This document shows, piece after piece, positions 1 through 64,000 of a stretch of DNA of 64,000 nucleotides. A program made the translations under genes and the position numbers. A model generated the notes under the pieces. The model saw only the letters and a list, made by a program, of their open reading frames with translations, was not told the DNA's origin and did no database searches. Origin of the DNA: Burkholderia metallica (GTDB lineage Bacteria > Pseudomonadota > Gammaproteobacteria > Burkholderiales > Burkholderiaceae); contig NZ_CADFDB010000001.1 of NCBI RefSeq assembly GCF_902832845.1, positions 372,001-436,000 on the forward strand, in the 5' to 3' direction. The first letter of the stretch is position 1. The number at the start of each line of letters is the position of its first letter.

Positions 1-1
1 C

Positions 2-376
2 GCGACCGACAACGCAGCGCAGGCCGCTGCCGCGCCGGCGGCCGACCCGGCACCGGCCGCTGCCGTCGTCGCGGCGCCCGCAGCCGAGGCCGCGATGCCC
101 GCGCCGAGCGCGGATGCGAAAGCACCCGAGCCGGCTCCGGTCGCCGCCGAAGCGCCCGCGCCGGAAGCCGCGCAGCCTGCCGTAGCCGCGGCGCCTGCCG
201 ACATGCCGAGCGCCGACGCGAAGGCGCCGGCGGAGGCCGCGGCGCAGCCCGCCGACATGCCGGCGTTGTCCGATCCGGCGCAAGGATTGCCGGCGGCGCC
301 GGTCGACCAGCAGGCCGCCCCGGCTGCCCCGGTCGTGCCGGCTCCGGCGGTCATCTCGACGAGCACGTCGTCGTAA
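2..376 (+). CDS. C-terminal part of an Ala/Pro-rich protein (truncated by window edge)
   Basis: The reading frame is open from the first bases and ends at a TAA at 374-376, so the start lies outside the window. The visible 124 residues are almost entirely Ala, Pro, Glu, Asp and Val, with repeats of the type (M)PSADAKAPA and PADMP. This composition suggests a flexible, low-complexity linker or tail of a larger protein; no domain is visible. Function is not recognisable. It may belong with the small secreted protein that follows 155 bases downstream. Confidence 0.6.
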   Translation, partial: ATDNAAQAAAAPAADPAPAAAVVAAPAAEAAMPAPSADAKAPEPAPVAAEAPAPEAAQPAVAAAPADMPSADAKAPAEAAAQPADMPALSDPAQGLPAAPVDQQAAPAAPVVPAPAVISTSTSS

Positions 377-531
377 GCACGCGGGCCGGCCTCCCGTGCC
401 GCCGGTACGCCGGCTGCACGAGAGCGTCCGGACCCGATGCCCGACGGTCGTTTCCTGTTTGACGGGTGTTGGTCCCATCCCCGAGGTCAACACCTCTTTT
501 TGCCTGACGAGGATGCAAGGAGGCCTCAATC

Positions 532-1116
532 ATGAGGATCTTTTTGGTCGCTCTGTTGTTGTACAGCGCGCAAGCCGCCGCGCAGGCGGTATTCCAGAAC
601 CCGGCGGTCTTCGTGATCCTGGGCGAGCAGACCGCCGCGAATGCCGTGAGCATCCAGCAGGCGTTGACGACGCTCGGTCGCGCCGACAACACGGCATGCG
701 CGCCGATGATGATGATCGGCGATCCGCAGATGGTCTACATGATGCCGGAGGAAGGTCACGCGCCGTCGTGGCAATCGCCGGTGTACGGCCGAGGCGCGCC
801 GTTCGCCGCGCAGAACGGGCCGACACCTACCGGCAAGACGGTCGGCGCGATGCAGCACGCCGAGGACATGCAGACGCAGCCGTGGAGCGACGGCAGCGCG
901 ATCACGCAGAAGATCGCCGGCGAGTCGAGCGTGATGGCCGACGACCGGGTGAGCGGGTGGCAGCAGCGCGGGCTCAACGCGATCGAGACGGCCCCCGCGA
1001 CGGAGGTCACGGTGAACGGCAAGACCTACCGCGCCTATCGTGACGACCTCAACCATGCAGCGAAGCCGGTCGTCGAGCCGCAGATCTACACGCAGCGCGT
1101 CGTTTTCTGCCGATAA
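532..1116 (+). CDS. small secreted hypothetical protein
   Basis: 194 residues. The ATG at 532 follows an AAGGAGG site at 517-523. The N-terminus has a short basic start and a hydrophobic stretch ending in AQA (about residues 1-19), consistent with a Sec signal peptide, so the mature protein should be periplasmic or secreted. The mature part is rich in Met, Gln and Ala with two Cys (one at the extreme C-terminus), and I recognise no family. The sigma-54 activator gene starts about 110 bases downstream on the same strand, so the two may be functionally linked, but this is only context. Confidence 0.75.
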   Translation: MRIFLVALLLYSAQAAAQAVFQNPAVFVILGEQTAANAVSIQQALTTLGRADNTACAPMMMIGDPQMVYMMPEEGHAPSWQSPVYGRGAPFAAQNGPTPTGKTVGAMQHAEDMQTQPWSDGSAITQKIAGESSVMADDRVSGWQQRGLNAIETAPATEVTVNGKTYRAYRDDLNHAAKPVVEPQIYTQRVVFCR

Positions 1117-1228
1117 CGAAACGTCAGTCCGGGGACGGCCCGGCGCTGCGCCGCGAGGGCCACGATGCCCCGTGCTGAGCGCCCCCGCAACGGCCGTTTC
1201 GACAACCAACCCAAGCGACGAGGCCATC

Positions 1229-2650
<1,422 letters not shown>

Positions 2651-2779
2651 CGCGCCGCGGCACCGCCGCTCAAGACCGCGCGGCGTCGGCCGTTAAGACG
2701 GGAAACAGCCCGTGCGCCGCGCCGGCGCACCCTGCGCGCGCGGCCCGCACGCGGCGCAGCCCGCTTATCCGAGGTTACC

Positions 2780-3286
2780 GTGGCAGAGTGCAGTCACTGC
2801 GGCAGGACGTTCCTGACCGGCGGCCGGTCGATCGACGGCCGCCGCTATTGCCGTGCGGCGTGCGTGCGCGCGCATCCGGTCGTCGTCGAGGCGGAACGGG
2901 TGTCCGACGAGCAGGTCTGGGAGGTCGTGCACGACTGGCGTTACGGGCCGTGCCCGATCTGCCGTCGCGACGATCGGCCGGTCGACGTGCATGCGTCGCA
3001 TCGCATCGTGTCGCTGTTGTTCGTCACGCGCTGGGCGACGCGGCACCACGTGTGCTGCCGGCGCTGCGGCCGCAGGCAACAGGCGGTCGCGTTGCTCGCG
3101 TCGGCCGCGTTCGGCTGGTGGGCGCTGCCGTGGGGGCTCGTGCTGACGCCGATCCAGCTCGCGCGCAACGTGCTCGGGCTGGCCGCGCGCGATCCGCAGG
3201 TCGCGACGCGGCAGTTCGAGCAGCTCGTGCGTCGCAAGCTCGCGGCGCGCCGGCTGCGGCGCGCGCGGCAGGGCGCCGGCGCCTGA
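2780..3286 (+). CDS. zinc-ribbon-containing putative membrane protein
   Basis: 168 residues with a GTG start just after TTACC. Three Cys-rich knuckles are visible: CSHCG with a following CRAAC near residues 4-28, CPICRR near 58, and CCRRCG near 92, suggesting two zinc-binding ribbons. One hydrophobic segment follows (about residues 103-125, containing WALPWG), then a basic tail of Arg and Ala. Such layouts occur in small membrane-anchored zinc-ribbon proteins of unknown function. It is co-directional with the sigma-54 activator, 129 bases downstream. No specific role can be assigned. Confidence 0.7.
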   Translation: MAECSHCGRTFLTGGRSIDGRRYCRAACVRAHPVVVEAERVSDEQVWEVVHDWRYGPCPICRRDDRPVDVHASHRIVSLLFVTRWATRHHVCCRRCGRRQQAVALLASAAFGWWALPWGLVLTPIQLARNVLGLAARDPQVATRQFEQLVRRKLAARRLRRARQGAGA

Positions 3287-3342
3287 GTCGAGCCGGGCCG
3301 GGCCGGGCCGAACCCGGGCAGGCACGCGCGCGCCGCGCGCGA

Positions 3343-3837
3343 TCAGCCGGCCGGCCGCTCGAAGCCCGATGCGACCCAGCGTTCGGCGCTGGCCTTGTTG
3401 AGCTTGAATCCGGCCGACACCTTCGCGTCGGCCAGCAGCTCGCCGTACGGATCGAAGGCCTTGAGCTGCGCGTACGGCTCGAATTCGTCCGGCACGATGT
3501 CGAGCGTCACCGACACCTCGTGGCCGTCGTCGCCCTGAACCGTCACTTCCTTGTGCAGCATCGCGCGCCGCTGCTGCTCGTGCCGCATCAGCACCTCGGT
3601 CGCGGTCTTCACGAGCGTGCGGAACGCGTTCGCGTCCATCGGCTTCGGGTTCTTCTTGTCGCGGCCCATGGTCCACGGCCCGACGAGCGCGGGTTCGGAC
3701 TCGCCGTCCTTGATCATCTCGACGGCCCAGCCGTCGTCGTCCTCGTTCTTGATGATGCGGGCCGTCCAGCCGTTGTCGCGCCAGAGGCCGTCTTCGTGGA
3801 GGGTGGTGTCGTCGGGTTGCAGGTCGGATTCGGTCAT
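3343..3837 (-). CDS. conserved hypothetical protein, possibly cytoplasmic
   Basis: 164 residues from the ATG at 3837. Acidic N-terminus (TESDLQPDD), a stretch with WTARIIKNEDDDGWAVEM, then a helical middle ending in GERF-like basic residues; no signal peptide or membrane segment. The frame is open further upstream to 4122, but that part is Arg-rich and looks non-coding. It resembles short proteins of unknown function common in Burkholderia. No operon partner: the next gene on this strand is over 1 kb away. Confidence 0.7.
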   Translation of the reverse strand: MTESDLQPDDTTLHEDGLWRDNGWTARIIKNEDDDGWAVEMIKDGESEPALVGPWTMGRDKKNPKPMDANAFRTLVKTATEVLMRHEQQRRAMLHKEVTVQGDDGHEVSVTLDIVPDEFEPYAQLKAFDPYGELLADAKVSAGFKLNKASAERWVASGFERPAG

Positions 3838-4150
3838 GAGGAGCGGAGGAAGTCGGGCAGCCGGCCGACGGGCGGCGGCGCGCGGCCGGCATCGGCGCGT
3901 CGCTCGCCGCCGGTGGCCCGGCGCGGCATGCAAAGGGGGCAATTTTACCTGCTGGCCGGCCGCGTGGCCCGGACGACCCGCGACGTCGGCCATCCGGCCG
4001 ATGCTCGCCGCTGCCGATCGTCGTATGTCGGCGTCTCGAACCGACGCAAATATCAAACTCGTATTACGTCCCGGACGGCCGATCCCGATGCCGTCCGATA
4101 TCCCGACCGCACACGGCTTCATAGAATCGACGTTCAGGATAAAAATATCC

Positions 4151-4171
4151 TGAGTGTCCTTTCAACACTCA
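4151..4171. promoter_or_regulatory. inverted repeat upstream of the RcsB-like regulator
   Basis: A perfect 7-bp inverted repeat, TGAGTGT and ACACTCA, separated by CCTTTCA, lies 54 bases upstream of the regulator start. It is preceded by an AT-rich stretch (GATAAAAATATCC, unusual in this region) and followed by a second GC-rich inverted repeat at 4177-4200. It could be an operator or an RNA hairpin in the leader. No function is proven. Confidence 0.4.
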
Positions 4172-4224
4172 ATCGGCCGCGCGCGTTTCGCGTCGCGCGG
4201 CCGATGATTCACCAGGAACCGTGC

Positions 4225-4905
4225 ATGAGGAAATTCAATGTTCGTGTGGTTGTCGCGTACGACTGGCCGTTGACGCTGGCCGGGATCGAGCAGGTCGCGG
4301 GCAGCGGCTGTGCGATCGAGCTCGTCGCGGTCTACCGGAGTGCGGCCGAACTGGTCGCGTCGCTCGGCGGCGTCGACTGCGACGTCGTGCTGGTCGACTA
4401 TGCGACGCCCGGAGACGAGCGGATGGACGGTCTCGCGCTGTTCGACTGGCTGCGGCGCATGCGTCCGAACGTCAGGGTCGTCACGCTGGTCGCGAACGAG
4501 AATCCGCTGATCTTCGGATCGATCCTCGCGATCGGCGGCGTGAGCATCGTCAGCAAGTTCGACGAGGTCGGCCATATCGTCACGGCCATTCATTCGAGCT
4601 ACAGCGGCGGGCGCTACCTGTCGCCGCTCGTCAGGCGCGCGGTCGACGCGATCGGCGAGCGCAGCGAAGTGCCCGTGAAGCTGTCGGCGCGCGAGATCGA
4701 GGTCATTCGCCTGTATCTGTCGGGCGTGCCGATCAAGACGATCGCGCAGCGCCTGAGCAAGGGCAAGCAGACGGTCAGCGCGCAGAAGATCAGCGCGATG
4801 AGGAAGCTCGGCGCGAACAACGACGTCGAGCTGATCCAGCGCGCGGCGGGGCTCGGGCTGGGCACCGGCGCCGCCGCGGCATCGAGGCCCGGCGGCGCCG
4901 CGTGA
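4225..4905 (+). CDS. NarL/RcsB-type response regulator
   Basis: 226 residues. Receiver domain at about 1-120 with phospho-acceptor Asp58 in VVLVDYA, acidic residue Asp13 and conserved Lys111 in IVSK; a LuxR-type HTH at about 150-215 (LSAREIEVIRLYLSG.PIKTIAQRL). The overall pattern, including SGGRYLSPLVRRA between domains, is closest to RcsB-like regulators. ATG 4225 has AGGA eight bases upstream; ATG 4204 is in frame but lacks a Shine-Dalgarno. No cognate histidine kinase is adjacent, so it is an orphan. The neighbouring divergently oriented chemoreceptor does not reveal its target. Confidence 0.88.
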   Translation: MRKFNVRVVVAYDWPLTLAGIEQVAGSGCAIELVAVYRSAAELVASLGGVDCDVVLVDYATPGDERMDGLALFDWLRRMRPNVRVVTLVANENPLIFGSILAIGGVSIVSKFDEVGHIVTAIHSSYSGGRYLSPLVRRAVDAIGERSEVPVKLSAREIEVIRLYLSGVPIKTIAQRLSKGKQTVSAQKISAMRKLGANNDVELIQRAAGLGLGTGAAAASRPGGAA

Positions 4906-4930
4906 GCGGGCGCGCGCCGGGCGGCCGCCG

Positions 4931-6487
4931 TCACGCGGGCGGCAGCGCGAAGCGCGTCACCGCGTCGCGCAACGCCTCGGCCTGGTCGCGCAGCGAATGC
5001 GCGGCGGCCGCGGCCTCTTCGACGAGCGCCGCGTTCTGCTGCGTGACCTGATCCATCTCGCCCACCGCGCGATTGACCTGCTCGATCCCGGCGCTCTGTT
5101 CGCGCGACGCATGGCTGATTTCGTCGAGGATTTCGTTTACGCGCCGTACCGACTGCACGATCTCGGCCATCGTTTCGCCGGCGTTCGTGACGAGCGTCGC
5201 GCCTTGCTCGACGGTCTCGTTTGACGACACGATCAGCGACTTGATTTCCTTCGCGGCCGTCGCCGAGCGCTGCGCGAGCGAGCGCACTTCGGCCGCGACC
5301 ACCGCGAAGCCGCGGCCCTGTTCGCCCGCACGCGCGGCCTCGACGGCCGCGTTCAGCGCGAGGATGTTGGTCTGGAACGCGATCCCGTCGATCACGCCGA
5401 TGATGTCGCCGATCTTGTGCGAGCGGTCGGTAATTTCGTTCATCGTGCGCACGACGTCGTCGACCACCGCGCTGCCGCGCGTCGCGACCTGCGCGGCCTG
5501 GCTCGCGAGCGACGCGGCCTGCGCGGCGCTGTCCGCGTTCTGCTTCACGTTCGCGGTCATCTGGTCCATGCTCGACGCCGTCTGCACGAGCGCGGCCGCC
5601 TGTTCCTCGGTGCGCTGCGACAGGTCCGTGTTGCCGGACGCGATCTCGCTCGCGCCGACGTTGATGTTCTCGGTGCCCGTCCGCACGCGCGACACCATGT
5701 CGATCAGCCCGCTCTGCATCGTGTGCAGCGCGTGCAGCAGGCTGCCGCGATCGTCGTGCTTCACGGCGACGTGCGCGGTCAGGTCGCCCTGCGCGATGCG
5801 CTGCGCGGCGTCGAGCGCCACTTCCAGCTCGCCGCCGAGGTTTGCGCGCACGCTTTTCAGCACCAGCACCATCACGGCGGTCGCGATCCCGCCGAGCACG
5901 GCGGTCATCGCGAGCCAGCGGCCGATGCTTTCGAGCACGGCCGAGCGCACGTCGTTCATGTACATCCCGGTCACGAGATACCAGTCCCACGGCGCGAAGC
6001 GCTGCACGGCGCTGGTCTTTTCCTGCGGCTTGTCGGCGCCCGGCTTCGGCCACAGATACTCGACGAAGCCCTTGCCGCCGTCCGCGTTGCCGGCCTTCAC
6101 GATCTCGACGAACAGGTGCTTGCCGTTCGGATCGGCGAAATTCGACACGTCCTTGCCGTTGAGCTCGGTCTTGATCGGATGCATCACGATCACCGGCTTC
6201 GAGTCGTTGATCGAGATGTAGCCGTCGGCGCCGTGGCGCATCGCGGCGATCGCCTCGAGCGCCTTCTGCTTCGCGTCTGCTTCCGGCAGCGCGTTCTGCT
6301 GCGACAGCTTGTAGAAATGGTCGGTCACGCTCGCGGCCTGCGCGACCAGCGACGCGAGCTGGTCGCGGCGGTCCGCGATCATCGACGCGCGCGTCTGCCA
6401 TGCGCCGAGCCCGGCAATCACGAGCAGGCCGAGCCAGAGAATGACGATCATCGAAGCGAGTTTCTGATTCAGGGAAAGTTGGCGCAT
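4931..6487 (-). CDS. methyl-accepting chemotaxis protein with single Cache domain
   Basis: 518-residue inner-membrane chemoreceptor. TM1 at about 10-30, a periplasmic single-Cache sensor (about 35-190; [17 protein letters not shown] and the [10 protein letters not shown] motif near its end), TM2 at about 195-217, a HAMP linker, then the long cytoplasmic signalling coiled coil with the conserved hairpin tip [19 protein letters not shown]. This would sense a small periplasmic ligand and control CheA. There is no C-terminal pentapeptide for CheR/CheB docking; the protein ends in FALPPA. It is a single-gene unit, divergent from the panE-like gene. Confidence 0.93.
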
Positions 6488-6636
6488 GGTGTGAGGTCGG
6501 TCAGTCGGTCGTGGAAGCTCGCCGGAGCGGCGTGACGGGATAAGTGTCTTGACGGCGCCGCGCGGGCATCGCCGTAGACGGGTTATCCCTAGGAACCGGT
6601 ACCGTTGCCGGTGCCGCCCACGTCGAAACGGGTATC

Positions 6637-6650
6637 TATGCATATGCATA
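6637..6650. promoter_or_regulatory. 14-bp perfect palindrome in divergent promoter region
   Basis: TATGCATATGCATA is a perfect palindrome in the 252-bp gap between the chemoreceptor and the panE-like gene. A possible -10 element, CTATACT, begins about 10 bases downstream towards panE. AT-rich symmetry in a 67% GC background suggests an operator or promoter element. Confidence 0.35.
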
Positions 6651-6739
6651 ACGCGCATCGCTATACTGTCGGGGCGATCGCGTGCGCGCCGCGTTCGGCG
6701 TGGCGGCGCGACGGCGAATGAAACCGAAAGGAGGCAACG

Positions 6740-7687
6740 ATGCGAATTCTGGTGGTAGGGGCCGGCGCGGTCGGCGGGTACTTCGGCGGCCGGCTGGCCG
6801 CGGCGGGGCGCGACGTGACGTTCCTGGTGCGCGACGGCCGCGCGGCCGCGCTCGCGCGCGACGGGCTGCTGATCCGCAGCCCGCGCGGCGACCTGACGCT
6901 CGCGAACGTGCAGACCGTGCGCGCGGGCGATGCCGGCGCCGGCGTCGCGCCGTTCGACCTCGTGCTGCTGAGCTGCAAGGCGTACAGCCTCGACGATGCG
7001 ATTCGCTCGTTCGCGCCGTTCGTCGGCCCGCAGACGCTGATCCTGCCGATGCTCAACGGCATGCGCCATCTCGACGTGCTGCGCGAGCGCTTCGGCGCCG
7101 CGCAGGTGCTCGGCGGGCTGTGCGTGATCGCGGCGACGCTCGATCGCGAGCAGCGCATCGTGCACCTGAACGACACGCACGGGGTCACCTTCGGCGAACT
7201 CGCGGGCGGCGAATCGCCGCGCGTGCGCGCGCTGGCCGACGTGCTCGGCGGCGCGGGGTTCGATGCGACGCTCAGCGACGACGTGGCCGCGCGGATGTGG
7301 GAAAAGTGGGTGTTCCTCGCGACGCTCGCCGCGAGCACGTCGCTGTTTCGCGGCTCGGTGGGCGACATTCTCGCCGCGCCGGACGGCCGCCGCCTGCTCG
7401 AGACGATGCTCGCCGAATGCAGCGCGATCGCCGAACACAACGGCCACCGGCCCGAACCGGCGGCGATCGAGCGGATGCAGAAGATGGTGCTGACGCCGTC
7501 GCCGCTGACCGCGTCGATGCTGCGCGACGTCGAGAATCATGCGCGCGTCGAAGCCGATCACGTGATCGGCGACCTGCTCGCGCGCCGCGACCCGCAGTCG
7601 GCCGATGCGCTGTCGCTGCTGCGGATCGCGTACAACCACCTGAAGGCGTACGAAGTACGTACCGCGCGCGAGCACGCGGGCGCATGA
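6740..7687 (+). CDS. 2-dehydropantoate 2-reductase family protein (PanE/ApbA-like)
   Basis: 315 residues, the usual length for the family. Members reduce ketopantoate to pantoate with NADPH in coenzyme A synthesis. The N-terminus carries the Rossmann motif [13 protein letters not shown] (residues 7-19); the central region has [13 protein letters not shown]-like residues, and the helical C-terminal domain ends with NHLKAYE. A strong AAAGGAGG site precedes ATG 6740. Several paralogues often exist per Burkholderia genome, so the substrate could be another 2-keto acid; pantothenate synthesis is not supported by the neighbours. Stand-alone gene. Confidence 0.85.
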
Positions 7688-7916
7688 GCGCCGGCGCGCG
7701 CGGCCGCCCGGCCGTTGCGCGCTGCACAAATTTGCCGTCCGGCGCCGTTTGCGGCCGGAATACGCAAAAAAGTATCGGAAATCAGGCGTAAAGTTGGTGG
7801 AGCCGCGCGCTCGATCGACCTACATTGCTTCCCATGCGACCGGCCGCGTCGCCGCGTGAAACGCGCGGCGCAGCCGACGAGGCCGGCCGACGAGACATGG
7901 GAATGGAGACGCCAAC

Positions 7917-8876
7917 ATGATGCACCCCGATCTGGAAGTGGTCGACGTGCGACGCGACGAGTCGTTCAAGGTGTGGTCGCACGGCTATCCGTATCGCACG
8001 ATCCGCTGGCACTTCCATCCCGAATTCGAACTGCACCTGATCGTCGCGACCCGCGGCAAGTATTTCGTCGGCGACCACATCGGCTCGTTCGGCCCCGGCC
8101 ATCTCGTGCTGCTCGGCCCGAACCTGCCGCACAACTGGGTCAGCGACATGGCCGAAGGCGAGACCGTCGAACGCCGCAATCTCGTGATCCAGTTCGATCC
8201 CGCGTTCGTGCGCCGCTGCATGGACGCGTTTCCCGAATGCCGCGACGCGCAGGCGCTGCTCGACGATGCGCGGCGCGGCGTCGGTTTCGACGCGGCAACC
8301 AGCGCCGCGATCGCGCCGCTGTTCGACGAACTGCTGACGGCGCGCGGCATGCGCCGCATCGCGCTGTTCATGACGATCCTCGAACGCCTTTGCGGCGCGG
8401 CCGAACGCACGCTGCTCGCGAGCCCCGCGTACGATCAGGCCGACGTCACGCCCACGCGGCTCAGCCATGCGCTGTCTTACATCGGCAAGAACCTCGCGTC
8501 CGACCTGCGCGAATCCGAACTCGCGCAACTGACCGGGCAGAGCGTCAGCGCGTTTTCGCGCGCGTTCCATCGCCATACGGGCATGCCGTTCGTCCAGTAC
8601 GTGAATCGTCTGCGGGTCGAATCCGCGTGCCAGATGCTGCTCGCCGACGACGCGAGCATCACCGACATCTGCTTCCAGGCCGGCTTCAACAACGTGTCGA
8701 ACTTCAACCGCCAGTTCCGCGCGCTGAAGGGGATGGCGCCGTCCGAATTCCGCGCGCTGCAACGCCTGAACGCGCGCAGCCGAGACCTGGCGCTGCATGC
8801 GGCGCCCACCGGCAATCCGCTGCCGCCGCGCGTCGTCACGCCCGGCGTGCCGGCGCTCGCGCCGCAGCCGGGATGA
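7917..8876 (+). CDS. AraC-family transcriptional regulator of the adjacent polyol operon
   Basis: 319 residues: an N-terminal cupin-like sensor (about 25-110; RWHFHPEFELHLI) and a C-terminal pair of AraC HTHs (about 190-285), the second containing ITDICFQAGFNNVSNFNRQF. GGAG nine bases before ATG 7917. It lies immediately upstream of, and in the same direction as, the ribose-type ABC/dehydrogenase/kinase operon, so it is the probable local regulator sensing the transported polyol or sugar. Co-transcription with the operon is possible because the gap is only 120 bases. Confidence 0.9.
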   Translation: MMHPDLEVVDVRRDESFKVWSHGYPYRTIRWHFHPEFELHLIVATRGKYFVGDHIGSFGPGHLVLLGPNLPHNWVSDMAEGETVERRNLVIQFDPAFVRRCMDAFPECRDAQALLDDARRGVGFDAATSAAIAPLFDELLTARGMRRIALFMTILERLCGAAERTLLASPAYDQADVTPTRLSHALSYIGKNLASDLRESELAQLTGQSVSAFSRAFHRHTGMPFVQYVNRLRVESACQMLLADDASITDICFQAGFNNVSNFNRQFRALKGMAPSEFRALQRLNARSRDLALHAAPTGNPLPPRVVTPGVPALAPQPG

Positions 8877-8904
8877 TCGCCGGGCCGCGGCCCGCCTGAA
8901 TTTT

Positions 8905-8913
8905 CCCCCCCCC
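8905..8913. repeat. poly-C tract (9 C)
   Basis: A run of nine C flanked by TTTT on both sides sits in the gap between the AraC gene and the sugar-binding protein gene. Such homopolymers are slippage-prone, and also prone to sequencing error. Confidence 0.6.
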
Positions 8914-8996
8914 GTTTTACCCAGCCGATCGCGCCGTTCACGTCGCGAGGGGCGCATTCACCCACGAAAAAGCCGCACACGATTGGAGACACCGTC

Positions 8997-9938
8997 ATGA
9001 CGCACGCATCATCCGCTTCATTCCCTCGTCGCGCCGCCCGCATCGCGGCCGTTGCCGCGCTCGCCGTTGCGGCGCTGTTGCCCGCCGCCGCGCACGCCGC
9101 GCCGTTGCGCATCGGCATGACGTTCCAGGAGCTGAACAACCCGTATTTCGTGACGATGCAGAAGGCGTTGAACGACGCGGCCGCGTCGATCGGCGCGCAG
9201 GTCGTCGTCACCGACGCGCATCACGACGTCAGCAAGCAGGTGAGCGACGTCGAGGACATGCTGCAGAAGAAGATCGACATCCTGCTCGTGAACCCGACCG
9301 ATTCGACCGGCATCCAGTCGGCGATCACGCAGGCGAAGAAAGCCGGCGCGGTGGTCGTGGCCGTCGACGCGAACGCGAACGGCCCGGTCGATTCGTTCGT
9401 GGGCTCGAAGAACTACGACGCGGGCGTGATGTCGTGCGACTACCTCGCGAAAGCGATCGGCGGCAGCGGCGAGGTCGCGATCCTCGACGGCATTCCGGTC
9501 GTGCCGATTCTCGAACGCGTGCGCGGCTGCAAGGCGGGGCTCGCGAAATACCCGAACGTGAAGCTGGTCGACACGCAGAACGGCAAGCAGGAGCGCGCGA
9601 GCGCGCTGTCGGTCACCGAAAACATGATCTCCGCGCATCCGAACCTGAAGGGCATCTTCAGCGTGAACGACGGCGGCTCGATGGGCGCGCTCGCCGCGAT
9701 CGAGGGTTCCGGCAAGGACATCAAGCTGACGAGCGTCGACGGTGCGCCCGAGGCGATCGCCGCGATCCAGAAGCCGAATTCGAAGTTCATCGAGACGACC
9801 GCGCAGTTCCCGGCCGACCAGGTGCGCATCGCGCTCGGCATCGCGATCGCGCGCAAGTGGGGCGCGACGGTGCCGAAGGCGATCCCGGTCGACGTGAAGG
9901 TCGTCGATCGCGGCAATGCGAAGGGCTTCAGCTGGTGA
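8997..9938 (+). CDS. ribose-type ABC transporter substrate-binding protein
   Basis: 313-residue periplasmic binding protein of the RbsB/Peripla_BP_4 type. A Sec signal peptide covers about residues 1-31 (twin Arg-rich start, hydrophobic core, cleavage after AHA). The mature domain begins with [15 protein letters not shown] and includes [14 protein letters not shown] and a hinge region typical of the family. TTGGAGA precedes ATG 8997. It heads an operon with the ATPase, the permease and three catabolic enzymes; its ligand is therefore probably the polyol or ketose processed by them. Confidence 0.92.
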
Positions 9939-10000
9939 ACGACGTGCGATGCGACGCGAAGGGCGGCGGCGCGGCCGGCGCCCCTCGTACGGAGAAGCCG

Positions 10001-11521
10001 ATGGACACGATACTCAGGCTCAGCCACATCACGAAAAGCTTTCCGGGCGTGAAGGCGCTGTCCGACATTCATCTGCAGATCGCGCGCGGCGAGATTCACG
10101 CGCTGCTCGGCGAGAACGGCGCGGGCAAGTCGACGCTGATGAAGATTCTGTGCGGCATTCATCAGCCGGATACCGGCACGATCGAGATCGACGGCGCGCC
10201 ACGTCATTTTGCGGACTATCGCGACGCGGTCGCGGCGGGCGTCGGCATCGTGTTCCAGGAGTTCAGCCTGATTCCGCACCTCGACGCCGTCGACAACCTG
10301 TTCCTCGGCCGCGAACTGCGCAATCGCTGGGGCGCGCGCGATCGCAGGCGGATGCGCGACGCGGCGGCCCGGATCTTCGCGCGGCTCGGCGTCGCGATCG
10401 ATCTCGATGCGCCGATCCGCACGCTGTCGGTCGCGCAGCAGCAGTTCGTCGAGATCGGCAAGGCGCTGTCGCTCGACGCGCGTATCCTGATCCTCGACGA
10501 ACCGACCGCGACGCTCACGCCGGCCGAGGCCGAACACCTGTTCGCGATCATGCGGGAGCTGAAGCGGCAGGGCGTCGCGATGATCTTCATCTCGCACCAC
10601 CTCGACGAGATCTTCGCGGTGTGCGATCGCATCACGGTGCTGCGCGACGGCCAGTACGTGGCGACGACCGACGTCGCGCACACCGACGTCGAGCAACTGG
10701 TGCGGATGATGGTCGGCCGCCGGATCGAAAGCAGCTTTCCGCCGAAGCCGGCGCGTGCGGCCGATGCGCCGCGGGTGCTGGAGGTCGACGCGCTGCAGAT
10801 CGAGCGCGGCGGCCCGGTGAACCGCTTCACGCTGCATGCCGGCGAGATCCTCGGGTTCGCCGGGCTGGTCGGCTCGGGCCGCACCGAGACCGCGCTCGCG
10901 GTGATCGGCGCGACGCGCGCGCATCGCAAGGACGTGCGCGTGCGCGGCGCGGCCGCGAAGCTCGCCGACCCGGCCGACGCGCTGCGCGCGGGCATCGGCA
11001 TCCTGCCGGAGAGCCGCAAGACGGAAGGGCTCGTCACGTCGTTCTCGATCCGCGACAACATTTCGCTGAACAACCTCGGCAAGTACCGGTCGATGCGCTG
11101 GCTGATCGACCGCCGCGGCGAGGCGCGCACGACGCACGACGTGATGCGGCGCGTCGGCGTGAAGGCGCCGTCGATCCACACCGAGGTCGCGACGCTGTCC
11201 GGCGGCAACCAGCAGAAGGTCGTGATCGCGCGCTGGCTGAACCATCACACGTCGGTGCTGATCTTCGACGAGCCGACGCGCGGCATCGACGTCGGCGCGA
11301 AAGCCGAAATCTACGGGCTGATGCGCGAACTCACCGCGCGCGGCTACGCCATCATCATGATCTCGTCCGAACTGCCGGAGATCGTCGGCATGTGCGATCG
11401 CGTCGCCGTGTTCCGGCAGGGCCGCATCGAGGCGACGCTCGAAGGCGACGAGATCGATCCCGACACGGTCATGACCTATGCCACGGCCGGCACGCGAGGA
11501 GCGACCCATGAACCTGCCTGA
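10001..11521 (+). CDS. sugar ABC transporter ATP-binding protein (RbsA/XylG type, two cassettes)
   Basis: 506 residues with two fused nucleotide-binding domains. Cassette 1 has Walker [10 protein letters not shown] (about 37-45), signature LSVAQQQF and Walker B ILILDEPT; cassette 2 has the degenerate Walker [10 protein letters not shown], signature LSGGNQQK and Walker B VLIFDEPT. This arrangement is usual for ribose-type importers, where the second site is impaired. ATG 10001 has GGAGAAG seven bases upstream. The 3' end overlaps the permease start by 14 bases, implying translational coupling. Confidence 0.94.
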
Positions 11522-12518
11522 TTCTTCTTCCACGCCTTCCACGACGCTCGCGGCCGACGGAAACGGCGCCGCACCGCCGCCGCGCGCGATGTGGGCGCAG
11601 TTGCGCCGCTCGACGCTGTTCTATCCGCTCGTCGGCCTTGTCGTCGTGTGCATCGCGATGATGATCGCGAGCCCGAGCTTCCTGTCCGCCGCGAACCTCG
11701 AGAACGTGCTGCGGCAGGTGTCGATCAACGCGATCATCGCGGTCGGCATGACCTGCGTGATCCTGACCGGCGGGATCGACCTGTCGGTCGGCTCGGTGAT
11801 GGCGCTGTCGGGCACGCTCGCGGCCGGGCTGATGGTCGCGGGCGTCAACGCGGCGGCCGCGCTCGCGATCGGCATCGCGGTCGGCCTCGGCTTCGGCTTC
11901 CTGAACGGCGTGTTCGTCGCGTTCGCGGGGATGCCGCCGATCATCGTCACGCTCGCGACGATGGGCATCGCGCGCGGCCTCGCGCTGATCTACACGGGCG
12001 GCTACCCGATCGACGGCTTGCCCGACTGGGTCGCGTTCTTCGGCAGCGGCAAGGTGCTCGGCATTCAGGCGCCGGTTCTGATCATGCTCGCGGTCTACGC
12101 GATCGCGTGGCTGCTGCTCGACCGGATGCCGTTCGGCCGCTACGTGTATGCGATCGGCGGCAACGAACAGGCGACGCGGCTCACCGGCGTGCGCGTCGCG
12201 CGCGTGAAGCTGATCGTCTACACGCTGGCCGGGCTCACGTCGGCGCTCGCCGCGATCGTGCTGACCGGACGGCTGATGAGCGGGCAGCCGAACGCGGGCG
12301 TGGGCTTCGAGCTCGACGCGATCGCGGCCGTCGTGATGGGCGGCACGTCGATCTCGGGCGGGCGCGGCGCGATCCTCGGCACGCTGGTCGGCGCGCTGCT
12401 GCTCGGCGTGCTCAACAACGGGCTGAACATGATCGGCGTGAACCCGTATGTGCAGAACGTGATCAAGGGCGGAATCATCCTGCTCGCGATCTATATCAGC
12501 CGGGAACGGTCGCGGTAA
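11508..12518 (+). CDS. ribose-type ABC transporter permease
   Basis: 336-residue polytopic inner-membrane protein of the RbsC family (BPD_transp_2). After a short hydrophilic start, about 9-10 hydrophobic segments follow; [20 protein letters not shown] and [13 protein letters not shown]-type stretches are family hallmarks. The ATG at 11508 is preceded by GAGGAG, and the gene overlaps the ATPase gene. Forms the transmembrane channel, probably as a homodimer, with the two flanking subunits. Confidence 0.93.
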
Positions 12519-12564
12519 CGACCGATTCATCGGCAATCCATATCATCCACGAAAGAGACAACCC

Positions 12565-13653
12565 ATGACGACACCCGAAGCCCCGCCGCGGATGACCGCG
12601 GTCGTCTGCCACGGCCCCGAGGACTATCGCGTCGAACAGGTCGCGAAGCCGCGCCCCGGCGCGAACGAGCTCGTGATCCGCATTGCCGCATGCGGAATCT
12701 GCGCGAGCGACTGCAAGTGCTATATGGGGGCGAAGATGTTCTGGGGCGGCCCGAGCCCGTGGGTGAAGGCGCCCGTGATACCCGGCCACGAATTCTTCGG
12801 CTACGTCGAAGCGCTCGGCGAAGGCGCGGCCGAGCACTTCGGCGTGGCGCTCGGCGACCGCGTGATCGCCGAGCAGATCGTGCCTTGCGGCAAGTGCCGC
12901 TACTGCAAGTCGGGCCAGTACTGGATGTGCGAAGTGCACAACATCTTCGGCTTCCAGCGCGAGGTCGCGGACGGCGGCATGGCCGAATACATGCGCATTC
13001 CGCCGACCGCGATCGTCCACCGGATTCCGCTCGGCGTGTCGCTCGAGGATGCGGCGATCATCGAGCCGCTGTCGTGCGCGATCCACACGGTGAACCGCGG
13101 CGACGTCCAGCTCGACGACGTGGTCGTGATCGCGGGCGCGGGCCCGCTCGGGCTGATGATGACGCAGGTCGCGCACCTGAAGACGCCGAAGAAGCTGGTC
13201 GTGATCGACCTGATCGACGAGCGGCTCGAACTGGCGCGCGAGTACGGCGCCGACGTGACGATCAACCCGAAGCGCGACGATGCGCGCGAGATCGTCAGGT
13301 CGCTCACCGACGGCTACGGCTGCGACGTCTACATCGAGACGACCGGCGCGCCGGTCGGCGTGAGCCAGGGGCTCGACCTGATCCGCAAGCTCGGCCGCTT
13401 CGTCGAATTCAGCGTGTTCGGCGAGGACGCGACCGTCGACTGGTCGATCATCGGCGATCGCAAGGAGCTCGACGTGCGCGGTGCACACCTGGGGCCCTAC
13501 TGTTACCCGATCGCGATCGATTTGCTCGCGCGCGGGCTCGTCACGTCGAAAGGCATCGTCACGCACGATTTCGCGTTCGAGGACTGGGACGACGCGATCC
13601 GCGTCGCGAAATCGCCCGAATCGATCAAGGTGCTGCTGAAGCCGGCGAACTGA
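12565..13653 (+). CDS. zinc-dependent polyol dehydrogenase (MDR; erythritol/L-threitol or xylitol dehydrogenase-like)
   Basis: 362 residues. Catalytic zinc ligands in CGICASDCK (about 41-49) and GHEFFGY; structural zinc loop CGKCRYCKSGQYWMC; NAD-binding GAGPLG. The family oxidises secondary alcohols of polyols to ketoses with NAD. Closest remembered relatives are the mycobacterial erythritol/L-threitol dehydrogenase (EltD) and sorbitol/xylitol dehydrogenases. Located between importer and kinase genes, so it probably oxidises the imported polyol or the product of the downstream SDR. The exact substrate is inferred, not shown. Confidence 0.88.
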   Translation: MTTPEAPPRMTAVVCHGPEDYRVEQVAKPRPGANELVIRIAACGICASDCKCYMGAKMFWGGPSPWVKAPVIPGHEFFGYVEALGEGAAEHFGVALGDRVIAEQIVPCGKCRYCKSGQYWMCEVHNIFGFQREVADGGMAEYMRIPPTAIVHRIPLGVSLEDAAIIEPLSCAIHTVNRGDVQLDDVVVIAGAGPLGLMMTQVAHLKTPKKLVVIDLIDERLELAREYGADVTINPKRDDAREIVRSLTDGYGCDVYIETTGAPVGVSQGLDLIRKLGRFVEFSVFGEDATVDWSIIGDRKELDVRGAHLGPYCYPIAIDLLARGLVTSKGIVTHDFAFEDWDDAIRVAKSPESIKVLLKPAN

Positions 13654-13677
13654 CGGTTGCGCCTCACCGGAGACATC

Positions 13678-15225
13678 ATGGACTACGTCATAGGCGTCGA
13701 CATCGGCACGCAGAGCACCAAGGCGCTGCTGGTCGACCGGCACGGCACGATCGTCGCGCGGCGCTCGGCCGGCTACCAGCCCGATACGCCGCGCCCGCTA
13801 TGGGCCGAGCAATGGCCGCAGGTGTGGTTCGATGCCGTGCTCGCGTGCATCGCGGGCTGCGTGAGCGATGCGCGCGCGCAGGGCGTGCCGGCCGACGCGA
13901 TTCGCGCGGTGTGCGTCGGCAGCCTGTACGGCGGCTCGGGCATTCCGGTGGACAGCGACATGCGACCGCTTCATCCGTGCCTGATCTGGATGGACCGGCG
14001 CGCGACCGCGGAAGTCGACTGGGTCAACGCGAACGTGAACGTCGAGCGGCTGCGCGTGATCACCGGCAACGGCGTCGACAGCTATTACGGCTTCACGAAA
14101 ATGCTGTGGCTGCGCGGCCAGCGGCCCGACGTGTGGGCGAACGTGCGCTATTTCCTGCCGCCGAACGCGTACGTGATCTATCTGCTGACCGGCGAGGTCG
14201 CGGTCGATCACAGCTCGGCAGGCAACATCGGCGGCGTGTACGACGTCGCGCGCCGCGAGTGGTCCGACGACGCGCTCGACATGCTCGGCATTCCGGCGAC
14301 GATGATGCCCGAGCGGCTCGTCGAATCGACGGACGTCGTCGGCGGGCTGCTGTCGCAATGGACGGAGCAACTCGGGCTGCCGGCGGGCACGCCCATCGTC
14401 GCGGGCGGCGTCGATGCGGCCGTCGCGACCTTCGCGGCCGGCGCGACGCGCACGGGGCAGCATGTCGCGATGATCGGTACCAGCATGTGCTGGGGCTACG
14501 TGAGCCGGCACGTCGATGCGCGTCACGGGCTCGTCAGCATGCCGCACGTGTTCAACGGGCAGCGCGACCTGTACGTGTTCGGCGGGGCGATCACGGCAGG
14601 CGCGTCGGTTGCCTGGTTTCGCGACCAGTTCTGTCAGGCCGAAATCGATGCGGCGCGCCTGCTGCCGCACGGCGACCCGCACGCGCTGCTCGAGGAGGCG
14701 GCCGAAAGCGTGCCGCCGGGCGCCGACGGCGTGCTGTTCCTGCCGTACCTGATGGGCGAACGCAGCCCCGTGTGGGACGCGAAGGCGAGCGGCGCGTTCG
14801 TCGGGCTGAGCCTCGCGCATACGCGCGCGCACCTGTATCGCGCGGTGCTCGAAGGCGTCGCGTTCGCGTTGCGGCACAACATCGAGGCCGGGCGCCGCGG
14901 TGCGACGGCGCTCGACGACCGGCTGATCGTCGTCGGGGGCGCCGCGCATTCGCCGCTGTGGATGCAGATCATCGCGGACGTGACGGGCTTCCCGGTGTGG
15001 ACGATCGAGCAGGACGTCGAAGCCGCGATGGGCGCCGCGCTGCTCGCGGGCGTCGGCGCCGGGCTCGTGTCGCACGACGACGCGCAGCGCGGATGGGTCA
15101 CGCTCGTCGAGCGCGCGCGGCCCGATGCCGAACGCGCGAAAGCGTACGCGGCGCGCTTTGCGCTTTATACGGCGCTGTATCCGGCGCTCCAACCGATCAT
15201 GCACGGGTTGCACACGCCATCATGA
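13678..15225 (+). CDS. FGGY-family carbohydrate kinase (xylulokinase-like)
   Basis: 515 residues with the two actin-like domains of FGGY kinases: N-terminal GVDIGTQSTKALLVD (phosphate-binding loop), FGGAITAGASVAWFRDQF in the middle, and GGAAHSPLWMQIIADVTG in the C-terminal ATP domain. Phosphorylates a pentulose, tetrulose or related sugar. CCGGAGA precedes ATG 13678; the stop overlaps the next start as ATGA. By family, xylulose or ribulose is most likely, but erythritol kinases (EryA) belong here too, so specificity stays open. Confidence 0.9.
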   Translation: MDYVIGVDIGTQSTKALLVDRHGTIVARRSAGYQPDTPRPLWAEQWPQVWFDAVLACIAGCVSDARAQGVPADAIRAVCVGSLYGGSGIPVDSDMRPLHPCLIWMDRRATAEVDWVNANVNVERLRVITGNGVDSYYGFTKMLWLRGQRPDVWANVRYFLPPNAYVIYLLTGEVAVDHSSAGNIGGVYDVARREWSDDALDMLGIPATMMPERLVESTDVVGGLLSQWTEQLGLPAGTPIVAGGVDAAVATFAAGATRTGQHVAMIGTSMCWGYVSRHVDARHGLVSMPHVFNGQRDLYVFGGAITAGASVAWFRDQFCQAEIDAARLLPHGDPHALLEEAAESVPPGADGVLFLPYLMGERSPVWDAKASGAFVGLSLAHTRAHLYRAVLEGVAFALRHNIEAGRRGATALDDRLIVVGGAAHSPLWMQIIADVTGFPVWTIEQDVEAAMGAALLAGVGAGLVSHDDAQRGWVTLVERARPDAERAKAYAARFALYTALYPALQPIMHGLHTPS

Positions 15226-15980
15226 AGACACGATTCGATTTCAGCGGTTCGCGGATGCTCGTCACGGGCGCGTCGAGCGGGATCGGGCGCGCGTGCGCGG
15301 TCGCGCTCGTGCAGGCCGGCGCTCAGGTCGTCGCGGCGGGGCGCGACACGGCTGCGCTCGACGCGCTGGCCGGCGAGACCGGATGCGAGACGCTGCGCCT
15401 GGATGTCGGCGCAGACGAGCAGGCGATCGACGTGGCGATCGGCGCATACGATGGGTTCGACGGCCTCGTGAACTGTGCGGGGATCGCATCGCTCGAAGCG
15501 GCGCTCGACGTGAGCGCCGCGCATTTCGATCGCGTGATGGCCGTCAACGCGCGCGGCGCTGCGCTCGTCGCGCGGGCCGTCGCGCGGAAGATGATCGCGC
15601 GTGACGCACGCGGCGTCGCGCACGCGCGGGGCAGCATCGTCAACGTATCGAGCCAGGCCGCGCTCGTCGGCCTGCCCGCGCATCTGAGCTATTGCGCGTC
15701 GAAGGCGGCGATGGACGCGATCACGCGCGTGCTGTGCATCGAACTCGGGCCGCACGGCATTCGTGTGAACAGCGTGAACCCGACCGTCACGCTCACGCCG
15801 ATGGCGCAGTTCGCGTGGAGCGAACCGGAAAAGCGTGCGCCGATGCTGGCCGCGATTCCGCTCGGCCGATTTGCGGAGCCGGACGAGGTCGTCGAGCCGA
15901 TCCTGTTCTTGCTGAGCGATGCGGCGTCGATGGTCAGCGGTGTTTCGCTGCCGATCGACGGGGGGTATACGGCGCGCTAG
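15222..15980 (+). CDS. short-chain dehydrogenase, L-xylulose reductase (DCXR)-like
   Basis: 252 residues. Cofactor motif TGASSGIGR near residue 12, NAG-type CAGIA, active-site Ser in VNVSSQAA, YCASK (Tyr-x-x-x-Lys). The C-terminal half (ELGPHGIRVNSVNPTV, then IPLGRFAEPDEVVEPILFLLSD) is very close to mammalian dicarbonyl/L-xylulose reductase as I remember it. It would interconvert L-xylulose and xylitol using NADP(H). Translationally coupled to the kinase by an ATGA overlap and is the last gene of the operon. Confidence 0.88.
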   Translation: MKTRFDFSGSRMLVTGASSGIGRACAVALVQAGAQVVAAGRDTAALDALAGETGCETLRLDVGADEQAIDVAIGAYDGFDGLVNCAGIASLEAALDVSAAHFDRVMAVNARGAALVARAVARKMIARDARGVAHARGSIVNVSSQAALVGLPAHLSYCASKAAMDAITRVLCIELGPHGIRVNSVNPTVTLTPMAQFAWSEPEKRAPMLAAIPLGRFAEPDEVVEPILFLLSDAASMVSGVSLPIDGGYTAR

Positions 15981-16047
15981 ACGACGGCGTGCGGAGACGG
16001 CGCGCGGCCGGAACCGGCGGCGAGTGCGCGGCGCTGCCGCGTTGCCG

Positions 16048-16188
16048 CTAGACCGGATCCTTGCTCGGCGGTCCGTCCGGCTGCTGCGGGTTGTCGTGAT
16101 GGCCGGGCGGCGACCACAGCGGGTCGTCTTCCGGGTCGCGGTTCGGGTCGGCAGGGGGCTCGGGCGTCGGGGTCGTGTGGTCGCTCAT
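16048..16188 (-). CDS. short Pro/Asp-rich hypothetical protein (46 aa)
   Basis: 46 codons from ATG 16188 to TAG 16048, with composition dominated by Pro, Asp and His (EPPADPNRDPEDDPLWSPPG). No membrane segment or known domain. Similar tiny acidic Pro-rich genes are annotated in Burkholderia genomes, but coding status here rests on start, stop and composition only. Confidence 0.45.
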   Translation of the reverse strand: MSDHTTPTPEPPADPNRDPEDDPLWSPPGHHDNPQQPDGPPSKDPV

Positions 16189-16391
16189 GGAGAACTCGCG
16201 CAGTGCGTGACGGCGGTGGTGCGGCGGGTGCGCCTCGTCTCCGTTATAGCCAATCGGGCGTGCGTTTGCTGCGGGATTCTTGCAGCAGGTGGTCCGGCGT
16301 CTGCGCAATCCGCGCGGGGGCGGCTTTCTTGCGGATATCTGCCGCGCGGAAGCGGGGCATGCGTTGCAGTATGCGCTTCGCGCGCGCCCGG

Positions 16392-16976
16392 TCAGCGCAA
16401 ATCCGCCGGCGTATCGACGTCGCGCACGATGCCGGGATCGTCGACGTCGAGCAGCCTGACCGGTGCGCTGGCGAACAGCGCGCGGGCGCCCGTGTCGCCG
16501 TCGAGGGCGGCGAGCGCATCGAAGTGGTGCGCGGCGAACCCGACCGGATGGCCGCGCACGCCGCGATGCGCGGGCGCGACGATCGATGCGTCGTCGGCGT
16601 CGAGCGCGCGTGTGACGGTTTCGTAGGTGGAAGCCGCAATCCACGGCATGTCGCCGAGCGCGACGAGCCAGCCGTTCGCGTCGGGCGTCGCGCGCACGCC
16701 GGCGGCGAGGCTCGCGCCCATGCCGCGCTCGGCGTCGGGTGCGTAGACGACGTGGCAGCCGGCTTCGTTCAGCAGCATCGCGAGTTTTTCGGCACCGGGA
16801 CGCACGACCGCGATCACGTCGGCCGTGGCCGCCGCCAGATGGCGGGCGGCCGCGACCGCCACCGGCGTGCCGTCGGGAAGCAGCGCGAGGAGTTTGCTGT
16901 GCAGGCCGCTCGGATCGAAGCGTTGACCGAGGCCGCCGGCGAGCAGGACGCCGGTGGCGAGTGACGCATAGGGCAT
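16392..16976 (-). CDS. MobA-like NTP transferase (MocA-type molybdenum cofactor cytidylyltransferase)
   Basis: 194 residues. N-terminal nucleotidyltransferase loop LLAGGLGQRFDPSG with a downstream lysine (SK), a GMGASLAAG motif, the LGDMPWI metal-binding Asp motif, and GHPVGFA near the C-terminal third. These are features of the MocA/MobA-like proteins that attach CMP to molybdopterin for xanthine-dehydrogenase-type enzymes. An upstream in-frame start at 17021 is possible but adds non-conserved residues. No molybdoenzyme genes are nearby, so the partner is elsewhere. Confidence 0.82.
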   Translation of the reverse strand: MPYASLATGVLLAGGLGQRFDPSGLHSKLLALLPDGTPVAVAAARHLAAATADVIAVVRPGAEKLAMLLNEAGCHVVYAPDAERGMGASLAAGVRATPDANGWLVALGDMPWIAASTYETVTRALDADDASIVAPAHRGVRGHPVGFAAHHFDALAALDGDTGARALFASAPVRLLDVDDPGIVRDVDTPADLR

Positions 16977-17078
16977 CGGCGCGGAGGGAATGAGACAGGT
17001 GCTGCGATTGTGCGGGAGCACACGGGGATCGGCAAGTGCGGATGTTACCGGGACGGGCGCATTTCGTCGGAAAGAATG

Positions 17079-17852
17079 TCAGCGCGCGGCTTCGTCGAGC
17101 ATGTTTTCCTCGACGGGGCCGTAGATCGCGTGCGATTGATCGTGCATGACGGCCCAATAGCGGTCGCCGAATGACCAATGCCACCATTCCGACGGGTAAT
17201 TCGTGAGGCCGGCGCCCGTCAACGCGGCGATCAGCACCTGGCGATTGCGGGCGGCTGCGCGGCTGATGAACGGGTTGTGCGTGTAGCACGCGCCGGACGA
17301 TTCCTGGTCGGTGGCGTCGAGCACGCAGCCCATGTCGAGTTCGGTGCCTTCCGCCGACATCAGCGTCAGGTCGACGGCCGCACCCGTCGGATGGGCGGCG
17401 ACTTCCGGCGGCGCGACGTAGTGGCTCGCGAGTGCGATCAGTGTGTCGTCGTCCGGCAGCGGATTCAGCGTCTGGCGCAGGTGCGCGAGGTGCCCGGCGA
17501 AGTAGTGGCGCTGCAAGGCCGGCGGACGATAGCCTTCCTTCACGTACAGGCGCAGGCCGTCGGGCAGCGCGTGCGCGGCGGCGACCAGCCGTTGCGCCAC
17601 GCCACGACGCACTTTCAGGAAATGCGGGCTTCTGCCTGGGGCGTTGCGGGGATCGAGATCGACGGCGATGCGGTCATGGAAACCTTCGAGATCGACAAAC
17701 CCTTCGTGCGATTCCAGCAGGGCGATCGACCGGACAACGGGATCGGAGAGCGAGATCACGATAGCGGACGAACTGGCGCGATGACGGTTGCGGGCCGCGA
17801 GCCGGCGCCGAGGCGGGCCGGTCGAGGTCGTTTTTGTCAGATGAATCGCCAA
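17079..17852 (-). CDS. D-alanyl-D-alanine dipeptidase (VanX-like, M15D peptidase)
   Basis: 257 residues if TTG 17852 is used; GTG 17759 (227 aa) may be the true start because the first 31 residues are Arg-rich and poorly ordered. Zinc-peptidase motifs: HPTGAAVDLTL (SxHxxGxAxD-like) and SEWWHWSFGD (ExxH). Such enzymes hydrolyse D-Ala-D-Ala and in non-resistant bacteria serve peptidoglycan recycling or D-Ala catabolism. No vanH/vanA ligase neighbours, so a glycopeptide-resistance role is not supported. Confidence 0.88.
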   Translation of the reverse strand: MAIHLTKTTSTGPPRRRLAARNRHRASSSAIVISLSDPVVRSIALLESHEGFVDLEGFHDRIAVDLDPRNAPGRSPHFLKVRRGVAQRLVAAAHALPDGLRLYVKEGYRPPALQRHYFAGHLAHLRQTLNPLPDDDTLIALASHYVAPPEVAAHPTGAAVDLTLMSAEGTELDMGCVLDATDQESSGACYTHNPFISRAAARNRQVLIAALTGAGLTNYPSEWWHWSFGDRYWAVMHDQSHAIYGPVEENMLDEAAR

Positions 17853-17907
17853 TATGCCAGAGTCCGGCAGCGTATGCGCAGCCGTTGCGCCCTCGGGCGG
17901 ATGACGC

Positions 17908-18303
17908 TCACCAGAGCGTCTTGACGTGCGCGTAGGCGCGGATTTTTTCGTCGCGGGTGACGAGCGGCGCGCCGAGACGCCGTGCGGTCGCGACGATCAT
18001 GCGATCGGCCGGGTCCTTGTGGAACGTGCCGGGCAGGTCGGTGGATTTCGCGGCGATGTCGGCGTCGACGGGCACGAAGCGCATGCCGTCGATCTGCGCG
18101 ACGGTGGCGAGCCACGCGTCGACATCCATCGTCAGCGCAAGACGCTCGTTGCGCACCAGCATCGCAATCTCCCATGCGGAAATCGCTGATGCCGCGAGCG
18201 CGCCTTCGCTGCGCGCGCGATCGATCGCGCTTTTCGCCTTCTTGCTGAGCGACGAATCGCCCGCCACCCACCACACCAATGCATGCGTATCCAGCACGAT
18301 CAC
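17908..18303 (-). CDS. type II toxin, PIN-domain ribonuclease (VapC-like)
   Basis: 131 residues with the PIN acidic residues: VLDTHALVWW near the start, AWEIAML (Glu), DPADRMIVATA (Asp). PIN toxins cleave RNA with Mg2+. GTG at 18303 overlaps the antitoxin stop (GTGA), the typical coupled arrangement; an upstream TTG at 18318 is less likely. Pairs with the Phd-like antitoxin just upstream. Confidence 0.88.
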   Translation of the reverse strand: MIVLDTHALVWWVAGDSSLSKKAKSAIDRARSEGALAASAISAWEIAMLVRNERLALTMDVDAWLATVAQIDGMRFVPVDADIAAKSTDLPGTFHKDPADRMIVATARRLGAPLVTRDEKIRAYAHVKTLW

Positions 18304-18539
18304 CGCGACGCCTCCCAATCATCTTCCGCAATCGGATCGAGAGGTTTGTCGTAGCGCATGACCGAACCGCGCAATATCTCCAACGGCTGAGCGTCGCGTG
18401 CGTGGTAGGGCCGGATTTCGAGCGTCGGCTTGCCGTGATCGGTGACGATCAGGCTTTCTCCGGACGCTTCGACGAGCCGGAAGTATTCGAGTGCGCGAGC
18501 CTTGAATTCGGATTTCGATACGGGAGCGTGCGGCATCAT
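18300..18539 (-). CDS. type II antitoxin, Phd/YefM-like
   Basis: 79 residues. N-terminal beta-hairpin/helix DNA-binding part (VSKSEFKARALEYFR) and TDHGKPTLEIRP, typical for Phd/YefM antitoxins that pair with VapC-type toxins in Proteobacteria. C-terminus (DPIAEDDWEA) is acidic and would wrap the toxin. First gene of a two-gene operon; probably autorepressed. Confidence 0.85.
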   Translation of the reverse strand: MMPHAPVSKSEFKARALEYFRLVEASGESLIVTDHGKPTLEIRPYHARDAQPLEILRGSVMRYDKPLDPIAEDDWEASR

Positions 18540-18632
18540 GATATGAGCATGGTCATTTGACGATGGTCATTTTAGTCATGGATGACGGTACGGTGCAAGC
18601 TCGGGGCGCGGGCAGTGTCACGCGTTGGGATG

Positions 18633-18671
18633 CCTATTCGCCCACTTCGTCAGATGGTTGTGATGGATCGC
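18633..18671 (-). pseudogene. decayed duplicate of the 3' end of piuC
   Basis: Read on the minus strand, these 39 bases give IHHNHLTKWAN, aligning to the last residues of PiuC ([11 protein letters not shown]) encoded at 18889-18927. I count 28 of 39 identical bases. It lies in the 346-bp gap (18540-18885) between the antitoxin gene and piuC, which otherwise holds no convincing gene and is less GC-rich than its surroundings. It looks like the remains of a second PiuC-type gene or of a partial duplication. Confidence 0.5.
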
Positions 18672-18885
18672 CACCCTTGAGCGGTGACTTGTATCGACCA
18701 AGTTCCGCGCTTGGCCTCTGCGCTGATACGCAAACCAGCAAATCCGTCGATCGGCTCGTCAGTACCCGTGAACCATACGCCGGATTTTGTTCGCATCAAA
18801 TTTCATTTCCACCCCCAAATTACCTACGCCTTGGCTTGGGTTGGAGTGATCCTCACGTCGCTATGACGAACGCCTGCATCAGGCG

Positions 18886-19569
18886 CTACGCATCCGCCCA
18901 CTTCCTCAACAAGTTGTGATAAATCCCGGTGAGCGAAATGACCATCGGATCCTTCGCCCCTTTCTCGGCGGAAAGCGTCTGAATCTGCGTATCCAGCTGA
19001 AACAGCAGCGTGCGGTCGCCATCGTCGCGCACCATGCTCTGAATCCAGAAGAACGACGCGACACGCTCGCCGCGCGTCACCGGCGTCACCCGATGCAGGC
19101 TCGATGCCGGATACAGCACGAGATCGCCCGCCGGCAGCTTCGCGCGATGCGTACCGTACGTATCCTCGACGCACAGCTCGCCGCCGTCATACGCATCGGG
19201 TTCTTCGAGAAACAGCGTCGCCGACAGATCGCTGCGCACGCGGAAATCCGTGCCGCGCAGCAGCCGGATCGCGTTGTCGACATGCGTGTCGAACGTCTCG
19301 CCGCCTTCATAGCGATTGAACAGCGGCGGAAACACCTTCAGCGGCAGCGCGGCCGAAAAGAACAGCGCGTTGCGCGCGAGCGCATCCTGAATCGCATCGC
19401 CGACCGCGCGCGCGGCGGGCGAGTGCTCCGGCAACTGCCGGTTGCGTTTCGCGAGCGCCGATTGCGCACCGGACGTCGCGTTGCCGTCGACCCATTCGGC
19501 GGCATCGAGCAGCTCGCGGCATTGCGCGACCTGCGTGCTGGTCAGTACGCAGGGGATATGAAGCATCAT
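18886..19569 (-). CDS. piuC: Fe(II)/2-oxoglutarate-dependent dioxygenase (PiuC/PKHD type)
   Basis: 227 residues. Iron triad: THVDNA (HxD, about residues 96-98) and the distal His in [13 protein letters not shown]; the Arg in that segment would bind 2-oxoglutarate. Family length is about 226. PiuC proteins are encoded beside TonB-dependent siderophore receptors and contribute to iron acquisition in Pseudomonas; their substrate is unknown. Overlaps the upstream Sel1 gene (ATGA), completing a receptor-Sel1-PiuC operon on the minus strand. Confidence 0.92.
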
Positions 19570-20327
19570 GTTGCGGATTCCATGGCCGGGGTGTGCGGCC
19601 GCAGTTGCAGCGCCGCCTTACGAAATGCGTCGATCGGCGACGATGCGAGATACGCGACCATCTTCGCGACGAACGCGGGCGTAGCGCTGGCCGGCACATG
19701 CGCGAGCCATTCGAGTGCCTCGTCGATGTGCCCGCGTTCGCCAAGCAGTCGTGCGTAATTGAACTGGCCGCGGAAATCGCCGGCAACTGCGGCGCGACGA
19801 TAGTGGTCGAACGCGGCGTCGGTGTCGACCGGTACGACCCAGCCATCCTCGTAGAAACCGCCGATCAGGTTGATCGACTTCGCATGGCCGAGCGCGGCCG
19901 CGCGGCGAAACCAGTCGAGCGCATCGGCGCGGTTCTCGTCGACGCCGTTGCCGAGCGCGAGCGCCGTCGCGTAGTTGTACATCCCCCAGTCGAGCCCCGC
20001 CTGCGCGGCGAGCCGGTACCAGTACACGGCGACCGGTGCGCACGCGGCCGTGCCCCAGCCGAACTCGTAGCAGCGGCCGAGCATGTTCATCGCCATCGGG
20101 TGGGCGGCGCGCGCCGCGTGCCGGAACCAGTTGAACGCGGCTGCCGGATCGCGCGCGACGCCATGCCCGTCGAGCAGGTATTGCCCGTAGACGGCCTGCG
20201 CATCGACGATGCCATTGTCGGCCGCCGCCGCGACCCACGCGGCGGCGCGCTCGGGCGGCCCGGCCAGGATGTCCGCGAACTCGCGCGGCGACACCGACGC
20301 GAGTGCCTTCAGCGACACGGCCTCCAT
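19566..20327 (-). CDS. Sel1-repeat (TPR-like) protein of the iron operon
   Basis: 253 residues. Several Sel1 repeats of about 36 residues are visible ([70 protein letters not shown]). These form an alpha-solenoid for protein contacts. Starts four bases after the receptor stop and overlaps piuC, so all three are surely co-transcribed. The same trio occurs in pseudomonads (piuA region). Role: probably regulatory or scaffold in iron uptake; not established. Confidence 0.88.
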
Positions 20328-20330
20328 CGA

Positions 20331-22577
20331 TCAGTAGCGCGCGTTCAGCGTGACGAACGCCGAGCGGCCCGGTGCGATCGACGCATAGTGCGCCGGATAC
20401 GCCTGGTCGAAGTAGGTGCGGTTGAACAGGTTGTTCACGTTCAGCTGCAGGTCGAGCTTCTTGTTGATCCGGTACTGCGCCATCGCATCGAAGCGCCAGT
20501 ACGACGGCACCGCGCGCAGGTTCGCGGGATCGCCGAACACTTCCGACATGTAGAACGCGCCGCCGCCGACGGTGAATTTCGGCGTCACGTCGTAGTTCGA
20601 CCACATCGTGAAGCTGTGCTTCGGCGTGTTCGGGAAGCGGTTGCCGTTGTTCGCGGTGTCCTTGCCGTTGTCGCGCAACTCGCTCTTCATGTACGTATAG
20701 CCGCCGAACACCTGCCACTGCTTGGTGATCTGGCCGGCGACGCCGAGCTCGAGACCCTGCACGCGCTTGTTGCCCACCATCGCGTACTGGTTGTTCGGCA
20801 GCGTCACGCGCGCGTTCGTCGTGTCGATCTGGAACAGCGCGCCGGTGAGCGACAGCTTGTCGTTCAGCACGTCCCACTTCGTGCCGAGCTCGATGCTGCG
20901 GTTCTTTTCCGGCGACAGTTGATCGGCGTTCGAGCCGACGCCGCCGCGTCCCGGCGTGAGCGACTGCGTTTCGCTGCCTTCGCCGAGCAGCATGCCGGCC
21001 GGCGTCGACGACGTCGCATACGACGCGTAGATGCTGCCGTTCTGCGCCGGTTTGAACACGAGGCCGGCCTGCCAGTTCACGAGCGTGTCGTCGCGCGTGT
21101 AGGTCTTGCCGCCGTTGGCCTGGGTGTCGGTGAAGCGGGTCGAGTAGTCGTCGACGCGCACGCCGGCGTTGACCTGCCAGCGCGGCGTGATCTCGATCGT
21201 GTCGAAGCCGTAGATCGACTTCGTCGTGGTGCGCGCATGCGCGTAGTCGTTGTTGCGCGTGATCGAACCGGCCCACGGGTCGTTCGGATTCGGCGACCAG
21301 AGGCTCGTGCAGTTGTAACCCGACGCGGCACCGATCCCTTGCTGGCAGATCTTGCCGGTGCCGGTCGCGACCGTGTACGAATCGCGCTTGCCCCATTCGC
21401 GCGACAGCTCGATGCCGGTCGTGAAGCTGTGCTTGAGCGGGCCGGTGCGGAATTCGCCGAACAGCTCGGTCAGGTTCGCGAGGCTGTTGATCGAGCTGTT
21501 GCGGTTGTTGTTGCGGCGCCAGACCTTGCCGTTCACCACGTTGCCCTGGCTGTCGTCCGGCTGCGTCCAGATGTAGTCCTGCGTGGATTCCGTGTAGCGC
21601 GTGGTGTTGCGGACCGTCAGCGACGACGTGATGTCGTGCTCGATCCTGATCGTGCTGATGTCCGACGTGGTCTTGCGGAAGTCACGGTCGATCAGGCCGT
21701 AGAAGTTGTGGCGATCGACGGGCGCCGGATAGATCGTGCCGACGTTCGCGGGCTTGTTCGACGTCGTGTAGAAGTACGGGATGCCGCCGTCCGGCATGTC
21801 GTCCGTCGACAGGTGGTAGTAGCTCGCGGTTACGCGCGTCGGCGTGCCGAGGCCGAACGCGATCGACGGCGCGACGCCCCAACGCTCGTTGTTGACCGCG
21901 TCGCGGCCGGCGACGTCGTTGTTGTGGCTCATCAGGTTCAGGCGGAACGCGGCGTGATCGGCGAACTGCCAGTTGCCGTCGGCCGTGAAGCGGCGATAGC
22001 GGTCGGTGCCGAGGCCCGCGCTCGCGGCGGCCGTGGTGCCGAGATGCGGGGCCTTCGTGATCAGGTTGATGCTGCCGCCCGCGCCGCCGCGGCCGCCGAA
22101 TGCGCCGTCGGAACCCTTGGTGATCTCGATGCGTTCGGTGTTGAAGATCTCGCGCGTGGTGGCGCCCGTGTCGCGCATGCCGTCGACGAACATGCTGCCC
22201 TGCGTGTCGTAGCCGCGGATGAACGGACGATCGCCGAGCGGGTTGCCGCCTTCGCCGGCGCCGAACGTGATGCCGGGCGTGGTGCGCAGCGCTTCGGTCA
22301 GCGTCGACGCGCCGCTGTTCCGGATCAGTTCCTGCGGAATCACGGTGACGGATTTCGGGGTATCGACGAGCGGCGCGGTGAATTTCGCGGACGCGGAGAA
22401 GTCGGCCTTGTAGCTGTGCTCGGCCTTGCCCTGGACCTCGATCGGTGCGAGATGGCCGTCGGTGCCGGTCGGGGCGGGCGGCGGCGTGCCGTCCGCCGCG
22501 AACGCCGGGCTCGCGGCGAGCACGCTGCACAGGGTGGTGAACTTGCCGAGCTTCAGCTCGTCGGGACGTGACTTCAT
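20331..22577 (-). CDS. TonB-dependent siderophore receptor (Fiu/PiuA-like)
   Basis: 748 residues. Signal peptide about 1-28 (ASPAFA/A), plug domain with the TonB box region and RNSGASTLTEALRTTPGI, RGYDTQGSMFVDGMRD, then a long beta-barrel ending in an aromatic residue (LNARY). Transports a ferric siderophore, probably catecholate-type, across the outer membrane with TonB energy. Heads the receptor-Sel1-piuC operon. A Fur-box-like site lies about 115 bases upstream, fitting iron repression. Confidence 0.93.
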   Translation of the reverse strand: MKSRPDELKLGKFTTLCSVLAASPAFAADGTPPPAPTGTDGHLAPIEVQGKAEHSYKADFSASAKFTAPLVDTPKSVTVIPQELIRNSGASTLTEALRTTPGITFGAGEGGNPLGDRPFIRGYDTQGSMFVDGMRDTGATTREIFNTERIEITKGSDGAFGGRGGAGGSINLITKAPHLGTTAAASAGLGTDRYRRFTADGNWQFADHAAFRLNLMSHNNDVAGRDAVNNERWGVAPSIAFGLGTPTRVTASYYHLSTDDMPDGGIPYFYTTSNKPANVGTIYPAPVDRHNFYGLIDRDFRKTTSDISTIRIEHDITSSLTVRNTTRYTESTQDYIWTQPDDSQGNVVNGKVWRRNNNRNSSINSLANLTELFGEFRTGPLKHSFTTGIELSREWGKRDSYTVATGTGKICQQGIGAASGYNCTSLWSPNPNDPWAGSITRNNDYAHARTTTKSIYGFDTIEITPRWQVNAGVRVDDYSTRFTDTQANGGKTYTRDDTLVNWQAGLVFKPAQNGSIYASYATSSTPAGMLLGEGSETQSLTPGRGGVGSNADQLSPEKNRSIELGTKWDVLNDKLSLTGALFQIDTTNARVTLPNNQYAMVGNKRVQGLELGVAGQITKQWQVFGGYTYMKSELRDNGKDTANNGNRFPNTPKHSFTMWSNYDVTPKFTVGGGAFYMSEVFGDPANLRAVPSYWRFDAMAQYRINKKLDLQLNVNNLFNRTYFDQAYPAHYASIAPGRSAFVTLNARY

Positions 22578-22690
22578 GGTGCGCTTCGACCTCGCGGTGT
22601 GGCCCCAGGGCGCTGCGCTGCGGAAATGTGCATGCCGCCGGGAATTATTACGATTTGTTTTCAGTCAGCATTCTATGTAATTTCAACTTG

Positions 22691-22713
22691 AATGAGAAGC
22701 GTTCTTGTTCTCG
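22691..22713 (-). promoter_or_regulatory. candidate Fur box for the TonB receptor operon
   Basis: Plus-strand AATGAGAAGCGTTCTTG followed by TTCTCG contains GAGAA and TTCTC as inverted arms nine bases apart and an inner GAA-GCG-TTC symmetry, in an AT-richer part of the 306-bp region 22578-22883 between the divergent receptor and FitA-like genes. On the minus strand a TAGAAT -10-like element lies just downstream towards the receptor. Resembles Fur binding sites, though not a perfect match to the 19-bp consensus. Confidence 0.45.
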
Positions 22714-22883
22714 TTTGTTGTGGAATTGTTGACGAATGTTGCGGCCCGCGGGGCGGGCGATGGCCGTTCGGCCAGGTATGACGGGCTTCCCGGGCGGTTT
22801 AGAGTGATGGCATCGCGGCTCGCCCGCAATGACAGCAAGGTGATAATATGACTGCATTGAAAGCAATCGTCTCGGGGTGCATC

Positions 22884-23123
22884 ATGCCTGTCATTACCGT
22901 TCGGAATTTGCCCGATGAAGTGCATCGGGCGCTTCGGATTCGTGCGGCCCAGCACGGGCGCAGTACCGAAGCGGAAGTGCGTGACATTCTCGAGCAGGCG
23001 GTATTGCCGGGCGGTCGGCTGAAGCTGGGAACGCTGCTGGCGGAAATCGGGCGGGAGGCGGGAGGTGTCGATTTCGACGTTCAACGCGACAAGACGCCAA
23101 CCGGTCCGATGAGCTTCGAATGA
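22884..23123 (+). CDS. FitA/VapB-like ribbon-helix-helix antitoxin
   Basis: 79 residues. N-terminal ribbon-helix-helix: VITVRNLPDEVHRALRIRAAQHGRSTEAEVRDIL. ATG 22884 is chosen over ATG 22848 because the family begins at MPVITVRN and GGGGTG precedes it. The last bases overlap the toxin start (ATGA). Autorepressor and toxin neutraliser by family. Confidence 0.87.
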   Translation: MPVITVRNLPDEVHRALRIRAAQHGRSTEAEVRDILEQAVLPGGRLKLGTLLAEIGREAGGVDFDVQRDKTPTGPMSFE

Positions 23124-23539
23124 TTCTGGTCGACACGAACGTCATGTCCGAGCCGCTGCGGCGCGAGCCGAGTGCGGCCGTGATCGAGTGGCTCGATGCG
23201 CAGAACGTCGAGACGCTATTCGTTGCCGCGATCAGTCTTGCCGAAATGCGGTCCGGCGTCGCGGCGCTGCCGGAAGGGCGCCGGCGCGACTGGTTGCATC
23301 AAAGCATCGAGCAGCGTGTCGTGCCGTTGTTTCGCGGCCGGATCCTGCCGTTCGACGATGCGGCGAGCAAAGCGTATGCGGGTCTTCGCGCGCGGGCCCG
23401 GGCTGCGGGCAGTGCGATCGCGCCCGCCGACTGCTTCATTGCCGCGACGGCCGAGGCGAACGGATTGATGATTGCGACGCGCGACGTCGCGCCATTTCAG
23501 GCGGTCGGCTTGCGCGTGATCGATCCGTGGGCGTCTTAG
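23120..23539 (+). CDS. FitB/VapC-like PIN-domain toxin
   Basis: 139 residues. PIN acid residues in ILVDTNVMSEPLR, SLAEMRSGV and PADCFIAATA, in the order expected of FitB-type RNases. Overlaps the antitoxin by four bases. This is the second PIN-toxin module within 6 kb, of a different antitoxin class from the first. Confidence 0.9.
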   Translation: MILVDTNVMSEPLRREPSAAVIEWLDAQNVETLFVAAISLAEMRSGVAALPEGRRRDWLHQSIEQRVVPLFRGRILPFDDAASKAYAGLRARARAAGSAIAPADCFIAATAEANGLMIATRDVAPFQAVGLRVIDPWAS

Positions 23540-23567
23540 GCGCCGATTGCCGCCATGTTTGCCGCGC

Positions 23568-23604
23568 GCAAAAAATAAAGCGCGCCGGGCAGCCCGGCGC
23601 GCTT
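23568..23604 (-). terminator. intrinsic terminator of the HTH-ATCase gene
   Basis: A 12-bp perfect stem (AAGCGCGCCGGG, loop of 3, CCCGGCGCGCTT, 23578-23604) is followed on the minus strand by TTTATTTTTT, a canonical rho-independent terminator for the gene ending at 23651. It may also slow transcription from the toxin gene on the other strand. Confidence 0.8.
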
Positions 23605-23650
23605 GCCGTTGAGCGTGGTGCGCCGCGTGGCGCGCCCCGGCTGTTCCTGC

Positions 23651-24946
23651 TCAATCGACGCCGTGAAACACCGCGTCTTCCGGCCCGAGGTACGCCGGCG
23701 GGCGCCACGTCGCGTCGCGCATCGAATGCTGAACGAGGTTCTCGACGCCGAGCAGTACCGCGAAGATCGCCATCCGCACCGGAATACCGTTGTCGGTCTG
23801 GCGGAAGATCGCGAGGCGCGGGTCCCGGTTCAGGTCGACCGACAGGTCGTTCGCGCCGGGCCGGCTGTCGCGCGGCAGCGGGTGCATGATCAACGTGTCA
23901 GGTTTGCACACCGTGTCGACGAGCGCCTGGTTGATCTGGAAATCCGGCGTGTAGCCTTCGAACGACTCGTCGGTGAAGCGCTCCTTCTGGATCCGCGTTG
24001 CATAGACGACGTCCGCGCCGTGCAGCCCGGCCGCGAGGTCGGTCGTCTGCTCGATCACGTGCCCGTTGGTCGCGATCTGGTCGATGATGTAGGCCGGCAT
24101 CTCGAGCGTCGGCGGAGACACGAGCGTGAACTTGAGCCCGCGGTACAGCGCGAGCAGCTTCACGAGCGAATGCACGGTGCGGCCGTACTTGAGGTCGCCG
24201 ACCAGCGCGATGTGCGCGCCGTCGACGATCTTGCCGAGCCGCGAGAATTCGCGCTGGATCGTATAGAGGTCGAGCAGCGCCTGGCTCGGGTGCTCGCCGG
24301 GGCCGTCGCCGCCGTTGATCACCGGCAGGTTGGTCGCGCGGGCGAATTCGGCCACGGAGCCTTTCTCCGGATGGCGGATGACCAGCGCGTCGACGTAGCC
24401 GGCCATCACGCGGCTCGTGTCGTAGATCGATTCGCCCTTTGCCATCGACGAGAACGTGAAGCCCGTCGTGTCGCACACCGAGCCGCCGAGCCGGCAGAAG
24501 GCGGCGCCGAACGAGACGCGCGTACGCGTGCTGGCCTCGAAGAACAGGTTGCCGAGCACCGCGCCTTCCAGCACGCGCGAAATCTTGTGGCGGCGCGCGA
24601 TCGGCTGCATCACGTCGGCCACGCGGAACAGCGCCTCGACCGAGTCCCGCGAGAACTGGTCGACCGACAGCAGTTGCGGCTTGCCTTCAAAAAAGAACTG
24701 CTTCGCGAGCCCCTGGTTGTCTACGCTTTGCGTATATTCACCGCCTTCCGGTGTGGCGCGCTCGACGATTTCCGAGACGAAGCGCTCGACGATCTCGGGC
24801 ATCCCGCGCGATTCCTGCGAATCGTCGGGCAACAGCCAGGTGTCCAGCGCGCGCCGGCTGACGCCGATGCGATTGGCGAACGCTTCGCGGGTCATGTTGA
24901 GGCGGCGCATGGCGTCGCGAAGGAAGGCTTGCTGGGGAACGGTCAT
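23651..24946 (-). CDS. aspartate carbamoyltransferase with N-terminal HTH domain
   Basis: 431 residues. Residues 1-60 form a Cro/CI-like HTH (LNMTREAFANRIGVSRRALDTW), then a linker (61-85), then an ATCase of the E. coli PyrB type: STRTR carbamoyl-phosphate loop (139-143), HPSQALLDLYTI, GDLKYGRTVHSL, and HPLPR near the C-terminus. Catalyses carbamoyl phosphate + L-aspartate to N-carbamoyl-aspartate in pyrimidine synthesis. E. coli PyrB is about 311 residues, so the extra 75-80 residues are the HTH. No pyrI or other pyr gene is adjacent. AGGAG precedes ATG 24946; promoter and palindrome are listed separately and suggest autoregulation. Confidence 0.93.
   Translation of the reverse strand: MTVPQQAFLRDAMRRLNMTREAFANRIGVSRRALDTWLLPDDSQESRGMPEIVERFVSEIVERATPEGGEYTQSVDNQGLAKQFFFEGKPQLLSVDQFSRDSVEALFRVADVMQPIARRHKISRVLEGAVLGNLFFEASTRTRVSFGAAFCRLGGSVCDTTGFTFSSMAKGESIYDTSRVMAGYVDALVIRHPEKGSVAEFARATNLPVINGGDGPGEHPSQALLDLYTIQREFSRLGKIVDGAHIALVGDLKYGRTVHSLVKLLALYRGLKFTLVSPPTLEMPAYIIDQIATNGHVIEQTTDLAAGLHGADVVYATRIQKERFTDESFEGYTPDFQINQALVDTVCKPDTLIMHPLPRDSRPGANDLSVDLNRDPRLAIFRQTDNGIPVRMAIFAVLLGVENLVQHSMRDATWRPPAYLGPEDAVFHGVD
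24721..24738 (-). repeat. internal partial copy of the upstream palindrome
   Basis: On the minus strand AATATACGCAAAGCGTAG lies within codons 70-75 of the HTH-ATCase gene. It shares the 9-bp left arm and most of the right arm (GCGTA) with the operator at 24964-24984. It falls exactly between the HTH and the enzyme domain. Confidence 0.6.
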
Positions 24947-24963
24947 CGGCGGCTCCTGACGAA

Positions 24964-24984
24964 AATATACGCGGTGCGTATATT
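24964..24984. promoter_or_regulatory. 21-bp palindromic operator candidate of the HTH-ATCase gene
   Basis: Perfect inverted repeat AATATACGC, GGT, GCGTATATT (9-bp arms, 3-bp spacer), ending 18 bases upstream of the start codon and overlapping the -10 element. Bound protein would block RNA polymerase. AT-rich and strongly symmetric in a GC-rich background. Confidence 0.75.
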
Positions 24985-25007
24985 AGTTCGTGGCGCGTTG
25001 AAGTCAA
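24980..25007 (-). promoter_or_regulatory. sigma-70 promoter of the HTH-ATCase gene
   Basis: On the minus strand -35 TTGACT (25002-25007), 16-bp spacer, -10 TAATAT (24980-24985). The start point would lie within the palindrome about 25-30 bases before the ATG. Confidence 0.7.
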
Positions 25008-25180
25008 GAAAAATCTGCGCGAACCGGTTGTGGGGCCCAGATGACATGTGGCGGCTTTGTACTGGCGTGCGCGGCGGCCGTCTCCGTATAATCAGGTCAG
25101 GCCCCGTGCCCGGCATGTTGCCGGGCGCCATGCCGAACACGATTCGCCCGTCGGGCATGTTGATTCCAAGGAGAATGAGA

Positions 25181-25315
25181 ATGACGCGTACGATTGCTGC
25201 AATGCTGCTGGTGGTGACCGCCGCGCTTGCCGGTTGCAACACGGTTGCCGGCGTGGGGCAGGACCTTTCGAAGGGCGGCCAGGCAATCAGCGATACGGCT
25301 GAAAAGGCCAAGTAA
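25181..25315 (+). CDS. entericidin-like small lipoprotein
   Basis: 44 residues. Lipoprotein signal with lipobox LAGC (Cys about residue 18), mature part GVGQDLSKGGQAISDTAEKAK as in EcnA/EcnB entericidins, which are membrane-active lipoproteins of an antidote/toxin pair in Enterobacteria. ATG 25181 is preferred to ATG 25175 because CAAGGAG ends seven bases before it. A TATAAT at 25087-25092 may be its -10. Only one entericidin is encoded here. A strong terminator follows. Confidence 0.9.
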   Translation: MTRTIAAMLLVVTAALAGCNTVAGVGQDLSKGGQAISDTAEKAK

Positions 25316-25339
25316 GCCAGCTGGTTCCGGAATGCCGAA

Positions 25340-25386
25340 GGCGCCGGGCCGTCCCGCAATCGCGGGGCGGCCCGGCGCCTTTTTTA
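25340..25386 (+). terminator. intrinsic terminator after the entericidin gene
   Basis: Stem GGCGCCGGGCC (25340-25350) with GGCCCGGCGCC (25369-25379), a smaller inner stem, then a run of six T. Canonical terminator for the plus-strand gene. Confidence 0.85.
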
Positions 25387-25411
25387 CGGCCCGGATTCGA
25401 TGCCGGTGGCG

Positions 25412-25960
25412 TCAGGCGTGCTCGACGAACGCGTAACGGCCGTCGACCTTGCGCGGCGCAAACCAGCCGTAGTCGGGGAACAGGCGGTTGCGGACGAACC
25501 ACACGTAGCCCACCAGCAAAAGCGTGATCACGAGGCCGGGCAACGCAGTTGCCGGATCGCGCCCGAGTGCGCCGATGGTCTTCGGCAGCTGCAGCAGCGA
25601 CAGCAGGATGAACGCGTGGTAAGCGCCGACGCGGTTGGTCGCAAAGCCCCAGATGAACAGCAGCGACAGCGGCACGGTCAATGCGAGGAACACGAGCGCC
25701 AGGCCACTGCCGGCACCCGTCGCGAAGAAGTAGTACGCGAGCATGACGCTGATCGCGAGCTGGGCGATGCCGAGAGCGATCAGGATCCGGATGTGCACCT
25801 TGTTCCTGCGGCAGCGTTCGGGGTCGGGCCGCGACGCGATCAGGTGCGCGAGCACGCGATCCTTGAGCCCCTGTCCGGACAGTTCGGCCAGTGCGTCGGC
25901 CTTCCTCGTTCCCGCGGACAGCAGCACCGCGATTCTTGTTTTGGCTTCCTTCCTGTTCAT
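25412..25960 (-). CDS. multipass membrane protein of unknown function
   Basis: 182 residues. Hydrophilic N-terminus (about 1-55, with many Arg/Lys), then about four hydrophobic segments (IRILIALGIAQLAISVMLAYYF, ALVFLALTVPLSLLFIWGF, a weaker one, ALPGLVITLLLVGYVWFV) and a short cytoplasmic tail. No recognised domain. The in-frame region upstream to 26161 lacks coding character. Convergent with the entericidin gene. Confidence 0.75.
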   Translation of the reverse strand: MNRKEAKTRIAVLLSAGTRKADALAELSGQGLKDRVLAHLIASRPDPERCRRNKVHIRILIALGIAQLAISVMLAYYFFATGAGSGLALVFLALTVPLSLLFIWGFATNRVGAYHAFILLSLLQLPKTIGALGRDPATALPGLVITLLLVGYVWFVRNRLFPDYGWFAPRKVDGRYAFVEHA

Positions 25961-26162
25961 TGCGTGGCGGATTGTTGTTCGTTGGTTGTCAAAGGTCCCG
26001 GTCACGCGAATATTGCATCTTGCGGGGTGCGGCGCAACGGTTTTGCGATGCGCGGACACATTCCTACAGTCGCCGGCCGCGGATGGCGCGGACGCGGGGG
26101 ACGACAGGTCGTGCGGCGGGGTGGCGCCGCCGCCGTTTCGGCAGCGGCACGATGAGCGCAAA

Positions 26163-27131
26163 TCAGTCGGCTGCAGTCGGTGCGGGGCCGGCTGGCCGAC
26201 CCGGATTCACCGGGTGCGTTTCGGGTGCGCCGGCTGCTCCGGCCGCCGGATCGCGCCGCCGCGTCGCGCCGACGACCACACCCGCGACGACGAGCGCGAT
26301 GCCCGCGACCCGCGTGCCGCTGAGCGTTTCGCCGAAAAGCGCGACCGCGAACAGCACGGCCGAGACCGGCGCGACCGCCGTGAACAGCGCGGCCTCGGTG
26401 CCGCTCGTGCGGGCCGAACCCGCATACCAGCACAGGTAGCCGAGCACGGTCGGCACCAGCGCGTAGTACGCGATCGCCGACACCGCGCCGACGGTCCAGC
26501 CGGTCGCCACCGCGTGCCATTCGAACGCGGCCGGTACGAGTGCGAGCACGAAGCCGAGGCCCGACATCGCGGTCGACAGCGCCAGCGGCGGCCACGGCGC
26601 GGCAAGCCGCCGGTTGAGCAGGATGAACACCGCTTCGCACGCGACCGCGGCCAGCACCAGCGCGTCGCCGGCCAGCGAGCGGAGTGACGGCATGGCCTGG
26701 CCCGGCGCGAACGTGACGAACAGCACACCGGCCGTGGCGAGCGCGGCGGCCATCCAGTCGCGCGGCGTCTGCCGCTCGCGCAGCACGACGGCAGCGATCA
26801 GCGTCGACATCGCGGGCAGCGTGCCGAGCATCACGCCCGCATCGAGCGGCGACGACAACTTCGTGCCGCAGATCAGCAGCACCGTGTAACCGACACCGCC
26901 CGCCGCCGCCTGGATGACCAGCAGCATGGCGTCGCGCGTGGAGATGCGTGGCCAGCGCATGCGCTGCGCGCGCATCAGCGCGAACAGCAGCGGCGTCGCG
27001 ATCAGGAAGCGCAGCGCCGTGGCCGCGAACGGCGGCAGGCCGCCTGCCGCGAGACGGCTCGCGACGACGGTGCTGCCGACACCCGCCATCGCGGCGGCGA
27101 GATAGAGATAGCCGATCAGTCGTGTCTTCAT
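26163..27131 (-). CDS. DMT-superfamily (EamA) transporter
   Basis: 322 residues with ten predicted membrane helices and the internal EamA duplication (first half about 8-140, second about 150-290). Such proteins export amino acids, purines or other metabolites. Followed at the C-terminus by a hydrophilic tail rich in Ala, Pro and Gly. ATG 27131 chosen; ATG 27140 is also in frame. The AraC gene is upstream on the same strand, 278 bases away, and may regulate it. Confidence 0.87.
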
Positions 27132-27409
27132 GCGCCGCATCGTCGCGTGGCGCAGCCGTGCGCGTCTTGAACGAAATTGCAGCGTGCTCGGGCGCATCTC
27201 CTCTGGTGTGCCGGGCACGGGAACCTTGACCGTCGCGTTCCAGATGCCGGCGACGTCGCCGTCGGACGCTTCGAGCACTTCGGCCTTGAAGCCCTTGCGC
27301 TCGCTATGCGTGCGCCACGGCGGGGCGCATATCGTTACCGTCGACGCGGCAACGTCTTCGAAGGGGGTTCGCATGCGCATGGCAGTCGTCACGCGGCATG
27401 GCCGTGGCG

Positions 27410-28204
27410 TCAGACCGCCTGAGTGAACCGCCCCGGCGTGATCCCGAACTGGCGCGCGAACGCACGCGTCAGGTGGCTTTGATCGGCAAAGCCGGCTTCG
27501 GCCGCGGCATCGGCGATCGGCAGGCCGCCGGCGAGCAGCGCGCGCGCCAGCCGCGCACGCGACTGGATCAGGTACGCGTGCGGCGTGATGCCGAGTTCGC
27601 GGGCGAACCCGCGCAGCAGCTGGAAGCGGCTCACGCCGCTCAAGTCGGCCAGTTCGGCGAGCGAAACGGGCGCGGCCGGCGCCGCGTCGAGCCGCTCCCG
27701 GGCGATGCGGATCGCCGGGGCGACGCCCGCCGCCGGCAGCGAGCGGTTCGCGTGCCGGGCGAGCAGCCCGGCGACGAGCATCACGAGCGCCTCGTCGCGG
27801 GCGAGCGGCGGGGATTCTCCCGCGACGATGCGCGCATGCAGCCGGCCGACGGCGGCCGCGAGCCGCGCGTCGCGCACCGCCGGATGGGCGAGCTCGACGC
27901 CGCCGACACCTTCTTCCGCCGCGACACCCGCGACCAGCGCGGGGGCGAGGTACAGCATCCGCCAGCGCCGGCCCGTGCCGGCCTCTATCGGCGCGCCGTC
28001 GTGCATCTCGCCCGGGTTGACCATGATCGCGTCGCCGGCCAGTGCGTCGACCTGCCCGCGGCCGCTCCACGACCGGTGCGCGCCGCTGACGATCACGCCG
28101 ACCCCGAATTCGTCGTGCGCGTGGCGCGGAAACGCGCGGTCGGATTCGAGGCTGATGGCCTCGATGCCTTCGCCGGTCCGTCGGTAATGGGTGACGCGGT
28201 GCAT
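27410..28204 (-). CDS. AraC-family transcriptional regulator
   Basis: 264 residues. N-terminal cupin-like AraC_binding domain (about 15-100; RHAHDEFGVGVIVSGAHR, VNPGEMHDG) and two C-terminal HTHs (about 165-260; GVSRFQLLRGFARELG and ADQSHLTRAFARQFGITPGRF). GAGGAG precedes ATG 28204. Located between the DMT exporter and the divergent MoaF gene; family members often control an adjacent LysE- or EamA-type exporter, so the transporter is the likely target. Confidence 0.9.
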   Translation of the reverse strand: MHRVTHYRRTGEGIEAISLESDRAFPRHAHDEFGVGVIVSGAHRSWSGRGQVDALAGDAIMVNPGEMHDGAPIEAGTGRRWRMLYLAPALVAGVAAEEGVGGVELAHPAVRDARLAAAVGRLHARIVAGESPPLARDEALVMLVAGLLARHANRSLPAAGVAPAIRIARERLDAAPAAPVSLAELADLSGVSRFQLLRGFARELGITPHAYLIQSRARLARALLAGGLPIADAAAEAGFADQSHLTRAFARQFGITPGRFTQAV

Positions 28205-28374
28205 GTGCGCTCCTCGCGCCGGGCGCGGCGCGGATTTCGTGCACTTTAGCGCGTTCCGGCGCCGCGCGCCCTTCATCCTTTTGGCCGATACCGCGCGGCG
28301 CACGCAGCCCCCACCATGTGCACATGAGCAGCGTACACGGCCCGCCGGGCATGAAGCTGCGCGGGAGACGGCAG

Positions 28375-29208
28375 GTGGAACGACAGGATCCGGTATTCAT
28401 TCAGGTTGGCGCGCTCGCGGACGGCTTCGCGCCGGAAGCGAACACCCTCGCACCCGTCGATGCGCTCGCCGGGCGCACGCTCGCGCTCGGCGATGCATCG
28501 GGTGTGTGGCGCATCTATACGTTCGAGCGCGGCGCGCTGCAGTGGCGCGACGCGGCGACCGACACGGGCGGCCGCGAGCCGTGCCGCGTGACGCGGCTGC
28601 GCGGCGGCCTGTACTTCGTCGACTACATCGATTCGACGGTGCGCGCGACGTCGGTCAGTCTCGTGATCGATCTCGATGCCGGCGTGTGGACGTCGGTGGT
28701 CGGCACGCTGCCGACCGAAGCCGATACGCACATCGACGCGTTCACGCGGGTTGCGCGCGGGCTGGCGCTGACGGGCGTCGAGGCCGGTTTCCGGCACGGC
28801 ACGCTCGGCGGCCACACGCAGCCGGGGCCGCTGCACGGGCCCACGCGCGAGCTGATCGGCAAGCGGACGATGTACCGCTACAGCCCGACCGAATGCTACG
28901 AGCACATCTACCTGAACGAGAACTTCTACGCGTGGCAGTGCCTGCAGGGTGTCGAAGCCGGGCTGGCCGATGTCGACCGCTGTCATTACTTCAGGATTGC
29001 AGACGAACTGTACCTGTTCGTGTGGCGCGAAAAAGTGGTGCCGACGCTCGGCGTCGTGTTGATCGACCTCGCGCAGCGCAAGACCGACGGCAAGATCTTC
29101 GGCTACCAGGGCGGCGATTTCGGCACGCTGTCGAACTTCCCGGTCGGCGCCCATGCGCTCGTGCTGAACGACACCGTGCATCCGCTCGGCGGCGAGGCGC
29201 CGCGATGA
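28375..29208 (+). CDS. MoaF-like protein
   Basis: 277 residues from GTG 28375, preceded by GGGAG; an ATG at 28324 is in frame but its extra residues look non-coding. The sequence (FIQVGALADGFAPEANTL at the start, CYEHIYLNENFYAWQCLQG in the C-terminal half) matches the MoaF family known from Klebsiella monoamine-metabolism genes. MoaF has lipocalin-like beta-barrel domains; function unknown. Overlaps the downstream SDR by ATGA, as a two-gene operon. Confidence 0.82.
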   Translation: MERQDPVFIQVGALADGFAPEANTLAPVDALAGRTLALGDASGVWRIYTFERGALQWRDAATDTGGREPCRVTRLRGGLYFVDYIDSTVRATSVSLVIDLDAGVWTSVVGTLPTEADTHIDAFTRVARGLALTGVEAGFRHGTLGGHTQPGPLHGPTRELIGKRTMYRYSPTECYEHIYLNENFYAWQCLQGVEAGLADVDRCHYFRIADELYLFVWREKVVPTLGVVLIDLAQRKTDGKIFGYQGGDFGTLSNFPVGAHALVLNDTVHPLGGEAPR

Positions 29209-30014
29209 CCGCCGTGCCGGGCAGCGGCCGCCTGCGTGCGGATTTCAGCGGGCGCGTCGTCCTCGTCACGGGCGCCGCGCAGGGGATCGGCGCGGCGATC
29301 GCGCGCCGCTTCGCGGAATCCGGCGCGTTCGTCGCGCTGGCCGACCTGAACGGCGAGGCCGCCGCCGCGCAGGCCGACGCGCTCGCGAGCACGGGCGGAG
29401 ACGCGCGCGCCTATCAGGTGGACGCCGCCAGCCGCGACGAACTGCGCGCGCTGGTCGCGGCGGTCGAGCGCGACGGCGGCCGGCTCGATGTCGTCGTCCA
29501 CAATGCCGCGTATTTTCCGCTGACGCCGTTCATGCAGATCGACCAGCCGACGCTCGACCGGACGCTGTCGGTCAACCTGTCGGCGTTGTTCTGGCTCGCG
29601 CAGGCCGCGTTGCCGGCATTCGAGCGCGCGGGAGCGGGGCGGCTGCTCGTCACGTCGTCGGTGACGGGGCCGCGCGTCGCGTACCCGGGGCTCGCGCATT
29701 ACGCGGCGTCGAAGGCCGGCGTGAACGGCTTCATTCGCGCGGCGGCACTGGAACTCGCGCGCCGCAACGTGACGGTGAACGGTGTCGAGCCGGGGATGAT
29801 CCGCACGCCGGCGGCCGGCAATCTCGGCGACGCGTCGCTCGCCGCGCAGATCGCGCGCGACATTCCGCTTGCGAGGCTGGGCGAGCCGGACGATATTGCG
29901 AACGCGATGCTGTTTCTTGCATCGGCCGACGCCGCGTACATCACGGGGCAGACGATCGTCGTCGACGGCGGCGCGACGCTGCCCGAGAGCGGGGCGGTGC
30001 TGGACGGTACGTGA
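29205..30014 (+). CDS. short-chain dehydrogenase/reductase coupled to MoaF
   Basis: 269 residues. TGAAQGIGAAIAR cofactor motif, HNAAY (NNAG-like), active-site Ser in VTSSVTG, YAASK, and IVVDGGATLPESG at the C-terminus. Typical classical SDR, about 250 residues plus a longer N-terminus. The start overlaps the MoaF stop. I recall MoaE-type SDRs beside MoaF in Klebsiella, so a role in amine metabolism is possible, but substrate is unknown. Confidence 0.87.
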   Translation: MTAVPGSGRLRADFSGRVVLVTGAAQGIGAAIARRFAESGAFVALADLNGEAAAAQADALASTGGDARAYQVDAASRDELRALVAAVERDGGRLDVVVHNAAYFPLTPFMQIDQPTLDRTLSVNLSALFWLAQAALPAFERAGAGRLLVTSSVTGPRVAYPGLAHYAASKAGVNGFIRAAALELARRNVTVNGVEPGMIRTPAAGNLGDASLAAQIARDIPLARLGEPDDIANAMLFLASADAAYITGQTIVVDGGATLPESGAVLDGT

Positions 30015-30117
30015 CGGCGGGCTGGGCAACGACCGCCGGAACAGCGCGGTGTCGGCGGCCCGCTGCGAGCGCGCGCGGCGGGCTCGGTGCGGGCCGTCCG
30101 GGGCATTCGCGCAGGCG

Positions 30118-30600
30118 TCAGTCCGGCCTCCCGTCATGGCCGCCGAGCGGCCGGTCGGGCCAATCCACCCAGCGGTCCGCGCGGGTCAGCTCGTAGGCCT
30201 CGTTCATCGGGTAGCGGATGCGGTTGTCGTCGCGCGGACGTTCGCCGATCACCATCAGCCGGACTTCGTCCTTCGTGTTGTTGATGAAGGTGTGGCAGAT
30301 TCCGGTCCCCGCCGGGAACGCGACGGATTCGCCTTCGGCAACGGGGTAAAGCACGCCGTCGATCCAGACGTCGGGCTTGCCCTCGAGCACGTACACGAAC
30401 TCCTGCTCGGTGCTTTCGGCATGCGGATAGGACGTCCGCCGGCCCGGCAGCAGCCTCACGTGATGAATGCCGATCCGCGTGATGCCGAGTTTCTCGGAAA
30501 GCGGTGCGTCGAGCGCCATCGGCTCGGTATCGCCGCGATAGCAATGCGCTTCCGGTTCTTCGAGCTCGGTCCAGTGCTTGATGAAATCGGGGCGGGTCAT
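30118..30600 (-). CDS. cupin-domain protein
   Basis: 160 residues. Conserved cupin motif 1: GRRTSYPHAESTEQEFVYVLEG (His and Glu metal ligands), motif 2: PAGTGICHTFINN. Single-domain cupin, probably a metal-binding enzyme or sensor. AAAGGAG precedes ATG 30600. Similar proteins are annotated as cupins linked to sugar or detoxification metabolism; no specific reaction can be assigned. Confidence 0.85.
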   Translation of the reverse strand: MTRPDFIKHWTELEEPEAHCYRGDTEPMALDAPLSEKLGITRIGIHHVRLLPGRRTSYPHAESTEQEFVYVLEGKPDVWIDGVLYPVAEGESVAFPAGTGICHTFINNTKDEVRLMVIGERPRDDNRIRYPMNEAYELTRADRWVDWPDRPLGGHDGRPD

Positions 30601-30886
30601 CGGTTGCGCTCCTTTCAAGGGGATGTCGAGGTACGGGCCGGCCGCCGACGTCGGCCGCGAATCGCGCCTGAGCTCTGCGAACGGACCTCGGCCGATAACT
30701 TACCAGCCAATATGCAACGGCGGTGCACGTCGTGGTATTCGGGCGGTGGAATGCGCGGCCCGGATGCCGCCGACGAAGCGGCCGACGACATTCATGGAAT
30801 GTCACGACGTCGATTTTTCGCGCAGCGCCAATGACGTGCGTGATGCGACACGCGCGGGCCGGCCGCCCTGCGTATCGCCGCGGCGA

Positions 30887-31579
30887 TTACAGCCAGCCGT
30901 TGCGGATGAACTCGACGATCGAATAGCGGCGGGGTTCGAGATCGTGTTGCCGGACGGCATCGACGATGCGCGACACGCCGTCCGCATACGGTGCCGCACC
31001 CACCACGCGCGATTCGAACTGCAGGCTGCATGCGCCGTCTTCGATACGTATCCGGTGAATCGCGTGACGACCAAGCTGATCGTCGGCGAGCCCGAATTCG
31101 CCGCGCTGCACGTCCGGGTCGCGCACGGAGCGGATGTCGTCCGGCCGCACGCCGAGCGACTGGCCGATCCCGACGGCCGTGCCGGGGACGGATGTCTTGC
31201 CGGCCTGGTGCGACTCGGTCAGGCTGATCCGGCAGCCGTGAAACAGATGGCCGCTGGTCTCCAGCATGCTCATGAACTTGAGCATCAGGATGTTCGTGTT
31301 CGGGCACAGCACGACCGGGAACGCGTGCGCACCGGTTTCGAGCTCGGAGCCGGTCGACAGCTCGACGAGCGGCGATGCGGTGGCCTCGCAGAACGCGATC
31401 GCGGCACGGAGTTCGCGGCCGGAGCCGGCATGCACGACGATCGTTCGTGCCGGGCTGCGTCGGGCGTCGCTTTGCGCGCTGTCCGACCATGGCATCACGT
31501 GATACGTTGCCGGGTCGAGCCGGTGTGCGTCGAGCAGCTCGCTGGCCAGCTTGCCGGTTCCTACGACGAGAACTTGCAT
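30887..31579 (-). CDS. dihydrodipicolinate reductase-like protein
   Basis: 230 residues. Rossmann start VLVVGTGKLASELL, and in the middle ESHQAGKTSVPGTA, which corresponds to the catalytic segment of DapB (EHHHxxKxDAPSGTA) but is not identical. Shorter than DapB (about 270). It may be a reductase acting on another cyclic or imine substrate. No lysine-pathway genes are near. Runs in the same direction as the cupin gene, 286 bases upstream of it. Confidence 0.7.
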   Translation of the reverse strand: MQVLVVGTGKLASELLDAHRLDPATYHVMPWSDSAQSDARRSPARTIVVHAGSGRELRAAIAFCEATASPLVELSTGSELETGAHAFPVVLCPNTNILMLKFMSMLETSGHLFHGCRISLTESHQAGKTSVPGTAVGIGQSLGVRPDDIRSVRDPDVQRGEFGLADDQLGRHAIHRIRIEDGACSLQFESRVVGAAPYADGVSRIVDAVRQHDLEPRRYSIVEFIRNGWL

Positions 31580-31717
31580 GGAATCGATGGATTGAGGTTC
31601 GGGATTCTGGATGGAGATGACGCGGGCCGTCGGGTGCCCCGGCCCGGTCGCGTCTGACCGGCTTCATGCATTATGCCCGGCCGGCCGTCGGCGTGCCCGC
31701 CGGGCCGCGCGGGCGGC

Positions 31718-32160
31718 GACGCGTTCAACCTGATGTACCCGTTCCGGCTGCGCGACACGTGGATGCCGAAGCCCGGCTGGCTCGCATACATGTTCAACAC
31801 GCCGTCCGCGCACCGCGTGCATCATGCGTCGAACCTCGACTGTCTCGATGCGAACGAAGGCGGCGTGTCGAGCGTGTTCGAGCGGCCCTTCAGCACCTGT
31901 GTCGCCGAGCGTGCTGACGAGCCGTGCCGTTTCGGCCTCGTCACGTCGACCCGCTCGCGCAATCCGTTCGTCGTCGAGCTCGAGCACTCGGCGAGCGTCG
32001 CCCGCGACGTCGCAACGGCCCGCGACGTGGGGGCCGCGATCCGCTTCATGCCGCCGCCGGGCTGGCGCTTGGACAACCCGGACAACCCGGGCGAAACGAC
32101 GGAGGAACGACGGAGGAACTACGCCGCCGCAGGCCCGTCGCCGTGCGCACGGATGCGTGA
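31718..32160 (+). pseudogene. C-terminal remnant of a sterol desaturase/fatty acid hydroxylase-family gene
   Basis: Reading frame 2 shows a recognisable C-terminus: GWLAYMFNTPSAHRVHHASN (third His motif), then GGVSSVFERPFSTCVAERADEPCRFGLVT, where functional members have GGVLIVFDRLFGTYV. The N-terminal half with the other His motifs is absent. A perfect 11-bp tandem duplication (ACGACGGAGGA at 32096-32106 and 32107-32117) shifts the frame; removing one copy restores GETTEELR and a natural TGA at 32158-32160. A 9-bp duplication (GGACAACCC) lies just before. So the gene is truncated and frameshifted. Confidence 0.75.
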
Positions 32161-32263
32161 ACGGCGCTACGCTGTGGCGAATTGCCGGCCGCGCATGCAT
32201 CCCGCGGCCGGCCTCTGTCATGCAAAACGCATCCAGCAACCCTCGATCCAGGAGAAAACATCG

Positions 32264-32977
32264 ATGGAACACGAACTCAAAGGCAAGGCAGTCGCGATCA
32301 CCGGCGGCTTCGGCCATCTGGGCGTCGCGACGGCCGCGTGGCTCGGCGCGCGCGGCGCACGCGTCGCGCTGATCGGCCGCGGCGCGGCCCCGGCCGCGCA
32401 GGCGCTGCCCGGTGTGCCGGCCGACGCGCTGCGCATCGGCGGCATCGATCTCGTCGATCCGCAGGCCGCCGTGCAGGCGCTCGATACCGTGCAGCGCGAA
32501 TTCGGCCGGGTCGACGCGCTGCTGAACATCGCGGGCGCGTTCGTGTGGCAGACGATCGCCGACGGCGATGCCGCCACGTGGGACCGCATGTACGACCTGA
32601 ACGTGAAGACCGCGCTGAACACATCGAAAGCGGCGCTGCCGCACCTGCTGGCGAGTCCGGCCGCGCGCATCGTCAACATCGGCGCCGGCGCGGCGTTCAA
32701 GGCCGGCACCGGGATGGGCGCCTATGCGGCCGCGAAGGCCGGCGTCGCGCGGCTCACCGAGGCGCTGGCGGCCGAACTGCTCGACCGCGGCGTGACGGTG
32801 AACGCGATCCTGCCGAGCATCATCGATACGCCGCCGAACCGCGCGGACATGCCGGACGCGGATTTCACGCGCTGGGTGCGGCCGGAGCAGATCGCGGCGA
32901 CGATCGGCTTCCTGCTGTCGGCCGACGCGCAGGCGATCACCGGCGCGTCGATTCCGGTGACGGGCCGCGTCGCGTAG
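32264..32977 (+). CDS. short-chain dehydrogenase/reductase
   Basis: 237 residues. TGGFGHLGVATA cofactor loop, NIAGAF, active-site YAAAK with a Ser/Gly region just before, and a C-terminal GASIPVTGRVA. AGGAGAA precedes ATG 32264. The classical SDR catalytic Ser position reads GAGAAF, somewhat divergent, so catalytic activity is not certain. It stands alone between the desaturase remnant and creB; substrate unknown. Confidence 0.85.
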   Translation: MEHELKGKAVAITGGFGHLGVATAAWLGARGARVALIGRGAAPAAQALPGVPADALRIGGIDLVDPQAAVQALDTVQREFGRVDALLNIAGAFVWQTIADGDAATWDRMYDLNVKTALNTSKAALPHLLASPAARIVNIGAGAAFKAGTGMGAYAAAKAGVARLTEALAAELLDRGVTVNAILPSIIDTPPNRADMPDADFTRWVRPEQIAATIGFLLSADAQAITGASIPVTGRVA

Positions 32978-33056
32978 CGCGGCGGGCAGGGGCGCGCACG
33001 GCGGCCGGCCGTGCGTACAATGTCGCACCGGAAACGCGCGAGCCCAGCCTGAGCCC

Positions 33057-33767
33057 ATGAATCAGCCCAACATCCTGATCGTCGAAGATGAAGCGGCGAT
33101 CGCGGACACGATCGTCTACGCCCTCGGCACCGAAGGCATGCAGACTGTCCACTGCACGCTCGGCCTCGCGGCGCTCGATCGCCTGCGCGACACGCGCTTC
33201 GATCTCGTGGTGCTCGACGTCGGCCTGCCCGACCTCAGCGGTTTCGAGGTATGCCGGCGGCTGCGCACGTTCTCCGACGTGCCGGTGATCTTTCTCACCG
33301 CGCGCCACGATGAAATCGACCGGATCGTCGGGCTCGAAATCGGCGCCGACGATTACGTGGTCAAGCCGTTTTCGCCGCGCGAACTGGCGGCGCGGGTGCG
33401 CGTGATCCTGCGGCGCTTCAACCGCACGGCCGCACCCGAAACGACACCCGCGCCGGCCCCGGCGCCCGCCGAAACGCCCGCACCGGGTTTCACGCTCGAC
33501 CTCGACGGTGCGCGCGTGTCGTGGCTCGGCCACGCGCTGGACCTCACGCGCTACGAATTCGGGCTGCTCGCGCTGCTGGTCCGGCATCCGGGGCGCATCT
33601 ATTCGCGCGAGCAGCTGATGGACCTCGTGTGGCACGAGGCACTCGATTCGGCCGACCGCACGGTCGATACCCACGTGAAGACGCTGCGCGCGAAGCTGCG
33701 CGCGATCGACCCCGAGCGCGACCCGATCCGCACGCATCGCGGGATGGGTTATTCGCTGCAACCGTAA
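33057..33767 (+). CDS. creB: two-component response regulator CreB
   Basis: 236 residues. OmpR/PhoB architecture: receiver at 1-120 (EDEAAIADT; phospho-acceptor Asp in VVLDVGLPD; Lys in VVKPF) and a winged helix (about 145-230). First gene of creB-creC-creD. CreBC responds to growth state and acetyl-phosphate/envelope cues and activates cre genes in Enterobacteria and Pseudomonas. A Pro/Ala-rich linker (about 125-142) is longer than in E. coli. Confidence 0.92.
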   Translation: MNQPNILIVEDEAAIADTIVYALGTEGMQTVHCTLGLAALDRLRDTRFDLVVLDVGLPDLSGFEVCRRLRTFSDVPVIFLTARHDEIDRIVGLEIGADDYVVKPFSPRELAARVRVILRRFNRTAAPETTPAPAPAPAETPAPGFTLDLDGARVSWLGHALDLTRYEFGLLALLVRHPGRIYSREQLMDLVWHEALDSADRTVDTHVKTLRAKLRAIDPERDPIRTHRGMGYSLQP

Positions 33768-33782
33768 CGACCGGCACCGCCC

Positions 33783-35261
33783 ATGCATATCGGCCTGCGC
33801 ATCTTCTTCGGTTTTTTCCTGATCGTCGGCCTGGCCGCGCTGATCACGCTGCGCGTGTTCGTGCAGGAGGTGAAGCCCGGTGTGCGCGAGGCGATGGAGG
33901 ACACGCTCGTCGATACCGCGCAAGTGCTCGCGACGCTCGCCGCCGACGACATGGCGAACGGCCATATCGCCGACGGCGCGTTCGCGCGGCAACTGTCGAA
34001 CCTGCACGAGCGCGCGGTCAGCGCGAACGTGTGGGGCGTGCAGAAGAACGCGATCGGCTACCGTCTCTACATCACCGATGCGCACGGCATCGTGCGCTAC
34101 GACTCGTCCGGCAAGGCCGTCGGGCAGGACTATTCGCGCTGGAACGACGTGTACCGCACGCTGCGCGGCGAATACGGCGCGCGCAGCACGCGCAGCGATC
34201 CGAACGACGACAGCAGCACCGTGATGCACGTGGCGGCGCCGATTCGGCACGGCAACGAGATCATCGGCGTGCTGACGATCGCGAAGCCGAACCAGACGGT
34301 CGCGCCGTTCATCGCGCGCAGCCAGCGCAAGATCATGCTGTACGGCGCGCTGCTGATGGGCGGCGCGATCCTGATCGGCGTGGCGTGCACGTGGTGGCTG
34401 GTGGTCGGGCTGCGGCGCCTGCAGCGCTATGCGCGCGCGATCGCGGCGGGCGAGCGGGCCGACATGCCGCTGCAGGGCGCGAGCGAACTCGCCGAGCTCG
34501 GGCGCGCGGTGGAGAGCATGCATCGGCGGCTGGAAGACCGGCAGTACGTCGAGAACTACATCCATACGCTCACGCACGAGATGAAGAGCCCGCTGGCGGC
34601 GATCAGCGGCGCGGCCGAACTGCTGCACGAAGAGATGCCGGTCGCGAACCGCCGGCGCTTCACCGAGAACATCCGCCGCCAGGCCGGCCGCCTCGAACAG
34701 ATGATCCGCAAGCTGCTCGCGCTCGCCGAAGTCGAGCAGAAGCAGCGCCTGTCGGTGCGCGAACCGGTCGCGCTGCGCCCGATGCTCGAACAGCTCGTCG
34801 ACGACATCGAGCCGCGCGCGCGGCAGCGCGGCGTGAACCTGGCGATCGACGCGAGCGACGCGGCCGATGCGGCCAATGGGGCCAATGGGGCCGGTGCGGC
34901 GATCGTCGAAGGCGATCCGTTCCTGCTGCGCCAGGCGCTCGGCAACCTGCTCGACAACGCGCTGGATTTCGCGCCGCAGGGCAGCACGATCCGCATAGCG
35001 CTCGAACGGCAGCCGGCGGGCAGGGCGCACGTCGCGGTCGTGCGCGTCGTCGACGACGGCCCCGGCGTGCCCGATTACGCGCTGGCCCGCGTGTTCGAGC
35101 GCTTCTATTCGCTGCCGCGCCCCGACGGGCAGGATCGCAGCACGGGCCTCGGGCTGTGTTTCGTTCGCGAAGTCGCGATGCTGCACCGCGGCCAGGTCGC
35201 GCTCGCGAACCGCGACGAAGGCGGCGCGTGCGCGACGCTCACGCTGCCGTCGGCAGGCTGA
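33783..35261 (+). CDS. creC: sensor histidine kinase CreC
   Basis: 492 residues. TM1 about 5-25, periplasmic loop, TM2 about 183-205, HAMP-like linker, HisKA with phospho-acceptor in YIHTLTHEMKSPLAAI, N box DNALDF, G boxes DDGPGVP and STGLGLCFV. Follows creB by 15 bases. A small Asn/Gly repeat (9-bp unit GCCAATGGG, near 34874) lengthens a loop between the HisKA and ATPase parts. Partner kinase of CreB. Confidence 0.93.
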   Translation: MHIGLRIFFGFFLIVGLAALITLRVFVQEVKPGVREAMEDTLVDTAQVLATLAADDMANGHIADGAFARQLSNLHERAVSANVWGVQKNAIGYRLYITDAHGIVRYDSSGKAVGQDYSRWNDVYRTLRGEYGARSTRSDPNDDSSTVMHVAAPIRHGNEIIGVLTIAKPNQTVAPFIARSQRKIMLYGALLMGGAILIGVACTWWLVVGLRRLQRYARAIAAGERADMPLQGASELAELGRAVESMHRRLEDRQYVENYIHTLTHEMKSPLAAISGAAELLHEEMPVANRRRFTENIRRQAGRLEQMIRKLLALAEVEQKQRLSVREPVALRPMLEQLVDDIEPRARQRGVNLAIDASDAADAANGANGAGAAIVEGDPFLLRQALGNLLDNALDFAPQGSTIRIALERQPAGRAHVAVVRVVDDGPGVPDYALARVFERFYSLPRPDGQDRSTGLGLCFVREVAMLHRGQVALANRDEGGACATLTLPSAG

Positions 35262-35267
35262 TCGCGC

Positions 35268-35327
35268 TTCACGTTCGCCGCACGTTCGCCACACATTCGC
35301 TTCACGCAGGCTTCAATCGCCCTTCAC
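35268..35327 (+). promoter_or_regulatory. array of six CreB-box-like repeats upstream of creD
   Basis: Pentamers TTCAC, CGCAC, CACAC, TTCAC, TTCAA and TTCAC start at 35268, 35279, 35290, 35301, 35312 and 35323, each 11 bp apart. The known cre tag is TTCAC-N6-TTCAC. Three of the six are perfect or one base off, and the 11-bp phase places them on the same helical face. Lies between creC and creD, so CreB probably drives creD from here. Confidence 0.8.
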
Positions 35328-35375
35328 CGGGCCGGATCATGCTGACCGTACCCTTTACTCCGGTACCTGTCGGCC

Positions 35376-36767
35376 ATGAATCGAGTCCTGTTGTTCAAAT
35401 TCGCGATCACCGCGTTTCTCGCGCTGCTGATCCTGATCCCGCTGCAGATGGTGCAAGGCATCGTGCAGGAGCGCGCCGCGTATCGCCACGATGCGCTGCA
35501 GAGCATCTGGTCGAGCTATGCGGGGCCGCAAACGGTGTCGGGGCCCGTGCTCGTCGTGCGCTACACCGAAGTCACGCGCGTGCGTGACGACGCGCCGGCC
35601 CGCGGCGCGCCGAAGACGAGCCTGAAAAGCGAGACGAAGCGCCTGCTCGTGTTTCCGAAGACGCTGAACGTCAACGGCACGCTGACGACCGGCATCCGCT
35701 ATCGCGGCATCCACAAGGCGCTGGTCTACGAGCTGGCGAGCCGGCTGACCGGTACGCTGCCGTTGCCGGACCTGAAGAAGCTGCCGGAGGCCGACGGCCA
35801 CGTGAGCTTCAAGATCGACGACGCGTACGTCGCGCTCGGCATCGGCGACATTCGCGGGCTGACCGCGCGGCCCGACCTGCGCATCGGCGGCACGCGGCTC
35901 GACGTCGAGCAGGGTGCGCGGCTGGAGAGCTTGCGCCAGGGCGTGCATGCGAACGTCGATCTCGCGGCGCTGGCAGCGGCGAACGCGGGCGAGGCCGTGC
36001 CGTTCAGCATCGACCTGCCGCTGCGCGGCGCGGAGTCCGTCGCGTTCGCGCCGGTGGGCGACCAGAACGATTTCTCGCTGAAGTCGACGTGGCCGCATCC
36101 GAGTTTCGACGGCGCGTTCCTGCCGACCAGCCGCACGGTCGATGCGCACGGCTTCACCGGCAACTGGCGCGTGACGTCGTTCAACACGAAGGCACGCGAG
36201 CAGATCGCATCCGGCAACGGCGAAGGTGCGATCGAAATGGCGTCGGTGTCGATGATCGAACCCGTGAACGTCTATCTGCAGACCGAACGCGCGACGAAGT
36301 ACGGTGCGCTGTTCGTGATGCTCACGTTCGCGAGCTTCTTCATGTACGAGCTCGTGAAACGGCTGCGCATTCACCCGATCCAGTACACGCTGGTCGGCCT
36401 GTCGCTCGCGCTGTTCTTCCTGCTGCTGCTGAGCCTGTCCGAACACATCGCGTTCGCCAGCGCGTATCTCGCGGCAAGCGGCGCCTGCATCGGGCTGCTC
36501 GGCTTCTACCTGTCGTTCGTGCTGCACAGCGTGAAGCGCGGGGCGGTGTTCGCCGCGCTGCTCGCGGTGCTGTACGCGGCGCTCTACGGGCTGCTGCTGT
36601 CGGAAGACAACGCGCTGATGCTCGGTTCGCTGCTGCTGTTCGCGATCCTCGCCGGCATCATGACGCTCACACGCCGCGTCGACTGGTATTCGCTCGGCGC
36701 CGCGTGGCAGCCGCTGGCCGACAAGGCGGGCGCGGGCGCCGCGAAGCCGGGCGCGCAGGCGAAGTAA
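35376..36767 (+). CDS. creD: inner-membrane protein CreD
   Basis: 463 residues. TM at about 10-30, a large periplasmic domain (about 35-300), then five to six TM segments at the C-terminus (FVMLTFASFFMYELVKRLRIHPIQY and following). CreD is the main CreBC target and affects envelope integrity and beta-lactam response in Pseudomonas and Stenotrophomonas. Separate from creC by 114 bases that carry the CreB boxes. ATG 35376 lacks a strong Shine-Dalgarno. Confidence 0.92.
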   Translation: MNRVLLFKFAITAFLALLILIPLQMVQGIVQERAAYRHDALQSIWSSYAGPQTVSGPVLVVRYTEVTRVRDDAPARGAPKTSLKSETKRLLVFPKTLNVNGTLTTGIRYRGIHKALVYELASRLTGTLPLPDLKKLPEADGHVSFKIDDAYVALGIGDIRGLTARPDLRIGGTRLDVEQGARLESLRQGVHANVDLAALAAANAGEAVPFSIDLPLRGAESVAFAPVGDQNDFSLKSTWPHPSFDGAFLPTSRTVDAHGFTGNWRVTSFNTKAREQIASGNGEGAIEMASVSMIEPVNVYLQTERATKYGALFVMLTFASFFMYELVKRLRIHPIQYTLVGLSLALFFLLLLSLSEHIAFASAYLAASGACIGLLGFYLSFVLHSVKRGAVFAALLAVLYAALYGLLLSEDNALMLGSLLLFAILAGIMTLTRRVDWYSLGAAWQPLADKAGAGAAKPGAQAK

Positions 36768-36788
36768 GCGCGCGGTCGGCGTGCAGGT

Positions 36789-36817
36789 GCGCCGGCCGGG
36801 AAAGTCACGGCCGGCGC
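36789..36817. terminator. GC-rich hairpin between creD and the RidA-family gene
   Basis: Arms GCGCCGGCC (36789-36797) and GGCCGGCGC (36809-36817) form a perfect 9-bp inverted repeat in the convergent gap. No T-run follows on either strand, so termination is uncertain. Confidence 0.35.
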
Positions 36818-36846
36818 GTCACACGGTGCTGTGCAGCGCCGCCGGT

Positions 36847-37269
36847 TCACGCACGCGATGCGGGCCCGCGAAACCGCGTCATCGGAATTTCCGCGACGGC
36901 GGCGATCTCGATCAGCAGATCGGGATGGTAGAGACGCGCGACCTGGACGGTCGTCGTCACGGGATACGGCTCGGCGAAGTACGTGCCGCGGATGTCGCCG
37001 GCCTGCATGAAGGCGTCGATGTCGGTCGCGTAGTGCACGAGCGAGATCACGTCCTGCATCTGCCCGCCCATCGACGCGAGCACGGCGCGGATGTTGTCGA
37101 GCGTCTGCCGCACCTGCGCGCGCATGTCGCCGACGCCGACCACGCGGCCGTCGCGGTCGAGCGCCACTTGCCCCTTCAGATGCACGATCCGGCCGTCGCC
37201 CTGGATCACGGCCATCGAGAACGCGCCGAACGGCGCCCAGACTTCCGGCGGATTGACTGCTTCGGCCAT
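36847..37269 (-). CDS. RidA (YjgF/YER057c/UK114) family protein
   Basis: 140 residues, a little longer than RidA. Family motifs: FGAFSMAVIQGDGRIVHLKGQVALD, RQTLDNIRAVLASMGG, and VTTTVQVARLYHPDLLIEIAAVA near the C-terminus; the Arg that binds imine substrates is expected in the latter part. RidA hydrolyses reactive 2-aminoacrylate. This member has an extended loop and could act on another enamine. Convergent with creD. Confidence 0.88.
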   Translation of the reverse strand: MAEAVNPPEVWAPFGAFSMAVIQGDGRIVHLKGQVALDRDGRVVGVGDMRAQVRQTLDNIRAVLASMGGQMQDVISLVHYATDIDAFMQAGDIRGTYFAEPYPVTTTVQVARLYHPDLLIEIAAVAEIPMTRFRGPASRA

Positions 37270-37626
37270 CGTGCGGCTCCTGGCGGGCGATGAGGACGAT
37301 CAGTATGCCGGAGCGGCTCCCCATCGGCGACGCACTGTATGGCACGCGCAGGTTGCGTGGCGACGCCGCGCAGCGAACGACGGCGCCCGAGCGGCGCGGC
37401 GTCGTGTTCCGCGATTCGCGGCACGCGTTCGTCGACCGTCCGGGCGCGAGCCGTGTCGCGCTTGCCGAGGCGAGCGCCGAAATCGATATATGGACCCGCG
37501 AGATCCGGATGCGCGACGCCGGGGTGACGATTCGGGGGAGATGGCGCAGCGTGGAACGACCCGCGCGTCACGCAGGCCGCACGGCATCCGCTTATACTGA
37601 GCACGTCTCTTCATCCGATTTTCGCC
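37270..37626. other. 357-bp region without a convincing gene
   Basis: Divergent region between the RidA gene and the small Cys-rich protein gene. No long palindrome or T-run; open frames on either strand are of Arg-rich shadow type. A TATACT element near 37593 could be the -10 of the downstream gene. Confidence 0.4.
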
Positions 37627-37824
37627 GTGCCCGATACTGCCGCTCCGGAATCGTCCGTCGACGATCCCCGTCCGACCCCGCCGATCCAACCCGAACTGGA
37701 AGACTGCTGCAACAGCGGCTGTTCGCCCTGCGTCTTCGATCTCTACGACGAAGCACTCGCGCGCTATCGCGTCGAGCTGGCCGAATGGGAAGCGCGCCAC
37801 GCGCAACGCCGGCATCCCGCGTGA
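37627..37824 (+). CDS. oxidoreductase-like domain protein (small Cys-rich)
   Basis: 65 residues from GTG 37627. Contains DCCNSGCSPCVFDLYDEALARYRVELAEWEAR, which fits the Oxidoreductase-like family (PF09791 as I recall): a DCC-SGC-CV metal- or disulphide-type motif followed by a helix with WEAR. Found in mitochondria and Proteobacteria; function unknown. Stand-alone gene. Confidence 0.8.
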   Translation: MPDTAAPESSVDDPRPTPPIQPELEDCCNSGCSPCVFDLYDEALARYRVELAEWEARHAQRRHPA

Positions 37825-37908
37825 GCCGGATGGCGGCGAGCCGCCGCACCGGCGGCTGCGTCGTTTTCGCTTCGTCGGCCCCCGCCTGCGCCGCGATTCC
37901 CGTTTCGC

Positions 37909-39369
37909 TCACGCGCCCGCGTGCAGCCGCCGATGCAGCGGCCCGAGCATCGCCGATAGCGCCACGCACGCGAGCAGGACGGCTGTCAGCGCGAACATCG
38001 ACGTCCGGAAGCCCTGCACGTAATCGAGCGCGGCCGGATGCGCGCCGAGCCGCGCGAAGAACAGGCCGCCGAGCGTCGCCGCGCCGACGGCCGCGCCGAT
38101 CTGCAGCATCGCGGTGACCATGCCGGATGCGACACCCGCGCGCGCCGTGTCGACTTCCGCGAGCACGATCCGCACGACCGACGGCAGCACGAGGCCCTGG
38201 CCGATCCCGATCGCCGCGATCCCCGCATAGAAGCCGGGGCCCGGTGCGGCCGCGCCCGCCAGCGCGGCGGCCGTCGCGACGCCGGCCGCGAGCATCGCGA
38301 AGCCGAGCGTGAGCACGCGATAGCCGCCGAACCGGCCGACGAGCCGCGGCATCAGCAGCGGGCTCGACAGGAAGCCGAGCCCGAGCGGCAGGATCGCGAG
38401 CCCCGACGCGAGCGGCGACCAGTTCAGGCAGCCCTGCAGATAGATCCCGTAGCTCAGGAAGAACGCGCTCAGCGTGTAGAACAGGAACGCGAGTACGAGC
38501 CCGAGCGCGACGACGGGATGGCGAAACAGCCGCACGTCGAGCAGCGGATCGTGGCCGCGCGCGAGACGGCGCGCCTCGACCGCCAGCAGCGCGCCGAGCA
38601 TCGGCAGCGCGCCGACGAGGCACGCAACCATCCACAGCGGCCAGCCGGCGTCGCGGCCCTGCGTGAGCGGGTAGACGAGCATCAGCAGGAACAGCGACAG
38701 CAGCGCCATGCCGGGCACGTCGATGCGCTGGCCGCGCGGCGGCCGGCTTTCCGGGATGAAGCGCCAGCTGCCGATCAGCGCGAGGAGGCCGATCGGCAGG
38801 TTGACGAGGAAGATCGCGCGCCAGCCGAGCCCGAACGGATGCAGGCTGATCAACGCACCGCCGCCGAGCTGGCCGATCACGGCCGCGAGGCCGAACACGA
38901 AACCGTAGAAGCCCATCACGCGCACCTGCTCCTGCGGGCTGAACACGCTGCGGATCGTCGCGAGCACCTGCGGCGCGAGGATCGCGGCGAACAGGCCCTG
39001 CAGCACGCGGCCGCCGACCAGCACCGCGCCGCTGCCGGCGAGCCCGCACAGCGTCGACGCGACGACGAAGCCGGCCATCCCGATCATGAACATGCGCTTG
39101 CGCCCGTACAGGTCGCCGAGCCGGCCGCCGGTGATCTGCACGACCGCGTTCGCGCACGCGTACGCCGACACGACCAGCTGCAGCTCGGCCGGGCGCGCGC
39201 CGATGCCGTCGCGGATGGCCGGCAGCGCGAGATTCACAATGAAGTAGTCGAGTGGCGGCAGAATCGCGCCGACCAGCAGGACCACCAGCGCCCAGCCGTG
39301 GTGGCTGCGCGGCGTCGCTGCGGCGGCCGTACCGGCCGGCACGCAGGGAGCAAGGGTGTCGTTCGTCAT
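37909..39369 (-). CDS. MFS transporter, DHA2-type (14 TM)
   Basis: 486 residues with 14 predicted membrane segments, including DYFIVNLALPAIRDGI and GGRLGDLYGRKRMF (motif A) in the first half. DHA2 proteins are proton-driven drug and organic-compound exporters. Divergent from the LysR gene that starts 170 bases away, with a 25-bp inverted repeat between them, so the LysR is the probable regulator of this exporter. Confidence 0.9.
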   Translation of the reverse strand: MTNDTLAPCVPAGTAAAATPRSHHGWALVVLLVGAILPPLDYFIVNLALPAIRDGIGARPAELQLVVSAYACANAVVQITGGRLGDLYGRKRMFMIGMAGFVVASTLCGLAGSGAVLVGGRVLQGLFAAILAPQVLATIRSVFSPQEQVRVMGFYGFVFGLAAVIGQLGGGALISLHPFGLGWRAIFLVNLPIGLLALIGSWRFIPESRPPRGQRIDVPGMALLSLFLLMLVYPLTQGRDAGWPLWMVACLVGALPMLGALLAVEARRLARGHDPLLDVRLFRHPVVALGLVLAFLFYTLSAFFLSYGIYLQGCLNWSPLASGLAILPLGLGFLSSPLLMPRLVGRFGGYRVLTLGFAMLAAGVATAAALAGAAAPGPGFYAGIAAIGIGQGLVLPSVVRIVLAEVDTARAGVASGMVTAMLQIGAAVGAATLGGLFFARLGAHPAALDYVQGFRTSMFALTAVLLACVALSAMLGPLHRRLHAGA

Positions 39370-39504
39370 GGAAGCAGATCCGAAAGAATGAGTGCCACAT
39401 TCACGCCGAGCGCGACGCCGGGCGCGCCGGTTCGGCCGTGGACGGGCGATTGACCCCCATTCTGGTTCGTGTCGACGAATCGGAAAAGCGGGAATTGGTG
39501 GTAG

Positions 39505-39529
39505 CATCCATCGGGTAACTCGATGGATG
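39505..39529. promoter_or_regulatory. 25-bp inverted repeat in the MFS/LysR divergent region
   Basis: CATCCATCG, spacer GGTAACT, CGATGGATG: perfect 9-bp arms, 7-bp spacer. It ends 10 bases before the LysR start and lies about 136 bases from the MFS start. Typical candidate operator for LysR autoregulation and control of the divergent gene; the right arm overlaps the LysR Shine-Dalgarno. Confidence 0.65.
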
Positions 39530-39539
39530 GAGAATGACG

Positions 39540-40412
39540 ATGCGCGGTTTCGACCTGGATCAGTTGCGGACTTTCGCGGCGGTCGCGGACGCCGGCAGCC
39601 TGACGGCCGCCGCGCCGCTGCTGCACCTGTCGCAGTCGACCGTCAGCGAGCAGGTGCGCAAGCTCGAGTCGCGCGCCGGCGTGCCGCTGTTCGTGCGCAG
39701 CAAGCGCGGCGTCGAGCCGACGCCGGCCGGCGCGCGGCTGCTGCAGCACGCCCGGCGCATCGTCGCGTTGAACGAGGCCGCGTTCGACGAAGTGCGCGGG
39801 CAGGCGATCAAGGGCGAACTGCGCGTCGCGATCACCGATTACTACCGGACGAACGAAGTCGCGGGCCTGCTCGCGCGGCTGCGGGAGTGCTACCCGCAAC
39901 TGAGCCTGCACGTGAGCGCGATGAAGAGCGCGGATATCGAGGCGGCGCACGCGCGCGGGCAGGTGGATCTCGGCGTGGTGATGAACCTGTCGAGCGGGCC
40001 GTTCCGGCCCGCGTCGGCCGATACGCGCTGGGTGCTGCGTCGCGAGCCGCTGTCGTGGGTCGCGTCGCCCGCGCTCGCCGAGCAGTTGCCCGAGCCGCTG
40101 CCGCTGGTGCTGCTGCCGGACGACTGCATGATGCATCAGATCGCCGTGCGCTCGCTCGACGAGCAGCACACGCCGTACCGGCTCGTGCACAGCGCGTCGG
40201 GCGTCGCGGGGCTGCAGTCGATGCTCGCGGCGGGGCTCGGGGTGGGCTGCCTGTGCGCGTCGGCGATCGGCGACGGCCTGATGCGGCTCGGCGCGAAATA
40301 CCGGCTGCCGCCGCTGCCCGACGCGGTGTTTTCGCTGACGCCGCCGATGCCGGGCGAACGCGACACCGTTGCGCAGGCGCGCGAGGTGCTGTCGCGCCAG
40401 TTGCTGATGTAG
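39540..40412 (+). CDS. LysR-family regulator divergent from MFS exporter
   Basis: 290 residues. N-terminal winged HTH (1-62; LAAAPLLHLSQSTVSEQVRKLE) and substrate-binding effector domain. ATG 39540 is preferred over ATG 39534 because GGAG at 39529-39532 would sit only one base before the latter. Likely regulates the DHA2 exporter through the inverted repeat. Confidence 0.9.
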   Translation: MRGFDLDQLRTFAAVADAGSLTAAAPLLHLSQSTVSEQVRKLESRAGVPLFVRSKRGVEPTPAGARLLQHARRIVALNEAAFDEVRGQAIKGELRVAITDYYRTNEVAGLLARLRECYPQLSLHVSAMKSADIEAAHARGQVDLGVVMNLSSGPFRPASADTRWVLRREPLSWVASPALAEQLPEPLPLVLLPDDCMMHQIAVRSLDEQHTPYRLVHSASGVAGLQSMLAAGLGVGCLCASAIGDGLMRLGAKYRLPPLPDAVFSLTPPMPGERDTVAQAREVLSRQLLM

Positions 40413-40460
40413 AACCGGGCCGCGCGATTCGCACGCGTCACGTGCGCGGCCGCGCACCGT

Positions 40461-41363
40461 CTATTCGCCGGCTTCGCCGTTCACGTACGCACGCAGCCCG
40501 TCGGCCAGCGCGTCGAACACCGCACGGCAACGCGGGCTCGTGCGCAGATCCTCGTGCATCACGACCCAGGTTTCGAGCCGCATCGCGAGCGTGTCGGGCA
40601 GCACGCGCACGAGCCGCGCGTCGCGTGTCGCGAGCCGGCTCTGGCAGAAGCCGATCCCGTAGCCGGCGCGGATCATCGCGAGCTGCGCGAGGTTGCTGTC
40701 GGTGCGCAGCGAGAATGCGTCGCGCTTCCACAGCGGCATGCCGCGCCCCGCCGAACGGATGAACGGCGTGATCGTATCGAAGCCGATCAGCGCGTGATGT
40801 GCGAGTGCATCGACCGTCGCGGGCGCGCCGTTGTGCGCCAGGTAGTCGTCGCGCGCATACAGCCCGATCTCGATGTCGCCGATGCGCCGCGCCACGAGCG
40901 CCTCCTGCACGGGCGGCGCCATCCGCACCGCGATGTCGGCCTCGCGCTTGAGCACGTCCTGGATGCGATCGGTCGGCACCAGTTCGATGACGAGCCCCGG
41001 ATGGTGGCGCCGCAATTGTGCAAGGATCGGCGGCAGCACCTCGACGGCGATCACGTCGCTGGCCGAGATCCGCACGATGCCGCGCACGCCGGCGCCGTGG
41101 CTCGCGGCCGCACGCTCGAATGCGGCCGCCGCGCTGCGCAGCGCCTCCGCATGGCCGCGCAGCGCGAGCGCCGCCTCGGTCGGCAGCAGGCCGGACGGCG
41201 AGCGCGTGAACAGCGTCTGGCCGAACGCGGCCTCGAGCGCCGCGACGTGGCGGCCGGCCGTCGGCTGCGTGATGCCGAGCGCGCGCGCCGCGCCCGACAG
41301 CGAGCCTTCCGTCAGCACGGCGAGGAAGGTGCGATAGCGTTCCCAGTTCAGATCGATGGCCAT
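40461..41363 (-). CDS. LysR-family regulator
   Basis: 300 residues. HTH at about 3-60 (GSLSGAARALGITQPTAGRHVAALE), effector-binding domain thereafter (DIAVRMAPPVQEALVARRIGDIEIGLYAR). Divergent from the NAD-dependent epimerase gene (98-bp gap), so it likely regulates that gene; convergent with the previous LysR gene. Confidence 0.9.
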   Translation of the reverse strand: MAIDLNWERYRTFLAVLTEGSLSGAARALGITQPTAGRHVAALEAAFGQTLFTRSPSGLLPTEAALALRGHAEALRSAAAAFERAAASHGAGVRGIVRISASDVIAVEVLPPILAQLRRHHPGLVIELVPTDRIQDVLKREADIAVRMAPPVQEALVARRIGDIEIGLYARDDYLAHNGAPATVDALAHHALIGFDTITPFIRSAGRGMPLWKRDAFSLRTDSNLAQLAMIRAGYGIGFCQSRLATRDARLVRVLPDTLAMRLETWVVMHEDLRTSPRCRAVFDALADGLRAYVNGEAGE

Positions 41364-41461
41364 GCATAAATGTATAGCTGATCGCTTGTGTTCGGCAATT
41401 CCTTGATAGCCGGAATCGCACCAGAATGCGTGTCATCACGGTTCATTCAAGGAGAGCGGCA

Positions 41462-42445
41462 ATGACGACGAACGCAGGCGGCACGCCACGACAGGCCCTC
41501 GTGCTCGGCGCGAGCGGCGGGATCGGCGGGGAAGTCGCGCGGCAGTTGCGCGACGCGGGCTGGCAGGTGCGGGCGCTCAAGCGCGGGCTCGATGCCGAAG
41601 TCGTCGAGCGCGACGGTATCAGATGGATACGCGGCGACGCGATGGACCGCGACGCGGTCGTCCGGGCCGCGCGCGGCTGCAGCGTGATCGTGCACGCGGT
41701 GAATCCGCCGGGCTACCGGAACTGGGCCGGGCAGGTGTTGCCGATGATCGACAACACGATCGCAGCGGCGAAGGCGGCGCGGGCCACCGTCGTGCTGCCG
41801 GGCACCGTCTACAACTACGGCGCCGACGCGTTTCCGGTGCTGTACGAAGACGCGCCGCAGCATCCTTCGTCACGCAAGGGCGCGATTCGCGTCGAGCTGG
41901 AGCGGCGGCTGCAGGATGCGGCCGGGCAGGGGATTCGCACGATCATCGTGCGCGCCGGCGATTTCTTCGGGCCGAAGCTCACCGGCAACAGCTGGTTTGC
42001 GGCCGGGCTCGTCAAGGCCGGGCAGCCGGTTTCCGCGATCAGCGTGCCGGGGCGGCGCGGTGTCGGGCATCAATGGTCGTATGTGCCGGACGCCGCGCGC
42101 GCGATGGTCGAGCTGATCGAGCGGCGCGACACGCTGGAACCATTCGCGCGTTTTCATCTCGGCGGACATTGGGACGAGGACGGCGCGCAGATGGCCGAGG
42201 CCATCCGACGCGTCGCGCAGCGGCACGGGCTGCGTCCGACGGTGCGCAAGTTCCCGTGGTGGTTCGTGTGGGTCGCGGCGCCGTTCGTCACGACCCTGCG
42301 CGAATTGCTCGAAATGCGTTACCTGTGGCGCGATCCGATCCGACTCGACAACACGCGGGTGACCGCGGTGCTCGGCCGCGAACCGGTGACGCCGCTCGAC
42401 ACGGCGGTGGAGGCGACGCTCGCGGGGCTCGGGTGTCTGAAGTGA
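41462..42445 (+). CDS. NAD(P)-dependent epimerase/dehydratase family protein
   Basis: 327 residues. GASGGIGGEVAR nucleotide motif at the N-terminus, CSVIVHAVNPPGYRNW, and a Tyr in TVYNYGADAFPV that fits the atypical extended-SDR active site. Family converts sugar nucleotides, flavonoid-type or aldehyde substrates. AAGGAGAG precedes ATG 41462. Divergently adjacent to the LysR gene. Substrate unknown. Confidence 0.85.
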   Translation: MTTNAGGTPRQALVLGASGGIGGEVARQLRDAGWQVRALKRGLDAEVVERDGIRWIRGDAMDRDAVVRAARGCSVIVHAVNPPGYRNWAGQVLPMIDNTIAAAKAARATVVLPGTVYNYGADAFPVLYEDAPQHPSSRKGAIRVELERRLQDAAGQGIRTIIVRAGDFFGPKLTGNSWFAAGLVKAGQPVSAISVPGRRGVGHQWSYVPDAARAMVELIERRDTLEPFARFHLGGHWDEDGAQMAEAIRRVAQRHGLRPTVRKFPWWFVWVAAPFVTTLRELLEMRYLWRDPIRLDNTRVTAVLGREPVTPLDTAVEATLAGLGCLK

Positions 42446-42615
42446 GCCACGGCGGCCACGAATGCAAGCGCGTTCCGATCTGATTCGCGTACCCTTCGTC
42501 GACGCTGCTGCGGGAAGGTGCCCACGACCGCCGGAATGCCGGAGGACCGGCAGGGGGCAGGCGCCGCGCGCAACAAGCCGTCGCGCCCGTGCGCCGGGTG
42601 ATTCCCGGCTGCCCG

Positions 42616-43317
42616 TCACGCGACGACCGGCAGCACCTCCACCGCATAGCGGTGCCGAAGGCTGCGCCCGAGCACCGGATCGTGCAGTTCCATTTCGAAC
42701 GCATCGCCGTCGCCCATCGCGGCGATCGCGCCATGCACGGCGACCGTGCCGCCATACATCGCGCAGCGCGCGGGCATCGTGCGGCGGTCGTCGAAGCGCT
42801 GCCACAGCACGTCGGGCGCCAGCAGGCCGCTGACCGCGCCGTGCTGGTACGCGGTCCGCCCGCCGTCGCGCGCAATCAGCCACGAACGCATCTCGATCGC
42901 ATCCCAGTGATCCGCAACCTCGGCGTAAAGCCACGCGTCTTGGCCGAGCGGTTTCGCGCATACCTGTTTCGACACCGCGACGCCATAGGCTTCGACTTCG
43001 CGATCCGTATGATCGGAGCCGACGGTCACCAGCGTGCCGGCCGGGCTGTCGACCAGCACGCATTCGATCTCGCCGCCCGAGCGCGCGCCGAGCACGCCGA
43101 TCGACGGTGCCTGCGTGAGCAGCGCGGACGAGACGCGATAGAAGCACGGAGTACTCGACGGCGGCGCGACGCCGAGCGCCGCGAGTTCGTCGATATGCGC
43201 GCGGATCGCGGCCGGATCGCGGCCGGCCCAGCCGGCGATCACGACGCGCTCGATGTCGACGTCGACCGGAGCCGGCGCGCGCTGGAGGGAAATCACGTTG
43301 AACGACAGGGTTTGCAT
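42616..43317 (-). CDS. DUF2848-family protein
   Basis: 233 residues. Sequence pattern (VVIAGWAGRDPAAIRAHIDELAALGVAPPSSTPCFYRVS, VGSDHTDREVEAYGVAVSKQVCAKPL) fits DUF2848, found with MFS transporters and catabolic genes; the fold may relate to fumarylacetoacetate hydrolase-type domains. Same strand as the downstream-located MFS gene (49-bp gap), so the two probably form an operon. Function unknown. Confidence 0.82.
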   Translation of the reverse strand: MQTLSFNVISLQRAPAPVDVDIERVVIAGWAGRDPAAIRAHIDELAALGVAPPSSTPCFYRVSSALLTQAPSIGVLGARSGGEIECVLVDSPAGTLVTVGSDHTDREVEAYGVAVSKQVCAKPLGQDAWLYAEVADHWDAIEMRSWLIARDGGRTAYQHGAVSGLLAPDVLWQRFDDRRTMPARCAMYGGTVAVHGAIAAMGDGDAFEMELHDPVLGRSLRHRYAVEVLPVVA

Positions 43318-43366
43318 GCGGTTATCCGTCTGGAATGCGAATCAATGAAACGGGTGAGGACGACGC

Positions 43367-44686
43367 TCAATCCGCGAGCGGCTTGTGCGCGGTTTCGCGT
43401 GCGACGAGCAGCGCGATCGACGTGACGACGAGCGCGGCGGCGACGTACAGCGAGACGGCCGTCGTGGTGCCCGTCTGCCGGAACAGCGCGGCGATCACGA
43501 GCGGTGCGAAGCCGCCGCCGACGATGCCGGCGAGCGTGTACGCGAGCGACGAGCCCGCATAGCGCACGCGGGTCGGGAACTGTTCGGTCACGAACGCGCC
43601 CTGCGGGCCGTACATCACCGCGTGGATCACGAGGCCGATCGCGACGGCCGCGACGATCGCGGCGGGGCGGGCCGAATCGAGCAGCGCGAAGAACGCGAAC
43701 GCCCACACGATGCCGGCAAGCGCCCCCGCGAGATATACGGGCCGACGGCCGAAGCGGTCCGACAGCGCGCCGAAGAACGGCACCGCGAGCGCGTTGCAGG
43801 CCGTGCCGATCATCACGGCCGTCAGTGCGACGGGGCGCGACAGGTGCAGCACGGTCGTCACGTAGGTCAGCGTGAACACGACGATCAGCGCATACAGCAC
43901 GTCCGAGCCGATCCGCGAACCGCCCGCGATCAGCAGGCGCTTCCAGTGGTACTTCAACACGTCGGCAACCGGCACGTCGGCGGTTGCATGCGATTCGGCG
44001 AGTTGCTCGAACTGCGGCGTTTCGTCGACGCCGCGACGCAGCCAGAAACCGAACACGACGAGCAGCGCGCTGGCCGCGAACGGCACGCGCCACCCCCACG
44101 ACAGGAAGTCGGCCGACGTGGTCGACAGCGTCACGAGCGCGATGCAGCCGGTGCCGAGCAGCGTGCCGAACGACGGGCCGATCTGCGTCCACGACGCGGA
44201 CAGCCCGCGCCGCTTCTGGTCGCCGTGCTCGACCGACAGCAGCACCGCGCCGGCCCATTCGCCGCCGAGCGCGACGCCCTGCACGAAGCGCAGCGCGACG
44301 AGCAGAATCGGGCTCAGGATGCCGGCCTGCGCGTAGGTCGGCAGCACGCCCATCAGCGCGGTCGTCACGCCCATCAGCACGAGCGTGAGCATCAGTACCG
44401 CGCGGCGGCCGATGCGGTCGCCGAGATTGCCGAACACGAAACCGCCGAGCGGGCGCGATACGTAGCCGACCGCATAGGTCGAGAACGCGAGGATCGTGCC
44501 GGCCAGCGGATCGACCGATGGAAAGAACAGGTGGTTGAAGACGAGCGCGGCGAGCGTGTTGTAGATCGTGAAGTCGTACCACTCGAGCGACGTGCCGATC
44601 ATGCTCGCGGTCGCGAGTCGGCTGTTGCGGACGCGGCGGGGCGCGTGGGCGGCGGGCTGGGCGAGAGTGCTCATGGTATCGGGCAT
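43367..44686 (-). CDS. MFS transporter, metabolite:H+ symporter (MHS) type
   Basis: 439 residues, 12 TM segments. N-terminal SLEWYDFTIYNTLAALVFN and GGFVFGNLGDRIGRR motifs are typical of the MHS family (ShiA, citrate, alpha-ketoglutarate carriers), importing organic acids with protons. ATG 44686 chosen; ATG 44674 also in frame; neither has a clear Shine-Dalgarno. Part of the minus-strand block LysR, DUF4286-like, MFS, DUF2848, so the likely substrate is an aromatic or organic acid. Confidence 0.88.
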   Translation of the reverse strand: MPDTMSTLAQPAAHAPRRVRNSRLATASMIGTSLEWYDFTIYNTLAALVFNHLFFPSVDPLAGTILAFSTYAVGYVSRPLGGFVFGNLGDRIGRRAVLMLTLVLMGVTTALMGVLPTYAQAGILSPILLVALRFVQGVALGGEWAGAVLLSVEHGDQKRRGLSASWTQIGPSFGTLLGTGCIALVTLSTTSADFLSWGWRVPFAASALLVVFGFWLRRGVDETPQFEQLAESHATADVPVADVLKYHWKRLLIAGGSRIGSDVLYALIVVFTLTYVTTVLHLSRPVALTAVMIGTACNALAVPFFGALSDRFGRRPVYLAGALAGIVWAFAFFALLDSARPAAIVAAVAIGLVIHAVMYGPQGAFVTEQFPTRVRYAGSSLAYTLAGIVGGGFAPLVIAALFRQTGTTTAVSLYVAAALVVTSIALLVARETAHKPLAD

Positions 44687-44765
44687 GTCGTGACGGAGGA
44701 CGAAGTGAAGCGCCGGGCCGATGCGCGGGCGTGCATCGCCCGTGCGGTGCGGCCGGCGTGGGCGA

Positions 44766-45452
44766 TCAGGCGGGCAGCGCGGTGGCGGCCGGCGCGGCGG
44801 CGACGTCGCCGCGCGCCGCATGCAGCGGTGCGGCGGCGCGCCACAGCAGCGCGAAGGTGCGCACGTCGTCGTGCCCGGCGAGCGCGGCGGCCACGCGGCG
44901 CGTCGCGGCCGCATCGCTGCCTTCGATCAGCACGAGCGCGTCGGCGGCCGGGCGGGCGGCCGCATCGGCGCCGATCGGCGCGGACAGCTCGGGCGCGGTG
45001 CGGAAGAGCCGTGCCGCGTGGATGCCCGGTTCGTGCAGCGCGGCGTCGAAGCGCTCGCGCAGTTGCGGTACGTCGATACGATCCGGCGGCAGCACGAACA
45101 GTGCGAGATGCGCGCCTTCGCCGTCGCCGGCCTCGATCGTCAGGTCGCCGACGCGTCGCTGCGTGCCCGTCATGCGCTCGAAGTTCGCGAGCGACCACGC
45201 GGTCTGGTGCGTGAACGCGCGCCGGTACGCATCGCTGCGGAACACGTCGAGCGTCTCCGTCACGTACAGCGCGAGGTACTTGCGCGGGCCGTCGTCGGTC
45301 GCGCGAAACCGCCGCGCATGCGTGAAGCCGGGAATCGCGACGCGCTCCTGCATGTGCTCGCGGTCGTACCACGCGTTGAAATCGGCTTCGTGCCCGGGGG
45401 CGATATCCGTCCAGACGCAGAGCTGGCCGTGCGCAGGGGAAAGGCGGGTCAT
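44766..45452 (-). CDS. dimeric alpha/beta-barrel (EthD/DUF4286-like) protein
   Basis: 228 residues. Starts GQLCVWTDIAPGHEADFNAWYDREHMQERVAIPGFTHARRF, a ferredoxin-like fold typical of EthD and DUF4286 proteins in catabolic clusters. GAGGAAC precedes ATG 45452. A second half (about 120-228) has similar composition and may be another copy of the fold. Same strand as MFS and DUF2848. Reaction unknown. Confidence 0.7.
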   Translation of the reverse strand: MTRLSPAHGQLCVWTDIAPGHEADFNAWYDREHMQERVAIPGFTHARRFRATDDGPRKYLALYVTETLDVFRSDAYRRAFTHQTAWSLANFERMTGTQRRVGDLTIEAGDGEGAHLALFVLPPDRIDVPQLRERFDAALHEPGIHAARLFRTAPELSAPIGADAAARPAADALVLIEGSDAAATRRVAAALAGHDDVRTFALLWRAAAPLHAARGDVAAAPAATALPA

Positions 45453-45551
45453 GGCAGGTTCCTCGTGATGCTGTGTATCAGGAACTGCAGTGTCCCGAAT
45501 GCGGGCCGCGCCCGTCCAACAAGAAAACAAATTCGCGGTGAACAGGTTTTC

Positions 45552-46628
45552 TTATGAGCGGCGCGGGCGGCGTTTTGCTGCGGGCGGCGCGGCTTGAGAC
45601 GCGCGTGCTGCTTTTGCCTGCGGATTCGATTTCGTCTTCGTTTTTGTCTTTGCCTTTGCTTTTGCCAGTGTCGTCGCACGGGCGGGACGTACATCGTCCG
45701 TGTCGGCCGTTTCGGGCACGCGCGATGCGGCCGGCTTCGCCTGGCTCGCGCCGGACGGCATCGCGCGCGCGACTTCGCTGGCGAGTTCGGCGATACGCGC
45801 GGCCACCGGCAGGCCCTGGCTGCGATACGTCGCGACGAGCGGCAGCGACGGGAATTCGGGGTCGACGTCGAGCAGTTCGAGCGCGCCTTCGTGCAGCTCG
45901 CGCCCGATGATCGCGGGCGGCAGCGCGGCCACGCCGAAGCCGTCGGCGACGAGGCGGATCATCGCGGCGACCGACGTGATGCAGTTGATGCTGGCCGGCC
46001 GCTCGACGGCCGCGAACAGCCGTTCGATCGTCGCGTGCGGCCCCGAGTGGCGAGAGAAGCTGACGATCGGGAAGTCGGCCAGGCGCGCGACGCCGAGCCG
46101 CTGGCCGCCGAGCCCGAGGCGCGGGCTGGCTGCCCAGCGCACCGGGAACTCGCACAGCGGCAGGTTCGTGAAGTCGGGGCCCGGCACCGGGTCGGTCTGC
46201 AGGATCAGGTCGATGCCGTCGGTGCTGAGCAGGCGGGTCAGGTGCAGCGTCGTGTCGCTCGTGATCTCGACGTCGAGGCGCGGATAGCGCTCGCGCAGTT
46301 GCGCCATCAGCGCGGGAAACCAGCTGTGCACGATCGATTCGATCACGCCGATCCGGATCAGGCCCGCGTCGCTCGCCGCATCGATGTCGCGGCGCATTTC
46401 GCCGTCGAGCCGCACGATCCGCTCGGCATACGCGAGCATGCGGCGCCCGGCGGGCGTGAGCGTGGCCGAGCGCGTGTTGCGGTCGAACAGCCGCACGTCG
46501 AACGCTTCCTCCAGCGACGCGATGCGGCTCGATACGGCGGCCTGCGTCGTGTGGAGTTTTTCGGCGGTGAGCCGGAAGTTTTCCAGCTTCGCGAGCCAGA
46601 CGAAGGTTTCAAGAAACCGGATGTTCAT
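45552..46628 (-). CDS. LysR-family regulator with basic C-terminal tail
   Basis: 358 residues, about 55 longer than usual. HTH at 3-60 (LTAEKLHTTQAAVSSRIASLE), effector domain to about 295, then a tail rich in Ala, Lys, Thr and Arg (ATTLAKAKAKTKTKTK and more, ending KRRPRRS). The tail resembles histone H1-like or DNA-condensing tails rather than LysR sequences. It lies 99 bases upstream of the EthD-like gene on the same strand, so it probably controls that operon. Confidence 0.88.
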   Translation of the reverse strand: MNIRFLETFVWLAKLENFRLTAEKLHTTQAAVSSRIASLEEAFDVRLFDRNTRSATLTPAGRRMLAYAERIVRLDGEMRRDIDAASDAGLIRIGVIESIVHSWFPALMAQLRERYPRLDVEITSDTTLHLTRLLSTDGIDLILQTDPVPGPDFTNLPLCEFPVRWAASPRLGLGGQRLGVARLADFPIVSFSRHSGPHATIERLFAAVERPASINCITSVAAMIRLVADGFGVAALPPAIIGRELHEGALELLDVDPEFPSLPLVATYRSQGLPVAARIAELASEVARAMPSGASQAKPAASRVPETADTDDVRPARATTLAKAKAKTKTKTKSNPQAKAARASQAAPPAAKRRPRRS

Positions 46629-46810
46629 CGAAGTCCGAACGGTGAGGCGGTGCCGGGCAACGCGGCGGGATCGGTCGATGGTAGCGGATTTTCAGGGGCG
46701 GGAAACGTGCGGGCGGCGGCCCGCGCGTGAACGGCGGGCGCCAATCCGGAGGACATTCGCGACACGCGGCCCGCGACGCGTGCGTTACGCGGGCGGCGTA
46801 CCCGCGCCAG

Positions 46811-47602
46811 TCAGAGCGTGTCGAACGCGAGCGTCGGTACGTCGACGACCGTCGCGCCGCCGTCGGCGACGAGCGTCGCGCCGGTCACGAACGATGCGTC
46901 CGGCGACGCGAGGAACGCACAGACCGCCGCGATCTCGTCCGGGGCGGCCGCGCGCCGCAGCGGCACGTCGGCGCTGACGCGCGCATACGCGCCGTCGAGC
47001 GTGTCGCCGTGCGCCGACATCAGCGGTTCCATCTCGGCATCGGCCATCGGCGTGCGGACCCAGCCCGGGCATACCGCGTTCGCCCGCACGCCGTGCGGCC
47101 CGTAGTCGCGCGCGAGCGAGCGGGCGAGCCCGAGCAGCGCGTGCTTGCCGACGGTGTAGCCGCACACGCCGGGCCCTGCCGCGAGCGCGGCGATCGACGC
47201 GACCAGCACGATGCTGCCGCGCTGCGCGATCAGGTCGGGCAGGCACGCGCGTGCGCTGACGAACGCGGTGTCGAGGTTCGCGTGCATCGCGTCGCGCCAC
47301 TGCGCGTCGTCGGTTTCGCCTGCGCAGCCGAGCCCGTGGCCGCCCGCGCACGCGACGAGCGCGTCGACGCGACCGAAGCGTTCGGCGATCTGCGGCAGGA
47401 AGCGGGCCCAGTCGGCGGGGCTCGCGGCATCGCCGGCCAGCGCGAGGCCGCCCGTTTCGGCGGCCAGCGCGGCGAGCGGCGCCGGGCGCCGCCCGATCAG
47501 CACGACGCGATCGCCGCGGCGGGCGAAACGGTGCGCGCACGCGGCGCCGATGCCGGTACCGGCGCCGGTGATCACGATCGTGCGGGGTTGAGGGTTGGTC
47601 AT
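46811..47602 (-). CDS. short-chain dehydrogenase/reductase
   Basis: 263 residues. TGAGTGIGAACAHRFA cofactor loop, ACAGG, SIAA-type catalytic region and YTVGK (Tyr-x-x-x-Lys). Ends in ADGGATVVDVPTLAFDTL. GGAG precedes ATG 47602. Likely the catabolic dehydrogenase of the adjacent LysR/MHS/EthD cluster, although a 182-bp gap separates it from the LysR gene. Confidence 0.88.
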   Translation of the reverse strand: MTNPQPRTIVITGAGTGIGAACAHRFARRGDRVVLIGRRPAPLAALAAETGGLALAGDAASPADWARFLPQIAERFGRVDALVACAGGHGLGCAGETDDAQWRDAMHANLDTAFVSARACLPDLIAQRGSIVLVASIAALAAGPGVCGYTVGKHALLGLARSLARDYGPHGVRANAVCPGWVRTPMADAEMEPLMSAHGDTLDGAYARVSADVPLRRAAAPDEIAAVCAFLASPDASFVTGATLVADGGATVVDVPTLAFDTL

Positions 47603-47997
47603 GGCGGGCTCCGGGAGGTGTCGTTGCCGGTCACTTTAGGGGGCGCCGGCGCGCGCCGGTATCCGCCGAAAGGATGAACGCAGGCGGCATCCGGCCCGGC
47701 GTAACGGCCGTCGGCCATTTTGCAAAGGCTGACGATGTCCGGCGCCGAATCGCTCTATCCTCCACATTTTTGCGATAAGTCACGAAAGCCCGGCAAAATA
47801 GCGCGGGCGGGCCGCGTATCGACGCGCGACGCGTCGGCCGGCCGATTCCGTCGCGCGGGCGCGGTGGCGGGCCGGCGATCCCGGCATGCGCACCCACCCG
47901 GGTTGCCCCGGCCGAAATCGGGCCACGACAACACACATCGCCCGGCCGCGCGCCTGCGCGCCGGACCATCGACAAGAACGAACAGGGAGGGCCGGCT
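47603..47997. other. 395-bp region without a recognised gene
   Basis: Divergent region between the SDR and the metallopeptidase genes. No operator-like palindrome or T-run was seen; open frames lack coding character. Promoters for both genes must lie here. An AGGGAGGG just before 47998 is the metallopeptidase ribosome-binding site. Confidence 0.4.
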
Positions 47998-48879
47998 ATG
48001 AGGCTGGACGACGAAAGGGAAAGCACAAACGTCGAGGATCGCCGCGGCGCGGGCGGGTTCGGTGGCGGGCGTGGCGCGACGATCGGCATCGGCACGATCG
48101 TGATCGCGTTCGCGGCATCGTATTTCTTCGGGATCGACCCGCGCGTGGTGCTCGAAGGCGCGTCGGCGCTGCAGGGCCGCCAGCAGCAGGCGCAACCCGC
48201 GCCCACGCAGCGGCAGGGCGCGCCGGCGGACGACGCGGGCTCGGTGTTTACGCGCAAGGTGCTCGGCAATATCGAGCGCACGTGGACGAGCGTGTTCAAT
48301 ACCCAGCTGCATGCGCAGTACCAGCCGCCGACGCTCGTGATGTTCACGAACTCGACGCCGACCGCCTGCGGCACGGGCCAGACCGCGATGGGGCCGTTCT
48401 ATTGCCCGGGCGACCGCAAGGTGTACATCGATCTCGGCTTCTACGACGAACTGCGCAAGCGGTTCGGCGCGGGCGGCGATTTCGCGCAGGCTTACGTGAT
48501 CGCGCACGAAGTCGGCCATCACGTGCAGAACCTGCTGGGCATTTCCGACAAGGTCGACGCCGCGCGTCGGCGGGCGAGCCAGGCGCACTCGAATGCGCTG
48601 TCGGTGCGCATGGAACTGCAGGCCGACTGTTTTGCCGGCGTATGGGCGAACAACGCGCAGCGCGCGAACCAGCGGCTGATCGAACCCGGCGATTTCGAGC
48701 AGGGGCTGAAGGCGGCCGCCGCGATCGGCGACGACCGGCTGCAGCAGCAAGGGCAGGGCTACGTCGTGCCGGAAAGCTTCACGCACGGCACCAGCGACCA
48801 GCGCGTGTACTGGCTGCGGCGCGGGATGGAGTCGGGCGAGCTGAGCGCCTGCGACACGTTCGCCGCGAACGCACGCTGA
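47998..48879 (+). CDS. neutral zinc metallopeptidase (YpfJ family)
   Basis: 293 residues. One TM at about 27-46 (TIGIGTIVIAFAASYFFG), a Gln/Pro-rich linker, then a metalloprotease domain with the zinc motif HEVGHH (about 168-173) and a third ligand expected in MELQADCFAGVW. Inner-membrane anchored with the catalytic domain in the periplasm. Substrate not known. Length typical (about 290). Confidence 0.9.
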   Translation: MRLDDERESTNVEDRRGAGGFGGGRGATIGIGTIVIAFAASYFFGIDPRVVLEGASALQGRQQQAQPAPTQRQGAPADDAGSVFTRKVLGNIERTWTSVFNTQLHAQYQPPTLVMFTNSTPTACGTGQTAMGPFYCPGDRKVYIDLGFYDELRKRFGAGGDFAQAYVIAHEVGHHVQNLLGISDKVDAARRRASQAHSNALSVRMELQADCFAGVWANNAQRANQRLIEPGDFEQGLKAAAAIGDDRLQQQGQGYVVPESFTHGTSDQRVYWLRRGMESGELSACDTFAANAR

Positions 48880-48971
48880 CGCGAGGGCGCGCCCCGTCGC
48901 GCGCCCGCCTCGTCCCGGACGAAACCGGACCGGCCGTCGCGGCCGCATCCGGTCGCGCCGGGCCGGGACGA

Positions 48972-48993
48972 TTTGCCGATTTGTGCTCACCGG
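48972..48993 (+). promoter_or_regulatory. amine-regulon operator site 1 (upstream of luxR gene)
   Basis: TTTGCCGATTTGTG followed by CTCACCGG. Contains a TTTGC/TTTGT direct repeat 8 bases apart. A GGTAGGCT -10-like element starts 36 bases after the motif start. See the finding on shared operators. Confidence 0.65.
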
Positions 48994-49063
48994 CGCTTTT
49001 CGGCGCCGGTAGGCTGGCCCGAGCTTCGATCCTCGACACGTTCGCCCGCCCGCCGATTCCTCC

Positions 49064-49804
49064 ATGCCGACTTCATCCGTTCCCGCCGATCCGGCCGCCG
49101 CCGACTGGTCGCGTGCGCTGCGCGCGTGCGTGGATGCGTTCGACGCGTTCGCGAGCCCGTCCGCGATCGTGTTCTACCGGCTCGACCTGAGCGGCGAACC
49201 GGCCGATTTCGAGCTGTTCGGGATGCCGGAATCGATGCATCGCACCTATGTCGCGCGCTACCGGATGCTCGATCCGCTGCATCCGTCGCGCTGCGCGGCG
49301 GGTGAACGCGCGGTCGTCACGCTCGCGTCTCAATTGCCTGACGAAAGACGCGACGCGTCCGCATACTGGACCCGTTTCCTGCGGCGGCACGACGTGGCTG
49401 ACGTCGTCGAGATCTGGCTGCGCGATGCGGGGCGGACGGTCGGTGCGTTCTCGCTGCTGCGCTTCGGCGCGGGCGAAACGCGCGCCGGCCTGGCCGGCAA
49501 CCGCACGGCGGGGCGGTTCGCGCCCGGCGAGCTCGACGCGCTCGCGCGGCTGCAGCCGGTGGCCGAAGCCGCACTGAGCCCGCTGCTGCGCGCGCGGGGC
49601 GGCATCCACCGGATCGATTGCGCCGAGCGCCTGACCTACCGCGAAGAACAGATCGCGCGCCTCGTGCGCGACGGCCGCTCGAACAAGGAGATCGCACGCG
49701 ATCTCGCGCTCGGCCAGCCGACCGTCAAGACGCATCTGATGCGGATGTTCCGCAAGCTGGGCGTGTCGAATCGTACCGAACTGGTGGGGGCGTTGTTTCT
49801 TTGA
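49064..49804 (+). CDS. LuxR-family transcriptional regulator of the amine cluster
   Basis: 246 residues. N-terminal 170 residues without a recognised domain, perhaps PAS/GAF-like (HRTYVARYRMLDPLHPS); C-terminal LuxR HTH at about 180-240 (LTYREEQIARLVRDGRSNKEIARDLALGQPTVKTHLMRMFRKLGV). No receiver domain, so not a two-component regulator. Its own promoter and the promoters of three downstream transcription units carry the same motif, making it the prime candidate regulator. Confidence 0.9.
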   Translation: MPTSSVPADPAAADWSRALRACVDAFDAFASPSAIVFYRLDLSGEPADFELFGMPESMHRTYVARYRMLDPLHPSRCAAGERAVVTLASQLPDERRDASAYWTRFLRRHDVADVVEIWLRDAGRTVGAFSLLRFGAGETRAGLAGNRTAGRFAPGELDALARLQPVAEAALSPLLRARGGIHRIDCAERLTYREEQIARLVRDGRSNKEIARDLALGQPTVKTHLMRMFRKLGVSNRTELVGALFL

Positions 49805-49951
49805 TTCGTCGGATCATTGCGATTCGGGCTTCGAACGTTCGCGATCGCCGATTCAGGAATAACCACGTATTGCCCGGCTTGCCGGGTGCCTCGACGGCCT
49901 CGAAGCGACCCATCCCCGCGCGGTTCGAACCCGCTCCCCCAGCGCCCACGC

Positions 49952-49973
49952 GCTGCCAATTTGCGCTCACCGG
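49952..49973 (+). promoter_or_regulatory. amine-regulon operator site 2 (upstream of aldehyde dehydrogenase)
   Basis: GCTGCCAATTTGCG followed by CTCACCGG. GATACAGT starts 37 bases after the motif start. The first half of the direct repeat is degenerate. Confidence 0.65.
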
Positions 49974-50056
49974 GCGCAATCCGTCGTCGATACAGTGGAA
50001 CGACGCCCGCGTGCCCGTGCGCACGCGGTCCAGCCACGACAATCATCGAGACGCCC

Positions 50057-51559
50057 ATGAGCACCACGAACTTCGTCGCCGTCAGCGACACCGTGCGCAC
50101 CTTCGTTGCGCGCGATTTCGGCCTCTTCATCGACGGTGAAATGCAGCCCGCGCACGCGGCCGCGCGGCTCGACGTGTACGACCCCGCGACCGGCGAGCGG
50201 CTCGCGACGGTCGCGGATGCCGACGCACACGACGTCGACCGCGCAGTCGCCAGCGCGAAGCATGCATTCGACACGCGCGCATGGAGCGGGCTGCGCCCGG
50301 CCGAGCGCGAACGCATCCTGCTGAAACTCGCCGACCTGATCGAGCGCGACGCCGAAACGCTCGCGCAGCTCGAAACGCTGAACCAGGGCAAGTCGATCCA
50401 CGTGTCGCGCGCGATCGAGGTCGGCGCGAGCGTCGAATACGTGCGCTACATGGCCGGCTGGGCGACCAAGATCACCGGCCAGACGCTCGACGTGTCGATC
50501 CCGTTCCCGCCGGGCGCGCGCTACACGGCCTATACGCGCAAGGAGCCGGTGGGCGTGGTGGCCGCGATCGTGCCGTGGAATTTCCCGCTGATGATCGCGG
50601 TGTGGAAGCTGATCCCCGCGCTCGCGGCCGGCTGCACGATCGTGCTGAAGCCGTCGCCGGAAACGCCGCTCACCGCGCTGCGCCTGGCCGAACTCGCGCT
50701 CGAAGCCGGCGTGCCGCCCGGCGTGTTCAACGTCGTCACCGGCGGGCGCGTGTGCGGCGCCGCGCTCGCGAGCCATCCGTCGATCGCGAAGATCTCGTTC
50801 ACGGGTTCGACCGCGACCGGCAAGCTGGTCGGTGCGGCGGCCGTGCAGAACATGACGCGCTTCTCGCTGGAACTCGGCGGCAAGAACCCGATCGTGATGC
50901 TCGACGATATCGACGTCGCGCAGGCGCTCGACGGCGTCGCCGCCGGCGCGTTCTTCAACCAGGGGCAGGTGTGCGCGGCCGCGTCGCGCATCTACGTGCA
51001 CCGCAGCAAGTTCGCGCAGCTCGCCGACGGCCTGGCCGGCGTCGCGCAGTCGATGAAACTCGGCGCGGGCCTCGACACGACCGCGCAGATCAACCCGCTC
51101 GTGTCCGCGCACCATCGCGACAAGGTCGTCCAGCACATCGAAGGCGCGCGACGCGCGGGCCTCACGTTCCTCGCGGGCGGCACGCCGGCCGACGACCTGC
51201 CCGGCTACTACGTGAAGCCGGCCGTGATCGCCGATCCGCATCCGGACAGCGCGATCGTGCGCGACGAGGTGTTCGGCCCGGTGATCGTCGTCGTGCCGTT
51301 CGACGACGCGGCCGATGCGGTGCGTCTCGCGAACGCATCGCCGTACGGCCTCGCCGCGAGTATCTGGAGCAACGACCTGAAGCGCGTGATGAACCTCGTG
51401 CCGCAGATCGAGGCCGGCACCGTGTGGGTGAACTGCCATATCCCGCTCGACCCGTCGATGCCGTTCGGCGGCTACAAGCAATCGGGCATCGGCCGCGAAT
51501 TCGGCCAGTACGCGATCGAAGGCTTCACCGAAACCAAATCCGTCTGCATCGCGCACTGA
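50057..51559 (+). CDS. aldehyde dehydrogenase, phenylacetaldehyde dehydrogenase (FeaB)-like
   Basis: 500 residues. Catalytic Cys in NQGQVCAAASR, Glu in LELGGKNP, nucleotide-binding GSTATGK; FGLFIDGE start and GGYKQSGIGREFG near the end. Highly similar to FeaB of E. coli across the length, including GARYTAYTRKEPVGVV. Oxidises an aldehyde, such as phenylacetaldehyde, to the acid with NAD+. Followed by the aminotransferase, which would supply the aldehyde from an amine. Confidence 0.9.
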   Translation: MSTTNFVAVSDTVRTFVARDFGLFIDGEMQPAHAAARLDVYDPATGERLATVADADAHDVDRAVASAKHAFDTRAWSGLRPAERERILLKLADLIERDAETLAQLETLNQGKSIHVSRAIEVGASVEYVRYMAGWATKITGQTLDVSIPFPPGARYTAYTRKEPVGVVAAIVPWNFPLMIAVWKLIPALAAGCTIVLKPSPETPLTALRLAELALEAGVPPGVFNVVTGGRVCGAALASHPSIAKISFTGSTATGKLVGAAAVQNMTRFSLELGGKNPIVMLDDIDVAQALDGVAAGAFFNQGQVCAAASRIYVHRSKFAQLADGLAGVAQSMKLGAGLDTTAQINPLVSAHHRDKVVQHIEGARRAGLTFLAGGTPADDLPGYYVKPAVIADPHPDSAIVRDEVFGPVIVVVPFDDAADAVRLANASPYGLAASIWSNDLKRVMNLVPQIEAGTVWVNCHIPLDPSMPFGGYKQSGIGREFGQYAIEGFTETKSVCIAH

Positions 51560-51593
51560 CGCACTGACGCACTGCGCCGACGACGCAACCCTC

Positions 51594-51614
51594 GAACCTC
51601 GGCGATCGAGGTTC
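51594..51614. repeat. hairpin between the dehydrogenase and aminotransferase genes
   Basis: GAACCTCG, GCGAT, CGAGGTTC: 8-bp perfect stem with a 5-base loop. Just upstream, three tandem copies of GCACTGAC-like octamers cover the dehydrogenase stop codon (51553-51576). May attenuate or stabilise mRNA between the two genes. Confidence 0.4.
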
Positions 51615-51639
51615 AACCGATCCGACCTTGGAGACTGCA

Positions 51640-52980
51640 ATGAGCTACAACGAAGCGAAGTTCTGGCACCCGATGCTGCACCCTAACGAGATGAAGCAGC
51701 GCAAGCCGATCCGCATCGTGCGCGGCGACGGCTGCTACGTGTTCGACGAAACCGGCAAGCAACTCGTCGACGGCGTCGCGGGCCTGTGGAACGTGAACGT
51801 CGGCCACAACCGCCAGGAGGTGAAGGACGCGATCGTGCGCCAGCTCGACGAGCTCGAATACTTCCAGCTGTTCGACGGCATCTCGCATCCGCGCGCGGAA
51901 GAACTGTCGACGAAGCTGATCGACATGCTCGAACCGGAAGGCATGCGCCGCGTGCTGTACAGCTCGGGCGGCTCCGACTCGATCGAGACCGCGCTGAAGA
52001 TCGCGCGCCAGTACTGGAAGGTGCGCGGCCAGGCCGACCGCACGAAGTTCATCTCGCTGAAGCAGGGCTATCACGGCACGCACTTCGGCGGCGCGTCGGT
52101 GAACGGCAACACGGTGTTCCGCCGCAACTACGAGCCGAACCTGCCGGGCTGCTTCCACGTCGAGACGCCGTGGCTGTACCGCAACCCGTTCACGCAGGAC
52201 CCGGAGGAACTCGGCCGGATCTGCGCGGAAATGCTCGAACGCGAGATCCAGTTCCAGAGCCCCGACACGGTCGCCGCGTTCATCGCGGAGCCGATCCAGG
52301 GCGCGGGCGGCGTGATCGTGCCGCCGGCCAACTACTGGCCGCTCGTGCGCGAGGTGTGCGACCGCTACGGCGTGCTGCTGATCGCCGACGAGGTCGTGAC
52401 GGGCTTCGGCCGCAGCGGCAGCCTGTTCGGCAGCCGCGGCTGGGGCGTGCGCCCGGACATCATGTGTCTCGCGAAGGGGATCTCGTCAGGCTACGTGCCG
52501 CTCGGCGCGACGGTCGTGAACGCGCGGATCGAGGACGCGTTCGCCGCGAATGCCGATTTCGGCGGCGCGATCATGCACGGCTACACGTATGCGGGCCACC
52601 CGGTCGCCTGCGCGGCCGCGATCGCGAGCCTCGACATCGTCGTGAAGGAAGACCTGCCGGCGAACGCGGCGAAGCAGGGCGCGTATCTGCTCGAGGCGCT
52701 GCAGCCGTTCGCGCAGCGTTTCGCCGCGGTCGGCGAGGTGCGCGGCAAGGGGTTGATGCTCGCGCTCGACCTCGTCGCGAACAAGGCGACACGCGAGCCG
52801 ATCGACCCGCTGTCCGGCTATGCGAATGCCGTCGCGGAAGTCGCGCGCGAGCACGGCGTGCTGGTGCGCCCGGTCGGCACGAAGATCATCCTGTCGCCGC
52901 CGCTCGTGATCCAGCGCGAACAGCTCGACCGGATCGTCGACGCGCTCGCGGCGGGCTTCGAGGCCGTGCCGTTCGCGTAA
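51640..52980 (+). CDS. class III aminotransferase (omega-amino acid/amine:pyruvate type)
   Basis: 446 residues. PLP-lysine in LAKGISSGYVPLG, Asp in IADEVVTGFGR, GYHGTHFGGASVNG for phosphate binding. Resembles beta-alanine:pyruvate and broad amine transaminases (e.g. the Chromobacterium amine transaminase). TTGGAGA precedes ATG 51640. Would deaminate an amine to an aldehyde for the FeaB-like enzyme. Same transcription unit (80-bp gap). Confidence 0.9.
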   Translation: MSYNEAKFWHPMLHPNEMKQRKPIRIVRGDGCYVFDETGKQLVDGVAGLWNVNVGHNRQEVKDAIVRQLDELEYFQLFDGISHPRAEELSTKLIDMLEPEGMRRVLYSSGGSDSIETALKIARQYWKVRGQADRTKFISLKQGYHGTHFGGASVNGNTVFRRNYEPNLPGCFHVETPWLYRNPFTQDPEELGRICAEMLEREIQFQSPDTVAAFIAEPIQGAGGVIVPPANYWPLVREVCDRYGVLLIADEVVTGFGRSGSLFGSRGWGVRPDIMCLAKGISSGYVPLGATVVNARIEDAFAANADFGGAIMHGYTYAGHPVACAAAIASLDIVVKEDLPANAAKQGAYLLEALQPFAQRFAAVGEVRGKGLMLALDLVANKATREPIDPLSGYANAVAEVAREHGVLVRPVGTKIILSPPLVIQREQLDRIVDALAAGFEAVPFA

Positions 52981-53039
52981 CCGCGTCGTGGGTCGCGTGA
53001 CGGCAACCCTGCGGTGGCAGGCGCGCACGCCGCCGCCGG

Positions 53040-53063
53040 TTTGCCGATTTGCGCTATGACCGG
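53040..53063 (+). promoter_or_regulatory. amine-regulon operator site 3 (upstream of permease)
   Basis: TTTGCCGATTTGCG followed by CTATGACCGG. CGTATTTT starts 37 bases after the motif start. A 160-base leader follows before the permease ATG. Confidence 0.65.
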
Positions 53064-53223
53064 ATTATTTTGCCTGCGTATTTTTTCGACATCGGATCGA
53101 GGTGTGATCGACAGGGGCCCGGGAGACGAAGCGCTGAAGCGCCGCCCCGGGCCGACCGCAACGCAAATGCAGCCCCAGCCGCCGACGAAGCGGTGGCCGG
53201 GGCGACCCACGAAGGAGACAGGG

Positions 53224-54726
53224 ATGTCGGGATGGTCAGGAGTTAACGGCGCAGCAGGCGACGCGCCCGCCGGCACGCCGGCTGAAGCGGGTGGCGGCAC
53301 GGCGCTGAACGCGGGCGCGGTCGGTTTTCCGACCGCGCTGGCCAGCGCCGTCGGTCTCATCATGGCAAGCCCGGTGATCCTCACCGCGACGTCGGGCTTC
53401 GGGATGGGCGGCTGGGCGTTCGCGGTCGCGATGATCATCGCGTTCGTGATGATGCAGGCGCAGGCGACGACCTTCTCCGAAGCGGCCGCGATGCTGCCGA
53501 CGGCCGGCTCGGTTTACGATTACCTGTCGTGCGGGCTCGGCCGCTTCTGGGCGATCACCGGCACGATTTCCGCGTATTTCCTCGTGCACGTGTTCGCCGG
53601 CACGGCGGAGACGATCCTGAGCGGCATCATGGCGCTCGTCAATTTCGAATCGCTGAACGCCGCGTTCGAGAAGCACAACAGCTCGTGGCTCGTCGGCGTC
53701 GGCCTCGTCGTCACGTTCGCGATCACCAACATCGTCGGCATCAAGGTGTTCAGCAAGCTCGAAATCGTGCTGACGGCCGGCATGTGGCTGTCGCTGATGA
53801 TCTTCGGGATTCTCGGGCTCGCGGCTGCGCCGGCCGTGCATCTCGACGGCTGGTTCGGCGGCTCGGAAGTCGGCACGTCGGTGCCGGCCGTGCTGTCGCT
53901 GGTCGGGATGGCGATATTCATGTTCGTCGGCTGCGAGTTCGTCACGCCGCTCGCGCCGGAAATGAAGGCGCCGGGCCGCACGATTCCGCGCGCGATGGCG
54001 CTCGGCCTCGTCGGCGTCGCGATCTGCATGTTCCTGTACGGCGCGGCGATCCGCCGCCAGGTCGCGAACGTGCCCGTGAGCCCCGACGGCCTCACGCACC
54101 TGCTCGACACGCCGGGCGCGATTCCCGCGTTCGCGCTGCAGGTGCTCGGGCCCTTCGGCCGCGTGTGGTTCGGCATCGCGTTCCTGTGCGCGGGCGCCGC
54201 GACGATCAACACGCTGATGGCCGGACTGCCGCGCATCCTGTACGGGATGGCGATCGACGGCGCGCTGCCGCGTTGTTTCTCGTATCTGCATCCGCGCTTC
54301 AAGACGCCGGTGGTCGGCATCGTCGCGGCGGCGGTCGTGCCGATCTTCCACGCATGGCTGATCAACGGCAATCTCGACAGCATCCTGCACCTCGTGCTCG
54401 CCGCGACCTGCGCATGGGGCACCGCGTACCTGCTCGTCACGGCGTCGGTCGTGATGCTGCGGATTCGCCGCCCGGACCTGCCGCGCCCGTACCGTTCGCC
54501 GCTGTTCCCGCTGCCGCAGATCGTGTCGAGCGTCGGCATCGTGCTGGCGATCTGGTACATCACGCCGCCGGGCATGAACGCGCGCGACATCTACGTGCCG
54601 TTCGGCGCGATGCTCGGGCTCACCGCGCTGTACGCGCTGTTCTGGACGCTCGTCGTGCAGCGCCGGCATCCGTTCCGGCCGGTGCCGGTCGAGGAAGTGC
54701 TGCGCAACGAGCACGTCGCGTCGTGA
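53224..54726 (+). CDS. amino acid/amine permease (APC superfamily)
   Basis: 500 residues, 12 TM segments. GSVYDYLSCGLGRFWAI and LGLVGVAICMFLYGAAIRRQ regions are of APC type; related to ethanolamine and GABA permeases. AAGGAGACAG precedes ATG 53224. Imports the amine or amino acid for the aminotransferase. Overlaps the DUF3156-like gene (GTGA). Confidence 0.9.
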   Translation: MSGWSGVNGAAGDAPAGTPAEAGGGTALNAGAVGFPTALASAVGLIMASPVILTATSGFGMGGWAFAVAMIIAFVMMQAQATTFSEAAAMLPTAGSVYDYLSCGLGRFWAITGTISAYFLVHVFAGTAETILSGIMALVNFESLNAAFEKHNSSWLVGVGLVVTFAITNIVGIKVFSKLEIVLTAGMWLSLMIFGILGLAAAPAVHLDGWFGGSEVGTSVPAVLSLVGMAIFMFVGCEFVTPLAPEMKAPGRTIPRAMALGLVGVAICMFLYGAAIRRQVANVPVSPDGLTHLLDTPGAIPAFALQVLGPFGRVWFGIAFLCAGAATINTLMAGLPRILYGMAIDGALPRCFSYLHPRFKTPVVGIVAAAVVPIFHAWLINGNLDSILHLVLAATCAWGTAYLLVTASVVMLRIRRPDLPRPYRSPLFPLPQIVSSVGIVLAIWYITPPGMNARDIYVPFGAMLGLTALYALFWTLVVQRRHPFRPVPVEEVLRNEHVAS

Positions 54727-55328
54727 AGGCCGCGCTCGCCCGCTGGCGCGTGGCGCCCGATGCACGGCCGCCCGGCCATCGGCCCGGCGCGATCGCGGCG
54801 CGCGTGCTGGCCGACCTGCGCGCCGAGCGCGAAGCCGACGGGGCTGGCGGGTCTGCCGCGCTTGGCGGCGCGACGGCCCGACTGCCGAACGGCGTGCGCG
54901 TGAGCATCGACGAGCGCGTCGACCGCCAGTTCCTGATGCATACGGTCAGCGTGAAGGTGGCGGCAACCGCATGCGGCCCGACCGTGCAGGGCAGCGCGCG
55001 CGTGCGCCAGACCGGCTGGCTGCGCAGCAAGGGCATCGACGCGGTCGCCGCGCCGGGATGCGACCCCGGATTCGTCGACACGGTGAACGCGCTGGCTGCC
55101 GAACCGTCGCTGGCCGACGCGCTGCGGCCGCTGCACCTGACCGACTGCACGATCGACGCACACGACGGCCGCTGGACGCTCGCGATCGTGCCGTTCGGCG
55201 GCAGCGAGGTGGTGAACCGGATGCCGTCGTTTCGCCGCTACGTCAGGCTGACGGGCGAGCAGGCCGCCGTGTTGTCCGCAGCCTGTCTTGCGTTCGAAAC
55301 CGCACTACGCAGGATTTTGCACGGGTAA
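54723..55328 (+). CDS. DUF3156-like protein
   Basis: 201 residues from GTG 54723, overlapping the permease stop. Pattern FVDTVNALAAEPSLADALRPLHLTDCTI and GSEVVNRMPSFRRYVRLTGEQ recalls DUF3156, which is often encoded beside amino acid permeases. No membrane segment. Perhaps an accessory enzyme or regulator of the permease; unknown. Confidence 0.75.
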   Translation: MKAALARWRVAPDARPPGHRPGAIAARVLADLRAEREADGAGGSAALGGATARLPNGVRVSIDERVDRQFLMHTVSVKVAATACGPTVQGSARVRQTGWLRSKGIDAVAAPGCDPGFVDTVNALAAEPSLADALRPLHLTDCTIDAHDGRWTLAIVPFGGSEVVNRMPSFRRYVRLTGEQAAVLSAACLAFETALRRILHG

Positions 55329-55389
55329 GCTATGACGTTGCGCGCCGGGGAACCGGCGGTCGCGTTCAAGGGTTTCACCGGAGATGCCG

Positions 55390-56328
55390 ATGCTGTTCCA
55401 GTCACGCTCACACGAAGACGTGCACGATCACGGGCTCGCGATCGCGGGCTGGCATCAGGTCTATCGCCAGATGACGCCGGGTCGCTTCAAGGGCACCGTC
55501 ACGCAGGTGCTGTACGACGATTTCCACTTCTTTCGCGAAACCACCAACCGGCGCGTCGCGCAAACCGGGGTCGCGCCTCACGGGCGCACGTCGCTCGCGG
55601 TGCCGCTGTCCGTGCCGCTCGCGGGCACGTTCCAGGGGCAGCCCGTCGACGGCCATGCGCTGCTCGCGCTGCGTGCCGGCGAGGATTTCGAATTCCATAC
55701 GCCGGAAGGGATGGGGCTCGTCGGGATCAGCGCGGCGTCCGACATGATCGACGAGCTGTGCGAAGCCGAATTCGGCGCGTCCGGCGCGCGCAAGCTGCGC
55801 CACGTGACACGGCTGTCCGACGCGCAGGGCGTCGCGCTCGGCGCGAGGCTGTCGGCGCTGATCGACGATGCGCAGCGCAATCCGGGCCACCTCGAATACG
55901 CGGCCACCCGCAGGATGTTCCGCGACGCGATGCTCGGCATGTTCCTCGATGCGCTCGAACAGGGCACCGGCGTCGAGCGCCGCGACATCACGCACGCCAC
56001 CTACAGCGACATCGTGAGCCGTTGCGAGAAGCACCTGCGCGAGCGGCCCGAGGAACCCGTCACCGTGCTCGAACTGTGCCGCGCGCTGCGCTGCAGCCGC
56101 CGCACGCTGCAGACGAGTTTTCAACGCGTGGCCGACGTCACGCCGGTCGGCTATCTGCGCACGATCCGGCTGAACGCGGTGCGCCGCATGCTGCGCACGA
56201 CGTCCGTGCAGCAGCTCGGTGTCGGCGAGGCCGCCGCAAGCTGGGGGTTCACGCATCTCGGCTATTTCGCGCGCGAGTATCGCGACCTGTTCGGCGAGCT
56301 GCCCTCGCAGACCACCCGCCCCGAATGA
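55390..56328 (+). CDS. AraC-family regulator (EutR-like)
   Basis: 312 residues. N-terminal sensor with no cupin signature, C-terminal AraC HTH pair (about 210-300; VLELCRALRCSRRTLQTSFQRVADVTPVGYLRTIRL and VGEAAASWGFTHLGYFAREYRDLFGELPS). Most similar in outline to EutR, the ethanolamine regulator. ATG 55390 chosen because GGAG lies seven bases upstream; ATG 55384 is too close. Located inside the amine cluster, so it is a second candidate regulator. Confidence 0.88.
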   Translation: MLFQSRSHEDVHDHGLAIAGWHQVYRQMTPGRFKGTVTQVLYDDFHFFRETTNRRVAQTGVAPHGRTSLAVPLSVPLAGTFQGQPVDGHALLALRAGEDFEFHTPEGMGLVGISAASDMIDELCEAEFGASGARKLRHVTRLSDAQGVALGARLSALIDDAQRNPGHLEYAATRRMFRDAMLGMFLDALEQGTGVERRDITHATYSDIVSRCEKHLRERPEEPVTVLELCRALRCSRRTLQTSFQRVADVTPVGYLRTIRLNAVRRMLRTTSVQQLGVGEAAASWGFTHLGYFAREYRDLFGELPSQTTRPE

Positions 56329-56384
56329 CGCACGCGCGGCGCGCCGCCGCCGCCGGGCACCGTCGCGCACGATGCGCGCCACGG

Positions 56385-56400
56385 TTTGCCGATTTGCGAT
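56385..56400 (+). promoter_or_regulatory. amine-regulon operator site 4 (upstream of porin)
   Basis: TTTGCCGATTTGCGAT. GATAGAGT starts 37 bases after the motif start. Lies 111 bases upstream of the porin ATG. Confidence 0.65.
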
Positions 56401-56495
56401 AGAGGTCCTGAATTTTCGCTGGATAGAGTCCTGTCACCCATATCGACAACACCATCGATCTGCACTGCGAATCGATGACCAAAGAGGGGCGGGAC

Positions 56496-57704
56496 ATGAA
56501 GACAGGACGACGACTGGCCGCGGCGGCGGCGACGCTGGGTTGCATCCACGCACACGCGCAGACCGCGGGCAGCGTGACGCTGTACGGCACCGTGGATACC
56601 GGCATCATCTACTCGACGAACCAGCAGTTCACGCGTGCCGACGGCAGCACGGGCGGCGGCCATGCGTGGCAGATGGGCGGCGGCAACCTCGTGCCGTCGC
56701 GCTTCGGCTTCCAGGGCGCCGAGCCGCTCGGCGGCGGGCTCGACGCGGTGTTTACGCTCGAGCAGCAGTTCCTGTCGGCGAACGGGCAGGCGCTGCAAGG
56801 CGGCACCGCGTTCAGCCGGCAGGCCTGGGTCGGGCTGCGCCAGGACCGGATCGGCACGCTTGGCCTCGGCCGCCAGTACGACTCGTACACCGACATGCTC
56901 GGCGCGTACGTGTCGAGCAACAACTGGGCGACGCCGTACGGCTCGCACCTCGGCGACGTCGACAACCTGAACGCCGCGTTCAACTTCAACAACGCGGTGA
57001 AGTTCACCAGCGCCGATTTCAACGGCCTCACGTTCGGCGGCACGTTCAGCTTCGGCGGGCAGGCCGGCGACTTTTCCGCGAAGCGCGGCTATGCGGTGGC
57101 CGCGACCTACACGCGCGCGCCGGTCGCGTTCTCGGTCGGCTACCTCGACCTGCACCAGCCGCTCGACGCGGCGCTCGGCGGCGCGAGCGGCTATATCGGC
57201 GATTTCGCGTGCAGCAACCCGGGCGCGATGTACTGCCTGCTACAGGATGCCGGCTCGATGCGCGCGTTCGGCGCGGGCGGCTCGGTCACGCTGGGCGCTG
57301 CGACGATCGCGCTCACCTACACGCATACGCGCCTCGGCGACAGCCGCTATTTCTCGACCGCCGCGCAGCCGCGCACGCAGGCGTTTACGTTCGATATCGG
57401 CGAACTGAACGCCACCTACATGTTCACGCCGGCGCTGCAAGGCGGCATCGCGTACATCTTCAACGCCGCGCATACCGACGGGCGCGGCACGACGCGGTTT
57501 CATCAGGTGAACGTCGGCACGAACTACAGCCTGTCGAAGCGCACGGCGCTGTATGCGGTTGCGATCGGCCAGATCGCGAGCGGGAAGGGGCTCGGCACCG
57601 ACGCGGACGGCAACGCGGCGAACTATGCGCAGATTCCGGTGCTCGCGAACAGCAACTCGACCCGGCAACTCGCGGTGATGGCCGGCATTCGCGTGAACTT
57701 CTGA
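56496..57704 (+). CDS. outer-membrane porin (Gram-negative general/specific type)
   Basis: 402 residues. Signal peptide about 1-21 (AHAQ), then SVTLYGTVDTGIIYST, the classic start of burkholderial porins; beta-strand alternation with RFGFQGAEPLGGGLDAVFTLEQ (loop and strand motifs), and a C-terminal Phe (RVNF). Trimeric porin allowing uptake of small solutes, presumably the amine. GAGGGGCGGG precedes ATG 56496; ATG 56475 is also in frame. Confidence 0.92.
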   Translation: MKTGRRLAAAAATLGCIHAHAQTAGSVTLYGTVDTGIIYSTNQQFTRADGSTGGGHAWQMGGGNLVPSRFGFQGAEPLGGGLDAVFTLEQQFLSANGQALQGGTAFSRQAWVGLRQDRIGTLGLGRQYDSYTDMLGAYVSSNNWATPYGSHLGDVDNLNAAFNFNNAVKFTSADFNGLTFGGTFSFGGQAGDFSAKRGYAVAATYTRAPVAFSVGYLDLHQPLDAALGGASGYIGDFACSNPGAMYCLLQDAGSMRAFGAGGSVTLGAATIALTYTHTRLGDSRYFSTAAQPRTQAFTFDIGELNATYMFTPALQGGIAYIFNAAHTDGRGTTRFHQVNVGTNYSLSKRTALYAVAIGQIASGKGLGTDADGNAANYAQIPVLANSNSTRQLAVMAGIRVNF

Positions 57705-57985
57705 CGGTCGGCGGCGCGAGTCGGCGCGCCGGTCAACTGGTGGAAAGCGATGCTTGAAAAAAATCGCCCGTGTGCTTAACTGAACGGTCGAGATCGACGG
57801 AAATCCCGTATCGCAAGCGATGGCGCGGAAGGTCGGGGGCGGCTATTCCGCCATTTTCATCAGGAACCGGATCGTTCCATCCGGCACCTTACACGCATCG
57901 CGGGGTGCCCGGCTTGCCGCTTGCCACAATACCTTCACGGTCGACGTGAACAATGGCGACGCTTCAGGCGACCGACGTGTCGCCG

Positions 57986-58007
57986 GCGTTGCACACGTGT
58001 GCAACGC
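57986..58007. promoter_or_regulatory. 22-bp perfect palindrome, LacI-type operator
   Basis: Core GTTGCACACGTGTGCAAC, extended by two symmetric bases on each side, centred 50 bases before the binding-protein ATG. This is the only strong symmetry in the 342-bp region 57705-58046 after the porin gene. Fits operators of LacI-family sugar regulators; the LacI gene follows the transporter operon. Confidence 0.75.
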
Positions 58008-58046
58008 ATGGTTGTCCCGCTACACACGCCGACCGAGAGAGACCAC

Positions 58047-59285
58047 ATGACCCTGTTGAGCCGCCTGCGCGTACTGTCCGCCGCCATCGCGCTGTCCTTC
58101 GCCGCCTCGCACGCCTGCGCGGCCGATCTCGTCATCGCAGGCCGCGACGACATCTACGGCAAGGGGCTGGCCGACGCCGTCGCCGGCTTCAACAAGCTGC
58201 ACCCGGGCACCGAGATCGAGCTGCTCAAGCTGCCGAACGCGAACCTGTACCAGAAGCTGAAGCTGTCGATGCGCGAAGGCACCGGCGCGTACGACCTCGT
58301 GATGATGGACGACACGTGGGCACCCGAATTCATCGGCAACGGCTGGCTGAAGCCGCTGCCGGCGTCGCTCGCGGACGCCGATCTCGTGCCGTCCGCCGTC
58401 GCGCTCGGCCGCAACGCGGCCGGGGCGCTATACGCGCTGCCGATCGTCGGCAACGTCGAGATGTTCGCGTACCGCAAGGACCTGCTCGCGAAGTACAAGC
58501 TGCAGCCGCCGCGCAACTGGGACGACGTGCTGAAGATCGCGCAGACCGTCGGCGGCGCCGACAAGAGCGTGTCGGGCGTGGTGTTTCGCGGCACGAAGGG
58601 CAACCCGGTCGTCACGGGCTTCCTGCCGATCCTGTGGGCGTACGGCGGCGACGTGTTCGACCATGCCGGCAACGTGACGATCGATTCGCGCGAAGCGCAG
58701 GCCGCGCTGAAGACGTTCCTCGCGCTGAAGGCGTTCGCGCCGAAGGACGTCGACGTGTACGGCGCGGCGGAAGTGCGCGACGCGCTGCAGCGCGGCACGG
58801 CCGCGCAGTCGATCGAGGTGTGGCCGGCCTGGGTGCCGGCGCTCGACGATCCGAAGCAGTCGCGCGTGGTCGGGCAGATCGCGCTGCAGCCGCCGCCCGG
58901 GCAGACCGCCGGCCCGGCGCCGATGCTCGGCATCTGGCAGATGGGGATTCCGAAGGATGCGCCGCACGCGAAGCTCGCGCAGGATTTCCTGGCGTACCTG
59001 ACCGCCCGCGACACGCAGACGCGCCTGGCCGGCATCGGCATTCCGCCGACCCGCCGCAGCGTGTTCAACGATCCGGCGCTGGTGCGGCAGTACCGCTGGT
59101 ATCCGGATCAGCTGAAGGCGCTCGAAGCCGGCCGTGCGCGGCCGCGCGTGAAGGACTGGCAGCAGGTCGAAAGCATTCTCGGCGACCAGTTGCAGCTCGC
59201 GCTGACCGGGCAGGCCGCGCCCGACGCCGCGCTGCGCCAGGCGCAGCAGAAGATCGCGCAGGCGACGGCCGCGGCCGGCAAGTGA
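58047..59285 (+). CDS. ABC sugar transporter substrate-binding protein (family 1)
   Basis: 412 residues. Signal peptide about 1-26 (HACA/AD), then VIAGRDDIYGKGLADAVAGFNKLHPGTEIELLKL typical of SBP_bac_1 with a sugar or polyol ligand. GAGAGA precedes ATG 58047. First gene of the operon, with two permeases but no ATPase. Confidence 0.9.
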   Translation: MTLLSRLRVLSAAIALSFAASHACAADLVIAGRDDIYGKGLADAVAGFNKLHPGTEIELLKLPNANLYQKLKLSMREGTGAYDLVMMDDTWAPEFIGNGWLKPLPASLADADLVPSAVALGRNAAGALYALPIVGNVEMFAYRKDLLAKYKLQPPRNWDDVLKIAQTVGGADKSVSGVVFRGTKGNPVVTGFLPILWAYGGDVFDHAGNVTIDSREAQAALKTFLALKAFAPKDVDVYGAAEVRDALQRGTAAQSIEVWPAWVPALDDPKQSRVVGQIALQPPPGQTAGPAPMLGIWQMGIPKDAPHAKLAQDFLAYLTARDTQTRLAGIGIPPTRRSVFNDPALVRQYRWYPDQLKALEAGRARPRVKDWQQVESILGDQLQLALTGQAAPDAALRQAQQKIAQATAAAGK

Positions 59286-59319
59286 CGGCGCGCGTCAACC
59301 CGTCGCCGGAGCGCGGCGC

Positions 59320-60189
59320 ATGAAAGCCTTCGGCCGCAGCCTGCCGTTCGTCGCGCTGCTCGGGCCGGCACTGCTGGTGCTCGCCGCGCTCGCGCTGTAT
59401 CCGGTCGCGCAGGTGCTGATCGACTCGTTCTGCCAGGTCGACTACTCGGCCGGCCGTCGCGCGTTCGCGGGGCTCGCGAACTATCGCGCGGTGCTCGGCG
59501 ACGACGCGTTCACGGCCGGCTTCGGCAACACGCTGCGCTTCACGATCGTCGCGTCGCTCGCCGAGGTCGCGCTCGGCTTCGGCCTCGCGCTGCTGTTCGT
59601 GCGCGCGTTTCCGGGCCGGCGCATCGCGTTGCCGCTCGCGATCCTGCCGATGATGCTGTCCACGCTCGTATGCTCGGCGATCTGGCGCAACTGGCTGAAC
59701 TTCGACGGCTTCCTGAACGCGCTGCTCGCGGCGTTCGGCGTCGAAGGCGTGCGCTGGCTGTCCGATCCGCATCTCGCGCTGTGGTCGCTCGCGCTCGTCG
59801 ACGTCTGGCAGTGGACGCCGATGGCGTTCCTGATCGTGCTCGCGGGGCTGCAGTCGATCCCGCAGGAGCTGTACGAGGCCGCGCGCACCGACGGCGCGAG
59901 CGAGTGGCAGTGCCTGCGCGACATCACGCTGCCGCTCGCGGCGCCGCAGATCGGCCTCGCGCTGCTGCTGCGCTCGATCGACACGTTCAAGCTGTTCGAC
60001 AAGGTCTATGCGCTGACGGGCGGCGGCCCCGGCAATGCGACGCAGACGCTGTCGACCTATATCTACGACACGGGCTTCCGCTTCTTCAACGTCGGGCCGG
60101 CGAGCGCCGCGTCGGTGCTGATGCTCGCGGCGTCCGCGCTGCTGGTTTCGGGGTACGTATGGCAGACGGTTCGCAGGCGGCGCGCATGA
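59320..60189 (+). CDS. ABC sugar transporter permease 1
   Basis: 289 residues, six TM segments, MalF/UgpA type. EAA motif near EAARTDGASEWQCLRDITLPLAAPQIG. CCGGAG precedes ATG 59320. Partner of the second permease, which overlaps it (ATGA). Confidence 0.92.
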   Translation: MKAFGRSLPFVALLGPALLVLAALALYPVAQVLIDSFCQVDYSAGRRAFAGLANYRAVLGDDAFTAGFGNTLRFTIVASLAEVALGFGLALLFVRAFPGRRIALPLAILPMMLSTLVCSAIWRNWLNFDGFLNALLAAFGVEGVRWLSDPHLALWSLALVDVWQWTPMAFLIVLAGLQSIPQELYEAARTDGASEWQCLRDITLPLAAPQIGLALLLRSIDTFKLFDKVYALTGGGPGNATQTLSTYIYDTGFRFFNVGPASAASVLMLAASALLVSGYVWQTVRRRRA

Positions 60190-61046
60190 CCGCGCGATCC
60201 GCGGGCATCTCGCGCGCGAGAACGGGCGCCGCACCCGGGCGCGCGATGCCGTGGGCGCTGCGCGTCGTCGCGCTCGCGCTATTGCTGCTGCCGTGCCTGT
60301 GGATGGCCGGCGCGGCGTTCATGCCGACGCTCGAACGCCTCGATCATCCGTTGCGGCTCTGGCCGGCCGCGCCGACCTTCGAGCATTTCGCGTCGGTGTG
60401 GTCCAACGGCATCGGCGCGCCGCTGTTCAACTCGCTGCTGGTCGGCTTCGGCACGACGCTGCTCGCGCTGGCGCTCGCGTTTCCGGCCGCGTACGCGCTC
60501 GTGCGGCTGCGCTTTCCCGCGCGGCTCGACCTGCTGTTCCTCGTGCTCGTGCTCGCGTTGAAGCTGATGCCGCCAATCACGATCGCGGTGCCGTTGTTCG
60601 CGCTCGCGAAGCGGCTGCACCTGCTCGATTCGACGCTCGGCCTGGTGCTCGCGTACCAGATCTATGCGTTGCCGATGGCGATCTGGATGCTGCTCGCGTT
60701 CGTGCGCGACGTGCCGATCGAATACGAGGAAGCCGCGTGCATCGACGGTGCGGGGCTCGCGCGACGGCTCGTGCAGATCGTGCTGCCGCTGTGCGCGCCG
60801 GGGCTGATCGCGACCGCGATCTTCGTGTTCATTGCCGCATGGAACGAATTCCTGATCGCGCTGCTGTTCGTGTCGACGCCGAGCCGCTTCACGCTGCCGC
60901 TCGCGATTGCCGGCTACGTGACCGAGAACGGGATCGACTGGGGCGACCTGATGAGCGCGGGGCTGATGGCGTCGCTGCCCACGCTGGCCGTGGCCGGCTA
61001 CGTGCAGCGCTACCTGCTGCGCGGGTTCGCGGGCGGCCTGAAGTGA
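60186..61046 (+). CDS. ABC sugar transporter permease 2
   Basis: 286 residues, six TM segments, MalG/UgpE type, EAA motif near EEAACIDGAGLARRLVQIVLPLCAPGLI. Overlaps permease 1. No ATP-binding subunit follows; convergent with the LacI gene 32 bases away. Confidence 0.92.
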   Translation: MTARSAGISRARTGAAPGRAMPWALRVVALALLLLPCLWMAGAAFMPTLERLDHPLRLWPAAPTFEHFASVWSNGIGAPLFNSLLVGFGTTLLALALAFPAAYALVRLRFPARLDLLFLVLVLALKLMPPITIAVPLFALAKRLHLLDSTLGLVLAYQIYALPMAIWMLLAFVRDVPIEYEEAACIDGAGLARRLVQIVLPLCAPGLIATAIFVFIAAWNEFLIALLFVSTPSRFTLPLAIAGYVTENGIDWGDLMSAGLMASLPTLAVAGYVQRYLLRGFAGGLK

Positions 61047-61078
61047 CGCGCGGCGTGGCCGCGCCTGCTGTCACGACG

Positions 61079-62101
61079 TCACGCGCAGCTTGCCCGCACG
61101 ATTTGCGTGACCGGCACGACACGCGTGCGCGACGGGCCGTCGAACGTCTGCATCCGGTCGGCGAGCAGCTCGATCGCCGCGTGCGCGAGGCCGCGCGTGT
61201 CCTGCCGCAGCGTCGTCAGCCGGTACGCATCGTATTCGGCGGCCGGAATGTCGTCGAAGCCGACCACGCGGACGTCGTCCGGCACGCGCAACCCGAATTC
61301 GCTGCGCGCGACGTCGATCACGCCGAGCGCCAGCAGGTCCGACGAGCAGAACACGCCGTCGGGCCGCTGGCCGTTCGCGAACAGTTCGCGCGCGGCCTCG
61401 ATTCCGCTCGCATGGGTGTCGGACGGGGTGTCGAGCACGTGCGCGAGCGTCGCGCCGAACGCGTCGCCGCGCGCGATCGCCTGCTCGAACGCGGCGGCGC
61501 GCGACTGCGCGCTGTAGCTCGCGCCGCGCGGCCCGACGAACGCGAGCCGGCGTGCGCCGGCGCGCACGAGCCGCTGCGCCGCATGGGCAGCGCCCGCCGC
61601 ATTGTCGCTGACGACGACGTCGGCGCCCGGCAGGTTCGCGTCGCGATTGATCATCACGACCGGAATCCGGTGTTCGAGATACTGCTGCGCGACCGACAGC
61701 GGCGGCGACGCGGACGTCATCACGAGGCCCGCGATCCGGTAGCTGAGCAGCTGCTCGAGCGATTGCCGGACCTGACGCGGATCTTCCGCATTGGTCACGA
61801 GCGGCGTCAGCGCGCGCTGCCCGAGCGCGGCCATCAGGTCCGACAGCAGCCGCGCGCGGAACGGGTTCTCGAACCCGGCCGTCACGACGCCGATCATGCT
61901 GCTGCGCTGCGTGATCATGTCGCGCGCGATCAGGTTGACCTGGTAGCCGAGCGCGCGTGCTGCGGTCATCACGCGCTCGCGCGTCTGCGGTGCGATGCTC
62001 GCCGTCGGCGAAAACGCGCGCGACACCGCGGAGCGCGAGACGCCGGCGCGCGCCGCGACATCCGACGCCGTCACCCACGGTTTTCTTTCCTTGTCATTCA
62101 T
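61079..62101 (-). CDS. LacI-family transcriptional repressor
   Basis: 340 residues. N-terminal HTH (residues about 11-35; TASDVAARAGVSRSAVSRAFS), hinge helix, and a periplasmic-binding-like effector domain (about 65-335; SSMIGVVTAGFENPFRARLLSDLMAAL). It points away from the transporter, toward it at the 3' end, and is divergent from the PI-PLC-like gene. Presumably binds the palindrome at 57986. Confidence 0.92.
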   Translation of the reverse strand: MNDKERKPWVTASDVAARAGVSRSAVSRAFSPTASIAPQTRERVMTAARALGYQVNLIARDMITQRSSMIGVVTAGFENPFRARLLSDLMAALGQRALTPLVTNAEDPRQVRQSLEQLLSYRIAGLVMTSASPPLSVAQQYLEHRIPVVMINRDANLPGADVVVSDNAAGAAHAAQRLVRAGARRLAFVGPRGASYSAQSRAAAFEQAIARGDAFGATLAHVLDTPSDTHASGIEAARELFANGQRPDGVFCSSDLLALGVIDVARSEFGLRVPDDVRVVGFDDIPAAEYDAYRLTTLRQDTRGLAHAAIELLADRMQTFDGPSRTRVVPVTQIVRASCA

Positions 62102-62107
62102 CGATTC

Positions 62108-63028
62108 ATGATTCCTTCGAGCCACGATACGTGCATGCCGTCTGCCGACTGGATGTCGGCGCTCGACGACGCGCGGCCGCTGCATACGCTGACCCTACCG
62201 GGCAGTCATGACACCTGTGCGTATACGGTCGACGACCTGCTCGTGCGCACGCAGCGCGCGCCGCTCGATGCGCAGCTCGCGCACGGCGTGCGGCTGCTCG
62301 ACATCCGTTGCCGGCACGTGCGCGATGCGTTCGACATCCATCACGGCGGCATCGCGCTCGGCATGACGTTCGACGACGTGCTGGCGACCTGTGCGCGCTT
62401 TCTCGATGCGCACCCGCGCGAATGCATCGTGATGTCGGTGAAGGACGAATGGCCGGCGCACGCGTGCACGCGCAGTTTCGACGCGACGTTCGACGCGCAT
62501 CGCGCGCGGCAGCCGCGGCTGCGCTGGCATGCCGGCGGCACGCTGCCCGCGCTCGGCGACGTGCGCGGCGCGATCGTGCTGCTGCGGCGCTTTCGCAGCA
62601 GCCGGCCGCTCGGCATCGACCTGACCGCGTGGCCCGACAACGCGACGTTTTCGATCGACCATCCGGACGGCGCATTCGTGATCCAGGATGAATATCGCGT
62701 GCCGGTGGTCGCGTCGATCGCGTGGAAGTGGCGTGCGATCGACGCGCTGCTCACGCACCTGCCGTTGCCGGACAGCGGCCGCTGGGCGATCAGTTTCTGC
62801 AGCGGAACGGGGATGGGCGCGAATCCGTCGGTGGTCGCGCACGGCGACGGCCGCGTGCAGGGCATTCATGCGCGGCTGGCCGAACGCTTGCGCACGCAGC
62901 GCGGCCCGTGTGGCGCGATGCTGCTCGACTTCTGCGATGACGACGACTGGGCGCTGGTGCGCGCGTTGATCGAATGCAACGACTCTGCGCCGGCGCAGCG
63001 CGTCTGGCGCAAGACGTTGCGCTGTTAG
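62108..63028 (+). CDS. phosphatidylinositol-specific phospholipase C-like domain protein
   Basis: 306 residues (ATG 62135 gives 297). PI-PLC X-type features: TLPGSHDTCAY with catalytic His, GVRLLDIR, DIHHGGI with the second His, and SVKDEW. No signal peptide, so cytosolic or exported otherwise. Could cleave phosphoinositol or related phosphodiesters. Only 6-33 bases separate it from the LacI start. Overlaps the convergent hydrolase gene by 4 bases. Confidence 0.8.
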   Translation: MIPSSHDTCMPSADWMSALDDARPLHTLTLPGSHDTCAYTVDDLLVRTQRAPLDAQLAHGVRLLDIRCRHVRDAFDIHHGGIALGMTFDDVLATCARFLDAHPRECIVMSVKDEWPAHACTRSFDATFDAHRARQPRLRWHAGGTLPALGDVRGAIVLLRRFRSSRPLGIDLTAWPDNATFSIDHPDGAFVIQDEYRVPVVASIAWKWRAIDALLTHLPLPDSGRWAISFCSGTGMGANPSVVAHGDGRVQGIHARLAERLRTQRGPCGAMLLDFCDDDDWALVRALIECNDSAPAQRVWRKTLRC

Positions 63029-63981
63029 CGCAGATTGGCGCTGAAGAACGCGAGCGCCTTCACGTCGAGCGTTTCGTGGAATGCCGCGCGATCGAATCCG
63101 TTCGCATCGGTACAGACTTCAGGCGAGACCTGCGCCAGTTGTTCAGGGCACGGCGCGAGAAACGCGAAATGCGCGGAATTCGGCACGACGTGGAATTCCG
63201 GTCGTTGCGGCAGCATGCCGGCCAGCGCGCGGACGGTTTCCGGCTCCACGCCGTCGCCGCCGGCTTCGGACCCCCAGAGCTGGATCGGCGCGTGCACGTC
63301 CTTCAGCGAATCGGCGGTCGGAAATTCGTTCAACGGGTCGGCGATCACATAGGCTTTGATCCGCGGATCGTGCGTCAGCGGTTGGTGCGGCAGGTCATGG
63401 TCGCGTATCTGCCTGCAGATCAGCCAGGTCGGGTCGGGGCAGGCGACCCGCGCATGGACGAAATCCGGATTGGCGCCGGCCAGCACGAGGCCCGTATAGC
63501 CGCCGCGTGAAAAGCCGAAGAAGCCGATCCGCGCGGGGTCGATATGCGTGGCGTCGGGCCCGTTTGCCAGCATGTAGTCGACGAGACGCTTGATGTCCTC
63601 CGGCCGCTCGGCGAGCTCGCGAAGGTCGGCCGCGCGGCTCATGTCGGTATGCGTGTCGCCGGGATGGTTGATTGCCGCGACGACGTAGCCCGCATCGGCC
63701 AGCGTTTCGGCGAGGTCGTGATGCCCGAAGTACGTGCCGGCATGCCCGTGCGAAATCACGACGAGCGGCAGCTTGTCGCCGACGGTCGGACAGTTGCGTT
63801 GCCCTTTCAGCACGAACGGGCCGATCGTCAGCGATTGCGCGGGTGCTGCGCAGGGCGTCCAGATGGCCGCGCGCAGTTCGGGGCCGGCCGCGTCGGCCGG
63901 GATGCTGACGAACTTGATACCGGCCGCGTGCGCGAGCGTCGCGGACAGGCAGAGAAGGACAGCCGGGAGCCAGGTTTTCAT
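63025..63981 (-). CDS. secreted alpha/beta hydrolase (dienelactone hydrolase/PAF-acetylhydrolase-like)
   Basis: 318 residues. Signal peptide about 1-19 (LAHA/A). Nucleophile elbow GFSRGG near residue 158, SHGHAG upstream (oxyanion region), a His in NSAHFAFLAP near the C-terminus. Probably an esterase or lipase. A Cys-rich C-terminal part (CP, VC) may form a disulphide. Convergent with the PI-PLC gene. Confidence 0.87.
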   Translation of the reverse strand: MKTWLPAVLLCLSATLAHAAGIKFVSIPADAAGPELRAAIWTPCAAPAQSLTIGPFVLKGQRNCPTVGDKLPLVVISHGHAGTYFGHHDLAETLADAGYVVAAINHPGDTHTDMSRAADLRELAERPEDIKRLVDYMLANGPDATHIDPARIGFFGFSRGGYTGLVLAGANPDFVHARVACPDPTWLICRQIRDHDLPHQPLTHDPRIKAYVIADPLNEFPTADSLKDVHAPIQLWGSEAGGDGVEPETVRALAGMLPQRPEFHVVPNSAHFAFLAPCPEQLAQVSPEVCTDANGFDRAAFHETLDVKALAFFSANLR

Positions 63982-64000
63982 GTCGATTCCCCTCCGCTGC

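Follow-up and report, generated by a model that had tools for sequence, protein, structure and literature searches.

The gene at 23651..24946 on the minus strand raises the question of whether an aspartate carbamoyltransferase (ATCase) can be its own repressor: the encoded protein, of 431 aa, begins with a helix-turn-helix (HTH)-like domain, and a palindrome lies over the gene's promoter. The gene was found in a 64,000-nucleotide stretch of Burkholderia metallica DNA, here called the window. It also bears on a point left open by a 2015 review, in the part of its text available (PMC4581275), namely why Burkholderia possess a second ATCase of ∼430 residues and whether either enzyme has a catabolic role.

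The gene was delimited by ORF translation and by matches to Pfam and to NCBIfam PRK11891 (NF008853). The latter covered residues 1-431 (E = 1.6e-269; 893.6 bits, cut-off 560); since this match spans the whole chain, N-terminal domain included, the fused HTH-ATCase is an already named family. Pfam and NCBIfam profiles placed a complete ATCase over about residues 91-400 (OTCace_N, 5.9e-43; OTCace, 2.8e-28; TIGR00670, 297.5 bits against a cut-off of 236.95). The catalytic region was set at residues 89-431 (23654..24682, minus strand), and the translation contains, as FFEASTR, RIQKER and HPLP, all the ATCase motifs (FxExSTR, RxQxER, HPLP) given in the available portion of PMC4581275. The nearest named relatives were Burkholderia species, B. 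lata (98%) being first among the best 80 of 514 stretches. A sequence-only reading of this DNA had assigned a PyrB-type ATCase following a Cro/CI-like HTH at residues 1-60. The first assignment is confirmed by both Pfam domains and the full-length PRK11891 match. The second stands in part: homologues, a family match and the predicted helix order agree with an HTH, while the HTH_3 score does not reach the Pfam cut-off. Residues 1-72 alone scored 18.0 bits with HTH_3 (cut-off 23), and L259, a stand-alone HTH homologue, scored 23.0, just at the cut-off. PHROG family 4779 (‘transcriptional regulator’) matched 13 of 14 aligned HTH members at E ≤ 0.01. Helices were predicted at residues 3-15, 20-27 and 31-37, with pLDDT values of 57-81 for the block; the full-length model, built with 35 close sequences, was otherwise poor (mean 48.4) and supports solely the helix order of the HTH. 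Searched against PDB sequences, the HTH profile gave no more than weak matches, HigA-2 (E = 0.16) being the best. The N-terminal HTH domain was accordingly annotated at residues 1-62 (24761..24946, minus strand) from the sub-threshold HTH_3 match, the stand-alone homologues and the helix order. The putative recognition helix region comprises residues 30-37 (SRRALDTW; 24836..24859, minus strand), as indicated by the helix prediction and by residue 36, which tracks the half-site (see below). A linker of residues 63-88 (24683..24760, minus strand) joins the two parts of the protein.

Downstream of the gene, a terminator-like hairpin was found on the minus strand (23578..23604), one against a mean of 1.9 in shuffled sequences and thus not significant alone. 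Just past the gene lies a VapB/VapC-like pair (22848-23539, plus strand), for which the VapC models scored under their cut-offs and the first ORF had no match. On the other side, a 44-residue lipoprotein-like ORF (25181-25315, plus strand), which we take to be entericidin-like, diverges from the HTH-ATCase gene and has the upstream region in common with it.

A promoter scan identified a sigma-70-type promoter, TTGACT-16-TAATAT, at 24980..25007 on the minus strand. Its -10 region is overlapped by a perfect 9-3-9 palindrome, AATATACGC-ACC-GCGTATATT (24964..24984), which also covers the predicted transcription start and is here named putative operator 1. A second promoter-like match, on the plus strand (24956-24984), likewise overlaps the palindrome; the scan yielded these two matches against a mean of 0.3 in shuffled sequences. 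Among relatives, the best -35/-10 pair beside the site, taken over several spacings and without a shuffled control, matched at least 9 of 12 positions in 120 of 146 loci. A partial copy of the palindrome, AATATACGC-AAA-GCGTAGACA (24718..24738; putative operator 2), lies within the gene at the fusion joint, over codons 70-76, where it forms the YTQSV codons of the linker; its chance expectation in the window was 0.00. Both elements had been described from the sequence alone and were found as described. A reading of the promoter palindrome as an RNA hairpin was considered and is not favoured, since the predicted start lies in mid-palindrome and the RNA would hold half of it alone.

When the whole 7.55-Mb genome was searched at up to three mismatches, solely these two sites were recovered and the reversed-pattern control gave none. 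A wider regulon was not apparent either: the 17-mer occurred at two mismatches in seven places against seven for the reversed control, and the two self sites alone scored better than that. In several relatives the reversed control outnumbered the pattern. The sequence TTTACGCATAGCGTATA was present in the genomes of two relatives (group g90). In one stretch, L212, it adjoins, near position 2501, an IclR-like and a TctC-like gene, and in L214 a weaker TACGC-N3-GCGTA site has similar neighbours at the same place (gene identities were assigned by eye in both). The TACGC-N3-GCGTA sites of L212 and L214 are probably look-alike sites of another regulator.

The distribution of the HTH and of the upstream site was then compared over 186 loci, the window's gene (L086) included: 147 with an intact HTH and 39 without. 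They included the best 80 of 514 encoding stretches, the best 30 of 37 matching genomes in one further sample, and, from a second family, 54 loci read out of 137 matching genomes (30 best, 4 from the order sample, 20 chosen). The 39 loci were sorted by absence of LRDAM/LRGAM and include seven with a decayed N-terminal domain; many loci are closely related, so that counts are not independent. The suspicion that such fusions occur elsewhere in Burkholderia proved right, and they extend beyond that genus: HTH-ATCase was matched from the N-terminus on in 17 of 300 genomes of the order sample and in 13 of 145 genomes of one family, and was matched in 137 of 200 of another, four of these 137 lacking or missing the N-terminal part. 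With an intact HTH, the upstream site (a 17-bp motif with 14 fixed positions) was found with at most two mismatches in 143 of 147 loci and with at most four in all of them (0 mismatches in 67, 1 in 67, 2 in 9, 3 in 3 and 4 in 1). Loci without an intact HTH had 4 mismatches in 1 case, 5 in 9, 6 in 14 and 7 in 15, and none of the 39 had three or fewer. Shuffled upstream sequences reached two or fewer mismatches in 1 of 245. The window's locus is left out of all 146-locus counts and of the thinned set; because the loci are related, the 146 were thinned to 30 representatives with <90% catalytic identity, of which 27 had the site at two or fewer mismatches and all 30 at four or fewer.

Loss of the domain was accompanied by loss of the site. 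In reduced genomes of 0.7-0.9 Mb, the HTH is decayed in L172-L178, as read from translations, and deleted in L179 and L180; the ATCase, the sole one of those genomes, is kept, and the palindrome is absent upstream of all nine loci. In a midpoint-rooted tree, five representatives of these decayed or deleted, site-less loci were nested within the clade of HTH-bearing genes (98/91 and 98/86 at the nodes). L104, a wrong 95-aa reading frame, and L107, which is very long, both fell outside the clade at issue. The joint loss in the reduced genomes may have happened once or a few times. HTH and site are likewise both missing from L103. Elsewhere in the comparison, plasmid NZ_CP083452.1 of Comamonas odontotermitis, a 373-kb replicon, carries an HTH-ATCase gene (L265) that neighbours proC and ubiA and has two upstream sites (two mismatches each) and no inner site.

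These data bear on the possibility that the HTH is a remnant serving oligomerisation or effector binding and that the palindrome is the operator of another regulator. The HTH score under the Pfam cut-off would fit such a remnant, as would the similar sites beside the IclR-like gene of L212 and L214. Against this, HTH and site occur and vanish together, both sites are unique to this gene genome-wide, and the HTH has stand-alone relatives with palindromes of their own and an agreement between residue and half-site (see below). We regard this explanation as very improbable.

The inner copy lies in coding sequence, and the question there is whether DNA or peptide is conserved. Of the 146 loci, 108 have a linker of the form T[QHPL][SRG]V. 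In 107 of these 108 the Val codon is GTA, a codon used for 5.2% of Val in the rest of the same genes; Ser is AGC in 103 of 104 (29% elsewhere) and Thr is ACG in 106 of 108 (49% elsewhere). The linker Gln is CAA in 88 of 102 (21% elsewhere), a bias that the arms do not explain, as the Gln wobble base sits in the spacer. The inner motif, at two or fewer mismatches, occurred in 110 of 146 loci; among 14,600 synonymous shuffles the figure was 4.8%. Conservation of the YTQSV linker motif as protein sequence alone, with no DNA site, could be proposed because the majority of the listed loci from Burkholderia and Paraburkholderia encode YTQSV, and codon freezing is common among the 80 close relatives, where 104 of 362 scored columns show one codon in ≥95% of loci. 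Yet the Val codon that is frozen, GTA, is a rare one: among 30 scored Val columns it ranks first in that of the inner site alone, and it is found in 12 of 12 thinned representatives. Further, the same DNA motif is encoded by differing peptides (STLGVY, STPSVH, LTQSVY), and the two arms covary: TGC/TGC in 13 loci, TAC/TAC in 101, mixed TAC/TGC in 6 and other combinations in 26, although the 13 TGC/TGC loci may represent few events. Purely peptide-level conservation is thus very improbable and, on this codon evidence, the constraint on the inner copy acts at the DNA level, beyond its peptide. A recognisable inner site was absent from 11 of the 146 fused genes, which indicates that two sites are not obligatory. 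Four of these (L100, L101, L102, L125) have two matches with four or fewer mismatches fully upstream, as do 10 of the remaining 135 loci. The spacing between sites showed no clear 10.5-bp phase (R = 0.43), and the peak of 0.50 near 11.8 bp was clade-driven.

Used alone as a query, the HTH retrieved short stand-alone homologues from other genomes of Burkholderia. One of them, searched in turn, matched 46 plasmid records, some of which proved to be fused genes; 30 records were opened, 14 of them held out, and 6 of the held-out ones turned out to be fused genes, on replicons that are 1.2-3.5 Mb long and recorded as plasmids. The stand-alone genes encode 64-85 aa and occur on plasmids (many of them) and on some larger, chromosomal contigs of Burkholderiales, as well as on Pseudomonas plasmids; the phage records searched contained no stand-alone relative. 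Identity between stand-alone and fused HTH was 44-58% (ten loci, two of them broken). ArdK of IncN plasmids was considered as a known relative and dropped, as it belongs to the TrfB family according to the available text of PMC6289460.

Twenty-two intact stand-alone genes were scored for palindromes; the set excludes the fused L265, the broken frames L228 and L229, and L226, which has diverged and shows no palindrome. Palindromes of 7-3-7 form with at least 6 of 7 pairs were found by the stop codon in 14 of the 22 and before the start in 11, compared with 84 and 67 of 880 dinucleotide shuffles, respectively. Perfect ones were found in 9 (stop) and 2 (start), compared with 4 and 3 of 880 shuffles. 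Half-sites of ACTC or CCCC type made up 13 of the 14 stop sites and 10 of the 11 start sites. With spacers of 2 and 4, the counts were 4 and 2 genes (stop) and 1 and 1 (start); the odd spacers 1, 5 and 7 were also high, since longer palindromes are counted at several spacers. Within the stand-alone frames, which give roughly a threefold longer window, a palindrome with 6 of 7 pairs was found in 10 of 22 genes and a perfect one in 1. Both sites were present in six stand-alone genes and at least one in 17 of the 22; in L250, L251 and L259 both are plain. Most members of the stand-alone family (L220-L225, L227, L250-L264, L272-L274, L276) carry TATACTC, TATCCCC or TACCCCC palindromes of the 7-3-7 form before the start, at the stop or both, while a palindrome of the predicted type was absent from L220, L226, L253, L254, L262, L275 and L277-L279. 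From these arrangements, the stand-alone genes are apparently self-regulating cassettes with shifting specificity. The position of their downstream sites relates them to the inner site of the fused genes: counted from the ATG, 13 such sites begin at 206-245 nt. In 12 of these the distance to the first base of the stop codon is 4-16 nt, and the site of L224 overlaps the frame end. In the fused genes the inner site begins at 201-210 nt, again counted from the ATG, in 130 of 146 loci. The fusion joint is thus placed roughly at the expected end of the old stand-alone gene, and the inner site resembles a former downstream operator read through as codons.

The residue preceding the Trp of the recognition helix is Thr36 in the window's protein; among 146 fused genes it is T in 138 and S in 7, with one gene unscored. 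Their sites carry ACGC on at least one arm in 145 of 146 and on both in 122, a tally that is not independent, the ACGC motif having been used to select them. Stand-alone sites, scored by palindrome alone, have ACTC or CCCC half-sites where the fused genes have ACGC. With N before the Trp, ACTC was present in four of six genes and none was scored in two; with K, the listed pairs were read as having CCCC on each arm in 13 of 16 genes, the exceptions being L226, L253 and L255 (the last with CCCC on one arm). The rule was written down before the 14 further records were opened. All six held-out fused genes, of the T type, had an ACGC arm, five of them on both sides (L268 had ACGC and ACTC), and CCCC was found in four of five held-out stand-alone genes of the K type. 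Three held-out records, outside the scoring pattern, had K before the Trp without such a palindrome. In these stand-alone relatives the residue and the half-site agree.

Taken together, the data are best explained, with considerable confidence, by an autorepressing ATCase whose HTH and both operators would come from a captured stand-alone cassette, the downstream operator now serving as linker. Autoregulation by HTH-ATCase is very likely on comparative grounds. The N-terminal HTH would bind the TATACGC-N3-GCGTATA palindrome over its own -10 region and start, and also the intragenic copy ∼246 bp downstream, thereby repressing transcription of its own gene; we infer both the DNA binding and, from the position of the site, repression rather than activation. 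Protein bound over a -10 region and start usually blocks RNA polymerase, and such a block would account for autorepression. A point against this explanation is that an ATCase trimer mismatches the twofold symmetry of the site unless a second trimer is engaged or the third HTH is idle. The HTH and its operators would descend from a self-regulating cassette with a site at its promoter, its stop codon or both. On fusion to pyrB, if fusion ran in that direction, the downstream site would have become the linker codons YTQSV and been retained as an operator. The two sites may be used jointly, the inner one aiding through local concentration or through a loop of ∼246 bp. The proposal of the sequence-only reading that the enzyme could be its own repressor is therefore strongly supported by comparison (shared presence and loss, genome-unique sites, constraint on the inner site, agreement of residue and half-site). 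By its further proposal, expression would be tied to occupancy by substrate and the protein would sense pyrimidines; substrate or assembly state may modulate the binding.

It could instead be that the HTH binds its sites to hold enzyme level constant without any ligand, or that it activates rather than represses. The stand-alone cassettes, which have no enzyme domain, are in keeping with ligand-free control, against which no observation speaks, while a site that covers the -10 region and predicted start speaks against activation; this alternative, taken as a whole, has a substantial chance of being right, though somewhat below even. A more elaborate form of the autorepressing ATCase is a metabolite-gated bridging repressor, in which two trimers paired through their HTHs would loop the ∼246 bp between the sites, active-site occupancy would set release or tightening, and the second operator would be the former intergenic site. 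We consider the bridging form rather unlikely; if it is true, the enzyme itself would read pyrimidine demand.

The role of the enzyme was approached through the ATCases of 31 genomes. This ATCase was accompanied by a second one over the cut-off in 14 genomes and was the sole one over it in 10 (8 with an intact HTH, 2 with a decayed one); the HTH-less form was the sole ATCase in three more genomes of the order and in two of another order, and the other type stood alone in two. PyrR scored over its cut-off in 11 of the 14 genomes with two ATCases, in 0 of 10, 0 of 3 and 0 of 2 of the following groups, and in 2 of 2 with the other type alone. PyrR was thus present in 13 of 31 genomes, every time adjoining the pyrB of non-HTH type; the 15 genomes whose sole ATCase is of the HTH type, or is its HTH-less form, had no PyrR over the cut-off. 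In several complete genomes the HTH-ATCase is the sole ATCase over the cut-off, and it is therefore presumably biosynthetic, at least where it stands alone. Two ATCases have reportedly been described in Burkholderia cepacia, one of them a trimer of ∼47 kDa chains. The genome studied here has a second pyrB lacking an HTH, in the order ruvX-pyrR-pyrB-pyrC', which is presumably under PyrR. ATCase is also among the genes duplicated in Burkholderia according to the available part of PMC3966863. PyrI had been noted as missing nearby, and no PF01948 match was found in the entire genome; control matches were obtained in 7 of 14 genomes, E. coli included.

ATCase is the textbook regulated enzyme, and if, as it appears here, one lineage uses it as the transcription factor of its own gene, pyrimidine synthesis would gain a new point of control. 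In class B ATCases, such as that of E. coli, regulation involves catalytic trimers and PyrI chains (PMC4581275, available part), whereas PyrI is absent from the present genome and the catalytic chain carries an HTH instead; the proposed pairing of two trimers by HTHs would resemble the pairing of trimers by PyrI dimers. The second pyrB of the same genome provides a same-pathway ATCase with no HTH, and the stand-alone HTH regulators, annotated as ‘transcriptional regulator’, ‘helix-turn-helix domain-containing protein’ or ‘hypothetical protein’, lack the enzyme domain. The fused family itself is already known by sequence, PRK11891 having the same architecture over residues 1-431 and a description that names the enzyme alone; as far as the text of the open-licence PMC literature was available, no account of regulation by HTH-ATCase was found in it. 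Bifunctional proteins of this general kind have precedents, NadR being one. BirA and PutA are enzymes doubling as DNA-binding repressors (PMC6978683) and BirA is both biotin ligase and bio repressor (PMC5343134); in beta- and alphaproteobacteria BirA has lost its DNA-binding domain, apparently with no BirA regulon (PMC5343134), a pattern that matches the loss of HTH and site described here, as far as the available parts of these papers go. An enzyme part is present, as in BirA and PutA. It is joined here to a part that is HTH-like by homology to stand-alone regulators, and an operator-like site, conserved with the HTH, lies at the promoter that it may control. Here, however, the enzyme is a transcarbamylase, the putative operator is another one, and a second operator would lie in coding sequence. 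A repressor cassette apparently captured whole, whose downstream operator now codes for protein and is still under selection as DNA, would be what is new with respect to the other enzyme-repressors.
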